From Karstenula rhodostoma CBS 690.94 (lineage: Eukaryota > Ascomycota > Dothideomycetes > Pleosporales > Didymosphaeriaceae), in contig MU001492.1 in NCBI GenBank assembly GCA_010093485.1, positions 1,721,122 through 1,785,121 of the forward strand: DNA of 64,000 nucleotides. The letters are read 5' to 3'. The notes under the pieces are model-generated. The model made no database searches, was not told the origin of the DNA, and saw only the letters and a program-made list of their open reading frames with translations. A program made the position numbers and the translations under genes. Shown one piece after another: positions 1 through 64,000 of this stretch. Numbering within the stretch: position 1 is the first letter of the stretch; each line of letters opens with the position of its first letter.

Positions 1-141
1 GGTCCCTCTGGTGGGAAGATGTAATGGTTGACTGCGCGGAGGCGAAGGGAAGGATGTGTCATCTGTTTGAATGTCCTATTCCCTTTTCACTGTCATTATA
101 GCTGAGCCGGTAATGTCGCCATGTATTCTAGTCAAACCAAA

Positions 142-1112
142 CTAAAACTCTGCTTGTACGCAAGTTTCAGGATCATCGATTGCGCAGAGGCCCAGCTCGA
201 CTCCCTTTCCCCATACGTCGGGGACAGTTGCAACTCTCTCCTTGGCCCACTCTTGCACTTTACCAAAGTCTCTACATTGATGTATGACACCTGTCCTCCC
301 CGTCGACTTGCCAGTCTTCTCGCTGTACTGATATACGATAGGCGTAACATCGCTCTCGCACATCGCCGACTGCCTCAACATCTCGATGCAGTGGTCTGCA
401 TGTACGATATCCATGAATGACGCCCCACGGTCACGAAGCGCAGCCGTTATGTTGCCGTTGTACATTGTGTAAGGGTTGCTTGTGATGTTGAATTGTGGCT
501 CGTGGAAGTACCATATCGTTTGGCGCAGACGATCTAGGCAATGTAGATTATGAAATACATTCAGTAGCAGAACGTATTCGGATATTTCAGGATCGAGCCA
601 AGGAGTGGCGGAAGCGGTTTTATTGGGTAGGAGACGAGCTTCGGAGGCAGTTATAGCTGTGGGTGAATCTGTGGGCCATCATCAGTTCTCGAGGGTTTAG
701 TAAACGGAGACTGAATTTAGCATACTGTTATAGAGAGCCCGCCAGAGCTTGTTGTTCTTCTCATCTGGAGCACCTTGATATTCGGAATAGCCCGTTCCTT
801 CAACAGAGCTACCGAAAGTAACGATCTTATCGTTTAAAATGCTGTTGGCGGGAGCTAAGCAGAGGTTAATAAAGCCGAGAGTGTGAATCCAGTAAGTAGG
901 ATCTTACAGTATAGTCTGGTAGGTTTCCACGAACTAACTTTTAGCAAGAGACCAATATTCATCATGCAAGACACCGTTAAAAGGCAAAACAGTATGTAAT
1001 GCTTTTTGCCCTTGCTCTGGTTGCGTTGCAGAGCATCTTCCAGAAGGCCTCGCTTCTCTATGTCCGGACTGTTCATCTCAGATGATGATCTATCTTGATA
1101 AGATGTCGCCAT
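142..1112 (-). CDS. UstYa/DUF3328-type oxidase, probable RiPP-modifying enzyme
   Basis: Three exons (1112-908, 854-726, 656-142) join in frame into 282 residues with introns of 53 and 69 bases. The N-terminus is cytosolic-looking, followed by one membrane segment at about residues 38-57. The luminal part carries the family signature: HNLHC at 147-151 and HADHC at 197-201, each followed by L/M-R-Q, then a late CRDF...EW segment. In ustiloxin, phomopsin and related clusters, UstYa homologues oxidise and macrocyclise the core peptide in the secretory pathway; that role is inferred here from family and neighbours. It lies 1 kb from a second HxxHC protein and 2.5 kb from a repeated Kex2-type precursor. 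The length is usual for the family and I see no break. The start is the first ATG ahead of the membrane segment. Confidence 0.88.
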
Positions 1113-2128
1113 CGTATCTAATTCGCTGCCGTGTGGTTCAGGGAATCGAGAGAGGACGTGTGTCGGTCACCCTCAGGAAGGGAAAGGTAGAAGGTTGGTT
1201 ACAATTTCGATGAGATGCACTAGAAGAAACCTAGGCTCCATTGGTCATGTTCTGTGGATTCCGGCTTTGGATCGATATCCTTGAGCGACTGTGTGCCACT
1301 CATCGGTCATCTGGACCCATGATGTCTGCTCAGGCATGGAGGAAACCTAGGATCTTGTCAAAAGCCTGGCGTCGGTGTTGGGCTGCTCCGCTACCGAAAC
1401 CTTTCCGTGCGTAAGAAGTGACTCGCGAGCCGCCACTAGGGCAGCACTAGTACCGAACAGGATAAAGGTCAACGTAATACATGTGTAGAGCGCCGTAGAG
1501 TAACCGCCTGCCTCATTCAGAACACCATCGTAATGTGTTCGGCATCGTATTTGCAACTGCTCTGCCCTCGCTTTCCCAATGCAAAGCTCCAATCTCCTGT
1601 AAGCAGACAACAATGCGATCCCTTATCGAAGCACTAAGTTGAGAAGAGAGCTCCAGGACAAAGCGTTTGCAAGCGATGCATACAAAATCAAAATATGCTA
1701 CCATTTGGTATACGATAGGAAGCATACAGCCTGTTCCATGGGTGTTGTCGTGCTTTCAAGCTTTGCCAATGGCCTGCCATGTTGGGCCTGCTCACTGCCG
1801 CTGACTTGATAGGGAACTATTGCCAAATCAACATGGGGCTAGACATAAGGATTTGGTATCCACATTATGGGACCAATATGCTACTCGACCTACTTTGTCA
1901 CTATTTTCGGCACTCGCCTTGGTACCCAGTCATGTTGAGGCCGTAGCATTTCCGGAACATAAGCACATGCCGGGATTAGCGAGCAAATAGCGTTTGCTTC
2001 TCGCGATAGCTATATTACGTTTTGGTCTTACCAAATCGTTTAATTCTCGTCGAAAGGGAGCTGCTTCCGCTGAATTGTTCTGAATTCCTTCGATCTCTGG
2101 ACACACTTCTCTGGTACAATTGTGCAAC
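1113..2128. other. Intergenic region with two unassigned minus-strand ORF pieces
   Basis: No gene is recognised. Two overlapping minus-strand open stretches (1513-1725 and 1347-1613) lie in different frames. The second encodes a hydrophobic segment (TALYTCITLTFILFGTSAAL) near its C-terminus. They could be two exons of a small membrane protein or a decayed gene, but I could not find a convincing splice pair joining them. The rest probably contains the divergent promoters of the flanking UstYa gene (reading left) and the HxxHC protein (reading right). Confidence 0.35.
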
Positions 2129-2773
2129 ATGGCGCACGGCGCATATGCATACTCTCCCCTCGATTCGCCACATAATGCGGGAACAGAAACCGAACCTACT
2201 TCTCAGCCTTCGAGACCCTATTATCTCCGATACTGGCGAATAGCAACATGCGCAATGTTGCTCTCTTCTCTCGCAGTCGGGGGACTTTTTGCAACACTAT
2301 CACGAACACAAACAACTTTCAATTGCGGGACATCGATCGAAGAAGCACGCGCCCTTGGCTGCCAATTTGATGTAATGTCTTTTACCTGGTCTCATCCGAG
2401 CTGCTTCGATAGACCCCTCATGGACGACTTTCTCGCTCTCAAAAACTGGACATGGTGGTTGCGGAATTCAACTTCGCCCGACTCCAGCGGCGACACGCCT
2501 CTTTCCATTGAAGACATTACGACAGGCCAGTATACGGAGCTCCACGTCACGTGGGACTACCACCTCCATCATTGCACATACATGTGGAGAAAAATGCATC
2601 GAGCGATTCTGAACAACAAGCCTTTAGATGGGTACATTGGCAACTGGGCACATACGACGCACTGTGAGAGCATGTTGCTAGATCGGTCTAGGGCTATGGA
2701 CAGCCGGACAACGATCATCAGAAGGAAATTTCCTGACTGCCCTGGACGAGGGGGCAATACATTCATAGGATGA
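2129..2773 (+). CDS. Small single-pass membrane protein with two HxxHC motifs (UstYa-like, no DUF3328 core)
   Basis: Uninterrupted 214-residue frame beginning at the ATG at 2129. A proline-rich N-terminus leads into a membrane segment at about residues 40-60 (ATCAMLLSSLAVGGLFATL). The external part starts with CGTSIEEARALGCQFD, a signature I recognise from a widespread, poorly characterised Pezizomycotina family. It then shows a WDYHLHHC...MWRKMHRA block and a GYIGNWAHTTHC block, so HLHHC and HTTHC resemble the paired HxxHC sites of UstYa although the rest differs. Such proteins are frequent near secondary-metabolite genes. Because it sits between a UstYa gene and a RiPP precursor, I infer a modifying role, but no function is established by the sequence alone. 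Confidence 0.78.
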   Translation: MAHGAYAYSPLDSPHNAGTETEPTSQPSRPYYLRYWRIATCAMLLSSLAVGGLFATLSRTQTTFNCGTSIEEARALGCQFDVMSFTWSHPSCFDRPLMDDFLALKNWTWWLRNSTSPDSSGDTPLSIEDITTGQYTELHVTWDYHLHHCTYMWRKMHRAILNNKPLDGYIGNWAHTTHCESMLLDRSRAMDSRTTIIRRKFPDCPGRGGNTFIG

Positions 2774-3641
2774 ATTGGGTGCATGCCGACCACTACAAGG
2801 GTCGAGCCCGCCATTCAGGAGAGTTTTGGGTAGCATCCTTGCGAATATCTCTTAGAACCCTGTTTACACTGAAATGTGCCGTGCCGGGTCCAATACGTGA
2901 TATAATTGGCCTGTGGGATACTTTAGGCTGATCTTTTTGCGTCATCCAAAACAATTCGTAGTCCTGAACGCGTGTACCATATCCTGCAGGATTTGAATGT
3001 GCCATCGGACCTAAAAGTGTCGCATGCATGCCAAGCACACACTAAGGTATCTGAGCACACGAAGATTCATCAGCAGAATCCACTTAAGCGATGACTCTCG
3101 AACCGATATCGTACGCTAGAAGTTTTACACTCTACGCACATAGAGCTAAGGGTACCACCTATGCCGTAGGTCCCCACTGTCGGCTTAATCGACACAAGCC
3201 TTACGGCCGGAACGCCAAGCCGACTGCCTTTCGATCTTGTGCCTTCCTGTTGCAGGATAAGTGCGGTATTGTGGCTTCTGTTTCTATCTTGGCCTTATCA
3301 TATACACAGGTGCCATGTACGTTCACGACCCTGCATGAGCTGATGTACGTTCCCGAAGAAGATAATGCTTCGTAGCTTCTACCAAGTGATCCCTGAATCA
3401 ACATAATTAGTTCTGCTCTGAGTTGACTTAGTTTGAAGGACGATACGCGCTTGCATGTTGGTAGTTCCCGATATCATGTAATCGATCCCAGTACCCTCGG
3501 TTCAAAGTCCCGCCTCGTAGGCCATCCCCAGGTATAAAGTTCCGAGAGGACACCCCTCAATAGTCCATCGGTCAACTCAGTTCAGCTGCTCCTACAATCA
3601 ATTTTTTTACCCTCTTCATTGCAGTGCCGCTATCAATCATC
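2774..3641. promoter_or_regulatory. 868-bp intergenic region, promoter of the RiPP precursor
   Basis: No convincing gene. A minus-strand open stretch at 2793-3038 is probably chance. Towards the right end, TATAAA at 3533-3538 lies 104 bp ahead of the precursor ATG, followed by a pyrimidine-rich stretch (TTTTTTTACCCTCTTC) just before the start, both typical of a fungal core promoter and leader. The GGTTCAAAGTCC at about 3499-3510 resembles a tRNA B box, but no tRNA can be folded around it. Confidence 0.45.
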
Positions 3642-4097
3642 ATGAAGCTCTCAACGATGACCCTGTGTGCCTTTACTGCATCGGCCAGCGCTTTGGCTGT
3701 GCCCAAGGAGTCAACCGCAGAGGTGGACGTCCAAGCATTCCCTACCTGGATAAAACGTGCCCAATTACCAAAAGCCGAAGTCGACGCAAAGGCTTTCCCT
3801 GATTGGATCAAGAAGCGCGAGGGAGCCGATGCGGAGGTGGATGCGGCAGCTTTCCCTGGTTGGATCAAGAAGCGCGAGGGAGCCGATGCGGAGGTGGATG
3901 CGGCAGCTTTCCCTGGTTGGATCAAGAAGCGCGAGGGAGCCGATGCAGAGGTGGATGCGGCAGCTTTCCCTGGTTGGATCAAGAAGCGCGAGGGAGCCGA
4001 TGCAGAGGTGGATGCGGCAGCCTTTCCGACCTGGATCAAGGAGCGTAAAGAAGAAGAAGCGAAAGTCGATGCCAAGGCCTTTCCCGATTGGATTTAG
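3642..4097 (+). CDS. Secreted repeat precursor, candidate dikaritin-type (Kex2-processed) RiPP precursor
   Basis: Intronless 151-residue protein. Residues 1-18 form a signal peptide (MKLSTMTLCAFTASASALA) and a short linker follows. Then come seven 19-residue repeats, each an acidic spacer (EGADAEVDAAA type) leading to FPxWI and a dibasic site. The x residue in order is T, D, G, G, G, T, D. Repeat 1 ends in KR, repeats 2-5 in KKR, repeat 6 in KERK without a clean dibasic pair, and the last ends at the stop after I. Signal peptide, repeats, acidic spacers and KR sites directly after a short hydrophobic/aromatic core are the architecture of ustiloxin-class precursors cut by the Kex2 protease in the Golgi. 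The core is probably FPGWI or a slightly longer form. UstYa-type genes are immediately upstream. Start chosen at the ATG that gives a standard signal peptide. Confidence 0.88.
   Translation: MKLSTMTLCAFTASASALAVPKESTAEVDVQAFPTWIKRAQLPKAEVDAKAFPDWIKKREGADAEVDAAAFPGWIKKREGADAEVDAAAFPGWIKKREGADAEVDAAAFPGWIKKREGADAEVDAAAFPTWIKERKEEEAKVDAKAFPDWI
3717..4094 (+). repeat. 57-bp tandem coding repeat, 7 units
   Basis: Seven in-frame units of 57 bp encode the 19-residue precursor repeat; the last is cut to 12 residues by the stop. Units 3-5 are almost identical at DNA level, differing mainly at gcGgaggtgg/gcAgaggtgg, while the outer units 1, 2, 6 and 7 are more diverged. This suggests recent expansion or homogenisation of the centre. 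Several other frames stay open through the array only because of the repeat. Confidence 0.93.
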
Positions 4098-4245
4098 AGA
4101 GTAGTTGAGGTGTGACATTTGTCAATGCAATAGTACAATATGACACCTTCCTTCAGTAAACGAATTTTAACATACACACACAAGTAATGCTTCTTAGAAG
4201 ATTTAATTATCGATTGTAAAACTTCTGTCCCATCTCCCCATGGTA

Positions 4246-4454
4246 CCAGGACATTAATCTGTCTACTTGAGACCTGTGAATCCCCTTTCTACCCCTCTCT
4301 ATTAGTTAAATTATTATAGTACGCTTATTTTAACATTTTGGGACCATGTTTAAAGCTTAAAATGCGCTATTTTACGGCGTTTAACGAATACTACCTAATA
4401 GAAAGGGGTAGAAATAAGGTCGATAGGTTATAAATAGATATATTAATATCCTGG
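4246..4454. mobile_element. MITE-like inverted-repeat element with TA target site
   Basis: Two arms of about 70-75 bp are inverted copies. The left arm begins CCAGGACATTAATCTGTCTA, and the complement of the right arm reads CCAGGATATTAATATATCTA. Both contain CTTTCTACCCCT(C/T)TCTATTAG further in. Many differences are C/T or G/A. TA dinucleotides flank both ends (4244-4245 and 4455-4456), as for Tc1/mariner-type insertions. The interior is AT-rich and has no coding capacity. It lies 148 bp downstream of the RiPP precursor stop. Confidence 0.7.
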
Positions 4455-4715
4455 TACTATATATATACTGTAGATAATCACTATGAGGTAGGGTAGTTCA
4501 ATGAAGTAGGGGGGACAAGAAGGTGTTGTGCTTTGCCAATGCGCAAAGGGACCAAAAAAGTGGCGAAGGCGCGCCCTTTTGAGTGACAAAATTTTATAAG
4601 GCACCGATATAGATATGTTTGTGAACGTGTGAAGACAAGCAGTAAGCTGTGGATGCAATATCTATCCTTCAAGAACCAAAAGTCTATCTGTGCGTGTAAA
4701 GACCAGAGATAACAC

Positions 4716-5530
4716 TCACAGAGTTTGCCCATTCCAACTGATCGGTACATCAGAAAATCCTCTACCCGAAATCTTGCGACCACTGATGGCGACATCCTTC
4801 CAGCCTAACGGCCCGCACGTGATGGTTCCTTTGAATTTCCGACAGTCAGTCCCAGAGAAAACCACATAGCCCATATCGCTTGTCACCACCTCAGATCCCT
4901 CAGTCACACCATTCCAGCGGATCCAGAACTTGGGCTGTCGGAAGCTGTTCTTTTCGAAGTTTCGGAACCGTTCCGGCTCTTCTTCGAAATCTGGATCAAC
5001 CATGGGTTCCTCAGCGTCGCTCGTAGCACCTTCATCGCTGCCATGTTCATCTTTCTCCTCACCCTCTTCAATATCCTCATCCTCCTCGTCCTCCTCGTCC
5101 GAATCGACTTCCATCCTTTGCACCGTCCTGCTCAGGCTCGCTCTGCTTCCAGATAGAACCACTGCCGCGTCGAGCGCACGCGGGAAACAAATTTCACCAA
5201 GAACGCCCTCTCCATTTGAACTCAAGCGGTACAACTCCAACGTAATGTCTTTTTCGTCATCGTTGTTATCGTCTCTGGTTTTCCAGGCTGCGCACTTGCA
5301 CACATAGCTGCCGAACGTTTTGTACACATCGAAAGGTCGATTTCCTCGCGAAGATTTGTTCTGGACACGGTTGTGCATGTGACGGGAACCAAAAGCGGCA
5401 GCTTGCCAGTCGTCATCCATGTTGTATTTTTGGATGACTCAAAAGCCCGTGTGAAAGTTGTTGAAATGTCACAGGGCGCGCGCTCACCTTGTTGCTTAGT
5501 CTGTATGGAAGAAATGAACGGTGACGTCAT
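4716..5530 (-). CDS. Hypothetical acidic protein
   Basis: Two exons (5530-5488 and 5437-4716) separated by a 50-base intron give 254 residues. A short N-terminal exon leads to an N-terminal half with a Cys pair (YVCKCAAW) and a central acidic low-complexity tract (DSDEEDEEDEDIEEGEEKDE). The C-terminal half is rich in Trp and Gly and ends FSDVPISWNGQTL. There is no signal peptide or membrane segment. I do not recognise a domain. The acidic tract suggests a nuclear or chaperone-like protein, which is only a guess. It sits between the RiPP precursor and the flavin oxidase, with no evidence that it belongs to either system. Confidence 0.7.
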
Positions 5531-5871
5531 GATCTTTGTTCCTGAATCACTGTGCCTCGATTTGTAGTCGCACCTACTTCTCTCTTCTCATTGCGATACA
5601 AATATTCCATATCTGAGTTATACAGCGCTAAAAGCTTACTTCTGACGAGCGAATAGTTTACGGCATCACAGAAAGCACTCCATTGTACTGTCCCAGGCCC
5701 TTGAAAAGATTTCGCCTAGTTCATAAAGAACCCTAGAGCATCCTTCCATGTACACAGTGTGAGGGCATTCAAACTAGTTAGAAAGCTCATTTGGTGCGTG
5801 TGCAAATATTGGGTTAAGATTCATAAGTCATTGCTCGTCTCTATTTATCCAAGGTATCCACATGCTATCCT

Positions 5872-7914
5872 CTACAAACTGATCCAACGACCCATCCATT
5901 CCTCCACGATCTGCTTAGCCTCATCGACAAGACCCATGTCAAGTAGAAGCTGCGTCGTTCCACGGACCGCCGAGTCAAGAGCCGAGTAAATCCAGGCGTG
6001 CGTGTAGCTTGTGTGCTCGCCAATGAAGATAGTGTTGGCCTCAGTCTTGTAGTAAGCCGGCAGGTAAAGATCTTGCTGACCAAGAAGAGGATCAGCCCAA
6101 GCTCCAGCCTGATGCTCATCGGTCTCCCAGCATTGTCGGTCGAACGCGCCGGTGAACTGCTCGGCAGCGACGTCGCCGTGTACTTCGACCATCGCTCTCT
6201 GCACCCGTGCGACGTGGTCCTCGGTGCTCAATGCGGCCAGCGAGCGTGCTGCAGTTCCACTGCTGTACGAAGCAAGGATGACACCGGGCCTGGTAGAGTT
6301 GATCTGGTATGAGGGGTAGCAGACAGAGCCGATGCCATAGATGTCGACGGCGCCGCAGCCGCCGATAATAGGCTCATCCAAATGCTCCCAGAAACGGGTT
6401 TTGTATCTGAGAGAAACCTTGCAGGATTGCTCATAGTTCATCGTTTGGATGGCGCGAGTCAACAGAGAGGAGTACTTCGGGAGGGACCATGTCCTAACCT
6501 TGGAGAACGGTACCGCAACAACTGCATAGTCGTAATCCTCGGTCTCAGGCTCCATCGCGAACTGGTTTTGACGCCAAGAGAGGGTAACCTTGCCAGTGTC
6601 GTTGCTGTACAGGATGCCATCAATCTTGCGACCAAGCGTAAGCTTATCCTGGACGTGAGGGTAGAAAGCACGAGGAAGCGACTCCAAGCCTTTGTCAATT
6701 GTGCGCCAGGTGGTAGCTCCGAAGTATACGGAATCATATAAATCCCACATGGGGTCGCTGCCCGAACCAACAACGTAATCGACCATATCCTGGGTCATGT
6801 TCAGGTGATACCTCAGGTAGGCAGCTTCGGACCAGTGGAAAAGGCCCCTCTCGATCGCCTCCTTATGAGCCTTGTAGATGTTCTGAGATGCGTTTCTCAA
6901 GCGCTCCGGAGTCTCGTCGTAGAAAGCGGATAGTGCGTCTTCCGCTTTCGTGACGACTTCCTCATCATAGTCATCTGGCTTGGAAGCGGGCAGTACCAAG
7001 CTGGAGTTGGCCTTGACCTGGGCTGCGCTAGGAATGCGACCATTCGGCAACCGGTATCCATTCGAGTTGGCGGGGACGTTCGGGCTGGCTTGAATCCATG
7101 GAATGAAGTTGACTGCCAGTGATGAATCGTTGCCGTTCAACTTGTTCAGCGTATCGGCAAGTTGGAACACCATCTTGTGATCATTGATGTCGAGCGTCTC
7201 GTTGGTGTCAGTGTACTTTGTGCTGACAGGGAATCTCATGGGACCCATCTCCTGGTATTGGTATTGATCAGGTGTGGTTCCAGCAAGGTACTTGGTCCTT
7301 ATACGACCTCCAATGCGCTGTGAGCTCTCGGTGATGTGCCAGTCGTTGATTCCGACAGATGCTAGTAGATGGCTTGTCAACAATCCAGACATGCCTCCGC
7401 CAATGATGGCGATCTTCTTGCTCTTTTCAACCGCAACGAACGAGTTGTTGTTCGATTTGTTCTGCAGGTAGGCGACGCCGTCGAACCATGGGCCACTCCA
7501 GTCCGAGATCTTGGACATGTCTTCTCGTTTCCGGAAGTTCCTGGTAATAGCGATGGGTGCTGAGCGACCAATGAGAGAAGATCCAGAATATGCGTGAAGG
7601 CAGCCTCCGTGTACAGCTTCATCTGGAACGAGCCAGACTAAACGTTCCGGGCGGGCATCGCGTCGGAAAAAGGTCGATCCAAGCTCGTGGTGTCGTTCAT
7701 GGCTGCCGGCCATGTCACATGCTCCGTAGACAACCTGGACGTCTCCCTCAAAGGAGTCATCGCCGTATCCAATATGGACATTTTGCACAGAGTCCGATGA
7801 AACCTGGAAAGGGCCTTTGAAGTGAATGATGTCTGAGCGACCGTTGATGGCGCCAGCAGCCACGCTGCCTGCCACAGAGAGCACAGCAGACGATGTATTG
7901 AGGATGCCCTTCAT
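5872..7914 (-). CDS. Secreted L-amino-acid-oxidase-like flavin amine oxidase
   Basis: Intronless, 680 residues. The ATG at 7914 gives a signal-peptide-like N-terminus (MKGILNTSSAVLSVAGSVAAG); the frame is open slightly further but only from a non-ATG codon. After an N-terminal domain of about 165 residues, the FAD-binding Rossmann motif IAIIGGGMSGL (about 167-177) is followed by the acidic end of the second strand and RIGGRIRT. EMGPMRFP is the typical active-site loop region. The C-terminus carries IFIGEHTSYTHAWIYSALDSAVRG, the second FAD-contact motif of fungal and snake-venom type L-amino-acid oxidases. Such enzymes oxidatively deaminate amino acids to imino acids, hydrogen peroxide and ammonia. 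The RidA-type gene 1.65 kb away could handle the imine product. Substrate is not predictable. Confidence 0.87.
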   Translation of the reverse strand: MKGILNTSSAVLSVAGSVAAGAINGRSDIIHFKGPFQVSSDSVQNVHIGYGDDSFEGDVQVVYGACDMAGSHERHHELGSTFFRRDARPERLVWLVPDEAVHGGCLHAYSGSSLIGRSAPIAITRNFRKREDMSKISDWSGPWFDGVAYLQNKSNNNSFVAVEKSKKIAIIGGGMSGLLTSHLLASVGINDWHITESSQRIGGRIRTKYLAGTTPDQYQYQEMGPMRFPVSTKYTDTNETLDINDHKMVFQLADTLNKLNGNDSSLAVNFIPWIQASPNVPANSNGYRLPNGRIPSAAQVKANSSLVLPASKPDDYDEEVVTKAEDALSAFYDETPERLRNASQNIYKAHKEAIERGLFHWSEAAYLRYHLNMTQDMVDYVVGSGSDPMWDLYDSVYFGATTWRTIDKGLESLPRAFYPHVQDKLTLGRKIDGILYSNDTGKVTLSWRQNQFAMEPETEDYDYAVVAVPFSKVRTWSLPKYSSLLTRAIQTMNYEQSCKVSLRYKTRFWEHLDEPIIGGCGAVDIYGIGSVCYPSYQINSTRPGVILASYSSGTAARSLAALSTEDHVARVQRAMVEVHGDVAAEQFTGAFDRQCWETDEHQAGAWADPLLGQQDLYLPAYYKTEANTIFIGEHTSYTHAWIYSALDSAVRGTTQLLLDMGLVDEAKQIVEEWMGRWISL

Positions 7915-9564
7915 CTTGGTTGCAGTCAAGATGATTAGGGTATGAAGAAGGAAGTCGACGTGATTTCAAACATCTAACGATCGTCGCACAGTCTCCCTTT
8001 GTACATCTTCAGAGCCGCCTACACACGGGTTCGCAAGAACATCGGTTAGAAATCCACGACGCCAATCTCACAAATGGTGGAGCTTTGCGGCAACTGCACG
8101 CCCTTCGATAGACACTATCGCTCTATTACCACATCTCTACGCCCGTGCTGACTTGGTATTGTCGCGATAAGACTGTAGAGTCTTGCCAAGGAGCTTTCAA
8201 TGAATCTATGGCACCAATAATGGGGTAGCGATTCGTAAACCTCCCGCTTTCAGGTGACTGGCCTTCTTCAATATGACTGACCTGCATAAGCGATGGCTGC
8301 TCATTGAGCAGTAGCGCGGAGGTGCATTGTGTGCTGCCATTTCGGCGAGTGGAGATCTGCACTCCGATGTGATTTTGTTATCATCTACTCCGATACAATG
8401 CCTGCCAAAGTGGAATCTTAGTAAGACGTTGCCTTTGTCATCAGCAAAACTAAATAGATAGTGACATATTCGATGAACTGCGTTTCTAGCGACAAGAGAA
8501 GCATTTGAACAGTGTAAGCCCTGGAGGACTGTGATGTTCATTGTTAGACTGCAGACCATGTCTAACCAGGGAATCAATCCAGCACTCTTCCTTTGTGTGC
8601 GCGCTGTTCCGACCGGTAGTCCGTAGAACATTCGAATGGTTCGCTTGCAGGCTAGCCTTCGCGTAAAGATCCCGCACAAACGGCCTTTCTGGGAACTAAA
8701 TCTCAGGCCGGTCTTCGCAACTAACAGCACTCGTGGCGAGGTGAAATCCGAGTCCCTCTCGCCGAGAATGGGTGGAACCACTATCTTGGACTAAGTCGGC
8801 ACATCGATTGATGCAGCTAATAGCACTTGTGGTAATCGAAGCGAGTCGCCTTTATACCGCAAGCGGTTAGACCAACTACAATCAACCGCGCTAACCCTTG
8901 CCAGATCCTTGTATGGCGCCGATGCCTTATCTCTTATGGTTTTCTGATTGTTGACTCAAACTACAAAGTAGTGTCCCGTAAAGCGATAGACAAATATGGA
9001 CATAGACTCCTTATCTCTATTCGAATGCCATGAACTCTTTATCTGTATTTACGTCAGGTCCCCCTCCCGCCTTACACATTATCAGACATTCGAAGCCCAG
9101 CATGCATACTCACCCGGCTAGATGGATCCGCATATTCACGGCTACCACGCGGCCGTCATGCCGTCGCAAATGAGAGTCGAGGACACACGCGCGTATCCCG
9201 CGCGTAGATTGAGAACCTCACTCGTCCCATCCGCGCGACCCCACGAGGTCGGTACAGCATGGGAGACCAAGATAACGATATCCGCCGGCGGGACGTTCCA
9301 CTGGCCATTGCCCTGGCCGTCGGGATAGCCAAGAAATGCCCAGAGGTTCGCGACGTCAACAACTGTACAATGGGGTCTTGAATATGCAGAGCGAACTCGG
9401 TTGCATTCGACGGGCGTAAGAGTTGGAAGCTTTGGTGAGCAGAGTAGCCTTGGAGCAGATTGAGAATTTGCTGCAATACACTATAAGACCGAGAAGGTCC
9501 CCGCCGTCCAAATGTACAGACACTTCTTTTAATCTATCATCGCCTGAATCCCGCTTCTATCAAA
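7915..9564. other. Long intergenic region between the flavin oxidase and RidA genes
   Basis: No gene is supported. The longest open frame (8206-8781, minus) has no recognisable domain and an improbable composition. The two flanking genes are transcribed outward from this region, so it contains both promoters. No clear repeat was seen. Confidence 0.5.
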
Positions 9565-10144
9565 ATGGTTCGATTTGTCTCAGTTTTTACGACTCTTCTA
9601 GTCGCAGCAGGCGTTACCCTGGCAAAGCCGACACCGAAGCTCGCAGAGCAGCCAGTAGTGACCTACCTGGGCACGCAGGGTCCTATACTTTGTCAGTTGG
9701 ACATCTCTGTAGTCAACGACCCATACTGACTGAGAAAAGCCAGCGGAGCGTGGACAAGCAAGGGCATCGTCTATACGTCAGGCACGGTACCTTTTGTCAA
9801 CGGTACCATAGTGGCAGGTGGCATTGAGGCACAAACTGTACGATAGACTTCACTACCTTACTGGCTTCCAGGCTGGGGGCTTTGCTTGGACATCCACTAA
9901 CATATCTCAGGCCCAGGTGATCAAGAACATCGCCGCCACCCTTGCGGAGGCTGGGACTTCATGGGACTATGTCATGAAGACCACTGTCTTCCTTGCCAAC
10001 ATGAGTGACTACGCAGCGATGAACGAGGTCTATGGGGCAATGCTCCCAAGCCCGAAGCCGGCGCGGACAGCTGTCGAGGTGGGAAAGCTGCCTGGTGACT
10101 TCTTGATCGAGGTTGAGGCCATTGCAGCCATTCCCGATTCGTAG
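9565..10144 (+). CDS. RidA/YjgF/YER057c-family imine deaminase with signal peptide
   Basis: Three exons (9565-9691, 9740-9837, 9911-10144) with introns of 48 and 73 bases give 152 residues. Residues 1-20 (MVRFVSVFTTLLVAAGVTLA) form a signal peptide ahead of KPTPKLAEQ. The rest is a complete RidA domain: GIVYTSGTVPFVNGTIVAGGIEAQT, NIAATLAEAGTSWDYVMKTTVFLANM, DYAAMNEVYG, then PARTAVEV with the conserved arginine that binds the substrate carboxylate, and LIEVEAIA. RidA proteins hydrolyse reactive enamine/imine intermediates to keto acids. Most are cytosolic or mitochondrial, so a secretory signal is unusual. The gene is divergent from the secreted amino-acid oxidase, which would make such imines outside the cell. 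Confidence 0.87.
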
Positions 10145-11614
10145 AGTTGATGGTTAAAATGTTTGACCATGATGAGATGAATTGCACAAGTAAAGCTCCA
10201 TTGAAATCAATATCCATCTGAAAACGAACTTTTTTTGTGACTTTGAGATATGGTGCTCCACGCCTCCCTCACTTACAAACCTATGTTCGTGGACCCTCTA
10301 GGCCATTTTACCGCAGTTTCCATTCAGTAAATAGTAACTAACCTCAATCATGAACGTGTATTGAAGCTTCTCGTAAGCGATGTGGTTGTCAATTCCGCCA
10401 AGTAAGCACGTCATCTGCATGCAAGCGCGTTGTACTGCCGCGTCCCTGACCCAACAGCCTGGTCATAAGCACGCGATCGTATCGTTTCCGTCGGCCCTGA
10501 TCTACAAACCCCTCCGCGATAAGAGCCACGGCACTGGGATGGGCCTTCCTGCGCCGTTGGACCTATGCCATGTGCATTGTGGGAACGATGACCGCATCTC
10601 ATACATGGAAAGGATACTTCTCTGCTCAGCTAAAGCTTGGCTTGTAAAAACCCATTTTCTTCAAACGGTGACCACCACCATGTATCAGCCTGATAGTACT
10701 CACTCGATAAGTGAAGCGAGTAAATTCACGTACCCATAGTGTACAGCTCCTTCGACGGCATGCTTTTACCCAGTCGCGGCTCTCAGCCTTTGAACTCATT
10801 TTCACTATATACCGTACATGTATTACTGCTATACAAACTCCTGAGAGGGCATTTGGTACTTCACTTCTTGTTGGCGGAAGATTTTCGGCAGCGCACGTGA
10901 CTCTGGGCTCTTTTGACAAAGGCGATTAACGATAGAATGAGTCCCAGGGAAACTGTCACGCCTCATCATGCATGTGGGCCATTTGCTTGGTGAGTCTCGA
11001 TCGCTTCACGGTTCTTGCTGTCAGCGGGTTCTACAATTATTGTCAAATCTTATTTCTTGACTACGTACCAGTCTGCCTTTCAAACTGCATGTTGCGTAAA
11101 TCGATAGAAATACCTGTCAACGCAACTTTGTTTGCTCTACCTAGTGCTCAGTAACACGTCGTCTATATTTTTCTAACACAAATCTTCATGATGATCAACA
11201 CTCCAAACGCTGTGTCGCCGTCAATCGTCTATCTTGATGGATTTATTTTTACGAATCCGTTCTCTCATGTTCGTGGCGCCGAGCATATCTCTCTACCAAG
11301 ATAATATTAGTCCTCCCTTCACGCTGTCACTAGCGTCATGCATCTTTCGGGCATTCACATAATGTCAAGTAGTGGGATACGTGGGTTCATAGGAAGGTAT
11401 GATTTGCGCTCCCATAAAACTTTATTGGAGCTCTTTTCGATACTAATCTCGATGGTCTTAGGCATCCCGATCTAGCTAATCCATTGAATATAACACTTAG
11501 CCGTCCTGACCAAACCTTTTCGTAACCCTGCTTCCTTTCATATGTCTTCTCATTCGCCTTTCCAGACCTTCGGACCAGGTACAGTGTAGTTCTGATCGCG
11601 AAATTAGTCATGGC
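10145..11614. other. Intergenic region, 1.47 kb, nothing recognised
   Basis: Only short open frames without recognisable domains or coding-like composition are present on either strand. Both flanking genes converge here, so it contains two 3' ends and probable spacer DNA. Confidence 0.5.
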
Positions 11615-12478
11615 TCAACACATTGACGTTCCCACACATGCACGCACCTTTGTAGTCTTGTCGTTAAGAGCCTTTCCTGAAATAGCGATTCCAGGGTCTG
11701 CTCCCGAGTCAGTGTCAGGCAATCAACTCCATCCCCCCACAAGCAACAGCACTCACCACTCAACGAATACGCCCCCGGGAACGTGACCAGAAACTCATCA
11801 CCCGGCACACTCTCTCCCTCGCCGCTAACCTCCAAGTGCGCGCAGTTCGGATACAACTGCACAGGGTCCAACCCTATCATGATGATTTCATGCCGGACGA
11901 TGTACCGGCCGGGCTTCAAGCCCGCGGGCACAGTAACATTCCAGTACCTTGTCCTCCTATTCTCCCAAAGATCGTTCTGGTACCAGCCGTCGTCCTCGCC
12001 AACAGCGTACCCGGGGCGCAGACCATCCTCGGCAATCTTGAACCACTTGAGGGAAGAAGTGTCCGTGATGGTCGTGCAGTCACCGTCGCACGATGCCAGG
12101 TACGCTACCAAGGGGCCCAACGTGTGTGGCCAGCCGAAGCCGTCGGGTGTAACCCATGTCGCCCTGATGCTGCTACCGGCTGTTACGGGGGCATGGAAGG
12201 TCCCGGGTACAGCGAGCCCTTTGTTGTTGCAAGTCACGTTGGTGGATGCGGGGTCGCTGAGCGGGTTCATGTCCCAGGAGCGCTGGATCAGATCGTGTTG
12301 GCCTTCATACGGGTCAGACCACACGTAGCTGGCCTCAAGGTTTAGCGTTTGAAAAGACGTAAGGAGTGTAGAGTTACCCTGTGTAGTTCTTGTTATCGAT
12401 CAGATACGACGTTACACCACCGTGAGCGAGCGAAGTGCCGCTTAGCGCGGCGACAATAGTAGCGATAGTGAGCTTCAT
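11615..12478 (-). CDS. AA9 lytic polysaccharide monooxygenase (former GH61)
   Basis: Three exons (12478-12378, 12328-11757, 11697-11615), introns 49 and 59 bases, 251 residues. The signal peptide ends at SGTSLA, so the mature enzyme begins with His19, the N-terminal ligand of the copper histidine brace. The second brace ligand is His102 in DGFGWPHTLGP. His180 in YIVRHEI and Gln191/Tyr193 in QLYPNC complete the typical AA9 active-site surroundings. The FPGAYS...DPGI ending is also family-typical, and finding DPGI after the last intron fixes that splice site. The enzyme oxidatively cleaves cellulose or related beta-glucans outside the cell. No CBM1 module is present; the protein ends 23 residues after DPGI. 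Confidence 0.93.
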
Positions 12479-13127
12479 TGCGAATTAGATATAATTGACG
12501 AAGGCTGTGATGATGATACGATGCTTCTGGTTCTTGAAATTTATACACAACGTCGTGGTATAATGTTATCGGAACAATACACCCCGTGGTGGTGTGCTGA
12601 GGTATCGCGCAAGCCCATGCCCACTGCAATTGGAAAGCTCCGACCTGCCAGAAGCGGCCCCTACCCAGACAAGCGCATATGGATTCGTTTAGCCGTTGCT
12701 CTTGGCCTGGTAGCAGATAGATTAGACACCATCCGATTCAATACTGGTTGAGACCAGGATGCGCTTCGGTTATGCCTTGGCAGATAGCCGTTGTGGAAAA
12801 GCGTGATGATACGGCAGTTTGACGACTTTTCGAGAGGACGGCCAACAGTAAATTCGATAGTTTGCATGAACTCGGGGCTCACTTCGATATATGCCTGGGT
12901 GATCAGTGCCCGATCAAGCTTATACGTGCGAGAGCTGTCTGCATTATAGAATCTTAGCCACATCGAATGGGGAAACAATGTTTTTCAAAGATGCCACCGG
13001 TTCCACGAGTCAGGCTGTCGAGTATTCAAGCGATGGAGTGCTGGATTTTCTTGCATTCGAGAGTCCTGTTCTACAGATGACATCTCTAGATCCTATCGAT
13101 ACGTATTCTCAGGACTAAAGCTGCCGT
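12479..13127. other. Intergenic region, nothing recognised
   Basis: About 650 bp holding the LPMO promoter and the 3' end of the MFS gene. TATAC-type AT-rich sequence occurs at about 12540 (ATTTATACAC), roughly 60 bp upstream of the LPMO ATG. No coding evidence. Confidence 0.4.
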
Positions 13128-14683
13128 TCAAATCTTTCCATCGCCAGTCACGACCCTCTGCACCTCTACATCACTTTCGTTTTCACTTTCAAGTCCATTC
13201 TTAGGCACACCCTTGTTCCAATCGCCAAACACGGCCATAAACGTGAACGGTACCGTCCACGCCCACAGCGCAAACCCGACGATCATCTGCGTCTGATTCG
13301 GAATATGCACTGCTCCAATCGCATATGCAATCGTACTCCCGATGCTCTCCCAGCTCCTCAGTATGCCCGTCGTGCGCGAAATATCGCCGTCACCCTGCGC
13401 GCCCTTGATTTCCGCCATGAGCCAATAGACATACGTCTGTAGGATCTCGTAGAAGAAGCGGAAGCACATGTACACTGTGAAGGCAGAGTTGAAGAAGGGA
13501 CCGTCACCGAGATCGAAGGAAGGCGCATCGGCCATGCGGGTGAGTTTTGTTTGCACGACCGCGTTCCAGATCCAGGAGCCGGTTACAGTGATGAGGACGA
13601 AGATGTAGACGGCTTTAGACTTCGCGGGGCGCGAGAATTGAGGCAGGTCGAGAATGATGCCGGTCAGGATGTTGGCGAGGGCGCCGACGATAGCGGTGAG
13701 GAAGGAAGCCAGGGCACGGGAGCGCACGGTGAAGTATGCTGCGATGTGTTAGCTTTATCGGTCTACATGTTGTTTTCGGAGACATACTGGTGAGGTAGTT
13801 GCCTTGGTAGGTCACGCCGAATTGTCCCGCCAGGAAGACGGGGATCAGCAAGAGCATGTATGGATTCTTCAGCTGTCTGAAGATCGCGCGTGCCTCTGTC
13901 TTGAAACTTGTCTTCCTCATGTAAGGAATCTTCGTTCCATCGCTCCTGTTGACCTTTTGAGGCTGCGAAAGCAACAATGCGAAGGGAGCACCCAGCGCCG
14001 AAATCGCGACGAGGCCCAGGTAGGTGGTGTATGTCACCTTACCCTTCTCTTTTGTCTTGACATTGAGTGCCAAAGAGATAGCGCCCCCTACCAGCGGGCC
14101 CATTTGACGAATGCCCATCCAGATGCCGACATATCGACCTCTCTTGTCGTCTTCCGGGTAGCCGACGGCAATTGCTGCTTCACTTGCCCACAGCATCGAT
14201 GCTCCGATTCCGCAGAGTGCAGCACCGAGCAGCATGAACCACTCGTTACCATACCGGTTGTTACAGTAAAGGCCAGCCGCGCTGAATAGTGGGGTAAAAA
14301 GTCAGTGAGATGGTCAAAAATCAAGGTGGTTGGTAGTTTCAGCTCGTAACTAAAATCTGACCACTTCAGACAGTAAGGATGGAAGAAACAACCCCTTTGT
14401 ACCCAGGAATTACTTACTACGGGGTATAGAAGGCAGCACCGATGACCAATGTCCATTTAGCTGTGATTTTGTTCGAGATGCCCCCAGAAATGAAGCAACC
14501 GATGGACATGAGCCCGTACGTCAATGCGTTGGCGGCATTGTTGAGGAATGGCTTCGCGTTTCCACCGGCTCCGAGGTTGTTTAATGCCGTCCAAATTCCG
14601 GGTTCGCAAAAGGCAACGAGTCCAACGATGACAATCTGGAATAAAACCGACCGGTAGATGGTCTTCACCCTTTGGAGCACCAT
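13128..14683 (-). CDS. UNC93-like major facilitator superfamily membrane protein
   Basis: Three exons (14683-14418, 14281-13788, 13738-13128) give 456 residues; introns are 136 and 49 bases. The N-terminus contains QIVIVGLVAFCEPGIWTALNNLGAGG, the characteristic first helix and loop of fungal UNC93-like proteins (former DUF895). It is followed by repeated hydrophobic segments making about 11-12 helices, including GLMSIGCFISGGI, YVGIWMGIRQMGPLVGGAISLALN and ASFLTAIVGALANILTGIILDL. The C-terminus is hydrophilic and acidic (ESENESDVEVQ). The family is related to ion-channel regulatory proteins, and the transported substrate of the fungal members is not known. The first intron is rather long but its removal restores FYTPYAAGLYCNNRYGNEW in frame. 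Confidence 0.86.
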
Positions 14684-16533
14684 GCCACCGCCGAGTTATG
14701 GGGTTATAGAATCGATACTTGGAGTAGAAAGCAACGCATTGTGTACAATGGAGCACTGTTTATAAATATATATGTGATTAACATGGCCCGATTACGTCTT
14801 CCACCGAAGCACGTCAACACCCATGATGAATGCGATACAGCAAATTTTGTAGGGCTCCAGAGTAACTCATGAAACGTAAGCCGATCATTCCCTCCTCGAG
14901 ATCAATCTGCTTTGTGTCTCCACCACGCCGGGCAGGGTAACGTTCCTAGTGATTACCGGGAGCCGCCCTAGAGGCGAGTAGCTGCAACTAGACTCCGCTT
15001 AAGAGCCGTAGAGAAGTACCGAGAGTACAATTCCTAGGGCGTTATCGATAAATGTCATACCCCGGGACAGGTCGATGTCAACCTAACTACCAAACCACCT
15101 GTACATCTTTTCACCAAGAGATCTCTTGTCAGACCAGATACATGCAGGCGAGAATGCCATACACTGACACTCCTTGAACGCCCCATAAGAAACTGAAGCG
15201 ACGGAGATTTTTCAGATTGACGACATTTACAAGCCTGAAGCACGCAATGCCCCACTTGTATGATGTTGCGAAAACAGAGCCACAAAACTCCGGCGAAGAA
15301 CGCATATACGAATGGGCTAGAGCAGGGTTCGTGCTAGGTAGCATTGTATTTCCTGGATGCATCGAAAAGGTGCGCAGGAACACAGTGCATGTAAGAGTGA
15401 CATCTGGATGGAGGGATCTTAGGTAGCGGACGGCCATGTATGCCTAGCGCGCGGCTGCCCACACTGCAACCACCGATGCTCAAGCCAAATAGATTGACTA
15501 TAAAAGGAAATAGAAATCTGGGATTGCACTTATCAGCCGTAGCAGCAGCTGCGACAAACGCTCCACCTGAAACCGCAACATATGTCACGTGTCATTTTCT
15601 TCTTTCTCACATGACCCCATGATCGCAATTGATGTGCTGCACAGCATCTACACTGATATCGTTTGTTTTGCTTATTAGACGTCGACACTGATATGCTGCA
15701 AGAATGGATCATAGTCAGCCGGCTCCACTACCTACCCATATTCAGGCCCTCTAATCAGAGGGTAGGCGAGCCCCGGGGCCGTTGTTCCCGAAGCCGGATC
15801 TAAGATCCTTACCACTCTCCTGGGTCTCGAGAGACAATTGGAGCATGTACATGTAACTTGGATTCCATAAATCGACACTACGCTCGAGGCATGGGTTTAC
15901 AGTCTGGAGGGAAATAATGACAAAAAGATAAAGTTATCGAGTGTGTGAAGTACAAAAATGATCACGAAAAGGTGTGTCCCCTAGTTAATAGCTCAAAAAT
16001 AAGCGTATTTTAAAAAAGGCCACAAAAAAGGTGGACGGGTTTACACTCTAAATACGCACCTGCTAATCAAGACCCACTGAAACCCATAGTTTCGAAGAAA
16101 CAAACTTCAATATAATCATTATCGTTGATAGCAGGCGTGCAAGATAGCTGGTCTGGAGTAGTACGAAGATAGGCACGGTCGTAACCGTTCACTTAGTCTA
16201 CTTATCGAATGCTTTAGTTAATGGAGGTAGCTCAGATTGCCGTGTTAGTGTTGAGAGAAGCGAACTCTGTGCCTTTACTAAGACATAATGCAAGCGCCAA
16301 GTTCCACCGGACTGAGTGGGCACTATCAAAGAAGGCTCGGATGATAGAACACCATTTTCAGAGGGTTCTACATAAGAGTGCTGCAAGGTAGGATGTGATA
16401 ATGCGTGGTATAGCAAGTATCTATAGTACGTAGAGCTTTATTCTTCTCCCACCGACTCGCTCAACGGATATCAGAACATGTGTGTACCATTTCCCATCAG
16501 TCCAGCGATTCAAGCAGTCGCCTGGTAATGCGT
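14684..16533. other. Intergenic region, 1.85 kb, containing a degraded repeat
   Basis: No gene is supported. The part from about 15900 onwards contains a degraded dispersed repeat (annotated separately). The remaining short frames lack domain-like sequence. Confidence 0.5.
15904..16006 (+). repeat. Degraded dispersed repeat, copy A
   Basis: Shares a block with 33865-33957: both read TCTGGAG, then AATGACAAAAAGATA, AGTACAAAAAT.ATC, TGTG(T/C)(C/T)CCCTAG(T/C)T(A/G)A(T/C)AG, followed by AAAA. Most substitutions between the two are transitions, and there are a few small gaps. This looks like two remnants of one old transposon family mutated by RIP. Family not identified. Confidence 0.55.
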
Positions 16534-18280
16534 CTACTCGTCGTCGTTGACGTCGATATCGGTCTTCTTCCACTTGCGCGCAGGGATGCGACGCTTGAAC
16601 ATAATGTCGATCTCGCGGTACGAACGACCCTTCATCTCAGGCAGACCCCACCAAGCGATAGCGAGACAGATGAAAGCAGTACCACCCCAGACATAACCGC
16701 ACTTGCCGCCGAGGTTACCGCTATCGGGGTTGAGCATGTAGGAGGCGACTGTTCACATTGTATTAGCTTGAGGCGTACTCGAGATGAATGTGTGAGTAAC
16801 TTACGGAAAATGCAAGGAATTTCTATAATGTAGTAGGTGGCACGACCCATACCGGTAGTAAGGGGCCTGAGACGGATGGCGGATGTCTCTCCAATGACGA
16901 CCCACGAAGCAGGCGCTGGTCCAAGAGTGAATAGCACGGAAACGATAAGACCCAGAGAGGCCTGTGCGTTACTCGCCGCTTTACCGCCACCTACGGAAGC
17001 CGCGATACCAAGCGCGATGAGCAGGATACAATTAACGGCTGAACCCCACAGGTAGATGGAGCGGCGACCATAGTAGGTGGTCAGGATCCACGAGAGCGCG
17101 ACGAAAATCATCTGCAGAGCTGATGTGATGAGACCGAGGGCAAAGGCGGTGCTGACATTCATGCCGGCCTGTTTGAAGAAGTAGACGGCCTGGTTGGCGA
17201 TGAGGTTGCCAGTGAGATTCTGCGCGGCGTAAACACCGCAGACAATAAGCGTGCGGCGAAGATCAGTGCCCTTGAAAAGCTCGATGTGGTTGGGCTTCTT
17301 CTCGGTCTTTTCAAGATCAATGACACGCCTCATCATAGCGACTGTCTCGGTGGAGTGGACTTGGGATTTCTTTCCAAGGCGCTCGACCGCCTTCGCAGCT
17401 TCTTCGGTGCGGCCCTGACGAACAAGCCACCACGGAGATTCCGGTGCTAGGAAGATGAGGATAGCGAGGGGAGTGGGGAACATCCATTGCAGCGCGATGG
17501 GAATTCTGCATGTGGTCAGTCGACGGCTTCATAGACTAGGCAAAATGACTAACCTGTAGGCGCTGGGACCTTTAATATCGTTGTAGTGATAGGTCACAGC
17601 ACCAACAATTATACTTCCAATAGCCCAGAACATCTGCAACATCTGGGTGGCAGGAGCACGCAACCTGAGTGGTACGATCTCCGAGCAATAAGCGGGTGCA
17701 TTTGCAATGAAAATACCCCACGGTATGCCCTCGAGTAGCTGAGAGACGAACATGACGGGCAGCGTCTTGGCAAAATACATGGAGAAAATGAAGATGTTGA
17801 GGAGCATGAGTCCGGTCAAGGTGGCATAGCGATATCCAATTCGACTGGTCAATGGCCCAGCGAGGAACACACCAATGAGAGCACCGAGCTGACCAGAAAC
17901 TTGCAAGGCTGATTGCCACTTCGTGACAACCACCCAATCGCCCGTCACTGGGGACTTCACGCCGAAATCTTGGGTAAAAGAAGGCAAGGCAAGGAAGTTG
18001 CCCATGAGGAAGACGTCGTAGGATTCCATGATCTGAGCGGTCAGCTATGATCTTCGAGTGCTCGAAAACAACTTACAATAGTGCAGGACATAACAAACGC
18101 CCAGAATGAGGCCATGGGGTAGGCCTTGACAGCCTCCATGACCGTCATGTTGTGTTCGGCATTTTCTGCCTCGATGGCATCCGCCTTGAAGGTGTTGACG
18201 CCGGCCTTCTCGTCGTAGACATCCTGGTGCACATTGTGCTGGATCTTGGACTCGAGGTCCTGGTCTCCGATAGCTGCCAT
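16534..18280 (-). CDS. MFS sugar:H+ symporter, maltose/alpha-glucoside permease type
   Basis: Four exons (18280-18077, 18032-17554, 17505-16805, 16748-16534) give 532 residues with introns of 44, 48 and 56 bases. After a hydrophilic N-terminus, the protein has twelve predicted helices. Sugar-porter signatures include GPLTSRIGYRYATLTGL, LLEGIPWGIFIANAPAYCSEIVPLRLR, PESPWWLVRQGRTEEAAKAVERL in the central loop, YGRRSIYLWG, and LPEMKGRSYREID before the cytosolic tail. The last motif and the N-terminal MEAVKAYPMASFWAFVMSCTI segment fit the alpha-glucoside (MAL-type) permease branch. I took the ATG at 18280; an upstream in-frame ATG at 18370 would add 30 residues. Several CreA-type sites lie just upstream, so glucose repression is likely. 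Confidence 0.9.
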
Positions 18281-18380
18281 TTTGCGATGTACCCAAGGAT
18301 CGGGAGTGGTATGCAGATGGCCTGCGTGACTGGAGGGAGTAGAGGCAGGTAAAGTATTGCAGGAAAGCATCTGCCGCTAA

Positions 18381-18505
18381 CCCCAGCGCGGAGTTATGCC
18401 CCGGGCCCGTGGTGCGAACGCGCCAGGCTCCCCGCATGCTAATCGTTTGTGGCGCCGCCGTTTATTGCGCGCGGCTCCTTGTTGGTGGAGAATATGAATC
18501 CGGGG
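18381..18505. promoter_or_regulatory. Cluster of CreA/Cre1-type SYGGRG sites upstream of the sugar permease
   Basis: Five matches to the fungal carbon-catabolite repressor consensus SYGGRG on either strand occur within 125 bp: 18381-18386 (CTGGGG on minus), 18388-18393 (GCGGAG), 18399-18404 (CCGGGG on minus), 18430-18435 (GCGGGG on minus) and 18500-18505 (CCGGGG). They lie 100-225 bp upstream of the chosen permease start. The motif is short, so some matches can be chance, but the density fits a repressible sugar permease. Confidence 0.5.
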
Positions 18506-21500
18506 CAAAGATGACCGAGGTTAATTACCCCGTGGGCAAGCTCAGCACCAGCGCAAGCTATCCTTGTTGCAGCGAGCATCCCCGCATCCTTCCCCAAGAC
18601 CAAGCACGACAGACAAGCTAAGCAGGCTGAAATGCTTGTAGAAGCGCTCCGTGCAATCTCACCGGCTCCGAGGACCAGGCTATCGATGTTTTGATCCACG
18701 ACTCCACGAGCCTTGGGCCTCTAGCTCTGTGCCTTCTTCTCGCGCGTCTCGGAGACTGTAGGACCGGGCCATATTTCTGCGGCGCAGTGGGTGACAATAC
18801 GGAAGGTGATTCTATCAGGTGAGTTCATGTCGAGGCAGTAGTGGGTATGGCGATAATGGCACATCCACCCTACATGGTCCGCCTTACCAGCATGCGGGTG
18901 AGCCGTACATACGGACCACTCCAACGCGTGACGGTCCACGGGCCGATGTGAGTCCCTCAATTTCCCGTTAATAGGAGCTGCGACACTGCAGTCATTCTCC
19001 ATCTGGGATTAACATTGTTGTTGAGCTGCGTCCACTGAACTGACAGCTTCGAGCAATTTTCGCTCGTGAAAACGCTTCAGCTACAGTCAACTGGGGTGAC
19101 TAGGTCCGATCCATTCGAGGGCTTTGCGGACATTGACGCGGTTAGTTCCCTGGACCTCTCCGACGACTGCACCTGCACGTACAGTGCAGCGCTAGAATCC
19201 CCACATCCACCAATTGACCACGTGCAAAGTTCAACTCGGTCCAATTCCCTCCCCACGGAAGCGCTTAAAGGCTGCAATCATGAGGCGTTGGTCACATAGC
19301 GGCACGCTAGAGACCATCAAAGCATCATAGCTTTCACGTGATTGACAAAACGCTACAAGATCATCGATTCCCTAGGGCGAGTCGTAGTTGGTCAGCGATG
19401 CTTCCAGCTGGCATGCCGCCGCGGCTAGTATGGAACCCAGAGCGTATGTAGACAAGCGGTAAGTTGCAAAGTGTAAAATTGCGACTCATGCCCACCGTGT
19501 TGCATCTTCGCAGCAGTAGTACCTATACGAAGTAATTGGCGGCTAGTTCATGGTCACCCATCCACGGAATTTGGAACAGTGCAGACCAGAGGCTGTCGTG
19601 ACTCGTGCCCTGCATTTCGAAACGACCCGTCCTTGGTCTTCGGACCCGGTTCCAGATCTTGCCTAGGCATGCGATGTCGCGCGATGCCATCTCGTGGAGG
19701 CGTAGATCCGGGCATCGGGCATTGTGGAGCCCGTCGTTGCTCCGGAGTCAGATGCCAGAATGTCTCGCTTGACAGTCCGTGAAGCACATCGCGCTATGGG
19801 AGCCTGAATTACCAGCACGAAAGAGGAGGTATCACCATGACCGTTGAATGGGTTCGGTGCGTAAATCGGCTCATGTGTGGACGTACTGATAAGCGAACGC
19901 ATCTGCTTGCAGTGGCGCCGTTGCCGCATGCTTCGAATGCTGGGCTCTTCGGCCATGCGTTGGGTGGTGCTTGGTAGTGGGGAGAGGCGTTTCTAGTCTC
20001 GTGCGGCTCGCTAGAAACATAGCCCGCTGGTGTAGTCGTGTACCGTAGGCTCTGGGTTTGCTGTAGTCGAACCCGCTTGCATCTAGAATTTCGGACGCGT
20101 GGCCCCTTCAAGATAGGCGCTTCGGTGGTTGTTGTAATCTGCGAGGTCCGAGGTCTGAGCCAGCGACGCGGTCGCCTTTGTCACTTTGTCTAGCTTCGTT
20201 CCATGATTCCATCAATGCGGAAGCGATGGGACTGGGTCTGGTCCGGCCTTCAGGGCGGGTGTGTTGCTGGTGCTGGCCAGACTGCAAGTCGTAAGGCGGA
20301 GAAGAAGTGTGGATGTGGAGGGGGAGGTGCGCGTGGGTCGAGGTCTTCTGACGCGCTGCTAGATCGTCTCCACAGCGGCGGAGCGGCTCCACCATCAGCG
20401 TCTCCACGGGGAAAGTGCGATCTTGTATCGCATCGCCCCACGACGTGCAGCCGGCGACACCGCGAAGTATTGTGATCTTGGTCAACGTCAGTAAGCGTCG
20501 GCGTACTAACAAAAGTGAGCACTGCAGCGCATACAATATTCCAATGTGCCGAGGCGAACAACGGCTACAGGAGAGTATCCAAAGTGACCTCATCGTCACC
20601 GACTTGGATACCATCGCTCGACTGGACGAAGCATGCGCTTAGGACGGACCTGGAGATGTCTGTTTCTGTTCGACCCTCACTGAACGTTCTAGCGGTGCTG
20701 TTTGAGACGAAATTAGTAGGGACATCATGACTCCACAGATCCGGGATGGAGCTCGAATATCCAATTGTTGACTCTTCGCGAGCTTCTACAAGCCGCGGAT
20801 ACTAGTACATGCAATGCTATCGTCGACGAGGCATCTTCCGCATCCTCGAACAAAAGAGGTGATAACCAAGGCGTTGGGGCCTGAATACAATACCGAAGAT
20901 GCAAAGACATGCTTGCAGGTGGAACTGGTTCCCAAAGCTGGAGTGGACAAAAAACGCAGCTGGATGATCACACAGCGCGGACCTGTTTGTACACTCTGCT
21001 TTCCAGCTACCAGGACGCTGGGAGTTAAGGGAGGGCGGAAGTCTTGGCCATGCCGCCTCGCCACCAATATATACTGCCTTGGCCCACACCGCCCTTCATG
21101 CCCGCGAAAATCTCAATACAGCGAGTGCATACCGTTTGGTGCCGAGCAGCCGGATCAATAAACCAGTACCTATATACAGGGGGTGATTTCCTGATATGTG
21201 TGCGACGTCGAAAGGTGATGCAGGAGTGTACGAGGACTCGTGCAGCACCTGTTGAAATAGGGACATACGAAATGACCTACGACAGTCTTTCCCGCACTGT
21301 AGCTGACTTCACAACAGGAACTATTATCCTGACAGGAGAATGTACGTTTGAAAGACCTCGACACCGGCGACACAGACCACGGACCACCTACACCAAACAC
21401 AGAGCCCATAGGTCTCGACACCGACAGCATCGATGACAAACCACACAACACGTCACAGCCCCTGCGACTAAGTCGAATCGACACTGATATCGAAAGGGCA

Positions 21501-21995
21501 ACGCCCATCTTGGAAAAAGGGCTTCCGACTTCCTCGCTCCGCACTCTCCACTTTCCCCCTCCACCTTCCCAGCCATAGCAGGTCAATCGCTCACATCTGC
21601 GCCGTCTATATCTCTCATCGCGTACACCCACTTCCGTGCAAGACTAAAGACTAGCTTTAGACAATGTGTGGAGTGACCCAAGACACATACCCATGACGCG
21701 AGTACCTCGTATAACCCTTGGCATGGACGAAACCCACACCGTAGCGTTCCCAAATAGCATGCACGATAGAAAAAGCAAAGGTTGTGAAAAGGTACTTAGT
21801 GTACGAAAGACTGCTCGCTTAGAACGAACGTATACCATGGACGATGACAAGCAGATGTGTTCCAGGGATTACTAGTATTGAGGCGCGGTGCGGTGGTTAG
21901 CCACCACCTCGCGATGCAATTATACCGTACAATAGCGCACCACGACGAATGCGCGAACGTCCATGCTAATTCCCCACCCCAGCATTTCCCCAGAT
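18506..21995. other. Long gene-poor stretch, 3.5 kb
   Basis: No gene is supported on either strand. Many overlapping open frames occur in GC-rich parts (for example around 20.1-20.6 kb), but none has recognisable domains and different frames are open together. A plus-strand stretch ending at 21578 (residues like IGLDTDSIDDKPHNTSQPLRL) has a more protein-like composition and could be a fragment or a terminal exon, but I could not build a gene around it. Confidence 0.5.
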
Positions 21996-24018
21996 TCATG
22001 CGGCCTCGCTCTTCTTCCCCTCCTTCAGCGCCTCCGGATTAAGCGGCTGTTTCGGATCATACCCGACCTTCTTCACGATGCCCAATCCCTTCGTTCTGCC
22101 CTCTCGGAACAATATCCGATCACCCACCGTCAGATACTCCGGCCGCTGCACGAACCTAAACGCGACCTGCGCCCTGTCGCCCGTGCGGATGTAATTTCTG
22201 TCGATGTCGATGATGGCGCATGTTTGTGAGACGGGGCCCACGTGCAGCATGGCCTGGTACTTCGTCTTGATGGTTGTAGCGTGTGATAGGATGAGGACCT
22301 CGGCGACGAACTCGCGGAAGACCTTCGGGGTGAGCTCGGCGCCCGTGGCGGGATCGTTCTTGTGCAGGACAACCATGCCTTTGCGGACGTCTTTGCGGCG
22401 GACGTTGCGCAGCGCGAGAGAGGCGGATTGGCCAGCAGAGCAACCGGGGACTTGTATCCGTTTCCTCTCGATTGAGCGCACCTTTGTGGTGGTGAACTGG
22501 CCGAGGGAGTCCGGCCCGATGAGGATGGTGTCGCCGGTGTGGATGACGCCGGATTTCACGACGCCCGAGACAACAGTGCCGACGAAGGGAACAGAGAAGG
22601 TGTCATTGACGTGAAATTCTAGAGGTGCGGAACTGTTGTAGTTTCCGTGGTGGGGCAATATATTTAGGAAGGTGCGGACGAGGTCGAGATTGTGGCCTGT
22701 GACGTTGGAGACTTGGAAGATGGGGCATATTCTTCTTGAGACGAACTGTGTGGCGGTATTTATGCACTCCTCTCTGTTTTTGATGAATATGGGAATCTTG
22801 CGCGCACCCGGAGACTTTAGTATTTTGGTCAACTGTATTATCGTCTGCTCGAGAATCTGGGGCGGGCAGATGTCGATCTTGGTAATGACTACCATGACGG
22901 GGACGTTGAGAGCGAGGGCGATGCCGAGATGCTCTTTGGACATGCCGACGAGGCCGTTGTTCGCTGCGACCATGAGGAGGCAGTAATTTGGCTCGCTGGA
23001 AAGGAGGCCGAAGACGGTGGTGCGGACTAAGCATAAGATTAGCGCGCCGTGTGGTCTATTGCGCATTCAACTCACGGTATTTCTCGTGGCCCGCCAAGTC
23101 AGTGAAGCCAATGACCTTTGCGGATCTCCGGCCAATTTCCTCCCACGTGAGTTTTCGCCCTGCAACGTTGGACACGACCACCTCGCTCTTGCTGTCGAAG
23201 CCCTGACGCAACGTGAGCTTCTCTCCGCAAGTTTGTATGCTCCAGAAAACTCACCATAATCTCCATGCCGACAGAACTGGTCCTCCCACTCTCAATCTCG
23301 TGTTTATGCCGGAATAGATTGACGCGCGCCTTACCACGCCCATCGTCCAGCCCGCCCTTCACTAACACGCCGAGCATGGTGCTCTTGCCCGCATCCACGT
23401 TGCCGACGACGGCTATCCGTGTCTCGATAACGTCGTCGACGCTCTCGGGCCGTCTCCGCAGAATGAGCTTCCCGCTCGCACCGGTGTCCTTTGCGTCCCT
23501 GGGGCCGACCTCTAGCTCGGGATCAGCCCCCACATTCCTCGTCATGAGGAGTTTGTAGTCGGCCTTGACCTTGTCGCACACCTCGCCTACTCTCGCCAGC
23601 GCAGACTCCCAGTCGGACACGGAGAAGGCCATGGAGTCGCCGCTGTCCTCGAGGCCGAGATCCAAGAGGGCCTCGCCGTGGCCTTCGACCAGGCGGCCCT
23701 CGATGTATTCGGCCAGCTTGTCGACATTGTCGTCTGCGGGGTCGAGGAGGAGCGTTTTCAGGGGGAGCGCGGGGGTCGCGTCATCGGAGAGGCCAAGCTC
23801 GTCGAGAATGCTCAGTTCATCGTGCTCTTCGAGGTCGGCGGGCGTCTGGCCTGGCGGGCGGCGCAGGGCTTGCTGCTTCTGCACGTAGTCGGCAAAGTCG
23901 CTGAGAGCCTGCGCGCGTCAGCTTCGAATCACTGTACACATTCGGACGCTAGAAGACGCACACTCTCGCCCTTGCGCCGGTCGATGGGGCTCTGCTTCGG
24001 AGCGTGGCGTGAGGTCAT
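21996..24018 (-). CDS. GTPBP1/2-like translational-type GTPase
   Basis: Four exons (24018-23962, 23908-23255, 23202-23076, 23026-21996) give 622 residues with introns of 53, 52 and 49 bases. A poorly conserved acidic N-terminal region of about 180 residues precedes the GTPase domain. The P-loop GNVDAGKST is at about 188-196, the G3 motif DLAGHEKYL is split by the third intron, and TKID is the G4 motif. Elongation-factor-like domains II and III follow, with FHVNDTFSVPFVGTVVSG and a C-terminal YLTVGDRILFREGRTKGLGIVKKV. This is the organisation of GTP-binding protein 1 and 2, relatives of EF1A/eRF3 linked to ribosome rescue and mRNA decay in animals. The fungal function is less clear. It appears intact and housekeeping-like. 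Confidence 0.92.
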
Positions 24019-24515
24019 GATGCGATATTCTGCCGTGGCAATTGCGGTGTGCTCTGTCTTCAGGTGGTTGTGTGTCTTATTATTCGCCCATGTGCTGCTA
24101 ATCGTATCGGACGTGAATATTCCATGAGATGTGTTGCAGCTAGCATTGAGGCGTGCGGATGGATAGCGATGGGATGGCGTCGTGCTTGAGGCCTGTGGGG
24201 CTCTGGGGTATTTAGTCGCCGGAAAGCTATCGATAACAAACAGTCATAGCAAGATGACGACGTGACTCCTACACGATGCCTGAGTCAAGGCGCCCATCGC
24301 GAGTCGCATTCGACACGGTGTAATTATTTGTGGCCTGGGCGGACTGCATAGGAAGGGCGTGTGGTTCGTATTCACGAGTGGGTCCAAACCGCCGCATGTC
24401 CATTCTCCACTCTCAAGGGCGCAACACGAAAAGGGCTCAGACATGGGCGAGTAGCGGAGTCAATGGTAAATTTGTTAATGTGCGAGACAGTCTAGATTCG
24501 CGGTTCGTAAAGCAT
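24019..24515. other. Intergenic region, nothing recognised
   Basis: About 500 bp between the GTPase start and the dioxygenase stop. It probably contains the GTPase promoter. No coding evidence. Confidence 0.4.
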
Positions 24516-26100
24516 TCAAGGTGTCGAGACCCCACGTTCGCCGCAGTACTTCGCTACTTCCTTCTTCAGCGTCTCTCGCTGGCTGCACGCCGTCTCCATG
24601 ATGTCGCTGACTCCATGCACTCCTTGACAATGCGCAGCTGTGTCGACCATCTGCTCTAGCACAGCCTGCAATTGGTTGGGCAACCACTGCATCATCATTA
24701 GCTTGGCCTCACCATCACACCACATAGCAATCTCAACATACCGTGACGATAGGACTTCCGCCCGTCGCTGTTGGATGCGTTGTGCGCTTGAGGATGTACT
24801 CGCGTGTGAAACACCAGTGACGCCATCGGAAATCCCGGACCTGGTCCAATGCTTGGAGATACAAAGCTGCGGAAATGGGATGGGACAGAGCAAAGTCCCT
24901 GACGCCCGATGCCTCAGCACATCCGCGTACGGCTTCGAGGAACTCGCGGTGGTTTCCCGGCCTGTATTGTCGGAAGTCTTGGAGGATCTCCGTGAGCGGT
25001 GTTGAGGGCATTTGGATCTGGAGGAGATTGTCGCAGAGAGGAATCTGTGTCACGTTAGATTTTGGAGGAAGTGCCAGAGTTCGTGACATTACCATGCTGT
25101 CATTCGCCCCCGATTCTCCTCGAAAAGACAGGGGTTCGTCGCTCACCCCTTCGTAGATGACGCCATTGGGGAACATGGATTGCGATGTGATGCCAAAGAT
25201 GAAGGTGCGGAAGTGCGTGTAGCTCTGGGGCTTACTGCGATTCCACATCGCTGGAAATGGTTAGCCTTGCACTGCGAGACGTACGGAAGTGCCACTCACT
25301 GTTCATGACCGCATTGACGTTCTTCAGACCACCTACCACCGTCCTCAGCCCATCATCAAACCTCTCACGGTCCTTCGCGATGCAGCTTTCGAGCATCTCG
25401 ACGGTGCCTTTGACAAGAGGACCAGACTCTTTGACCATGGCGATGTGCACAAGGACAAAGCCAGCCTCCGAAGACGAGGGGTCAAGCCCATGTTCGAAGG
25501 CACGGATCAAGCGAAGGTTGTCGTAGCTCAAGCCTTCATCGGGATCCTGGAGGCGATAGTTGAATAGAGCGTAGGAGCCTGCATACTCCATGAACGGCTT
25601 GAATCCAGCGCTGACAAAGGTCAGATGCTGAGCTTTTGTCATCGGGGGTCAACTCACATCTCGGCAACTTTGACAATCGGCAAAGAAATACTCCGAGGCA
25701 GCTTCTGCCTCCCCAACCCATATGGCTCGTCTCTGAGGAACCTTTCGTGACAAGGCTCAAACAAGTACGCTGAAGCTAGGAAGGAGTAGTCACGGTACAG
25801 AGCATTCATGACGACCAGATCATCACGATACTTCTCCACCTCGTCGCTGAGGTCTGGCAGTTCCCTGTCGAGAGTGTCGCCAAAGGTAAACTTGGCAAGC
25901 AATCCAGGCTCCCCAGACAGCGTCTTGATAGGCATGCGTTGAAGTAACGATTCCACCGCCTCAAACTCCACTGGGAGTCTTTCGAGTGGTTCTTGGCGTG
26001 GGAGGAAGCCTCTGGAAGTCGAAACCATGAAGGCAGGGAGGGATCGGTCCTTAGGACGGGTGTCCTCCAGGACAGGAAATTCGAACATATCAACCGACAT
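24516..26100 (-). CDS. Indoleamine 2,3-dioxygenase family protein
   Basis: Five exons (26100-25658, 25610-25300, 25250-25093, 25044-24742, 24686-24516) give 461 residues with introns of 47, 49, 48 and 55 bases. Family motifs include LPRSISLPIV near the middle of the N-terminal domain, FKPFMEYAGSYALFNYRL, MWNRSKPQSYTHFRTFIFGI, and the haem-binding region FRWRHWCFTREYIL with the presumed proximal histidine, then TGGSPIVTWLP. All splice joins recreate these motifs in frame. The enzyme opens the indole ring of tryptophan to N-formylkynurenine, the first step towards NAD or kynurenine-derived metabolites. Fungi often carry two or three paralogues, and this copy could be the NAD-synthesis form or a secondary one. 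No metabolic partner is adjacent. Confidence 0.92.
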
Positions 26101-27381
26101 GTTGAAATATCTTGGATAAGGTGAAAAAGATCAGATGAAAAATTATCTGAGTCTTTGGTGTAGTAATCAAACTCCTGTGCTCGATGGTCGAGCATTTGAG
26201 GCTCCCAAACTCGCGCTTATATCTCGTGGCCGGAAGAGATTCCGGCCTCATTCCGGCCTGATAACAGATACGTAATAGGAAGATCATTCGCCCTGTCTGC
26301 TCGATATTTTGTTGAATTTGGCCCGAAGCGAACCTCTAATGCCCGGTCATACCCAGAGCCACGTCAAGCACCCCACCCGAGTGGTGGGCGTTCCAGGCAT
26401 CGTCGCCGCCAAGACTGGGGACAAAGGGGGGGCATACGATTGTGCTCTGCCGGCCATTCCTGATAAGGGCCTTTTGTACGTGATCTCATTTCACTGTTGA
26501 TGATATTATGTGTTCTAGCTCTTGAGCCCCATGGGGGTAGGCGTCTCATGTCCAGGGGTGCAGGACAAAGCGCTGTTTGACGTATCCCGCGAATCCATAA
26601 TAGCGTTGACGCAGCACATTGATAACGCTCATTACTTCGATCCCATGATAATACTGGGATCTAAGTTCAAGAAGCTATAGGCAATCAGTTCGAGCGTTTT
26701 ATGGAGGGCCATGCAATGCGTACCGCAGGTGTTGTTGCTCTCGTGCGTCGTCCCAAAAAAGCAGCGACGCATCAACTGCCGTAGGGAAGGCATCGCAGAC
26801 GAGGAGATGCTATGCCGCTCGCGATGCGACCAAAGTTCCAAGGTGAACAAAACCTCCTCTTGTAGTGTGGTGGTCATGAGATACAACTCGCGGGCTCTTC
26901 GCTAGCCAGCCAATCAGCACTCGAAGCCCGGCAATGATGCAGCGACGAACCTCCCGCAGCCGTCTTCCTCATCTCACGTTCACAAATACGCTGATATGCC
27001 TCACATCGAAATATTTCATTGTAGAACGACATAAGGCACTTTTGTTGCATCTATTCTGGTGGCCTAAGGTGCTGCGCCACATCACCCATGGTTTCGATCA
27101 GAAAGCGCGATCCTCGTTCCACGATTAGACGAAGGAGTCACAGTTAGGTGCCACCTTTTGCCCCAACTCAACTGGACTGTATATCTGGGTCACTTCAACA
27201 TCTGAGGTTCAACCCATCAGCACTAAGACTAGTCTTACTTGGATGTCTTCAGCGTTCCGACAGTGCTCATTTTCCTCTTTCATCTTTCATCGCCTCCATA
27301 CGATGGCCGTAGTCCTTTGACCAGCTGCACGACATCCGAGAAATCCTAGGAGAAGATCTGTTTGATCTTCTATCTGCGACC
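26101..27381. other. Intergenic region, 1.3 kb, nothing recognised
   Basis: Contains the divergent 5' ends of the dioxygenase (left) and the RNA-ligase-like gene (right). Only short unassignable open frames are present. Confidence 0.45.
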
Positions 27382-28528
27382 ATGGCTTCTGCATCAGATT
27401 CGACGCTCTATCCTAAGATCACCACCCACGTTAACGAGGTGAGTCACACGGCTTTTTCACTACCCTTCATGCGCAAGCTGACCCAGCTGCAATGATCAGG
27501 TCATCAAGACACTGAAGTACAAGCTTCGCGATCCAGATAGGCCCGAGGAAGAACCAGTCGTCGCCCCGGTTCCTATCATTGGCACCGTCAAGCTCCACGG
27601 CACACACGCAGACATTCTGGTATCGAGCAACGACAATATAAACCTCCAGTCTCGCAACAATGCACTCCTACTCGAAACAGCAGATAATCTAGGGTTCGCG
27701 AAAGCTATGTCAAGTAAGCGGCCTACCATTCTCAGACTTCGCGACCAGTTCCTCGTGCGATGGAAGGAATTAAACCGCGAAAAGGCGCTCGACACGGCGC
27801 TACCCATTACCATAGCTGGAGAGTGGGTTGGCGAGAAGATCCAAAAGGGCGTTGCAATCTCCAAGCTCTCCCGACGCCTCGTCATCATTTCCGCTAAGAT
27901 CAATGGCAATTGGGTCGCAGACACCGACTACGCAGATATCGAAGCCCCAGAAGATGGAATCTTCAATGTCTCGCGCGCGGGAACCTACCGCTCTGTTCTC
28001 TATCCAGAAGAGCCACAGAAAACGATCGACGAACTTGAGCCGCTCGCCGATGCCATCGCTGCCCAGTGCCCTTTCGCAGCAACCTTTGGTCTCACGGGTG
28101 AAGGCGAAGGGCTAGTGTGGAAGCTTGTCCCTTACATCTCTGATTCGGATCTCTGGTTCAAGACAAAAGGCGGGCGCTTCAAGCCGACGTTCACGCCTGC
28201 ACCGAAGAAGCCGCCTGTGGACCAGGCAGAGAGGCGAGAGGCTGCGAAGGGGCTTGCGCAAGCGTGGTGCTCGGAGCAGCGTCTGCAACAAGGATGGGAC
28301 TACCTACGAGAAAAGGGTATTGAGCAAGACATGAAAGGTATCGGTGCGTTCTTGAAGTGGCTGCAGCTTGACATCTTGAGCGAGGAGAAGGGCTATATAA
28401 CTGAGTACAAGATCGACGAGGAGATGTTGAAGAAGGAGATCATCGGGAGGGGAAAGCCGTGGTATTTGGACAGATGTACGATGATCGCTAGCCCGAGAAG
28501 CCGATACGAAGGAGGCGCAGGTTCGTAG
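27382..28528 (+). CDS. RNA-ligase-domain protein (nucleotidyltransferase fold)
   Basis: Two exons (27382-27438 and 27500-28528) with a 61-base intron give 361 residues. The covalent nucleotidyltransferase motif I is KLHGTHAD at about residues 44-51, with the candidate adenylated lysine. AGEWVGEKIQKGVAI matches motif III, EGLVWKL resembles motif IV and WFKTKGG matches motif V. The set fits the RNA_ligase (PF09414-like) family found in many filamentous fungi. Members join RNA ends after 5' adenylation, but the fungal proteins are largely uncharacterised. The C-terminal roughly 100 residues are helical. The tRNA-repair kinase/phosphodiesterase domains of yeast Trl1 are absent, so this is not the general tRNA ligase. 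Confidence 0.83.
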
Positions 28529-28643
28529 TGTTTTTCGCCCATATTTCTGTCCCGTCAGACTAGTCTTTACGATAATGCTCCTGTCTCCAAACAAACCTCC
28601 GGCCCAATCCACGAGCATGAGTAAGCGCTCGGTGCTTGCATTC
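28529..28643. other. Short spacer before the MITE
   Basis: Contains the 3' end of the RNA-ligase gene and ends with CTTGCATTC at 28635-28643, which reappears at 28848-28856 on the other side of the MITE and is its probable target duplication. Confidence 0.5.
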
Positions 28644-28847
28644 GGCAGGTGTTCGCGTCCACCCCAAAAGTAATATCGTCCGCCCCTCTCAAAGGATCAG
28701 GGTTAACGTGTAGGATCAGGGTAGAGAAATCTCTTCGAATCATTAGCTAGATCCTTACTGGGGTTGACGATATTACTTATTGCGGTTGATGATATCATTC
28801 ATTGGGGTTGACGATATTACTTAATAGGGTGGAAGCGAACACCAGCC
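28644..28847. mobile_element. 204-bp MITE with 9-bp target duplication, Mutator-like
   Basis: The terminal inverted repeats extend at least 36 bp. The left end starts GGCAGGTGTTCGCGTCCACC and the complement of the right end starts GGCTGGTGTTCGCTTCCACC; both continue to AAGTAATATCGTC. The sequence CTTGCATTC flanks both sides directly (28635-28643 and 28848-28856). A 9-bp duplication fits the Mutator/MULE superfamily (8-11 bp). The interior contains three imperfect copies of GGGTTGA(C/T)GATAT and no coding capacity, so the element is non-autonomous. Confidence 0.8.
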
Positions 28848-29050
28848 CTTGCATTCCGCCCAAAGCTTAACCAAAACAAGCTCAGCCCCCGATGCACAGG
28901 GCAATGCCGATCGCGAATTTCCCCGCCACCCCTCGCGTGCCACACCCCGCAAAACCCTCAGCTCCCGCATTCCACTGCACACCCTCATACACAACCCAAT
29001 GCACGCCCAGTGACATCTTGCCATCGTGTGCCTTCATCCCCGTGATCGTG

Positions 29051-30034
29051 ATGAGGAAACTATCCGCCCTCTTCCCCACCATGCGCTGGATTCCGCATGA
29101 CATCGAGCCACCCTCCAGCTCGAAGAAAGACAAAGACCGCCCGAAGCGCTCGATACTGAGCAGGAAACCTACAGAGCCTAATCATGGCGCGTTGAAGAGA
29201 CGCCAGAGCGCGATTAGCCTTACGTCTGAGGTGGACGAGGAGCTGGATGCGCGCACGCATATGCAAGGCCAGAGTGCGTTTTTTGCGATGCTGCCGATTG
29301 AGATACGGAAGATGGTGTACGAGCATGTTGTTGGGGAAGAGACGGTGCACTTATTATTCGCGAAGAAGCGATTTGGGCATTTCATTTGCAAAGGGGACGG
29401 AAGGGATGGGGAGTGTGGGTGTAAGGTGCTGGTGGGCGGTTCGCAGTGTGGCAGGCTGAGCGCGGCGTGCGTGAGGATGTTGGTCGTTTGCAGGAGGATG
29501 TGAGTGACCTTTTCGTTCAAGTAGTCGATGAGAACCGGGGTGCATCGTACTGACCTGCACAGGTATACCGAAGCTGCACCGCACCTCTACTCCCCGCATA
29601 CATTCTCCCTCCTGCACATCACACACCTCCTCTTCCTCCCCACACACGTCCCACAACCCCGTCTCGACACCATCCGTAATTTGCGGCTTAAGTGGACTAT
29701 CCGCGGCATGCCGTATTTCCGTCGGAATCCCTCTTCAAAGCGACCCGCGTATCCGGAGGACACAGCGAACTGGGAGAAGGGTTGGGATATTATGGCGCGC
29801 ATGAAGGCGCTGAAGGATCTGAGAGTTTCTATTGTAGATCCAAGTCCAGAGGGGATTTGGGAGGGGCACTGGTTGGGGGTAGAGGAGGTTTTGATGAATG
29901 CGGTGAAGAGGGTGAGAGCACCGAGGAGGTATGAGGTTGTGTTGCCTTACGCGAGTTGTCGGGTGGACTGGGATGTGGGTGGGTGTAATGTGAAGCTGAT
30001 GAGGCCTAGTTTGGAGGAAGGAGGAGCGGAGTGA
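29051..30034 (+). CDS. DUF7730-like hypothetical protein
   Basis: Two exons (29051-29499 and 29563-30034) with a 63-base intron give 306 residues from the ATG at 29051 (MRKLSALFPTMRW). The frame is open further upstream to an ATG at 28892, which would give 359 residues but adds a low-quality hydrophobic stretch. A basic N-terminal region leads to FFAMLPIEIRKMVYEHVVGEETVHLL, then CRRMYTEAAPHLYSPHTFSLLHI. This LPxEIR...Y and CR.iY.Ea..LYs pattern is common in fungal F-box-like/DUF7730 proteins of unknown function. The second part includes HTFSLL and a conserved-looking LRLKW segment. The MITE ends about 200 bp upstream of this start, so the promoter is very close to or inside the element. Confidence 0.7.
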
Positions 30035-30367
30035 AGCGAATGGGGCCGCTGTTGTCATGGTGAGTGATCGAGATGTACCTCTATCTGCTTGCAAATTATC
30101 GAGTTTACTGCGCAAAGAAAATGGTTGTGTGTATTAACTGCGATAGGATGATGTATTCCGGTACTGCAATGTTGGGTAGGGAGACGCGCTTGCGAGGATG
30201 ATGAGGATTAGAAGTTAGTGATCATCTATTGGGTGAATATTGCGATGGGTGTAAATTGGGGGCAAATCATTGAGGGCTAATCCGTATCTGGTTACGATAT
30301 CGCACGATAAGGCGCGGCGCGCCTTCTAAGTGAACAAACCCCCACCATACCATACCCCCAATTCTAG
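30035..30367. other. Intergenic region, nothing recognised
   Basis: Roughly 330 bp between the DUF7730-like gene and the HET gene region. No repeat or coding signal seen. Confidence 0.4.
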
Positions 30368-30556
30368 ATGTCGCAGCCTGCACATGAAACCCAACTGGAC
30401 GAATCTCCTGCACCGTTTGCTCACGGACGTGTTTCAGGCGGTGGTATTGTCCCAATATATTGTGATATAGCCGGTCCCGATGATGTGGATCTTTGTACGT
30501 TTTGCTACCGAGTGGTGGAGTTGATCTCTCGTCCAGTGGATCGCTAGGAGTATTTC

Positions 30557-32613
30557 ATGCTTTCTAGATCATCCCGCTGGCAGAAGGAACGGTGTTCAAT
30601 GTGCTTCTTCATAACGGAACATATCTCTGAAGCCTCGGAAACATTACCGGAACCTTCGACAGCGCCTTTGGCTATTCGTTTGGAAGTGATACGTACCAAG
30701 GCGGATAAGGGTGCAAACAAGGCTGCTTGCCGCGTGGACATGCTCCTTGGAGAGCATCAAAATCATCATATTCTGTTTGCAGTCTGGACAGAAGAAGGTG
30801 AATACTACCCTGACTTTTCCCGTCTAGCTGTTACTTAATCCCGCGCTCTAGACAATCCAGCCTCAGCTCATGTGACTACATATGTGCCCATGGCATTGCG
30901 CGATCCGCCAGATATTTGTACGCAAGTTCGAACCTGGCTCGATGCATGCATGTCGCAACATGAAAGGTGTAATCTCGCATCGAGCTGGGGGGACGAGAGC
31001 GTTCATCCCCGGACGACTGGTGCACCGACTAGAATTTTGGAGATCTCCGGCGATCCACTACGCCCGTCGGTGATACTTGTTGAGCATCCTGACAATATTG
31101 ATCAATATTGTGCGTTAAGACATTGGGTGAGGCGCGTTCTGTCTGCTTCACAAGGATATTTGCTGACTACCGGATAGTTAGTTAATTGAACCCCTGCTAC
31201 ACGAATCCCTTTCATTTCTGCTGCCATGAACTGATCAAATTCTCTTTTCCCCACACGCTAACAGCTTCTTGCACCTAGTTGGGGACCGTCAGAGAGACAG
31301 CCTCCAAAAACAACCAAGTCGAACTTGCACGAGAGACTAGTTAACATCAATTTTGAAGAACTACCTAAGACATTTCAACACGCGGTATCTCTTACAGCTG
31401 GGCTAGGATTGTCTTACCTCTGGATCGACTCCCTTTGCATCATCCAAGACTCCGAGCAAGACTGGGTAAGCGAGTCAAAGCGGATGGGTACGATCTACAA
31501 GAAAGCCACTCTCGTGATTGCCGCGGCAGGAGCGAACGATTCGACTGAAGGTCTCTTCATAACGGAGGGCGCATCTACCACTCGTATGCAACTGCCGTAT
31601 TTACCTAATGGTGTGCCACATGGATACTTCAACATGAGCCCTGTACAGCGACCCTACGAGCCGCTTCTGCTAGACAAAAGCCCTTTGAGGCAACGAGCAT
31701 GGGCGTTCCAAGAGTGGTATCTCGCACGCCGAATAGTCTTTTTTATGCCGCAAACGGTCCAGTGGAAATGCATTACCGAGGAATGGCAAGAAGAGGTCTG
31801 CAAAATCTATCCCTGGAGCCTTCACGATGACCGCTACTCTTGGTATACGCTCATAGAAGAATACTCCTCAAGGAAGTTTACGTTCGAGTCGGATCGATTA
31901 ATCGCACTCGAAGGCTTCATACAGGATCGTGCGAATACGACCAAGCAAGGAGACCGTTGCATGTTCGGCACTTGGGAGAATGAGATCGTTCGAGGTCTTA
32001 TATGGAGATTTCCGAGCATGGAATACGGTGTAAGTCATGGTTCTGCAACGACTTTTGCATCCTGGTGCTGGGCAGCTCCTGGCTGTGAGATTCGATTTTG
32101 GTTCGGAGGCGTGGACGATCCCTGTTATCTGCTGCCAGAGTCCATTAAAATGACCGAATCAGGCACGCTGGATGTTCGCGGTACCTTGCTGGAGAATCTA
32201 TATAGGAGAAGGGACTTCTGCTTTTGTTGTGACGTTGATCATTGGGGAGATGATCCTACAGATTCAGCACGATGCCTCATACGGGACCACACTGCTCGTA
32301 GAGCTGATAACAGGCTTGGGATTGCATTATTCGACAGGCCTGTCGAGGACTTCACTTGCTTTCTGTTAGCCAAGGACAAGGATGCAGGCCCTGGCAACGA
32401 AGAAGAAAACTACGAGATTGGCTATTATGTGCTGCTTCTTGAACCCATTCCCGACACTCTAAAGCAGTTCAAGAGGGTAGGGATCGCAATGCTATTTCTA
32501 TCCGCGGGACCGTTGTTCGCGAATCAAGTACGTATCTTCTCTATGGATCGTGCAGCGATTATGGTACTGATCAGACGTTTTCTCAGAAGCAGAAAGACTT
32601 CCAGATCTTGTGA
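30557..32613 (+). CDS. HET-domain (heterokaryon incompatibility) protein
   Basis: Four exons (30557-30797, 30852-31126, 31265-32527, 32575-32613) give 605 residues; introns 54, 138 and 47 bases. The HET domain is recognisable from AVSLTAGLGLSYLWIDSLCIIQDSEQDW, then YKKATLVIAAAGANDSTEGLF, and PLRQRAWAFQEWYLARRIVFF. These are the three conserved blocks of PF06985. The C-terminal 250 residues are variable, as usual, with a WCWAAPG motif. HET proteins trigger cell death after fusion of incompatible strains, but most family members are untested. In the same frame, the sequence continues upstream to an ATG at 30368 and encodes LCTFCYRVVELI, typical of the N-terminus of HET proteins, but a TAG at 30545-30547 interrupts it. 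The intact protein may therefore be N-terminally truncated. Confidence 0.8.
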
Positions 32614-32940
32614 AAATGCTCTCGGACAGAAATAACCATCACTTTCGCCTGGAGCTACATCAAATGACCAGAGATTTGCATTTCCGCTGACAAGGATCTG
32701 TAAGACAGGGACTATAAAAGTCCTATTTCTCAAGATCCTACACCTTCCGTCCTGTCTTCTGCATTTCACCTTTAGAAGACATGTCCTGCCAGATAACGTT
32801 CATCAAACTCTCTTTAAAAAAGTTCTTTGCCACGATCCGTAGCAATCTCGCGTCGCTCGGGCTGAAAACACTTGTATTCCAATCATACTCCCTGGGTCAA
32901 ACGCTTTCTACCCAATCATATGCAACAGCGTACCTATCTC
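32614..32940. other. Short intergenic region between convergent genes
   Basis: About 330 bp containing the 3' ends of the HET and F-box genes. The open frame on the plus strand here continues into the antisense of the F-box gene and is not a gene. Confidence 0.4.
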
Positions 32941-33774
32941 TCAATCCAACTCCAAGTCGCGTCTCTCCACAATCCATTCCTCTGCCGCTGCCCTCCTCCT
33001 CTCCTGCTCTTCGCGCAAACATGCACCCTCACACCCATGTTGGTGGCAGCAAGCAGCGCAGCTACCAGTACAAGCTTCTTCCCCGAGTATCCCAGCTTCT
33101 TCCCCTTTCTTCATACCCTCGCACCACCAGCACCACACCCACCTCTCGCCTTCGCCCTCGCCCACCATAACCTCACTCCCTTTCCCGTACCTAGTCTTAT
33201 CAATTTCCAGCGTCGGGTCCATAGCTTTCGCAAATCCACAGTCAACACAGAACCTCTTCGCCCGCTTCTCTACCGACTTGACGCTGAACCCTGCCCATCC
33301 AAGCACAGCATCCATAGGCACGCCGCGCTGCCAGGCCTGCGCGTGCGAGAAATGATTTGTATGGCGGAGGCAAAGACAGTACCTGCAGGCCTGGAGACCC
33401 CTACTTGTCGCCCTCAATGTGAGTTCCAATTCCAGAAGCTCATCATGCGTTAGAGGCGGAAGCATGTATCTGAACAAGCGAGATGCGCCGCGAAGCGCGA
33501 GCACGGCCCAGAGCCAGGCGTGCGGGTCGTCAAATACGTCTTCGTCTGCGCGGATGTGGCTGAATATCTCTAGGTGGAGTTCTGTCGGTAGGCGCAGGAA
33601 GGGTGTGGTGGACCCAAGGGGCGTTTCTGCTGGGTGCGGGATGTGGCGATGGGCGGGATGCAAAGGGCCTATTGGCCCTGGCGGAACAAGGACGGCGGCG
33701 ATACGTTGGTTCTTGGTATGGATATGTTCATTCTGCCAGCTGTGCCAATACTTGTAGGAATTGTAGGAAATCAT
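32941..33774 (-). CDS. F-box-like protein with Cys-rich C-terminal half
   Basis: Intronless 277 residues. FLRLPTELHLEIFSHI at about residues 59-74 matches the start of an F-box (LPxELxxxIxxxL), followed by ASRLFRYML. The second half contains paired cysteines (CRYCLCLRH, FCVDCGF, WCWWCEG, CTGSCAACCHQHGCEGAC) that may bind zinc. Proteins of this layout are common in Dothideomycetes and may act as substrate adaptors of SCF ubiquitin ligases. Substrate unknown. It is convergent with the HET gene. Confidence 0.75.
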   Translation of the reverse strand: MISYNSYKYWHSWQNEHIHTKNQRIAAVLVPPGPIGPLHPAHRHIPHPAETPLGSTTPFLRLPTELHLEIFSHIRADEDVFDDPHAWLWAVLALRGASRLFRYMLPPLTHDELLELELTLRATSRGLQACRYCLCLRHTNHFSHAQAWQRGVPMDAVLGWAGFSVKSVEKRAKRFCVDCGFAKAMDPTLEIDKTRYGKGSEVMVGEGEGERWVWCWWCEGMKKGEEAGILGEEACTGSCAACCHQHGCEGACLREEQERRRAAAEEWIVERRDLELD

Positions 33775-35175
33775 GTTGGCGATCCGGAATAGGCGGATGT
33801 TGATTCCTCGATAGGTGTTAAACTATCTGGCTGATATTTCGATTTGATGGGCCGTTCATGTGTATCTGGAGAGGATCAATGACAAAAAGATAGAGTTGCC
33901 GTGAGGAGTACAAAAATAATCGCAAAAACATGTGCTCCCTAGCTGACAGCGTTAAAAGACGGTTCGCGTGTATTTATATAGATGCCATTGCGTTGTCAAT
34001 GTACAGATGATGGAGGTGATTGGCTGCTGCCTAATAGCTGCATGCTGCAGCGGCGCAGCATGTGGTACGCCCATCTGGGTCTTGTCGCACCATCCCGCGA
34101 AAGAAATGTCCCCAAATCCAAAGCTGAGATCTCCGCCTACCGTTACAAATATGACATCGTGAAGTTCTGCCTAGAGAGGAAAAGATCGGGCGCACCCCAG
34201 CCAAACCAATGTAAGGTATGCGGCACCTTTTCAGATTCAACGCAAACATTCCAGCATCAAAGAATCGCCGTATCGTCAGAAACTTCCACTGTAAGGATGC
34301 TTCCTAATTCAATCTAAACTTCAACAATCTTGAAATCGAACATCTGATTAGACGGTACTTAGTTTCTGTCCCTCATCTTATTTGCTGCGTCCGTGCCAGC
34401 CACCGGCACACGATGTTCGAACCGCTTGCAAGGCGTCGGAGTCTCCCACCCGGTAGTGCATATGGGAAGTAAGGAGTGTCACGTACAGCCAGTCGAGCTC
34501 GCGATCGTGAGTGAGAGTGAATATAAATTCGGCGTCACCAGTCCGCCATCCTGAAGCTCTACAGTTACCCCAATATATAACTGATTGCAGGCAGGTTAGT
34601 AGCTCAAATCTTACTCAGGCTCCTGGGTTGTCTACAATTCTCACATCTTTGATTGTGATATATACATTCCATTTAAAATTTCTCTAAGAAATTGATAAGG
34701 TCACAGATTATGGAGCAATTCGTAAGATACACCCAACGGATGTTTGCATGTTCAAAACGTAATGGATGGCCCGAGCGCCAGCAATGGCCGACGGCTCCCC
34801 GCTTTCGCTCGCCAGGTACATTATCCACCGCTTCAAGCTGAATACGCACAAAGATTCGGACCGGAGCGGTACCTCTAGCATAGAGAGCTTGTTTAGTCGA
34901 ATATAGGTTGCCTCCAATCTGTAGGACACTATCCGATGCCAGGTAACGCTAGACTTGAGACCCCTTTCCCCACAACGGGATCGGACACTTACCCCAGATC
35001 AGGTGAAGCCGATAGAGCTGCACTGGACGAATTGATTTTTTATGACCGCGAACTTCGATAGGACTATCGGCAGACTCTCAGCTATCCTCACTGCTTTACT
35101 CGCATCATATCATGCAAGTCAGCCAGGCTCTGCGTCATCTCAGCCTCCCCTTTGTTTGACGTCTCAATTCCAGAC
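33775..35175. other. Intergenic region, 1.4 kb, with a degraded repeat
   Basis: No gene is supported. Repeat copy B occupies 33865-33957. The rest is AT-rich in parts and holds only short frames without domain-like sequence. Confidence 0.45.
33865..33957 (+). repeat. Degraded dispersed repeat, copy B
   Basis: Counterpart of 15904-16006 with mostly C/T and G/A differences and a short deletion after the AGATA(A/G)AGTT block. It lies about 90 bp upstream of the F-box gene start. Orientation is the same as copy A. Confidence 0.55.
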
Positions 35176-36931
35176 ATGATTGCGTCTCTACCTGAGGCCT
35201 GCGACCTTGTCGTGGTCGGTTCCGGTATGTTGGGTAACACTTTCCAACTGCCCACAAATGAGTGTCCTAATGGAGTGATAACCAGGATGGTTTGGCCTCG
35301 GGGCCGCACGAGCATACATCCAGTCCCATCCCGATCAGAGAATCGCTGTGCTAGAATCCAACGACTCGGTCGGAGGCACATGGTCGGAAAAGCGGTTGTA
35401 TCCAGGCCTGAAGAGCAACAATATGCTTGGAAGTTACGAGTTTCCTGATTTCCCCATGAAGTCAGAGATCTACGGTGTGAAAGAACTCGGACATATCCCC
35501 GGCGCGGTGTTGAATCGATACCTGACCGATTTTGCGAAACATTACGGCATCTACGAGAGGCTGTAGTTTAACTCGACTGTCGGGCTGGTCGAATCTACGG
35601 AATCTGGATGGACATTGACCGTGTCTTCGCCGAGCGGAGAAAGACAATTCCACACAAAAAAGCTCATCCTCGCGACGGGTCTCACATCGACACCCAATAT
35701 CCCGTCGTATAAGGGTGCCGAGAGTTATGGAAAGCCTTTTTTCCATGCGAAGGACTTTTGTCGGAGAGCAGATGAGGTCAAAGAGGCCAAGAACGCGGTG
35801 GTCATAGGTGGCGCCAAGTCTGCATATGATGTGGCATATGCTATGATTGAAAGTGGTGCTACTGTCGATCTGGTTATCAAGCCTGATGGCAATGGCCATG
35901 TTTGGATCGCCCCGCGGAAGTTAACACCGCTCGAACACCGCCTTGACACTATCCTCAACATTCGGGCCTTATCGTGGTTCAGCCCTTGTCCATGGGGCCA
36001 CGAAGACGGATTTGGCGGTGTACGAAAGTTCTTGGAAAAGACCTCCTTTGGAAAAATGCTCGCCAGAGGCTTCTGGAACGTGATGGGAAACGATGTCTTA
36101 CAGCGCAACCAATACGACAGCCATCCCGAGCTTCAGAAGCTGAAGCCATGGTATTCTGTGTTCTGGATCGGCAGCGGTTTGAGTATTCTTAACTACGACA
36201 CCAGCTTCTTCGACATGATACGCGATGGGAAGGTCCGTGTGCACATCGAGAATATTGACTACCTAGCTCCTGGAAAGGTAGTGCTTGAAAATGGAGACGA
36301 GCTTGTAGCAGACGCTATAATTTGCTCGACAGGTTGGAAAAAAGAGTCGACCATTACGTTCGCTAGTCTAGATGACACAGGCTTGGGTCTACCTATTGAC
36401 GAGAAGGAGAAGGCCAACCTCAGCCTTGAGTACGACACCAAAGTGCTAAAAGACTTTACCATCCTAGAGAAATAGCCCAATCTACCCCGCCAACCCAAGA
36501 AAGCTTTGGAGCCTCTTCGGTACTATCGGTTCATGGTACCATCAGGCATGCTTGCGAAGCGGAACTTTGCTTTCGCAGGCATGATCTCCTCAGTGAGCAC
36601 TGCAATTTGCGCTAGCACCCAAGGCCTATGGATTACAGCCTATTTTGATAGCCGTCTGGACCGCGAAACAAAAACCCAGGACGAGGTTACCCGCGAGATT
36701 ATGATGCACACGCAATGGGGAAAATGGCGGTACCCCTGTGGTTACTGTGCAAGTCTTCCTGACTTCGTGTTCGAAGGCATCCCCTATGTTGATATGCTCC
36801 TTCGAGATATGGGCATCCGGAACAAGCGGAAAGGATCCTTCATCAAAGAAATTTTCTCGCCGTACTGCCCCGAGGACTATGATGGAGTTTTGGATGAGTA
36901 CAGGGTAAAAATTGGTGTTGTGGGGGAATGA
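35176..36931 (+). pseudogene. FAD-dependent monooxygenase (FMO/BVMO type) interrupted by two TAG codons
   Basis: Exon 1 (35176-35224) and exon 2 (35286-36931), with a 61-base intron, give one frame of 564 codons apart from two in-frame stops. The intron splits the FAD motif VVGSGWFGLGAA near the start. SVGGTWSEKRLYPGL and LILATGLTSTPNIPSY follow, then the NADPH-type motif VVIGGAKSAYDVA and CSTGWKKE, all typical of flavin-containing monooxygenases. TAG at 35564-35566 falls between YERL and FNSTV, and TAG at 36473-36475 falls between LEK and PNLPRQP. There is no frameshift or deletion, and similarity-type features continue on both sides. Either the gene is recently dead, the stops are read through, or they are spliced out by introns I cannot see. 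It flanks the aromatic catabolism genes. Confidence 0.75.
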
Positions 36932-37472
36932 ACGAAGACTAGGGTTGGATCGTGACTGTGAGCGCGCCAGTGATTTTTTTGTTAGTACTGCGTGAAGAGG
37001 CCACCACGCATTAGAGTGTTCGTGCGTTATCATAGGGCTTCTGACCTCCAAATTTTGCAATTTCAGACACACAATTATAACATGTACCTCCTGACACCCC
37101 TGGTATCGTTCACTGTTGGAGTACACCCACGCTCGATTATTGAGTTACTAGTTGCACCCTCATCACTGTCTATATTCATCTCTGTAATCTGCTATGCAGG
37201 TCCTGAGTCCGCTACGCGAACTTCTTGAGGATATCCATGAATCAAATACTTGGACGTTCAAGGAACCCATGTGTTATTCAGGGTAGTGAAAGGGTCGCAG
37301 GCTCAGGATGTCGAGTCGCTTTATTTACCGTACAATTCAATATACATAGATGGTTCGGCAACTGATAATTGAGCTCGCACACAAAGGTTTCAATCAATCA
37401 ATCATACATTTTATTCGTGAAACGGAAGATTGGAGCAGTCAAATCGGGCTCGATCATCATGTAATGCGCACT
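36932..37472. other. Intergenic region between convergent genes
   Basis: About 540 bp containing the 3' ends of the monooxygenase and the regulator. Nothing else recognised. Confidence 0.4.
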
Positions 37473-40108
37473 TCATGCCAGATGGCCCCCAACCTGTGCC
37501 GAGCAATTCAACCCCATATCCACATCGGGCAATAGGGGTACAAGACATGTACCGGCATATCTATCAACATCCCAAAGCATGCGCAGAATTATATCGTTGT
37601 CGCCCATTAACGCAGGGTCTACAGGTCCGATATCATTGCCAGCAGTACCCAACTGATCCAGCTCAAGAGGCCAATCCGCGAAATAAGGCTCTAGTGAAGT
37701 CGTATCTGGACTCGGAAGTTGGGTGGCAATATGTTCCGCATCGTCCACTTCGGCTGCGACCTCTGTCAAGAAAACACGGTCGACTAGCGTTGGGCGGGAT
37801 TCTTGTTTTCCCCGGTCAAGCTGTTCCCGGTATGACTTGATGGACTGATGAAAGCTCATGAGGATGTTGTAGTACTGCTCAGCTTGTGGACTCATCCTCT
37901 TCAGCTCTCCTAGAACATGGAGAGACTTGAGAAAGGCTGCACGTTTCTGCGAAAAGCTGTGACCATCTTCTACCAGTAAGGAAAAGCCTAGAACAAGCCC
38001 GGTCGCGAAAACCCAAGCCCTTTTGGAGATTAGAACGATGGTATGTTGGAGCTTCGGATGATATGCATAGGGGACGTGGGCAGATTCAATGGAGGGTGTG
38101 TATCCCTGCTATCTCATGCCGATCTCTTCATGCGAGTTGGGTCGGGTGTGTGACAAGACTTCCGTGAGGTGGCGAGGGGATTAACTCACTTGAGAATACA
38201 CATGTTCCCGACCAACATGCCAGACTTCATGACTTGGTGACACATCTGCGACATGAGTGACGCTGCGTCGATGCACGCGTCTGCTAGATGTGCGACTTTT
38301 TTATCCTCGGCTTTGGCGCGTTTCAAGCCCTGGGCCTGTCGAGGCGAGTTGCGTGCTTGCCCTGAAAGCAAAGGTACGACATGTCGGATCAAGCAGTGCC
38401 GAGTGACCAAAATTACACTGAAATAGTATGACCCGGCAACATGGACATTTCCAATAGTGATATGTCGCGTGTCGAAGCCACTTTCGCTACCATGATGCCG
38501 CAGGATTGGTGGGAACGTGCGACTACGTTGCCGTAAAGCCAATACGAACGCCTCGGTTGCTTCCATACTCAAGCCGACTTCAGCGGACTTATCAACAGCC
38601 TCGTTGAGAATGGCGGAAATTTCATATGATGCTCCCAAGGCTAAGGCTTTGTACATGACTTCGGGATTCATATCGGGACTGTCGGTTACGTAACTCGTAT
38701 AACCTGCTCGTACAGACGGAGTACTACTCGGACGGCCAAGTATAGAATTGCAAATGACATCGAAAACACGCAGACTTTTGGCTGTTCGGAGTCTGTAGGC
38801 GCCAAATCAGCTTGATATACATACACCAGATGATAGTTTTCGCCTTACCTCGCGTTCCTGGCTTCTTGTGGCAGGTGCTTATACTGTGCAGACGAGTGAA
38901 GACCCAGTATATCAGCAGCTTTCGAGGCTACACCTAGGTACATGAAAGCTGAGTTGCGACGACATGCTCCAAACATGTAAAAAGCCATCAAGAGAAAAGC
39001 TCGAACTAGGTCCAGGCTTGGATTTGCCAACATTCCCTCAAATGCTAATTTTCGAGCGTAGGAGAATAGCCTCGCTGCCCACGTGGCGTCGTCCACACTT
39101 TGGCGACACTGTGCTCCGATTGCGATCATGAGGTACATACATGCGGCCTCCAAATTACTCAGCCTTTGAGAGGCAGGCGGTATCGCACTGGGACTTATAG
39201 GATCGCGACTGCCCAACAGCCGAAAAACATCCTCCCAGGAGTAAAGATCGAGAAGGCCGCTTGACTACGCACGGGTTAGGGAGTGCCTCCAGAACAACAA
39301 AAGCGAACAGCTGGGGTTACTAACAGCATCCAAGAAGACTTGTATAAAGGCTCTTTTGTCATCAATGCTCAAACCATCATAGACGGAATTTGGGTCTACG
39401 TCTGCAGTATCTGCCTCGAAGAGCTGGTGACTATCGTCTGCGACAGTGAAGCCAGAGGGTCCGACATGGCGCTCTAGTGTCTTCTGCAAGAATCTCAGAA
39501 ATGAGATTGCTGCCGTATTACCGACAAAGACTGTAATGAAACGGAATTAGCTTTTGTTTCCATATTCCTATTAGGGTAGAGTTCGCATCAAATGGAAGAG
39601 TGTTTATGCATGTGTTATAAATCCACAAATCATACTCTTCGAATGTTCAGATAGACTTACCTTTCTCTCCGTTTACACTTGATAGCATAAGAGGCGGCTG
39701 ATCAATCCCTTCGCTAGAGGACATTTGCGTCTCATCGTCGAAGCCGTTTTCAGACCCATCATGACCGTCAACATCGATTCCATCGGAAATAACGCTACCG
39801 GATGACCTGACACTTTGCCCCTGGACGTTCCAAGAAGACACTGGCGAGACCATAGATTCCCCTACTGAACTCCTATTCCCGCTAGAGTTGAAATCGACTA
39901 TACCGACATTCTGTGGGGTGATTGAGCTTTGCCGTGGCAATGGGTGGCGCCGCCTGCCGCGGGTGTAGTGACAAGTCTCAGAGTCTCCCTTCTTTCTACA
40001 AGCATCGCAAGGCTGGATCCCATTACACCGCTTTTTCGACGCTTTGCATTGATCGCATGCCCGAGCGACTCGCTGCCTGTCCTCAGGCTTCACTGGCCGA
40101 CGGGGCAT
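37473..40108 (-). CDS. Zn2Cys6 transcription factor with fungal-specific MHR domain
   Basis: Five exons (40108-39661, 39530-39325, 39264-38849, 38792-38190, 38019-37473) give 739 residues. The binuclear zinc cluster has cysteines at 18, 21, 28, 34, 37 and 46 (CDQCKASKKRC ... CDACRKKG ... C), with a basic arm RGRRRH after it. A serine-rich linker follows, then the fungal-TF domain with LSNLEAACMYLMIAIGAQCRQS, and RTAKSLRVFDVICNSILGRPSSTP, a hallmark of this domain. The final join (LK-AWVFATGLVLGF) uses a long 170-base intron and is the least certain. It is the only regulator beside the decarboxylase, CoA-transferase, dioxygenase and hydroxylase genes, and I infer that it controls them. Confidence 0.85.
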
Positions 40109-40815
40109 CGTGAACTTGGGATTGGAGTAGGATCAGAACATCACGTGATGGACGACAAAGGTGCTCCAGGGCCCACTCGGCGAAGTCTGGGGTATGCGTC
40201 GGCTGCTGGGTTGGGAAAGGAGAATTCGGAAGATGTTTGCGGGGCACGGAACAGTAGCCGCCATGATGTTAAGACCTCGCTGTAAGACACATTTGTCCAA
40301 TCGCCGCTCGATTACCCAGCTACCAACTTCAGGAGACATCACAACTAGCGGCATACCGATAAGTGTTGGGCGGGATGCACACGCACAGTGCTGGAGGATA
40401 ACAAGGTGCACTATCCGAAGATGGGTGATAATCCGCTAGGAGAGCGATCCTATTGGCCTCGCCTCGGCCGCCGCGGAATCTACCCAGTCGGTCGGCCTGG
40501 CGATAGGCATGACACACCATTGTTATCGCCGTAGCTCTCGTTCTTAACAAGCACAGTCACCTTTCATGCTCAGTCGCCAACATTGTACAACGGGTATCTT
40601 CAAAGTTTCAAACACGTCGATATCCATTACTAGTCATGGCAGACGGGCGCGCTGTATTCGTTCATAGTCGCAGTACAGCAGTGCAGGTCGAAGGAAGCTT
40701 TATAACTTCTTATCTTTGGCCCGGCGACGATTACATAAGCTTCCTGTGAGGGTCACGTGAGCGCCTCAACTATTGGTAAGGAACATGTGGCATCGGTTAT
40801 GACTTCTCTCAATAT
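40109..40815. other. Intergenic region, regulator promoter
   Basis: About 700 bp upstream of the Zn2Cys6 gene and downstream of the decarboxylase-like gene. Only overlapping chance frames are present. Confidence 0.4.
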
Positions 40816-42617
<1,802 letters not shown>

Positions 42618-44480
42618 TCATGGGTCTTTTCGAACATCTCGCTCAGATCCAAAGTCCCACGTAGGCAAATCCGAGCCGTTCGGGCGGCTAGCCCTCTGGA
42701 ATCCAACCTCAAGACCTTCAATCTCGGCGACAGGGTTGACTGCTTCAATATCTGCCTTGTACCTTTCTGCATACCAGTGATCGAGTAGCTTCGGGCGCGT
42801 GAAGAAGGCAGGAAATTGTCGGCGCATCTGTCGTAATGCAGTACCGCTAATCTGATCCACGCTGTTGTTGTGACGCAGCGCTAGGAACTCAGGTCCCATC
42901 AACTGTCGCAGCTGCTCCTGCACTTGCTCTGTATGCAGACCTGCCTTGAAAAGCAGGAGATCATATTGTAACAGGGAGACTTTGCCATGCCATGACCCAC
43001 CGCGTTTTGTTCGGTGTAAGAGCCCAAGTAGAGCGGTAATGGCGCCCATGCAGCCAGTGCCGTAGTCTGATATCGGGAACGGCGGCACCACAGGCTCTGA
43101 AAGGCTCATGAATTTGCCTTGTTCCCACGCAACACCAGAGACCTGCATAATGATCATGAGCGTTGAAACTTAGAGCCAATGCTTGGTACTTCTGGTACTT
43201 CTGGGACTTACACAATCGGCAATCTGCTGCCATCCTGGCCTGGCCGCCCAGTCCCCTTCGTAGCCAAAGCAATTTTCGTTGACGTACACAATGCCTTTAC
43301 CTCGGCGTTTAGCCTTTTCACACAGCTGCGTTGGGCCGTAACCGAGTCGATCCAAGGCGCCAGGCCGATAACCATCGACAACAACGTCCACATCAGCAAG
43401 GAGCTCTTCAAATTTTTCTCTTCCCTCGGGGGTTTTTAGGTCCAGATCCGCTGCATGTTTTCCCATGTTTCCGTCAACCTGAAAGAATGGAACATCGCTC
43501 AGATGAGGGCTTGTAATCTTCAAGACGGTGGCACCATACTCTGCCAGAATGCGCGTGATTGTGGGGCCGGCGATGATGCGACATAGTTCAAGGACTTTGA
43601 TACCCGAGAGCGGTCTCCTATCGTCACTGGATGGGAGGGGACAAGGCGGCGTCTGTTCCTCCAGTGGAGTCACATTCCAGGGCAAAGCTTTCGATGCTAC
43701 TTTCCCCTATGTTGATAGCCAATGTCAGCTACTTCAACTAATGACAGCAATCTTTGAGACTTACATGTGGCGTCTTCAAGAAGTCTTCATGTTTCAGTAC
43801 AGGAACCCCGGCCTGTTTGTTGGCTGCATTCATTTCTTCGAGCTCGTCTATTGTAAATTTCCGAACAGCACCCTCTATCGTACTGACGATCTCCCCGTGG
43901 GTTTCAAGATCCGGCAGAAAAGGTGCCAGGCCAATCATACCCAGCGTCGTTGACGCTTCAAGTGAGCCATGTATATGGTAATACTCTCCTTGCCTTTTTG
44001 TCTCGTACAGGTTTGCTGACATGCGACGGTATGGGTCAGATTGCGCCTTCAGAAGATCCGTATCTTCAACACTTGTCAGACATTGCAATGGTTGAAGGCT
44101 GGCACAGAAATAATACCCTTGAGAAGCTTCTTGACATCTGGATCCAACTTGCCTTTTCCTCCGACAGTAGCCAGATATGCCTGAAAAAGAAAAGCAGTCG
44201 TCTTTTCGAGGTCAATCTTGATGGCTCTCTGCGAACTTTTTTTAGCTTTGAGATCACCCAATTCGGCAGCTACCGAAGCCTCGATGGCTTTCAATGCCGC
44301 TGTGGTCTCTGTCTCCTTGAAGGGGATTGGAAAGTAGGGTAAATTTCGTTTTGCGTCGAAAGTGACACTTTCAGTCCTGTGGCGAACTGCTGGCGGAAGC
44401 TCATTATCGTTCTCGCCGAACGATTCCAACAAAACCTGCAGGATGTTCTTCGACTCCTCGGTCGACTTGTAGAATACCAT
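42618..44480 (-). CDS. CaiB/BaiF (class III) CoA-transferase family protein
   Basis: Four exons (44480-44117, 44063-43765, 43706-43212, 43142-42618) give 560 residues with introns of 53, 58 and 69 bases. The conserved half begins at RPLSGIKVLELCRIIAGPTITRILAEYGATVLKI, the typical N-terminal block of the family, followed by DLDLKTPEGREKFEELLADVDVVVDGYRPGALDRLGYG and GWQQIADCVSGVAWEQG. A 230-residue N-terminal extension is itself distantly related to family C-terminal parts (SLEASTTLGMIGLAPFLPDLETHGEI), as in other fungal members. Class III transferases move CoA between carboxylic acids. Its substrate here could be an aromatic or ring-cleavage acid, inferred from location only. It shares a 529-bp divergent promoter with the dioxygenase gene. 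Confidence 0.85.
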
Positions 44481-45009
44481 GGTGCTTCGCAGCTTCAGAC
44501 TCGGATGTGCACGAAACTTTGACAGCAATACCGCCTCCCGATATCGTAATGTGCGACGCTACGCATGGCATGCGATGAGATGGTTAGGCATTTGGACTAG
44601 ACCTACCATGGATGATTTCAAGACCGCCCGTTTCCAAAGTGTGGGGGTTGGGTCTCGGGTCCCACTTGGAGGTGTTCCGATGGGGCATCGGATGCGGCAC
44701 CCGGCGTCGGCTAATGGACACGCACGCGCGTGCAGCCTGATGAGCATGCACCGTGATGAGCAAGCAATATACGATGTTGTGTCGGGGACATGCGGGCGCA
44801 CTTCCCATCCTCTGAGCCATCCAATCAGGACTACTTAGTTTCTGATTGGTAAACGGCAAATCACGCCAGTTGCACGCTAAAGCGGGGTAAGAAAGGACCG
44901 GTGCGACGCCTTCATATCTTATTTATGGAACTTTGCTAGGCTGTACAGACCACGCACAATTTATCGAAACTCGTGCTATCTGGACATTTCGAACCATAGT
45001 ACCAATAGG
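44481..45009. promoter_or_regulatory. Shared divergent promoter of CoA-transferase and intradiol dioxygenase
   Basis: A 529-bp region between two start codons pointing away from each other. A TATTTATG element at about 44919-44926 lies near the dioxygenase start, and a CreA-type GTGGGG occurs at 44641-44646. Divergent layout suggests co-regulation, probably by the nearby Zn2Cys6 protein; I did not find a clear paired CGG site. Confidence 0.4.
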
Positions 45010-46011
45010 ATGTCTCAAACCAATGGCACCGACGGCGCAACAAAGCCTAAGCCCCAATATGATCCTGATTTCACATCCAGTGTCATCAAAGCTACAGGAC
45101 CGAAAGCCAACCCCCGTGTGGCACAAGTCGTTGGCAGCTTAATACAGCACCTGCACGACTTTGCGCGCGATGTTGATCTCACAGTCGACGAATGGATGAT
45201 GGGCGTCAACATGATCAATCGCGCGGGCCAGATGAGCAACGAGAGAAGAAACGAGGGACAGTTGTTGTGCGACGTAATCGGTTTAGAATCGTAGGTTTGA
45301 ATAATCGACCACTTGAGTCTAGTCTGTTAACGTTTGCCAGGCTTGTTGACGAGATCACAAACAAGCAGCTCGTAGGCGCTGACTATGAAGCTACGAAGAC
45401 CGCAATTCTGGGGCCTTTTTTCCGACATGATACGCCACCCACCAAGAATGACACCAGTATCATCAAGACCATGCCAAAAGACGGCGAAGTCACGTACATG
45501 CACGGGATCGTCCGCGATGCTGCCACCAACGAGCCGCTGAAAGGTATCACAATCGATATCTGGCAATGCAGCACAAACGGTCTCTACGAGCAACAAGATC
45601 CGGAACAGGCAGAATTTAACCTGCGCGGGAAGCTCACGACAGATGAAAACGGCTATTATGGGCTGTACTGCTTGCGACCTGTTCCATATCCCGTGCCAGA
45701 TGACGGTCCCGGTGGCGAGTTGTTGCAGCTTCTTGACCGTCACCCTTACCGGCCGGCTCATATTCACATTATTGTAAGTCTATCAACACACGGGTTCCCA
45801 GTGAGGTCATTAAATAACATAACACCAGGCGGGGAGCGACAAGTATACCCCTTTGACAACCCAGATATTCGACAAAACCAGCAAATATCTTGCCGAAGAT
45901 TCGGTGTTCGCGGTGAAGGATGATCTCGTTGTTGACTTCGTGCCAGTGCAGGGCAAGGAGAACGCGTCTTTGGAGCTCACATATGATATCAAGCTAGCCA
46001 AGATACTGTGA
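45010..46011 (+). CDS. Intradiol ring-cleavage dioxygenase (catechol or hydroxyquinol 1,2-dioxygenase)
   Basis: Three exons (45010-45290, 45341-45773, 45829-46011) with introns of 50 and 55 bases give 298 residues. The N-terminal helical dioxygenase domain ([44 protein letters not shown]) is followed by LGPFFRHDTPP, and a beta-barrel catalytic domain with GKLTTDENGYYGLYCLRPVPYPVPDDGPGGELL. This contains a candidate iron-ligand tyrosine, and HPYRPAHIHII supplies the two histidines. The enzyme opens a catechol between the hydroxyls to give muconate. Substrate choice between catechol and hydroxyquinol cannot be read from the motifs with certainty, but the neighbouring salicylate-hydroxylase and DHB-decarboxylase types both yield catechol. 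Confidence 0.92.
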
Positions 46012-46440
46012 TAGAAGAATGGAATTCGCTGCCATGACGCACATGTTCCTTGATATTTCGGAACATGAAATTGGCAAGTATTTTAGGTGATTATTTTGTC
46101 AAAGCCATTTAGTACTGTTTAGCACTACCTATATCACGAGGAGTATGCGTTCTTTGCAAACCGTTCTCTTGTACTTCCAACACGGCCAGCAAAGGTCTTG
46201 TGGCACCGCTATCATGATTCTACAAATGTTTCTAAAGACTCAAGCCCATTTACTCATTTCCATCGCGATCACGCTCACGAAGCCTTCCTCTGGAAGATGA
46301 TAAAGAAGGTGTATCATGCTCTTTAACGCTACATTACAAATATCATTCTCAGCCACCCCTGATCAAGAAAATAGGCCTTAGAAGCGGAGCACCTTGAGCA
46401 TGATTCACCAAAACAAAGCTGACGTAGAAGGTTCGTGACG
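46012..46440. other. Convergent 3' intergenic region
   Basis: About 430 bp between the stops of the dioxygenase and the hydroxylase genes. No coding signal. Confidence 0.4.
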
Positions 46441-47984
46441 TTACAATCTGGCTTGCTCCTCGCCAACTGTGACACCATTCGAAAGCTTGAGGCCAATAGG
46501 TAGGCCCTTGACGTACCGATCAGTGTACGGCACTCCTTGTCGCTCGGCGAAAGTTTGGTCAATGTCCTTGTACATGTCATATCCGTTCATCTCCTCGATG
46601 GTGAGCTTCTTCGCTTCGTCCTCCACCTTGTAGCCATTGATGTTGGTATTGCTTGAGAAACCTTGAAATATCATTTAGCTCGGATCATGCCTCGTGTAGA
46701 TACGATGAATGCGCTTACCGATGCGTTCGTTGATGTTGGATGCGGCTTTTGCAGCGGAAGCCTGGACCTTGGTGGCGCGAGGTAGACGGACCTGCTCGTA
46801 GACTTCGAGCGATTCTTTCACGTTTCCCTTGAAGTAGTCTTTGTTGAAGAGAATACCGAGAGCGGCGGCGTCTTCGATGGCCATGCAAGCGCCTTGACTT
46901 TGATGCGGCATCATCTGGAAGATATGTTAGCTCGAATTCTTCTCAACAGAGGAAGGGCTTACTTACAGGGTGGCCGGCATCGCCGAGCAAGCAAACATTG
47001 CTCTTAATGAGATATGGATATGGCTCGTGGACCCACAGGCGCCACGGCTGAACCTCAATACCAATGGCAAGGTGGGCCTTGATCTGAACATCCAGCTCTG
47101 GATATTTCTCAAGAAGCTCTTCCACGGGAAGGTCGGCACCACCCCATGTGTGTTTAGAGTAGTCGCCCTCGGATTGAGGAAAAAAGCAATAGTAAGAAAG
47201 AAGCTCGCCGCCATTGCATGGTGAAAGAACAATCTTGTCCCACTTGCCTTCCTGGCCACCCCAGTACTCCAATGCGCTGTTGAGAGAGTAATCAACGAGG
47301 CCGAGCTTTCGTGCATCCTTGGACAAGACGTTGGCATGCAGACAGCTAGATTCTGCGGGCCTCTTGTCTGGATTCAAACCGATGATCTTGCGGGTTACTG
47401 ATCCAATACCATCGGCTCCAACAATCAAGTCATGCGTGGCCTTTACGCCATTAGTGAAGGTTATCTCACCGGACTCAAGATCGATCTTTTGGCACTGTAT
47501 GTAACGTCAATATGAAAAACATTCTAGAAAGGATATGCTTGATCCGACGGGAACTTACCGGGTGATTCACGAGCAACTTCGCAGGAGTTCCAGTGCCCTC
47601 CTCTTGTAACGCACAGTTCATAAGCATCTTGTGCATGTACTGTCTATGGAACATGTTGTACACATAACCCCATCTCTCTTCATAATCGTCGAGATCGTAA
47701 ATACTAACAGGCTCGCCAGTCTTCCAGTCGCGGTTGATAAGTTTCTTCAGCACGACTGGATCGCCCTTCTGGACATCGACACCCCACTCGTGTAACCATC
47801 GAGTACCATTTGCCGCACATGACACTGATGCTCCAGCCTCTCCAGCGAAATCGTTGCGCTCATAGATGGTGACGTCGTGACCTGCGCGGCGTAGCGCAAT
47901 GGCTACGGATAGGCCTCCAATGCCGCCACCGATAACAGCCACGCTCAACCGCCTCCAGTCACCTTCGATGATCGTCCCTGGCAT
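46441..47984 (-). CDS. FAD-dependent aromatic hydroxylase, salicylate hydroxylase type
   Basis: Four exons (47984-47559, 47494-46967, 46914-46719, 46661-46441) give 456 residues with introns of 64, 52 and 57 bases. The Rossmann motif VAVIGGGIGGLSVAIALRRAGHDVTIYER is at about residues 15-43. The middle contains DLIVGADGIGSVTRKII, the DG motif of group A flavoprotein hydroxylases, and [29 protein letters not shown] is the second FAD motif, recreated exactly by splicing. Members hydroxylate salicylate with loss of CO2, or other hydroxybenzoates. Next to a ring-cleavage dioxygenase, the most likely product is a catechol, but 3-hydroxybenzoate-type hydroxylases look similar. Confidence 0.9.
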
Positions 47985-49218
47985 GTTGCCTCGGTACCGT
48001 AGAAAATAAATGGGAGGTTCGGCCAGGGGGTGTATGAACGGAAGCACGCGAATGACGAGCGTGAGGTTCAAGTCAAAAGCTGAGCGTAACGCGGAATCCA
48101 AGGAGTAAGGCGCGAGCTTGAGGGGAATATTTAACGCTCAAACGTAAAAGTTGAGCGTGGAAGAACAGCGGAAAGGTGACCGTAAGGCCCAAGGCAGAGA
48201 GGGGCGTGAGGATGTATGTAGAGTAATGAATCTCTGGTCTGAACGTTCCTGCGTGTAAAATATGTAGTCACTCGTACAAGATCATGACTTCAAGTGTTAT
48301 CAGCTTGGAACTAGCAATTGTACTAGCTGCTCCGCGCCTGCAGCGAATCAAGCATTACGATGCCTTGCCGGAAGGCGGCTTCCAGAAGCAGACGTTGATA
48401 TGATAAGGCTGCGGCAATGTTCCTGTAGTTCGATCGGTGAGGTTATCGCATGACCGGGCGGGTATTGCACAAGGTGCAATACCCGCCTTTCTCAGCTTCG
48501 ATCGGAACTTGCCCCCTGCCCACCCCAAACTCGAGTTTAACACTGCTGGTCAGAAGGAAGCTGCTGTTTTCGGTAAATCTTGCAACCCAACCCTGACAAC
48601 GCATCTGTGGTTTCCTGGCGCTCGTCGAAAGCGGGATGGTCCGTGCATGTAGTACTCTCGACTTCGGCCACGGATTCAATGCAATGAGTCAGAACACAGG
48701 CTCAAGAGTTGCAGGGTGAAAAGCCCTTGAGGATATTTGACAAGTCACAGGACATAACGATGAAGAATAGCACAAGACATGATTACGAATGGACAAGTTG
48801 TGTTTAGTGAATTTGAAAAACTGATAGACTTCCTTGAAGATGTTCGTGTGAAAATGTCGAGCCATGGCTATGCTATTTCCCAAGTTGCTGCTCCATGGAT
48901 GGATTGACTTTAATATGTCGTTCGAAGAAAAAGGCTCGAACTCGGTGGAGATTGCTGGAATAGTTGAACCAGCGTTGCGTGGGGTGATATCAGTCACTTG
49001 ACCGTTTTCAGATGGCCTCTGTAGTACGCTTTCTGAGCATTGTGTCTACTTGGGTAAGGCTGTCAGCAATGTGTATCAGTCTGTGCGTCCCCAGGATTCT
49101 CGCTTGTAAGTATTCCCGGTGCTGGACGACACCTCCTTATTGACGGTGTTCTGGGTTTCCATTCCCTTCCACGAAGTCCATACTGCCCCTTTCACTTGTT
49201 CGAAAACTGTCACCATAT
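47985..49218. other. Intergenic region with a perfect palindrome
   Basis: About 1.2 kb upstream of the hydroxylase. No gene is supported. It contains the perfect inverted repeat at 48457-48487, annotated separately. Confidence 0.45.
48457..48487. repeat. Perfect 14-bp inverted repeat with 3-base spacer
   Basis: GGCGGGTATTGCAC, then AAG, then GTGCAATACCCGCC. It forms a GC-rich hairpin or a palindromic protein-binding site. It lies about 470 bp upstream of the hydroxylase start. A repeated TTCGATCGG occurs outside both arms (about 48429 and 48498). Confidence 0.8.
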
Positions 49219-50465
49219 CTACTTCTTGGTATGTTTCCGGCGCCGCTGGTGTAAAGGTGTGGCATTGTTTCTGCGCTGAGCACCGTCTTTCCCACGATCT
49301 GCAGCTTCTAGAGCGCCTTTCGTTTCAAGATTTCCCTGGTTCTCTGCTTCGATCTGCTCTGTAGACGTGTCCTCCAATAGTTGTTGGCTTTCGATAGGAT
49401 GCTGACTTTGTCCCAACACCCTCGCTTCCTTCAATTGGAGAGGCTGCTCCGCCAACCCCAGCTTCGACTTTGCGACCTCCCACCAGCCTGGCGTGGGAGG
49501 AATCCACTGTCCAACATCGACAACATAATTCCTTTGTTCCTCGGGCAGGTTCATCCAAACGAAGGGTTTGTTGCTGTTCACCCTTCCTTCGATGGCGAAA
49601 TCACCAATCTCTTCCGGGATTTTGAGCGCTTCTACGATGACGATGGGCTGATAAGCCGGGACGAGAAGATGCAGCATGACCGGACGCACTCTCCGCCCCT
49701 GTTTCCTTGCTCGTCGTTCTCTCTCTGTGTTGGCGTATTGTCGTGCTGCCATCATGAAGCTAAACGCGGTGTCGATCTGGTTGGTGTAGCCGCAAAAGGC
49801 AGGGCCTAAAGGCTTAGCCTCAAGTAGGTGGTAAAACTTGGGATACCTACAATGCGAAGGGAAGCAGTCAGTATAAGGCTCGCATATGGTAGAGTTTAGG
49901 TACCAGTAAGTTGCCCGGGATTCACATACCAATCGTTATCTGGATGGTACACAAAGAACCAGTGCTCGTGACCCGGGTCGTCGGACGTCTGTCCCAGCCT
50001 TTCGCGGATCAAATCGTACACGTACTGGGGGAAGTCCTTCTGTGCTAGTAGAGCTGTCTGCGCAGCTAGCGCCGTGGAGACGTCTTTCAATTCTGCCGCG
50101 ATGAGATGCAAAGCTTGCACACCCTGGTATGTCAAAACTACGTTTGCGCCAATGCCCACCGTGGTAGCAATGGCGTTGAAGGTACTGAAAATTCTGACCG
50201 TGTCGCAAAATGAGCGGCCCATGACCTGCATGGACGGAACAAAGGCTTCGATGCGATCTACAATCTTTGAAGCCTTGGGTATAAAATCGTTCAGATTGCC
50301 AGCGGTTTCGTTGGCGTTGTACATTAGCTCCCCGGCCTGAAAGATGCCTTCCACCGCCTGTATCGTTTTGACAAGTGGAGGGACTTGTTTGGCCGCGTTC
50401 GTAACATCTTTAAACGACTTCGAGCCGAAAAGGGATCCTAGTACGGATGGTCGTCGGCTGCTCAT
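49219..50465 (-). CDS. Hypothetical fungal protein
   Basis: Two exons (50465-49930 and 49846-49219) separated by an 83-base intron give 387 residues from MSSRRPSVLGSLFGSK. The first half is helical (VPPLVKTIQAVEGIFQAGELMYNANETAGNLNDFIPKASKIVDRIEAFVPSM) and contains a hydrophobic stretch IATTVGIGANVVLTYQGV. The intron splits a DNDWYPKF region preceded by HEHWFFVYHPDNDW. A RPVMLHLLVPAYQPIVIVEAL strand-rich segment follows, and the C-terminus is low complexity and basic. I do not recognise the family; the helical N-terminus and hydrophobic loop recall fungal NACHT/HET-associated or prion-inhibition-type proteins, but this is weak. An in-frame ATG at 50549 would add 28 residues. Confidence 0.68.
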
Positions 50466-51649
50466 GGTGTGTATAAAGACTTGAATGTCGTCCTGCGATA
50501 CCCAAGGGACGTGACTTGTATATGTTCGCCACGGGTTCCACACCGCCACTGACGTGGCAGGTTAGCGTGGCTATGACACCCTGGTCACTTGAACATCTTT
50601 GGTATCGATGCTAACGCACGATCCGAGCGTAACTGAAGAGGACATTGCGTCAATTCTACGTATGTATACTTACTGAAGCGATACGGTCGGTCGGGCTGCA
50701 GTGAGGTTGTACTGATATCACAACTCCCGGGTTCGACTGCAACAACGCCATGGTGGGGCAGCAGGTATCCAATCAGCGCTCACGCTAAGCCAATTTGGAA
50801 CGTGGATTCCCTCGCCTCACGGCGCCTGCCCACCTTCATATACAACAAGACCAACACAAGTAGACTCTCAGGCTCATATGGGTCACACGACGATACTCTC
50901 GTTTCTTCCTCCTGAATGCTACGTGGGCGGCTATTCGAACGAAGATCTGGGCGATTTCAGCCCTACACCAGCAACCCAGTGAAGAAGGTACTTGCCTTGT
51001 GAACGTCGTTGTAGCATTCATGCAAAAGCTGCAGATACATTTCTCAATCCAAGGGGTATTACCGTTGGTAAAGGGGGTTGCTCAAATGTCTCTAATGTCT
51101 TCCCGAGGCTTCCATGCACTGTCACCTTTTCATGCCCAACATCGCTCGTGCGACCATGCTTCCTTCCAGAGAGTTAGGTCTATCGATTGTCTCAGGATTC
51201 TAGTTGTGCCGTAGGATTACTAGCCCGAGTGAGGGGCGGTCGCAAATTAGGGTCACCTAGACAGCATGTCAGTCACCATGTCACTTCCAATGGCCGTAGT
51301 GTGCCTTGGATTATTCCATGGTCAAGTGCCAATGACCGCCTAAGTGAGGGATCTCGCTAATAATCTGATGAGCAAGTATTCTTAATTTACTTTGCTAGTG
51401 ATATCCCCGCTGAGAGGCTGATATGCACAGGTGCCTCTCTTCGTTTACCTGACCGCTGCAAGCGTAGCTTCCCGCTGGGGAGCTGACTCTTCGCTCACAC
51501 TACAAACGCCCATACTGTTGGGCATAACCGCTAGTAGATGACCTCAATTCTAACCCACATATAAGACCTCGGGAACGACTCTCCCTCGTGCAGACGCTCG
51601 ACCAAAACCATAGATCTACCTCAACAATCCGGAGTCACAAGCAGCGAGA
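50466..51649. other. Intergenic region, 1.2 kb
   Basis: No gene is supported. TATAAG at about 51560-51565 lies roughly 85 bp ahead of the small secreted protein start and is its probable TATA element. Confidence 0.45.
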
Positions 51650-51971
51650 ATGCAGTTCTCAAAAATCTTCATCTTCCTCTTCGCCACCACGGCTATGTCT
51701 TGTAAGATGATGCCCCAAAACGAATTCGCTGTGTCCTAGACATGAATACTTTGTATCTAGCCACAGTCTTTGGGGCTAACTGACTTCGTAACCCACAGGC
51801 AAATGCTGGTTCCACAATGGATCTCCCCCGAGCGAGGAGGTCGCCTGGGACGAGTCTTACCATTGCTGCTTCAAGTCCCTCGGAACCTGGCGCAAGAAGG
51901 ATTGCAAGAGTCCGTGGCCCAAGGTCTACCGGGGCTGTTGCCTCCGGGAAAACGCTTTCTCCGACTGCTAG
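51650..51971 (+). CDS. Small secreted cysteine-rich protein, candidate effector or antimicrobial peptide
   Basis: Two exons (51650-51701 and 51799-51971) with a 97-base intron give 74 residues. The intron has a clean GTAAGA donor and CCCACAG acceptor. Residues 1-17 (MQFSKIFIFLFATTAMS) are a signal peptide. The mature part of about 57 residues has eight cysteines (C18, C20, a CC pair in SYHCCFK, one in KKDCKS, a CC pair in RGCCLR, and a final SDC) and three or four tryptophans. The stop TAG directly follows the last cysteine and overlaps a GTAAGT sequence; if a further intron is used there, the joined codon is TAA, so the protein ends at the same place. No family recognised. Small size, signal peptide and even cysteine count suit an apoplastic effector or antimicrobial role. 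Confidence 0.72.
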
Positions 51972-52942
51972 TAAGTAGACTTGCTCTGCCCTTATGATGA
52001 ACCACATTGATGATCAAATACAGAGCTCTTCACTATCACCGGTCCACGCCTGGCCTACGTTGGAGTGGGAACCCCGGAGTGAACCACTATATGCACATCT
52101 CATATCATTGCGGCAAGAAACGGAGTATCACTCCGTGCGATCACGAATAATGGCTGTCGATTGATCGTGGGGGGTACGACGACAGCGTGTCTTGTCGACC
52201 AGTGGATAGACGGTTCCAGATTCAGTGGCTCTTTTTATATAGAAAAAATCACGAAAATACGGCCAATTTCAGGTTTCCATGCATGTAATGTGGGTGCTTT
52301 TTGAGATCCTCGCTTGACCAGCGGTGTTGACTCATGACATCTTTGGCTCAATACCTGGATATATCAAGAAATGAGGGTTCAATCTCACTCGCAACAGTCT
52401 CAAAGTTGAGATAGCAGAGTGATATCAAAGGGAAGATGGATCGCGGGATAGCTACTCGAAAACACAAGGCGATCGTCAGTGTACAATCTTGGACGGCACT
52501 CGCCTCAGCAGCCAGCTTCGACATGCAGCTTCTCGCTTCCCTCGAGTTGCGAACAATGGACCACTTATGAGGCATTGTCTTGCCTTTGAACCAAAGAAAA
52601 CCATTGTCCGAATGCCCTGGTGCCAAGCCACTGACAAAGACCGCTGTGTGACCAGCTCGAATTCCACCGTGGCATCGCTTGTACAATCTAATGAGTCTCA
52701 CTCATCGCAGTCAATAAAGAGAAAACTGCCGCCATTCCAGGGCCTTTGTTCAAGTCAGTACGTCCTTTAATCCAACGCCAGATTCTTTTATCCTTTTTCC
52801 TGTTGAGCTTTCCAAACTTAACACTTGAGCGGGGACTACTAATATCCAGAGTTTCTTTTGTAGAAGTTTGATCAATACACAATCCTTTTGTAGACGTTTG
52901 AACCATACACAGTTGCCATCAAAATAATCCACTATCACTATA
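51972..52942. other. Intergenic region with a short tandem duplication
   Basis: No gene is supported. At 52855-52914 a 30-bp unit is duplicated in tandem (CTTTTGTAGAAGTTTGATCA... then CTTTTGTAGACGTTTGAACC...), with a few substitutions. Confidence 0.5.
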
Positions 52943-53398
52943 ATGTACCACAAAGTTTCACACCACGAGATAGCCCGTCTCACGACTCGGCACGGCGTCC
53001 CCAACCACATTGCACACTGGTACCATAACGGCACACCGCGATGTACAATGCGAACTCTAGCAGGGCACCAATGTCTTCGCAAGGCCGCAACCACGACCGA
53101 CAGGGATAACTACTGCGGTATGTACCGTGGTCATCGGCTAGAAAACAACCCAAATGCAAGGAGGCGGCATGCAATTGAACAGCTTCCACGCAAACGTGGT
53201 CATCGTGGGTTACTGGAACGCCCACATGTCAACCCAGAGCACGATCACAACGAGGAGCACAGGATATTCCCTGATGAAGAGGAGGAACGTGTCGCGTCGC
53301 TAGAGGGGCTCCGTGAAGCAATCGTCGCCATGGCCTTGTTCTTTGCAGGACTCTCTCTGCTCGTATTGTCTCCAATTTTGTTTCATGTCGGAACTTAG
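52943..53398 (+). CDS. Hypothetical small protein with Cys/His motif and C-terminal membrane anchor
   Basis: Intronless 151 residues. Residues 34-65 carry RCTMRTLAGHQCLRKAATT...DNYCGMYRGH, similar to the short C..G..C..A...YC..H zinc-type motif found in scattered fungal, viral and bacterial proteins. A charged middle follows, and a hydrophobic C-terminal segment (AIVAMALFFAGLSLLVLSPI) could anchor it in a membrane. I do not recognise a function. The AT-rich surroundings and lack of introns leave room for doubt that it is expressed. Confidence 0.5.
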   Translation: MYHKVSHHEIARLTTRHGVPNHIAHWYHNGTPRCTMRTLAGHQCLRKAATTTDRDNYCGMYRGHRLENNPNARRRHAIEQLPRKRGHRGLLERPHVNPEHDHNEEHRIFPDEEEERVASLEGLREAIVAMALFFAGLSLLVLSPILFHVGT

Positions 53399-54263
53399 CC
53401 GATATCAGTTGCCTAGTTTGGTCCTCGATCCTGGCCTCCGCGTGGCGCAATGGTGCATCTTGACGAAGCACGGAAAATATTAGTATGTTCCCATACGGAG
53501 CTGCATAGGTTGGAAGGGTATAGGCTCCCCCGAAGGGCTGGGAATTCCCTATCCGGGAGTTTCTCGCGATTGATTAGTTTTGTATCAGATATCAAGCGTT
53601 ATGCTGTACTTGCGTGTTCTAGAGACCTCTTTGCGGATGACGAAAAGGGTGGAATAGCCCCTAGTTTAGCCGACGAAAATACAATTTTAGTCGAAGTAAT
53701 GCGCGTGTATTTCGCATGTTCCTTTTAGAACTACGCATGAATACATTAATATTTAGGAGACCCTTCAAATTAGAGCAACAACCGATAGCGCCAGCAGAAA
53801 TCCTATCCGGGATCACATCTTTGCTTTGCGCGACAATCCGGAAGCCTCAGTTATTCGCAGTATGAGGAATAGCCTATCGGCAATCACAGTCCATATTTTT
53901 GTCTATCACTATATGGGATACCACTTCGTGGTTCGTGTCAAGAATCAGAAGATCATGAGGAGCAGTGATTGTGACGCGTCTGTTAGTAAAATGAATTGAT
54001 CCCTGTGGACTTGCTGGCCTTGGAGAAGCCGATGATATCAAGCATCTGACGTGCTGAACATCTGTGAGAAGCTGGCACCGGTCGCTTGGAGGCATTGTTG
54101 TACTCGACGAAGTACAAGGAAAGCGATCGGAGTTATGATGGGAACGACCGACTGCGCCAAGGCGCTAGCTGAACCGCGGCATCGCGTTCGTGAACTTTCA
54201 ACATCAGTTGCTGCGACCACCTTATTCTCCCAGCCCGCCCACCTCGACCTTCCCACAGTCGTC
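53399..54263. other. Intergenic region with a degraded repeat relic, MFAP1 promoter
   Basis: No gene. The stretch 53905-53965 shares ACTTCGT(G/A)GTTC(G/A)TGTCAAGAATCAGAA with 60356-60415. A CCCACAG directly before the MFAP1 start could be the end of a 5' UTR intron. Confidence 0.45.
53905..53965 (-). repeat. Repeat relic, copy 1
   Basis: On the minus strand this and the copy at 60356-60415 can both be read as L-I-L-D-(T/M)-N-(H/Y)-E-V-V followed by a diverged stretch, suggesting two remnants of one former coding transposon or gene duplicate. Differences are mostly transitions. Confidence 0.4.
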
Positions 54264-55496
54264 ATGCCGCCCCCTAGAGCAAAGAAGCTTACGGCGCAGC
54301 CCGTGCGCACGCGCCACTTCGCCGGAAAGCCCGCCGCCGCCGAGGTCGAAGAACACGACAGCAGCGATCAATCCGAATCGGAACAAGAGCAGAAACCGAA
54401 GCCGTTCGTAAAACCGAAAGCCGCTCCCCTCGCCTCCTCGTTCCCCAAGTCGGCGCTCAAGTCACAACTTGCGGCGAGGAAGAAGCCCGAAGAAGACCTC
54501 AAGCACCTGGAGGATGACTTTGAGACGGAGAGCGAGGGCGAAGAGGTCGGGGATGGCAGTGGAAACGGCAGCGGCAGCGGTAGTGAAAGCGGCAGTGAAG
54601 AAGGAAGCTCAGAAGAAGAGTCAAGTAGCGAGGAAGAAGCACCCAAAAAGCTGCTCCGGCCTGTCTTCTTGAAGAAAGGCCAGCGCGACAAGGTGGCTGT
54701 GCACGTCAAGACAGCGGAAGAGGTAGCAGCGGAAGAGGAACAGCGGCGGCAAGAACAGACGAAGGCGCTCGTCCAAGAACAGATCGAGCAGCGCGCAGCG
54801 GCAAAGGCAGCAGGCAAAAAAGATTGGGACGACGACGTGGAGGAGGCAGACATCAACGCCGTTGACGACACCGACAACCTGGACCCCGAGGCCGAATACG
54901 CTGCATGGAGACTACGCGAGTTCAAGCGTATCAAGCGCGAGCGTCTCGCCATCGAAGAAGCCGAAGCAGAACGCGCGGAGATCGAACGGCGGCGTAACCT
55001 CACCGAGGCTGAAAGGGATGCCGAGGACCGCGAATATATCGAGAAACAAAAGGAAGAGCGTGGAGACCGTGGGCAGATGCAGTTCATGCAGAAGTACTTC
55101 CACAAGGGCGCATTCTTCCAGGAAGACCTCGCAGAGCTGGGACTGGACAAACGAAATCTCATGGGCGCGCGATTTGAGGATCAGACTGATCGCCAGGTTC
55201 TGCCTGAGTACATGCAGATCCGCGATATGACAAAGCTGGGCAAGAAGGGCAGGACAAGATACAGGGACATGAAGTCGGAAGACACGGGCAAATGGGGCGA
55301 CTTTGGCGACGCAAGAAGGCCGAGGGACAAGGGCGAGTTCGGTCTGGACGAGCGCTTCCGCTCGGACGGCTACAGTGGCAGGGACCGCGACGAAGGTGCA
55401 ACGGGCGCGAACGCACGACCGCTGGGCGAGAGAAAACGGTTTGGCGAGTACAACAACCGTGAAAGCAAGCGCCCCAGGGTAGACGACCGAGATTGA
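54264..55496 (+). CDS. MFAP1 family spliceosomal protein
   Basis: Intronless 410 residues from MPPPRAKKLTAQPVR. The N-terminus is followed by long acidic Ser/Glu-rich tracts, a basic segment LLRPVFLKKGQRD, and extended charged helices. The conserved C-terminal domain has FMQKYFHKGAFFQEDLAELGLDKRNLMGARFEDQTDRQVLPEYMQIRDM, then KKGRTRYRDMKSEDTGKWG, diagnostic for microfibrillar-associated protein 1. Despite its name, MFAP1 is a nuclear component of the spliceosomal B complex. The C-terminus is Arg/Asp-rich. The frame is open upstream to 54051, but the ATG at 54264 gives the expected N-terminus. Confidence 0.94.
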   Translation: MPPPRAKKLTAQPVRTRHFAGKPAAAEVEEHDSSDQSESEQEQKPKPFVKPKAAPLASSFPKSALKSQLAARKKPEEDLKHLEDDFETESEGEEVGDGSGNGSGSGSESGSEEGSSEEESSSEEEAPKKLLRPVFLKKGQRDKVAVHVKTAEEVAAEEEQRRQEQTKALVQEQIEQRAAAKAAGKKDWDDDVEEADINAVDDTDNLDPEAEYAAWRLREFKRIKRERLAIEEAEAERAEIERRRNLTEAERDAEDREYIEKQKEERGDRGQMQFMQKYFHKGAFFQEDLAELGLDKRNLMGARFEDQTDRQVLPEYMQIRDMTKLGKKGRTRYRDMKSEDTGKWGDFGDARRPRDKGEFGLDERFRSDGYSGRDRDEGATGANARPLGERKRFGEYNNRESKRPRVDDRD

Positions 55497-55958
55497 GCAG
55501 AGTTTACCTCCACTGCTTCCAAGGAAATCCACCTTCTGCCAGAGACTACAGCATGCCACTTTCACAACTGAGCAATAGCCTAAGTACTGGGCTAGCTTAC
55601 GACACGAGTTGGTCAAGAAACATTTTTGGAGTGCACTGCTAACTGAGAAACGTTGCACGGGATCATTGCAGTCAGCCACGGCATGGATGCCAATCCTCCG
55701 CCTGTTGCTCTCTGCGTCCGTACAATTTGGGTCGAGCCATGCAGGAAAGTTTGAAAGCTGCGCGACACGGAAGACCGGATGGATATCCACTCATCACGGA
55801 TCCAAATCATGCCGAGGCTTATTGTTCACTGTGACCAATCGCTTCACTTCACATAGCAGCAAGAACTAGCATGACAGGACACTATTCATTATTTATACAC
55901 GGGGGCAGTGACCACTTGAAGCGGGTACGCCATTCCCTCTTCTCAATCCCTCTTCTCT
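55497..55958. other. Convergent 3' intergenic region
   Basis: About 460 bp between the MFAP1 and Alt a 1-like stops. No coding signal. Confidence 0.4.
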
Positions 55959-56417
55959 TTACGAGATGACGATCGTAAGCTCGCCGGTCTGCTGGCAAAC
56001 GAAGTCGTCCGGTCCGTTTCCACCAGCGCGGCAGTAGGAGGGAACGTCGCCCTCGCCCGTGATTCCGACGGCGGTCCCCGTCTCGCGGTACAGCCGGACG
56101 CCGACCTCTGCGCCCGCGGTGGTCGCCTCGATCAAGCCAAAGCGGTACTTGCTGTCGCCGCAGACCACGACGGTGGACGGCAGGCTCTCGACGGCGCCAA
56201 TCTCGCACTTGACGGTTCCGTTGTTGCCGGACAGCGTGAAGCCGGCGTTCTGGATGCTCGGGTTCTTGCGCAGGTAGAAGTTGGTGATGTCGACGTTGTC
56301 GGTGGACGGGTCCGGGGAACCGCCGCCGCAGTGTGCTGGGTTGGGGCAGTCTGAGGTCTGGGGCGCGGGCGCGGCGAGCGCGGCGGCGAAGAGAGTTGCG
56401 GCGGTGAGGAACTGCAT
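55959..56417 (-). CDS. Alt a 1-family secreted protein (Alternaria major allergen type)
   Basis: Intronless 152 residues. MQFLTAATLFAAALAAPAPQ is a signal peptide. The mature protein has VDITNFYLRKN near its start, cysteines in VKCEIG and VVVCGDS, and ends with DVPSYCRAGGNGPDDFVCQQTGELTIVIS. The YCRAGGNGP.DFVCQ block is the hallmark of the AltA1 family, a beta-barrel dimer largely confined to Dothideomycetes and related fungi, secreted from spores and hyphae and implicated in plant interaction. TATATA at about 56544-56549 lies roughly 130 bp upstream on this strand. Intact and of usual length. Confidence 0.88.
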   Translation of the reverse strand: MQFLTAATLFAAALAAPAPQTSDCPNPAHCGGGSPDPSTDNVDITNFYLRKNPSIQNAGFTLSGNNGTVKCEIGAVESLPSTVVVCGDSKYRFGLIEATTAGAEVGVRLYRETGTAVGITGEGDVPSYCRAGGNGPDDFVCQQTGELTIVIS

Positions 56418-57840
56418 TTTGGCTTTGGATGTGCGTTCAAATGAGGTGGATTTGAAGTATTGGTTGAGTTGGTAAAGCAGAGGAGCTGATGTGATGGATT
56501 GATGGATTGTTGATGGACTTCCAACGTGCATACGATCCTTCCATATATACTTGAGATGCTCCCCTACCAAGTGCAAACAATACCCATGCTTTGCCTCACC
56601 CTATGGCATCGACGTCACGCATCGGACGAATTCCTCCTTCCGCGACCCGCCCTGCGTCCCCACAAACCCGCCAAGCTGTCAATAGTCCAAAGTGGCATCG
56701 GCGAGGCTAATTTCGTCGCCACGTTTCAAAACAACAGCTTTACCACAGCAACGGCAAGGGTGGTTTCAGGATTTCTTCCGGAAGCAGTCTCCCTCGCGAT
56801 AGTTCTCAATACCTAGCTGCCAACCACGCGCACTAACGACACTTCCTTCCCGAACGACCAAAAATGACATATAGTGAATGAAGCTGCGTCTCCGCACAGC
56901 GAGAGGTTATGCGTGCATGAAACCAAGGCCTTCGCACGGCACCCCGGCTCGTACGGTCTAATTCGCGATGGCAAGGCAAGGCATGAAATCGATACTTGGG
57001 CCGGGCCGAAGAGCGTCGATCGGAACTTTACTATGGTTGCGGCCATAAGTTTTCCCAGCGGGTCCGCCGGATAGGATGTTTTTGGCGATTTCTTAGCGAT
57101 AGATATATTAATTTATTATCTATAAAATATATAAAATACAGGGGTACTTCTTTTAATAGCGAGATATAGCTAGGATTTATATATAAAATACGCCTATTAG
57201 AGAAATTAGCGTTATTTATATAGTTCTAGGGAGTTCTGGCGGTTTCTATACGCCAGGGCGGAACATAGACCCACTGGGAAAACTTATGGCCGCAACCACA
57301 GTACATCGTGTACGCAGGTCCCCCGCGCCAGGGACGTGGCAAGGCAATGAGGTAATCGAGGGTAACATGGTATTAATAAAGGGTTACCTAGGTACCTCGG
57401 TTGGGCTTTTGTGCGCTTTGCTGGAAACATGGCGTAGCTACGGTGCTATGATATGCGCGTTACTTCTTGGTGAGGACTGTGGTTTGCAGGAATCAGATAA
57501 TTGGTTCTCCATAGACTGAGGACGCTACGTATAGTCATCTATTCTGCTTGCTGTTTAGGATTTTTCATGGGGTTCAGGAGGAAACCCAAACAACGTTACT
57601 CCACATTTTGCGGACCGGACGGGATGCAGGGTCTGAGAGCCGCACGGGTGGTGGGCCGCGTGACGTCACGTCTGATGGTTTGTCCCGGTTATTTCGGGTG
57701 CACATTGTTGGGTGGTGATCTCTCGATTGGATGTGGTGTGCAATCGATTTGCTGCTTTGAGAGAGAAAGCCTGGTTGCACAGCCAAATCGAGAATAGAAA
57801 AGGCTTTGGTAGTCGTTGAAGAACTCGCAGTTGAAGGATT
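56418..57840. other. Intergenic region with a transposon relic
   Basis: No gene is supported. It holds the Alt a 1-like promoter on the left, the inverted-repeat element at 57031-57301, and the 3' end of the second Zn2Cys6 gene on the right. Confidence 0.5.
57031..57301. mobile_element. 271-bp inverted-repeat element with TA target site (Tc1/mariner-type MITE or relic)
   Basis: The left end reads CTATGGTTGCGGCCATAAGT and continues TTTCCCAGCGGGTC. The complement of the right end reads CTGTGGTTGCGGCCATAAGT and continues TTTCCCAGTGGGTC. Only two mismatches occur in 34 bp, both transitions. TA flanks each end (57029-57030 and 57302-57303). The interior is extremely AT-rich (TATAAAATATATAAAATA type), as expected for RIP-degraded DNA, and non-coding. 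The termini differ from the elements at 4246 and 28644. Confidence 0.78.
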
Positions 57841-59982
57841 CTAGATAGGACGGGTATCGAGAGTAGAGAATAGATGGTCCCACTCATCGAGATCCATGCC
57901 GCCGTCGATCTGCACTGCATAATCCCAGAAGGTGTCGAATGTTGCATCCATCGTCACATCCTGGTAGCTGTTTTGGTTGAGAGAGGATGATGTTTCTCCA
58001 CCAGTAGCGCCGGAAACACTCCGCCCTGCATCATCACCGTTGCTGATCTGGTCGCCGACGCTAGAAGGGAATGCATCGGTAAGATCGATATGGTTCCGCT
58101 GCAGTACGGCTTTCAGTGATACCAGAGACTTTGCCAGGAGAGGCGAGACAGTTTTTGCGGTGCCGAAGATCTTGAACGCAGCCTTGATGTCCTCTTTTGT
58201 CCGAGCCACCTCTTTTTGCGGTCGATTGAAACACAGGTCCATGATCAGGATGCTCAGCGCGAGATGGGTGAAATGAATCGCAATCCCCATTCTCGTAAGC
58301 AGTGTTGATGTTGTGTTGTTTCCGAAGAGGCTCGTGTAGCCGGCTATTACTGCATGCGCAGACTCTACACATGCCCGTCGCGAGTACGAATACCGCGGGT
58401 CCAGGTTTTGTCGCAAGAGAAATGCTTGGTTTAGCTTCCAACGTCTGGAAAGTGCAGCTTTGGTGATGCAATAGCGCCAGGAGGGTAGCTGTGGGTACAT
58501 GGATTCGAGAATGTCTTTGTTCGAACAGTGATGTTGCAACAGATGTGGCATTGTTGCAAGGAACTGCTCCAACTTCTGGTCTAAGGCGACGATGCGTCCG
58601 TAAGGCATCTGCAGAAGCGCGACGGTCTCTAAAGGTAAGGTATCAGTGATCTCACGGCAGATATGTGCCAGGCGGATCCTTTCGAGGAATACCATTATAT
58701 CGGTAGGAGCATCTTCGAACGTACTACCATTTGCGTCGCCTAGCGCGAGTTCATCATCTGTGCAGTCTTGAGGCAGATTCACTTTGATTTGGCTATGCTG
58801 TATCGAGTATGTACCCTCCTGTGGTCCAGATATGGTTGACTGCAGCCTTTAACTTGTCAGAAGGAAGTGTTCCCAAGGCCTAGCGTGGTGTACTTACCAG
58901 TCCTCGGAAGCGATGTACCAGAAGACTCTCCGTTTTATTTCCTTTTCGACCAGAAGGCGAGCATCATAAGGAGCATCTGCAGAGGACTCGCTCTTGTCCA
59001 ATCTGTGCAAGCGCAGGTCTCTAGCCATGCATAACGCTGACGAAAATAGCATTCTACTTCTAGCCGAGAAGCCATCAATATGCGAGAGGGCGAGCGACAT
59101 CAAAATGTAGGCCTGCACATCTTCCAGCGTACCAGAGCTCGTGCGGCGCGAATGGTCGAGTAGATCCAAAGCGTTCCTGCTGAAAGCTTTCGACAGCGCG
59201 ATAGAATCAGCCTCAGTCGTGGCAATTTCCGAGGTGGACGAGGGATCGCAAAAGAATGCCCCTAGGGCGAAGAGAGCTGACAATACCGCAACGCTGCTGG
59301 GCGAGATGAGAGCTGGGTCCTTGAGTCGTAGATACGTTGTCCTAAGAAGTGAACGAATTGTCGGAATGTACACTATAGGGCATATGGATAACAGTTTGGT
59401 TTCGTATGTATGCAATAAGAGACTACCCGTGCCGAATGGAGGGAGCCTTATCACGCTGCGAGTAGAGTTCTTATCTTGGTTGTAGCTTGACGACGCAAGA
59501 ATCTCTGATAGACTTATGATTTCGTACTCCAGCGAATCAGACATGTCACAGAGCTTTCCAAGGTCAGTGCCAATACAGTGATGCTGTAAAATGCGCGACT
59601 TTCATATACTTACAAGTGTGTCATCTCTGGTCCCGATGTTCTCAAGATAGCCAACATCTTCAGTATCATAATCATGTGTCCCACTTGTGGGATAGCTCGC
59701 ATAGTCGGAGCTTGCCTGCGCTGATGGAGCACTCGTAGGTCCATTTTCCGTACGCAGTTGCTGCTGTAAGCTAGAGATGGCCGACTCCAATTGCTCAATG
59801 CGTGATAAAAGCAAACTGTCTCCCGGAACTGCTGATCTTTCTCTAGACGGCGGCACGAGAAACCTACAAGTGATACCTCGAGCAACACAGTTCGAACATG
59901 GCTGGACACGGCTGCATTTCAGTTTTTTCGTGCGACAAAATTCGCAAGACACCGGATCCGGGCGTGCTCTACTTTTAGGCAT
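57841..59982 (-). CDS. Zn2Cys6 transcription factor (second), fungal-specific domain
   Basis: Three exons (59982-59614, 59553-58898, 58846-57841) give 676 residues with introns of 60 and 51 bases. The zinc cluster has cysteines at 13, 16, 23, 29, 32 and 39 (CEFCRTKKLKC ... CSNCVARGITC). It is followed by a coiled segment SRIEQLESAISSLQQQL that probably mediates dimerisation. The fungal-TF domain includes LCMARDLRLHRLD and KEIKRRVFWYIASEDW, where the third exon is joined, then VNLPQDCTDDEL. The C-terminus is acidic and Ser/Asn-rich, a likely activation region. It is divergent from an MDR reductase gene 471 bp away, which is a candidate target. Confidence 0.88.
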
Positions 59983-60453
59983 GTTGATGTGGTAGGAAGG
60001 AGTGCTTGTTGGATTAGTAGAGCAGATACAGATCGGAGGTCCGAGAGAGAAACCGGACATCCGCGGATGTTCTTTCTCGAGACTAGCGTTCCTGCCCCTA
60101 GGGCGCACCCACCAGCTCGTTTGCATTTGTCAGCTCGAACGACCTTCATGGATGGCAATAACTCTAAACGGATCATTGCATACAGTTGGAGGCGCGCGCC
60201 AATTATATGTGAAGCATCTCTATAATGTCTTGCCCCGACAACGAATCGGAGCTCCATGAGAGGATTCGTGATTTGGACGATGGATTGGAAGGATCATCCC
60301 ACATCTTTAAACCTTTTGGTATTATAAATAGTTGGATACACTTTAGATTTATCATTTTATAGAACACTACTTCGTAGTTCATGTCAAGAATCAGAAAACC
60401 ATTAAAAAACATTTTAGGTCCCATCACGCATCCCGATTCACAACCGCACGATA
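59983..60453. promoter_or_regulatory. Divergent promoter region of Zn2Cys6 factor and MDR reductase
   Basis: About 470 bp between two opposed starts. The right part (60356-60415) is a repeat relic that lies within 40-100 bp of the reductase start, so the reductase core promoter may have been rebuilt by an insertion. CCGCGG at 60059-60064 lies about 80 bp upstream of the regulator start. Confidence 0.4.
60356..60415 (-). repeat. Repeat relic, copy 2
   Basis: Counterpart of 53905-53965, sharing ACTTCGT(A/G)GTTC(A/G)TGTCAAGAATCAGAA with mostly transition differences outside this core. Located just upstream of the MDR reductase gene. Confidence 0.4.
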
Positions 60454-61654
60454 ATGAAAGAAGCCATTGTCCAACCGTCGATCGAGGTCGTCGAGATCAT
60501 CGAATCACCAATCCCAATTCCCAAAGACGACGAAGTAGTCATCAAAGTAGTCGTAGCCGGCAGCAACCCCAAAGACTGGAAAAGGCCAAACTGGTGCGGC
60601 TCTCTTACACAAGTCCCCACCAACTGCTCGAAATATCAACACTGACGAATGCAGGAAGAACCACGCCCACAACAGCGGCGACGACATGGCGGGCATCGTC
60701 CACACCACCGGCTCTCTCGTGAAGACGTTCAAACCAGGCGACCGCGTAGCAGCGTACCACCATTCAGGACAGCCCCACGGAAGCTTCGCAGAGTACGCAG
60801 TCGCACCAGAACACATGACGTTCCACATTCCCTCGACGCTGTCGTTCGAGGAGGCCGCAACACTACCCCTCGCATCGTACACTGCAGCGCTCGCCCTCTA
60901 CATTGATTTGCAACTACCCCTACCATTCACCCGCTCCCCACGACCCGAAGCCCCCACAAAGAAAGGCGACGCCCTCCTAATCTACGGCGTCGCCTCAGCC
61001 TGCGGCGCCTTCGCCGCGAAATTCGCCCGCCTATCCGGCATATATCCCATCATCGGCGTAGCCGGTCGTGGCGCAGCCTTCGCGGAGACGCTGGTAGATT
61101 ACGTCGTCGACTACCGCAATGGCGAAGACGAGCTCGTCGCCTCCGTCGACGCCATCCTCGCCAAAGAAGGACTACCTCCCAAGCTACCCAGAGTCTTCGA
61201 TGCCATATCCGAGAAGGGCTCTTTGGAAGCTACACTGCGTCTCATCGATGCGGATGGTGGTGTGGTATCTACGCTTCTCCCGCCGAAGCTGTTCGCGAGG
61301 GATAAAGAGGCGTTTCGGTACCCTGAAGGCGTTACGGCGATTAATACGGCTGCGCCGGTGCTGTTCGATGTGCATAAGGCGTTTGGACTTGTGTGGTCGA
61401 GGTATATGACGGTGTTGTTGGAGGAGCGGCGGGTGGTTGGGCATCCGTTTGAGGTTGTGCCTGGGGGGTTGCATGGGGTGTTGACGGGGCTGAGGAGGTT
61501 GTATGAGGGGAGGGTTAGTGCGGTGAAGCTTGTGTATCGGATTGGAGAGACTGGTGAGCTGGGTGTGGTTAGATTGGATGGGGAGGATAAAAAGGTCGCG
61601 GCTGTTTCGAACGTGATTGCTGAGTTTCCTTTTGGTGGTGGGGAGGGCAACTGA
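60454..61654 (+). CDS. MDR-superfamily enoyl reductase-like (zinc-less alcohol dehydrogenase type)
   Basis: Two exons (60454-60593 and 60655-61654) with a 61-base intron give 379 residues. The N-terminal GroES-like domain has VVIKVVVAGSNPKDWKRPNW, then NSGDDMAGIVHTTGS, with KPGDRVAAYHHSG and EEAATLPLASYTAALALY. The nucleotide-binding domain contains LLIYGVASACGAFAAKFARLSG, a variant Rossmann motif. Catalytic and structural zinc ligands of classic alcohol dehydrogenases are missing. The pattern is that of fungal trans-acting enoyl reductases and ToxD-like proteins, some of which work with polyketide synthases, but no synthase is present here. A general quinone/enone reductase role is equally possible. 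Confidence 0.86.
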
Positions 61655-62480
61655 GTCGACTTTGTGGGAAGCTCAGTGGGGTGGTTCGATGGAGTACATA
61701 TCTGAACTATAAATATAGGCTAGAGTGCCGTTTTGGTCCTGATACTCCTCGCCGGATTCTCGCCGTGGACAATGACCGAGAGCGTCATGATTCGTGAGTT
61801 ATGTTTCCTGTATATGCATCTAAACCCTACTCACGCGGTGACATGCGCACGGAGATCCTTAGACACGACGAGCTGAACGCGCTGAACACGCTGAACACGT
61901 ATGGTATACTAGTTCAAATTCACAAAACCCCACAAACAACCTGACATGCACGTAATATGACCTAAAAGTAAGAACCTGTCCTACTTAGACTCTGCTCTGT
62001 GAAACTGGGCCTAGATTTTGAAAATCACGACAAGACAAGCGTTAGTATAGAGTCCTGATACGCGCAAGCTGCAGGGTTCGTAGGGTAGTGTCTCTTCTTA
62101 TATCGCGGTTGATATGCTTGACAGATCTATTGTTGCTTGTCCATATTTTCCAGGTCTACAAGCGGGGAGGTCACAGGTATGGCGTGCAAGATAGGAGAAA
62201 AGTGAGGAGGAAGGGAGGGATGCGGAATACGCCGTAGTTTGAGAACAAGGAAGTCAGCCATATGCTGTAGAATACCCCGGTGCACGTAAAAAGATACCAT
62301 AAATAGTGTAACGCCTGAAATTTCACAATCTGCAATGTAAAACCACTCAACCACGTGAGAAGAGATGATCCGCCTTCTGCGCAAAGCAACAAACCGCATC
62401 TCGCGTAATATACAACGCACCCGCCAAAGAACCCGAAGCCCCTGCAAAACCTAACGAGCTGCTAGACTTACGGCCGAACC
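61655..62480. other. Intergenic region, nothing recognised
   Basis: About 825 bp between the convergent reductase and hypothetical genes. A small tandem of GCTGAAC(G/A)C occurs at about 61871-61898. No coding evidence. Confidence 0.4.
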
Positions 62481-63707
62481 CTAGCTACCTAGAGCAAGGA
62501 AGTTCAACTGAGCACGATCAGCCCGAAGGGCGAAACTGGGGAGTGGCATACTGACCCGGATATCCACGGATGCATGCAGATTATTAGCAGCTCCAGGGAT
62601 GTAGTTGCAAGATGGCAGCTTGACCCTGCAGTTCGCTGGAGGCAGCCTAACCCTGATCGGCTCACCGACTTCACATGTGCCGTCCACGGCTGTAGGTCTC
62701 TTGCTTAAGCGGTCATAGTATTTCCACGACTTCGTGGTAATCCACGCCGGATATTCAAACGTGTACGTACGTGAATGAAGCCCTGCTGGTGGGATATTGA
62801 CCTTCGGTCGCGAATCCCAGTGCTGGTCGATCGGGGGATAGAGAGGCCGGGTAGCTGCGAAGTTCAGGTCGGGTACCTCTACGGTGTCGTTGGGCTGCTG
62901 CTTCGTAAGGCTTGCGGGTGGCTTGAGACGACGCACGTCGTTCCAGGTCAGCCCGAGAAGCTTGACGTACATGTCTGCAACGGTGGTAGCGCCGATGGGG
63001 AGGAACTCGGGGTTGGGGACAGGTGCGCGGAGATGCGCGGGGAATTCTTGGATGCGGGTTGCTAGCGATTGTTCTTCTTGCTGCCGCTCTTGTTTCTCTC
63101 GGAGAGTCCTGTTGCGCTGGGCGGTGTGCAGGTGCTTCATGTTTTTCTGGAAATGCTCGATGCGTGCGTGAACGCGGTTGTAGACGTCGGATCGCTCGTC
63201 GTCGTGTGTGAAGATGTGGGTGAATATGGTCTCCTTGTCTGCGTCTGAGATGCGACCTGCAGCACAATGGTAGGCAATGGTGCTGCTGAGCTTATTGATG
63301 AAGCCGTAGTCATGCTTGTAATCTGGGGTCAGGAGTTGTACGTCAGCCAGGCTGACAGCGTTAGAATGGATATGGTCAATCACACTTTGACGCATGACCC
63401 CCTTGTTGCGTTTGGCTGCACGGTACGCGTTCAAAAGCTGACCCAAGACAGAGAGTGGCTTCGGCTCCCGTACAGCAAGGCTCCGGGACCCAAGTGAGGT
63501 TTGTGAACTTGCGTATGAGTTAGGCGCGGAAGAAGTCTGTGAGTAATCAAGACTCAACTCATCGATCTCGTCGTCCGAATCTAGATCTGAAGCCGAATCA
63601 GACAGTTCGGGTGAGGAAGGGGGAGTCAAGTCGATCTCGATCACGAATCGCTCCACGTTATGGGAAGGTTGATACTGTGGACGTAGCTTACTGAAATGGC
63701 GTGACAT
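62481..63707 (-). CDS. Hypothetical protein
   Basis: Intronless 408 residues from MSRHFSKLRPQYQPSHN. The N-terminus is acidic and Ser-rich (DLTPPSSPELSDSASDLDSDDEIDEL), and a helical middle contains LGQLLNAYRAAKRNKGVMRQSVIDHIHSNAVSL. A strongly charged helix (MKHLHTAQRNRTLREKQERQQEEQ) follows. The C-terminal half is Pro-rich with aromatic residues (FEYPAWITTKSWKYYDRL). No signal peptide, membrane segment or known domain is seen. The long uninterrupted frame and even composition support a real gene; function unknown. Confidence 0.65.
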   Translation of the reverse strand: MSRHFSKLRPQYQPSHNVERFVIEIDLTPPSSPELSDSASDLDSDDEIDELSLDYSQTSSAPNSYASSQTSLGSRSLAVREPKPLSVLGQLLNAYRAAKRNKGVMRQSVIDHIHSNAVSLADVQLLTPDYKHDYGFINKLSSTIAYHCAAGRISDADKETIFTHIFTHDDERSDVYNRVHARIEHFQKNMKHLHTAQRNRTLREKQERQQEEQSLATRIQEFPAHLRAPVPNPEFLPIGATTVADMYVKLLGLTWNDVRRLKPPASLTKQQPNDTVEVPDLNFAATRPLYPPIDQHWDSRPKVNIPPAGLHSRTYTFEYPAWITTKSWKYYDRLSKRPTAVDGTCEVGEPIRVRLPPANCRVKLPSCNYIPGAANNLHASVDIRVSMPLPSFALRADRAQLNFLALGS

Positions 63708-64000
63708 GATGATGTTTTATACGACCCGGCGTATTGATTGCTCAAGCGAGGGTGTAGAATTAAGAGGTTGAAGGTTGAAGGTTGAAGTAGTTTGCGGGCT
63801 CAATGTAGAGTCGCTGTTGGATATCTGTTGAGGGAAGGATTTCACATTGAGGGCGTGTATATAAAATGCATTAAGTCCTAGTGAACGCTGACTTTGTGAG
63901 TTCACGAGACTTGAGGAGTGAAAATACACAACACTGATTGTGCATCGCGTATCGTTGGGTACAGTCTGTGTTGGCTGCATTGTAAACGTACCAGTCTTAA
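63708..64000. other. Right-edge sequence, promoter of the hypothetical gene
   Basis: The last 293 bases contain the upstream region of the preceding minus-strand gene, including TATATAAAA at about 63857-63865. GAAGGTTGAAGGTTGAAG around 63769-63787 is a short direct repeat. No further gene is visible before the edge. Confidence 0.4.

Follow-up and report, generated by a model that had tools for sequence, protein, structure and literature searches.

A survey of fungal repeat precursors catalogued 1758 that lie beside DUF3328 genes, few of them with known products, and the characterised products that it names (ustiloxins, asperipin-2a and phomopsins) use tyrosine (PMC7329392). According to the same source, the ustiloxin and phomopsin clusters encode a secreted multi-copy precursor with Kex2 sites, have adjoining DUF3328 genes (two DUF3328 proteins in the case of ustiloxin) and need a tyrosinase, while asperipin-2a is Tyr-based and has a single DUF3328 protein. 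The ether of asperipin-2a, from the Tyr phenol oxygen to the Phe C-beta, is made at a dicopper site (PMC12186524). Victorin, a fungal RiPP with several cores that is treated together with the dikaritins, is said to be cyclised through Phe and Leu, not Tyr (PMC9233826), which suggests that Tyr is not obligatory in the wider class. DUF3328 proteins are described as dicopper enzymes using HxxHC(x)nHxxHC; the cyclochlorotine hydroxylase CctR, a member of DUF3328, is a single-pass membrane protein with this site in the lumen, acts as a homodimer on a non-ribosomal peptide, and has a four-His plane that was likened to plant burpitide cyclases (PMC12435403). The latter, of lyciumin type, are copper enzymes with four conserved histidines.

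We compared these systems with three genes near the left edge of a window of 64,000 nucleotides from Karstenula rhodostoma CBS 690.94, where an earlier note had placed a candidate dikaritin-type cluster. This edge is not that of the contig, and 30 kb further left were retrieved. Like the ustiloxin, phomopsin and asperipin-2a loci, the window has a repeat precursor beside a DUF3328 gene, and to this extent the dikaritin label held; it did not for Tyr in the core, a tyrosinase or an S41 peptidase. The peptidases of ustiloxin and phomopsin clusters are of the S41 type. Unlike CctR and the two DUF3328 proteins of ustiloxin, the second HxxHC protein of the window falls outside DUF3328 by Pfam's cut-off. 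Victorin differs from the window in its core, its chlorination and its cluster-encoded peptidases (PMC9233826). The Kex2-processed repeat proteins (KEPs) of type P-3, found in Fonsecaea, Cladophialophora, Galerina, Psilocybe and Coprinellus, have repeats in which W is accompanied by P, a likeness to FPxWI by description only, and DUF3328 neighbours are given for four of seven members (PMC7329392). Kex2-repeat precursors with DUF3328 neighbours have been catalogued before; what is new at this locus is its second enzyme family, together with a core based on tryptophan. The features of the locus are as follows.

142..1112, minus strand: UstYa/DUF3328 gene, spliced model of 286 aa with HNLHC and HADHC
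1112-908, 854-726 and 668-142 (stop included), minus strand: UstYa exons of the splice model
907-855 (GTAAGA..AG) and 725-669 (GTATGC..AG), minus strand: UstYa introns of the splice model
2129..2773, plus strand: partner gene, intronless, 214 aa, product predicted to span the membrane once, HLHHC at residues 145-149, HTTHC at 175-179
3642..4097, plus strand: repeat precursor, ORF of 151 aa with seven AFPxWI copies
3642..3698, plus strand: putative signal peptide, about residues 1-19, by eye and hydropathy
3738..3752, plus strand: core copy 1, FPTWI, then KR
3795..3809, plus strand: core copy 2, FPDWI, then KKR
3852..3866, plus strand: core copy 3, FPGWI, then KKR
3909..3923, plus strand: core copy 4, FPGWI, then KKR
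3966..3980, plus strand: core copy 5, FPGWI, then KKR
4023..4037, plus strand: core copy 6, FPTWI, then KER, a weak Kex2 site or none
4080..4094, plus strand: core copy 7, FPDWI, stop codon directly after
5875..7965, minus strand: flavin amine oxidase ORF (PF01593, 140.7 bits), the nearest Pfam-matching ORF to the right, at most a candidate member of the cluster

The repeat precursor has a conserved tryptophan core

The 151-residue precursor contains no tyrosine, and its N-terminus is hydrophobic (best 12-aa hydropathy 1.67). It had been described as a signal-peptide precursor with seven KR-bounded repeats; the seven copies stand, and the bounding by KR is exact for five of them (one KR, four KKR), KER and the stop codon following the other two. 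With five KR sites, seven related copies and a hydrophobic N-terminus (the putative signal peptide), the precursor has the properties of a KEP. As copy 7 ends at Ile before the stop codon, Ile is probably the mature C-terminus of the copies.

A stretch of the gene consists of 4.1 tandem copies of a 57-nt unit (98% matches), and the variable x of FPxWI reads T, D, G, G, G, T, D in copy order. Across the 21 copy pairs, the A-F-P-W-I positions carry 46 synonymous and 0 non-synonymous differences, and the three x positions 34 synonymous and 58 non-synonymous ones. None of 100000 residue shuffles of the precursor contained at least two FPxWI motifs. A 23-base pattern, which combines FPxWIK with a K/R-like codon two positions further along, matches the 44.3-Mb genome five times, always inside the precursor gene. 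Among 7993 scored candidates of the protein database there was no relative with E up to 1, a result qualified by the query used. Six other precursors of the same genome show no significant similarity to it (shuffle p 0.16 to 0.99); for one of the six, the precursor on contig C5 described below, the shuffle p is 0.19.

Such a gene might instead encode linear secreted signalling peptides of the pheromone or KEP kind, with the HxxHC neighbours acting on something else, which we consider improbable. In alpha-factor the conserved motif lies at the C-terminal end of the Kex2 fragment, and the motif of each Kex2 fragment of the window is placed likewise, in favour of linear peptides. The survey contributes to both sides: DUF3328 is absent from the 15 nearest genes of 6120 out of 7878 fungal repeat precursors (78%), but pheromone and mating-factor genes are, with only three exceptions, without DUF3328 neighbours (PMC7329392). 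FPxWI, moreover, fits neither pheromone subgroup described for Dothideomycetes (PMC6339444), the genome has repeat precursors next to UstYa genes, and the pair of UstYa and partner genes recurs, all of which argues against linear peptides. On the other hand, the pheromone gene of the genome was not located, as two exact patterns of the Pleosporales motif revealed no repeated locus. A looser Pleosporales pattern had 18 scattered matches in the genome versus 37 in a reversed control, and a two-Cys pheromone pattern 8 scattered matches versus 4. An identity of the precursor as alpha-pheromone was rejected, because the usual Pleosporales motif, PYGxPxG (PMC6339444), differs from FPxWI.

The UstYa protein is accompanied by a second HxxHC family

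One kilobase separates the divergent UstYa and partner genes, and the precursor gene comes next within 1 kb. The earlier note had described a complete UstYa/DUF3328 protein with two HxxHC motifs and a second HxxHC membrane protein; both proteins stand, with the correction that Pfam recognises UstYa in the spliced minus-strand gene and does not recognise the other protein as DUF3328. Judged by its sequence, the product of this spliced gene, 142-1112, is genuinely of the UstYa/DUF3328 kind: its exon 3 ORF (145-678, minus strand) scores 107.7 bits against PF11807 (cut-off 25) and includes both HNLHC and HADHC. The two-intron model, picked by the analyst from 18 frame-compatible combinations, has one hydrophobic stretch near residue 39, and its deposited counterpart P171DRAFT_438445 (236 aa) is without the N-terminal part of our 286-aa model. 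The UstYa fold prediction (pLDDT 56) was too poor for use, and a PDB sequence search with one UstYa alignment gave no match.

The partner protein, whose hydrophobic stretch starts at about residue 38, scores 12.8 bits against PF11807, under the 25-bit cut-off. It appears to belong to a separate family, one for which Pfam holds no model and which lies outside DUF3328 by Pfam's cut-off. Of its three genomic paralogues, two score 13.3 and 14.1 bits and the third, a 96-aa exon piece, does not match; neither UstYa nor the partner matches an NCBIfam model. The family comprises 38 relatives besides the window protein, with members in Exophiala spinifera, Metarhizium anisopliae and Aureobasidium pullulans among others, and the putative copper ligands H145, H148, C149, H175, H178 and C179 are invariant in all 39 members. 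The HxxHC(x)nHxxHC arrangement is a putative metal site, and in the AF2 model (pLDDT 87.5) one motif lies on helix 142-161 and the other on helix 173-184. Of the 39 members, the window protein is the only one to match UstYa at E up to 1. Alignment of the family with UstYa by hhalign gave probabilities of 3.2% and 7.9%; the score of 26.8 was higher than that of any of 100 decoys (99 with shuffled columns and one reversed; best 25.8), though the alignment covers just the paired motifs. The PDB yielded no match to the partner model at E up to 0.001 by fold comparison (17 weak ones up to E 10) and none to the partner alignment by sequence.

The two HxxHC enzymes might also modify the peptide without closing a macrocycle and leave it linear but hydroxylated, dehydrogenated or halogenated, an alternative that we rate as rather unlikely. 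In its favour, UstYa family proteins reportedly install dehydroamino acids in phomopsins. DUF3328 enzymes are also implicated in hydroxylation and halogenation as well as macrocyclisation (PMC12435403, PMC12048977). Against this, two HxxHC proteins per precursor resemble the two cyclisation factors of ustiloxin, a likeness that is not decisive.

The enzyme pair recurs in the genome

The genome contains three other matches to the partner at E below 1e-10; a fourth, at E 0.37, was disregarded. Three of the four clear partner-family genes, the window locus included, have a UstYa neighbour. The two other pairs are at C5:76.8-77.6 kb and C6:1725.3-1725.9 kb, and the remaining partner gene, at C2:2683 kb, has neither a UstYa gene nor a repeat precursor within the surrounding 20 kb. 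A genome search with the window UstYa returned 23 rows, two being the gene itself, and its best paralogues are the paired UstYa genes of C5 and C6 (54.8 and 53.4 bits; next 50.8). In the UstYa tree (62 columns), the three paired genes form one clade in 4% of 200 bootstrap trees. Two copies, at C2:2640 kb and C18:134 kb, are absent from the tree because the stretch on which it is built was not recovered for them; one of the two is the third-best paralogue.

At C5:75-79 kb, a Kex2-repeat precursor with a signal-peptide-like exon before it adjoins the pair, the UstYa pieces of which sit in different frames. At C6, UstYa looks decayed and no precursor is nearby. Enzymes apart, the sole match common to both loci was window 8836-9030, which was dropped as its frames are full of stops and it looks like a dispersed repeat. 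Scanning ten UstYa regions (199 kb) for Kex2-repeat precursors gave 12 raw hits and, after removal of two low-complexity and three alternate-frame hits, seven precursors at five of the ten regions. A small control of 81 kb had 0 hits; at the rate of the UstYa regions it would hold about 2.8 precursors, so the chance of zero is roughly 6%. That the three genes act together, as previously proposed, is therefore suggested by more than adjacency: the pair recurs, one recurrence (C5) has a precursor as well, and precursors lie at half of the ten UstYa regions scanned.

These data also bear on whether the pair is left over from another cluster, with the repeat gene beside it by chance, which is highly improbable. 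UstYa matches are indeed common in the genome (59, or 36 loci if matches less than 20 kb apart are pooled), and decay of such loci is suggested by the C6 pair. However, both enzymes of the window have open frames and both motifs, the ligands are invariant in the partner family, the core is conserved between copies, and the C5 locus has the same three gene kinds.

The earlier note had suggested a look for peptidase, methyltransferase and tyrosinase genes. Tyrosinase (PF00264) has 33 matches in the genome and S41 peptidase (PF03572) 5, none of them on the window's contig (C1) at E up to 0.001; as this search goes exon by exon, a much-interrupted gene could escape it. The result is consistent with a Tyr-free precursor. 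Pfam scans of 16 neighbouring ORFs, in sets of 6 and 10, revealed no methyltransferase.

Proposed pathway

With moderate confidence, we read the locus as a minimal dikaritin-like RiPP cluster, in which a Kex2-released peptide is oxidised, possibly at Trp, by copper enzymes. The common pathway, its chemistry and a cyclic peptide product are what we infer from the genes, their motifs, the core conserved between copies and the recurrent pair. The precursor would enter the secretory pathway via its signal-like N-terminus, Kex2 would cut after KR, and a Kex1-like carboxypeptidase would trim the basic residues. Because of the Kex2 sites and the last copy ending at Ile by itself, the released peptides are expected to end ...VDxxAFPxWI-COOH. 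By analogy with the DUF3328 member CctR, membrane-anchored UstYa and its partner may use copper and O2 to oxidise the AFPxWI portion. Since the precursor has no Tyr and the contig no tyrosinase match, the conserved Trp is the most likely target; this residue adjoins the conserved Ile, and the product would be a peptide with a cross-link or some other oxidation, made in three variants (x = T, D, G). The burpitide cyclases, which are plant enzymes, offer no more than a chemical precedent for Trp. In the survey, repeat precursors beside DUF3328 genes have a raised Y content (65.6% vs 38.2%) and a W content that is not raised (20.5% vs 24.5%) (PMC7329392), so a W core is not a typical substrate.

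The partner may have the role that UstYb has beside UstYa, that of a further subunit or another oxidase; alternatively it may supply electrons or Cu(I). The authors of the CctR study leave the source of these for UstYa-type enzymes open and postulate a supplier (PMC12435403), a question on which the partner would bear if it is needed for activity. A bolder version, which we regard as doubtful, is that the HLHHC/HTTHC protein founds a second membrane copper family and is an obligate partner of certain UstYa enzymes (hetero-oligomer or electron/Cu(I) donor), the pair making a Trp-macrocyclised fungal RiPP as counterpart of plant lyciumin-type chemistry. This second HxxHC family without a Pfam model recurs with UstYa genes, and genome surveys for DUF3328 alone would, if the partnership is real, miss it.

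As a test case the locus is small, with apparently three genes; its core lacks Tyr, contains Trp and is conserved between copies, and one core position forms a natural library of three variants (T/D/G). The computed [M+H]+ values are 690.3610 for AFPGWI, 734.3872 for AFPTWI, 748.3664 for AFPDWI, 619.3238 for FPGWI, 663.3501 for FPTWI, 677.3293 for FPDWI and 1618.7383 for EGADAEVDAAAFPGWI, and the mass shifts considered for these peptides are -2.0157 (cross-link) and +15.9949 (hydroxylation).

Gene content of the locus

Three genes at the left end of the window likely form a UstYa-class RiPP cluster, as the earlier note proposed; a dikaritin label in the strict sense is not justified. The genes are as follows.

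142-1112, minus strand: UstYa gene (DUF3328, PF11807), introns 907-855 and 725-669, 286-aa model
2129-2773, plus strand: partner gene, 214 aa, with HLHHC, HTTHC and a single hydrophobic stretch
3642-4097, plus strand: repeat precursor, 151 aa, with a hydrophobic, signal-like N-terminus

The window is internal to a 3.08-Mb contig (C1) of the 44.3-Mb genome, and the contig continues leftward past the window's left end. The UstYa gene is confirmed: its exon 3 ORF alone scores 107.7 bits against PF11807, and the two-intron model was picked from 18 frame-compatible intron combinations. The deposited protein, P171DRAFT_438445, has 236 aa and a more internal start than the 286-aa model.

The precursor contains seven copies of the core motif FPxWI, in which x is, in order, T, D, G, G, G, T, and D. 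The claim of seven KR-bounded repeats holds for five of them: KR or KKR follows copies 1-5, KER follows copy 6, and copy 7 runs into the stop codon. As copy 7 terminates at Ile, the other copies may also have WI as their mature C-terminus once the basic residues are removed. A tandem array of a 57-nt unit (4.1 copies) covers part of the gene. In a codon-by-codon comparison of the seven copies (21 pairs), A, F, P, W, and I are invariant against 46 synonymous differences, V and D are also unchanged, and the three x positions differ by 34 synonymous and 58 non-synonymous changes. Because copies 3-5 are identical over the compared stretch, the pairs are not independent, and the informative units number about five. 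A 23-base pattern encoding FPxWIK with a following basic-type codon has five matches in the genome, all within the precursor gene.

We inspected the neighbors by a Pfam scan of 16 ORFs (6 + 10), the trio's own ORFs apart, and by eye in the left flank past 10 kb.

Left of the trio: GH11 xylanase; acyl-CoA dehydrogenase
5875-7965, right of the trio: flavin amine oxidase
Others to the right: AA9 enzyme; transporters; EF-Tu-like GTPase; RNA-ligase-like ORF; flavin oxidoreductase-like ORF

Genome-wide searches gave no row for tyrosinase (PF00264) or S41 peptidase (PF03572) on C1. Therefore, the cluster seems to consist of three genes, with maturation putatively by general Kex2/Kex1 processing.

The partner protein family

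The second HxxHC membrane protein of the earlier note has both motifs and the hydrophobic stretch in 214 aa. Its score against PF11807 is 12.8 bits, under the 25-bit cut-off. A search of 5.8 billion proteins yielded a family of 39 proteins including the query, with named members in Exophiala spinifera, Aureobasidium pullulans, Cadophora, Metarhizium anisopliae, Penicillium angulare, and Rhypophila decipiens. The presumed ligands His145, His148, Cys149, His175, His178, and Cys179 are invariant in all 39 aligned proteins. None of the 39 has a precomputed Pfam domain, and individual Pfam scans (E up to 1) found a UstYa match in one. Two of the three genomic paralogues have weak PF11807 matches (13.3 and 14.1 bits) spanning much of the model; the third, scanned as an exon piece, gave no match. 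In a profile comparison of partner and UstYa, the HxxHC motifs are in register and the score is 26.8 versus a decoy maximum of 25.8 (n = 100), with a probability of just 7.9%, or 3.2% with smaller alignments. We read these alignments as pointing to distant kinship or convergence on the same metal site, not to UstYa membership.

The AF2 model of the partner (pLDDT 87.5) places the motifs on two predicted helices following the membrane helix. This layout agrees with the published description of the cyclochlorotine hydroxylase CctR, a DUF3328 member (PMC12435403), a study in which a DUF3328 protein is shown to be a dicopper enzyme and an accessory protein of unknown identity is proposed for electrons or Cu(I). 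Structure comparison and sequence search revealed no solved structure resembling the partner. Among the literature matches listed, whose scope leaves out most subscription journals, we recognized neither a description of this second HxxHC family nor a UstYa-type enzyme credited with a Trp-linked product. A family lacking a Pfam model that travels with UstYa genes may be unexpected to specialists.

Recurrence of the UstYa/partner pair

The partner has other clear genome matches at C6:1726982, C5:78398, and C2:2683450 (one at E 0.37 was disregarded), and PF11807 matches adjoin those on C6 and C5. With the deposited window UstYa as query, the best non-self rows are C5:77375 (54.8 bits), C6:1725697 (53.4), and C2:2640112 (50.8). 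Both partner-bearing loci would rank top by chance in about 1 in 595 cases, given 35 other loci among the 36 obtained by pooling 59 PF11807 matches less than 20 kb apart. This ranking backs recurrence of the pair, as supporting and not conclusive evidence, because the margins are small and the matches are exon pieces. A UstYa tree was built on 62 columns from 24 rows, of which 21 belong to this genome and 3 to the database; neither the third-best paralogue (C2:2640 kb) nor C18:134 kb is among them. The shortest in-genome paths from the window UstYa are 1.76 to C5, 2.11 to C6, and 2.65 to C7; an Arthroderma protein is closer (1.31), and the window, C5, and C6 copies form one clade in 4% of bootstrap trees.

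The C5 pair has a repeat precursor beside it.

C5:75190-75807, minus strand: repeat precursor, units with VDQAFVNVAYYGLK; signal-peptide-like exon before it, intron assumed between

The C5 partner reads open if one GT-AG intron is assumed, and the C5 UstYa pieces are in different frames. The C6 UstYa copy (1725.0-1725.9 kb) has in-frame stops, and the partner frame next to it is intact; C6 is probably a decaying pair, and no repeat precursor was found near it. No UstYa lies in the 20 kb around the C2:2683 kb partner. Overall, three of four partner genes are beside UstYa, two of them also with a repeat precursor. The original observation is right and somewhat better than claimed, because the pair is found again, in one case together with a precursor.

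The partner-family gene at C2:2683300-2683998 adjoins a large opposite-strand ORF, transporter-like by eye. Similar short non-coding stretches occur at all three pair loci (window 8836-9030, C5:74040-74102, C6:1722384-1722473), probably a dispersed repeat.

Repeat precursors beside UstYa genes

Ten of the 36 UstYa loci (199 kb), picked by top score, partner gene, or practical fit, were scanned with a fixed criterion, a 5-mer shared by three or more Kex2 segments. Of 12 raw hits, five were discarded: two of low complexity, on C6 and C11, and three duplicates in an alternate frame or antisense, of which two were on C18 and one was in the window. The remaining seven precursors are spread over five loci, with two each at C5 and C18 and one each at C2:2637 kb, C1:222 kb, and the window. 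C6, C8, C5:1399 kb, C11, and C4 have none by this criterion, nor do the 20 kb around the lone C2 partner gene. A control of 54 kb of the window plus 27 kb to its left also gave none; it is small, with about 2.8 expected at the UstYa-region rate and zero arising by chance in about 6%. The association has a stronger basis in the published survey PMC7329392, where repeat precursors beside DUF3328 genes are a known kind.

The C2:2637 kb precursor, a di-His repeat, is the weakest case. The C1:222121-222507 precursor, near a UstYa gene, has a core with Trp (ESIWT) and lacks Tyr in the frame shown. Since it adds to the window precursor, Trp cores occur beside UstYa at least twice in this genome. The Tyr-free, Trp-containing core of the window precursor, at a locus without tyrosinase, may also be unexpected to specialists. 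PMC7329392 also reports no enrichment of Trp next to DUF3328 genes, an argument against Trp being the usual target. In other sources, victorin is cyclized without Tyr (PMC9233826), Trp has a plant precedent (PMC12186524, which also cites macrocyclization by a DUF3328 enzyme), lichens were surveyed (PMC12048977), and the Pleosporales pheromone motif is given (PMC6339444).

Further loci were noted. C18:125-137 kb has two different Kex2-repeat precursors (WYDITYVDKR and RIRPSIKSVGVYATDDGEATKR) amid several UstYa matches and probably represents one or two additional RiPP clusters. At C5:63460-63903 and 64458-65273, the second C5 precursor (IFESDGALQVDSADASSYAQKR) adjoins a different UstYa gene, some 11 kb away from the precursor of the C5 pair. 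At C17:36929-39129, UstYa and tyrosinase matches are no more than about 2 kb apart, making this a candidate classical dikaritin-type cluster.
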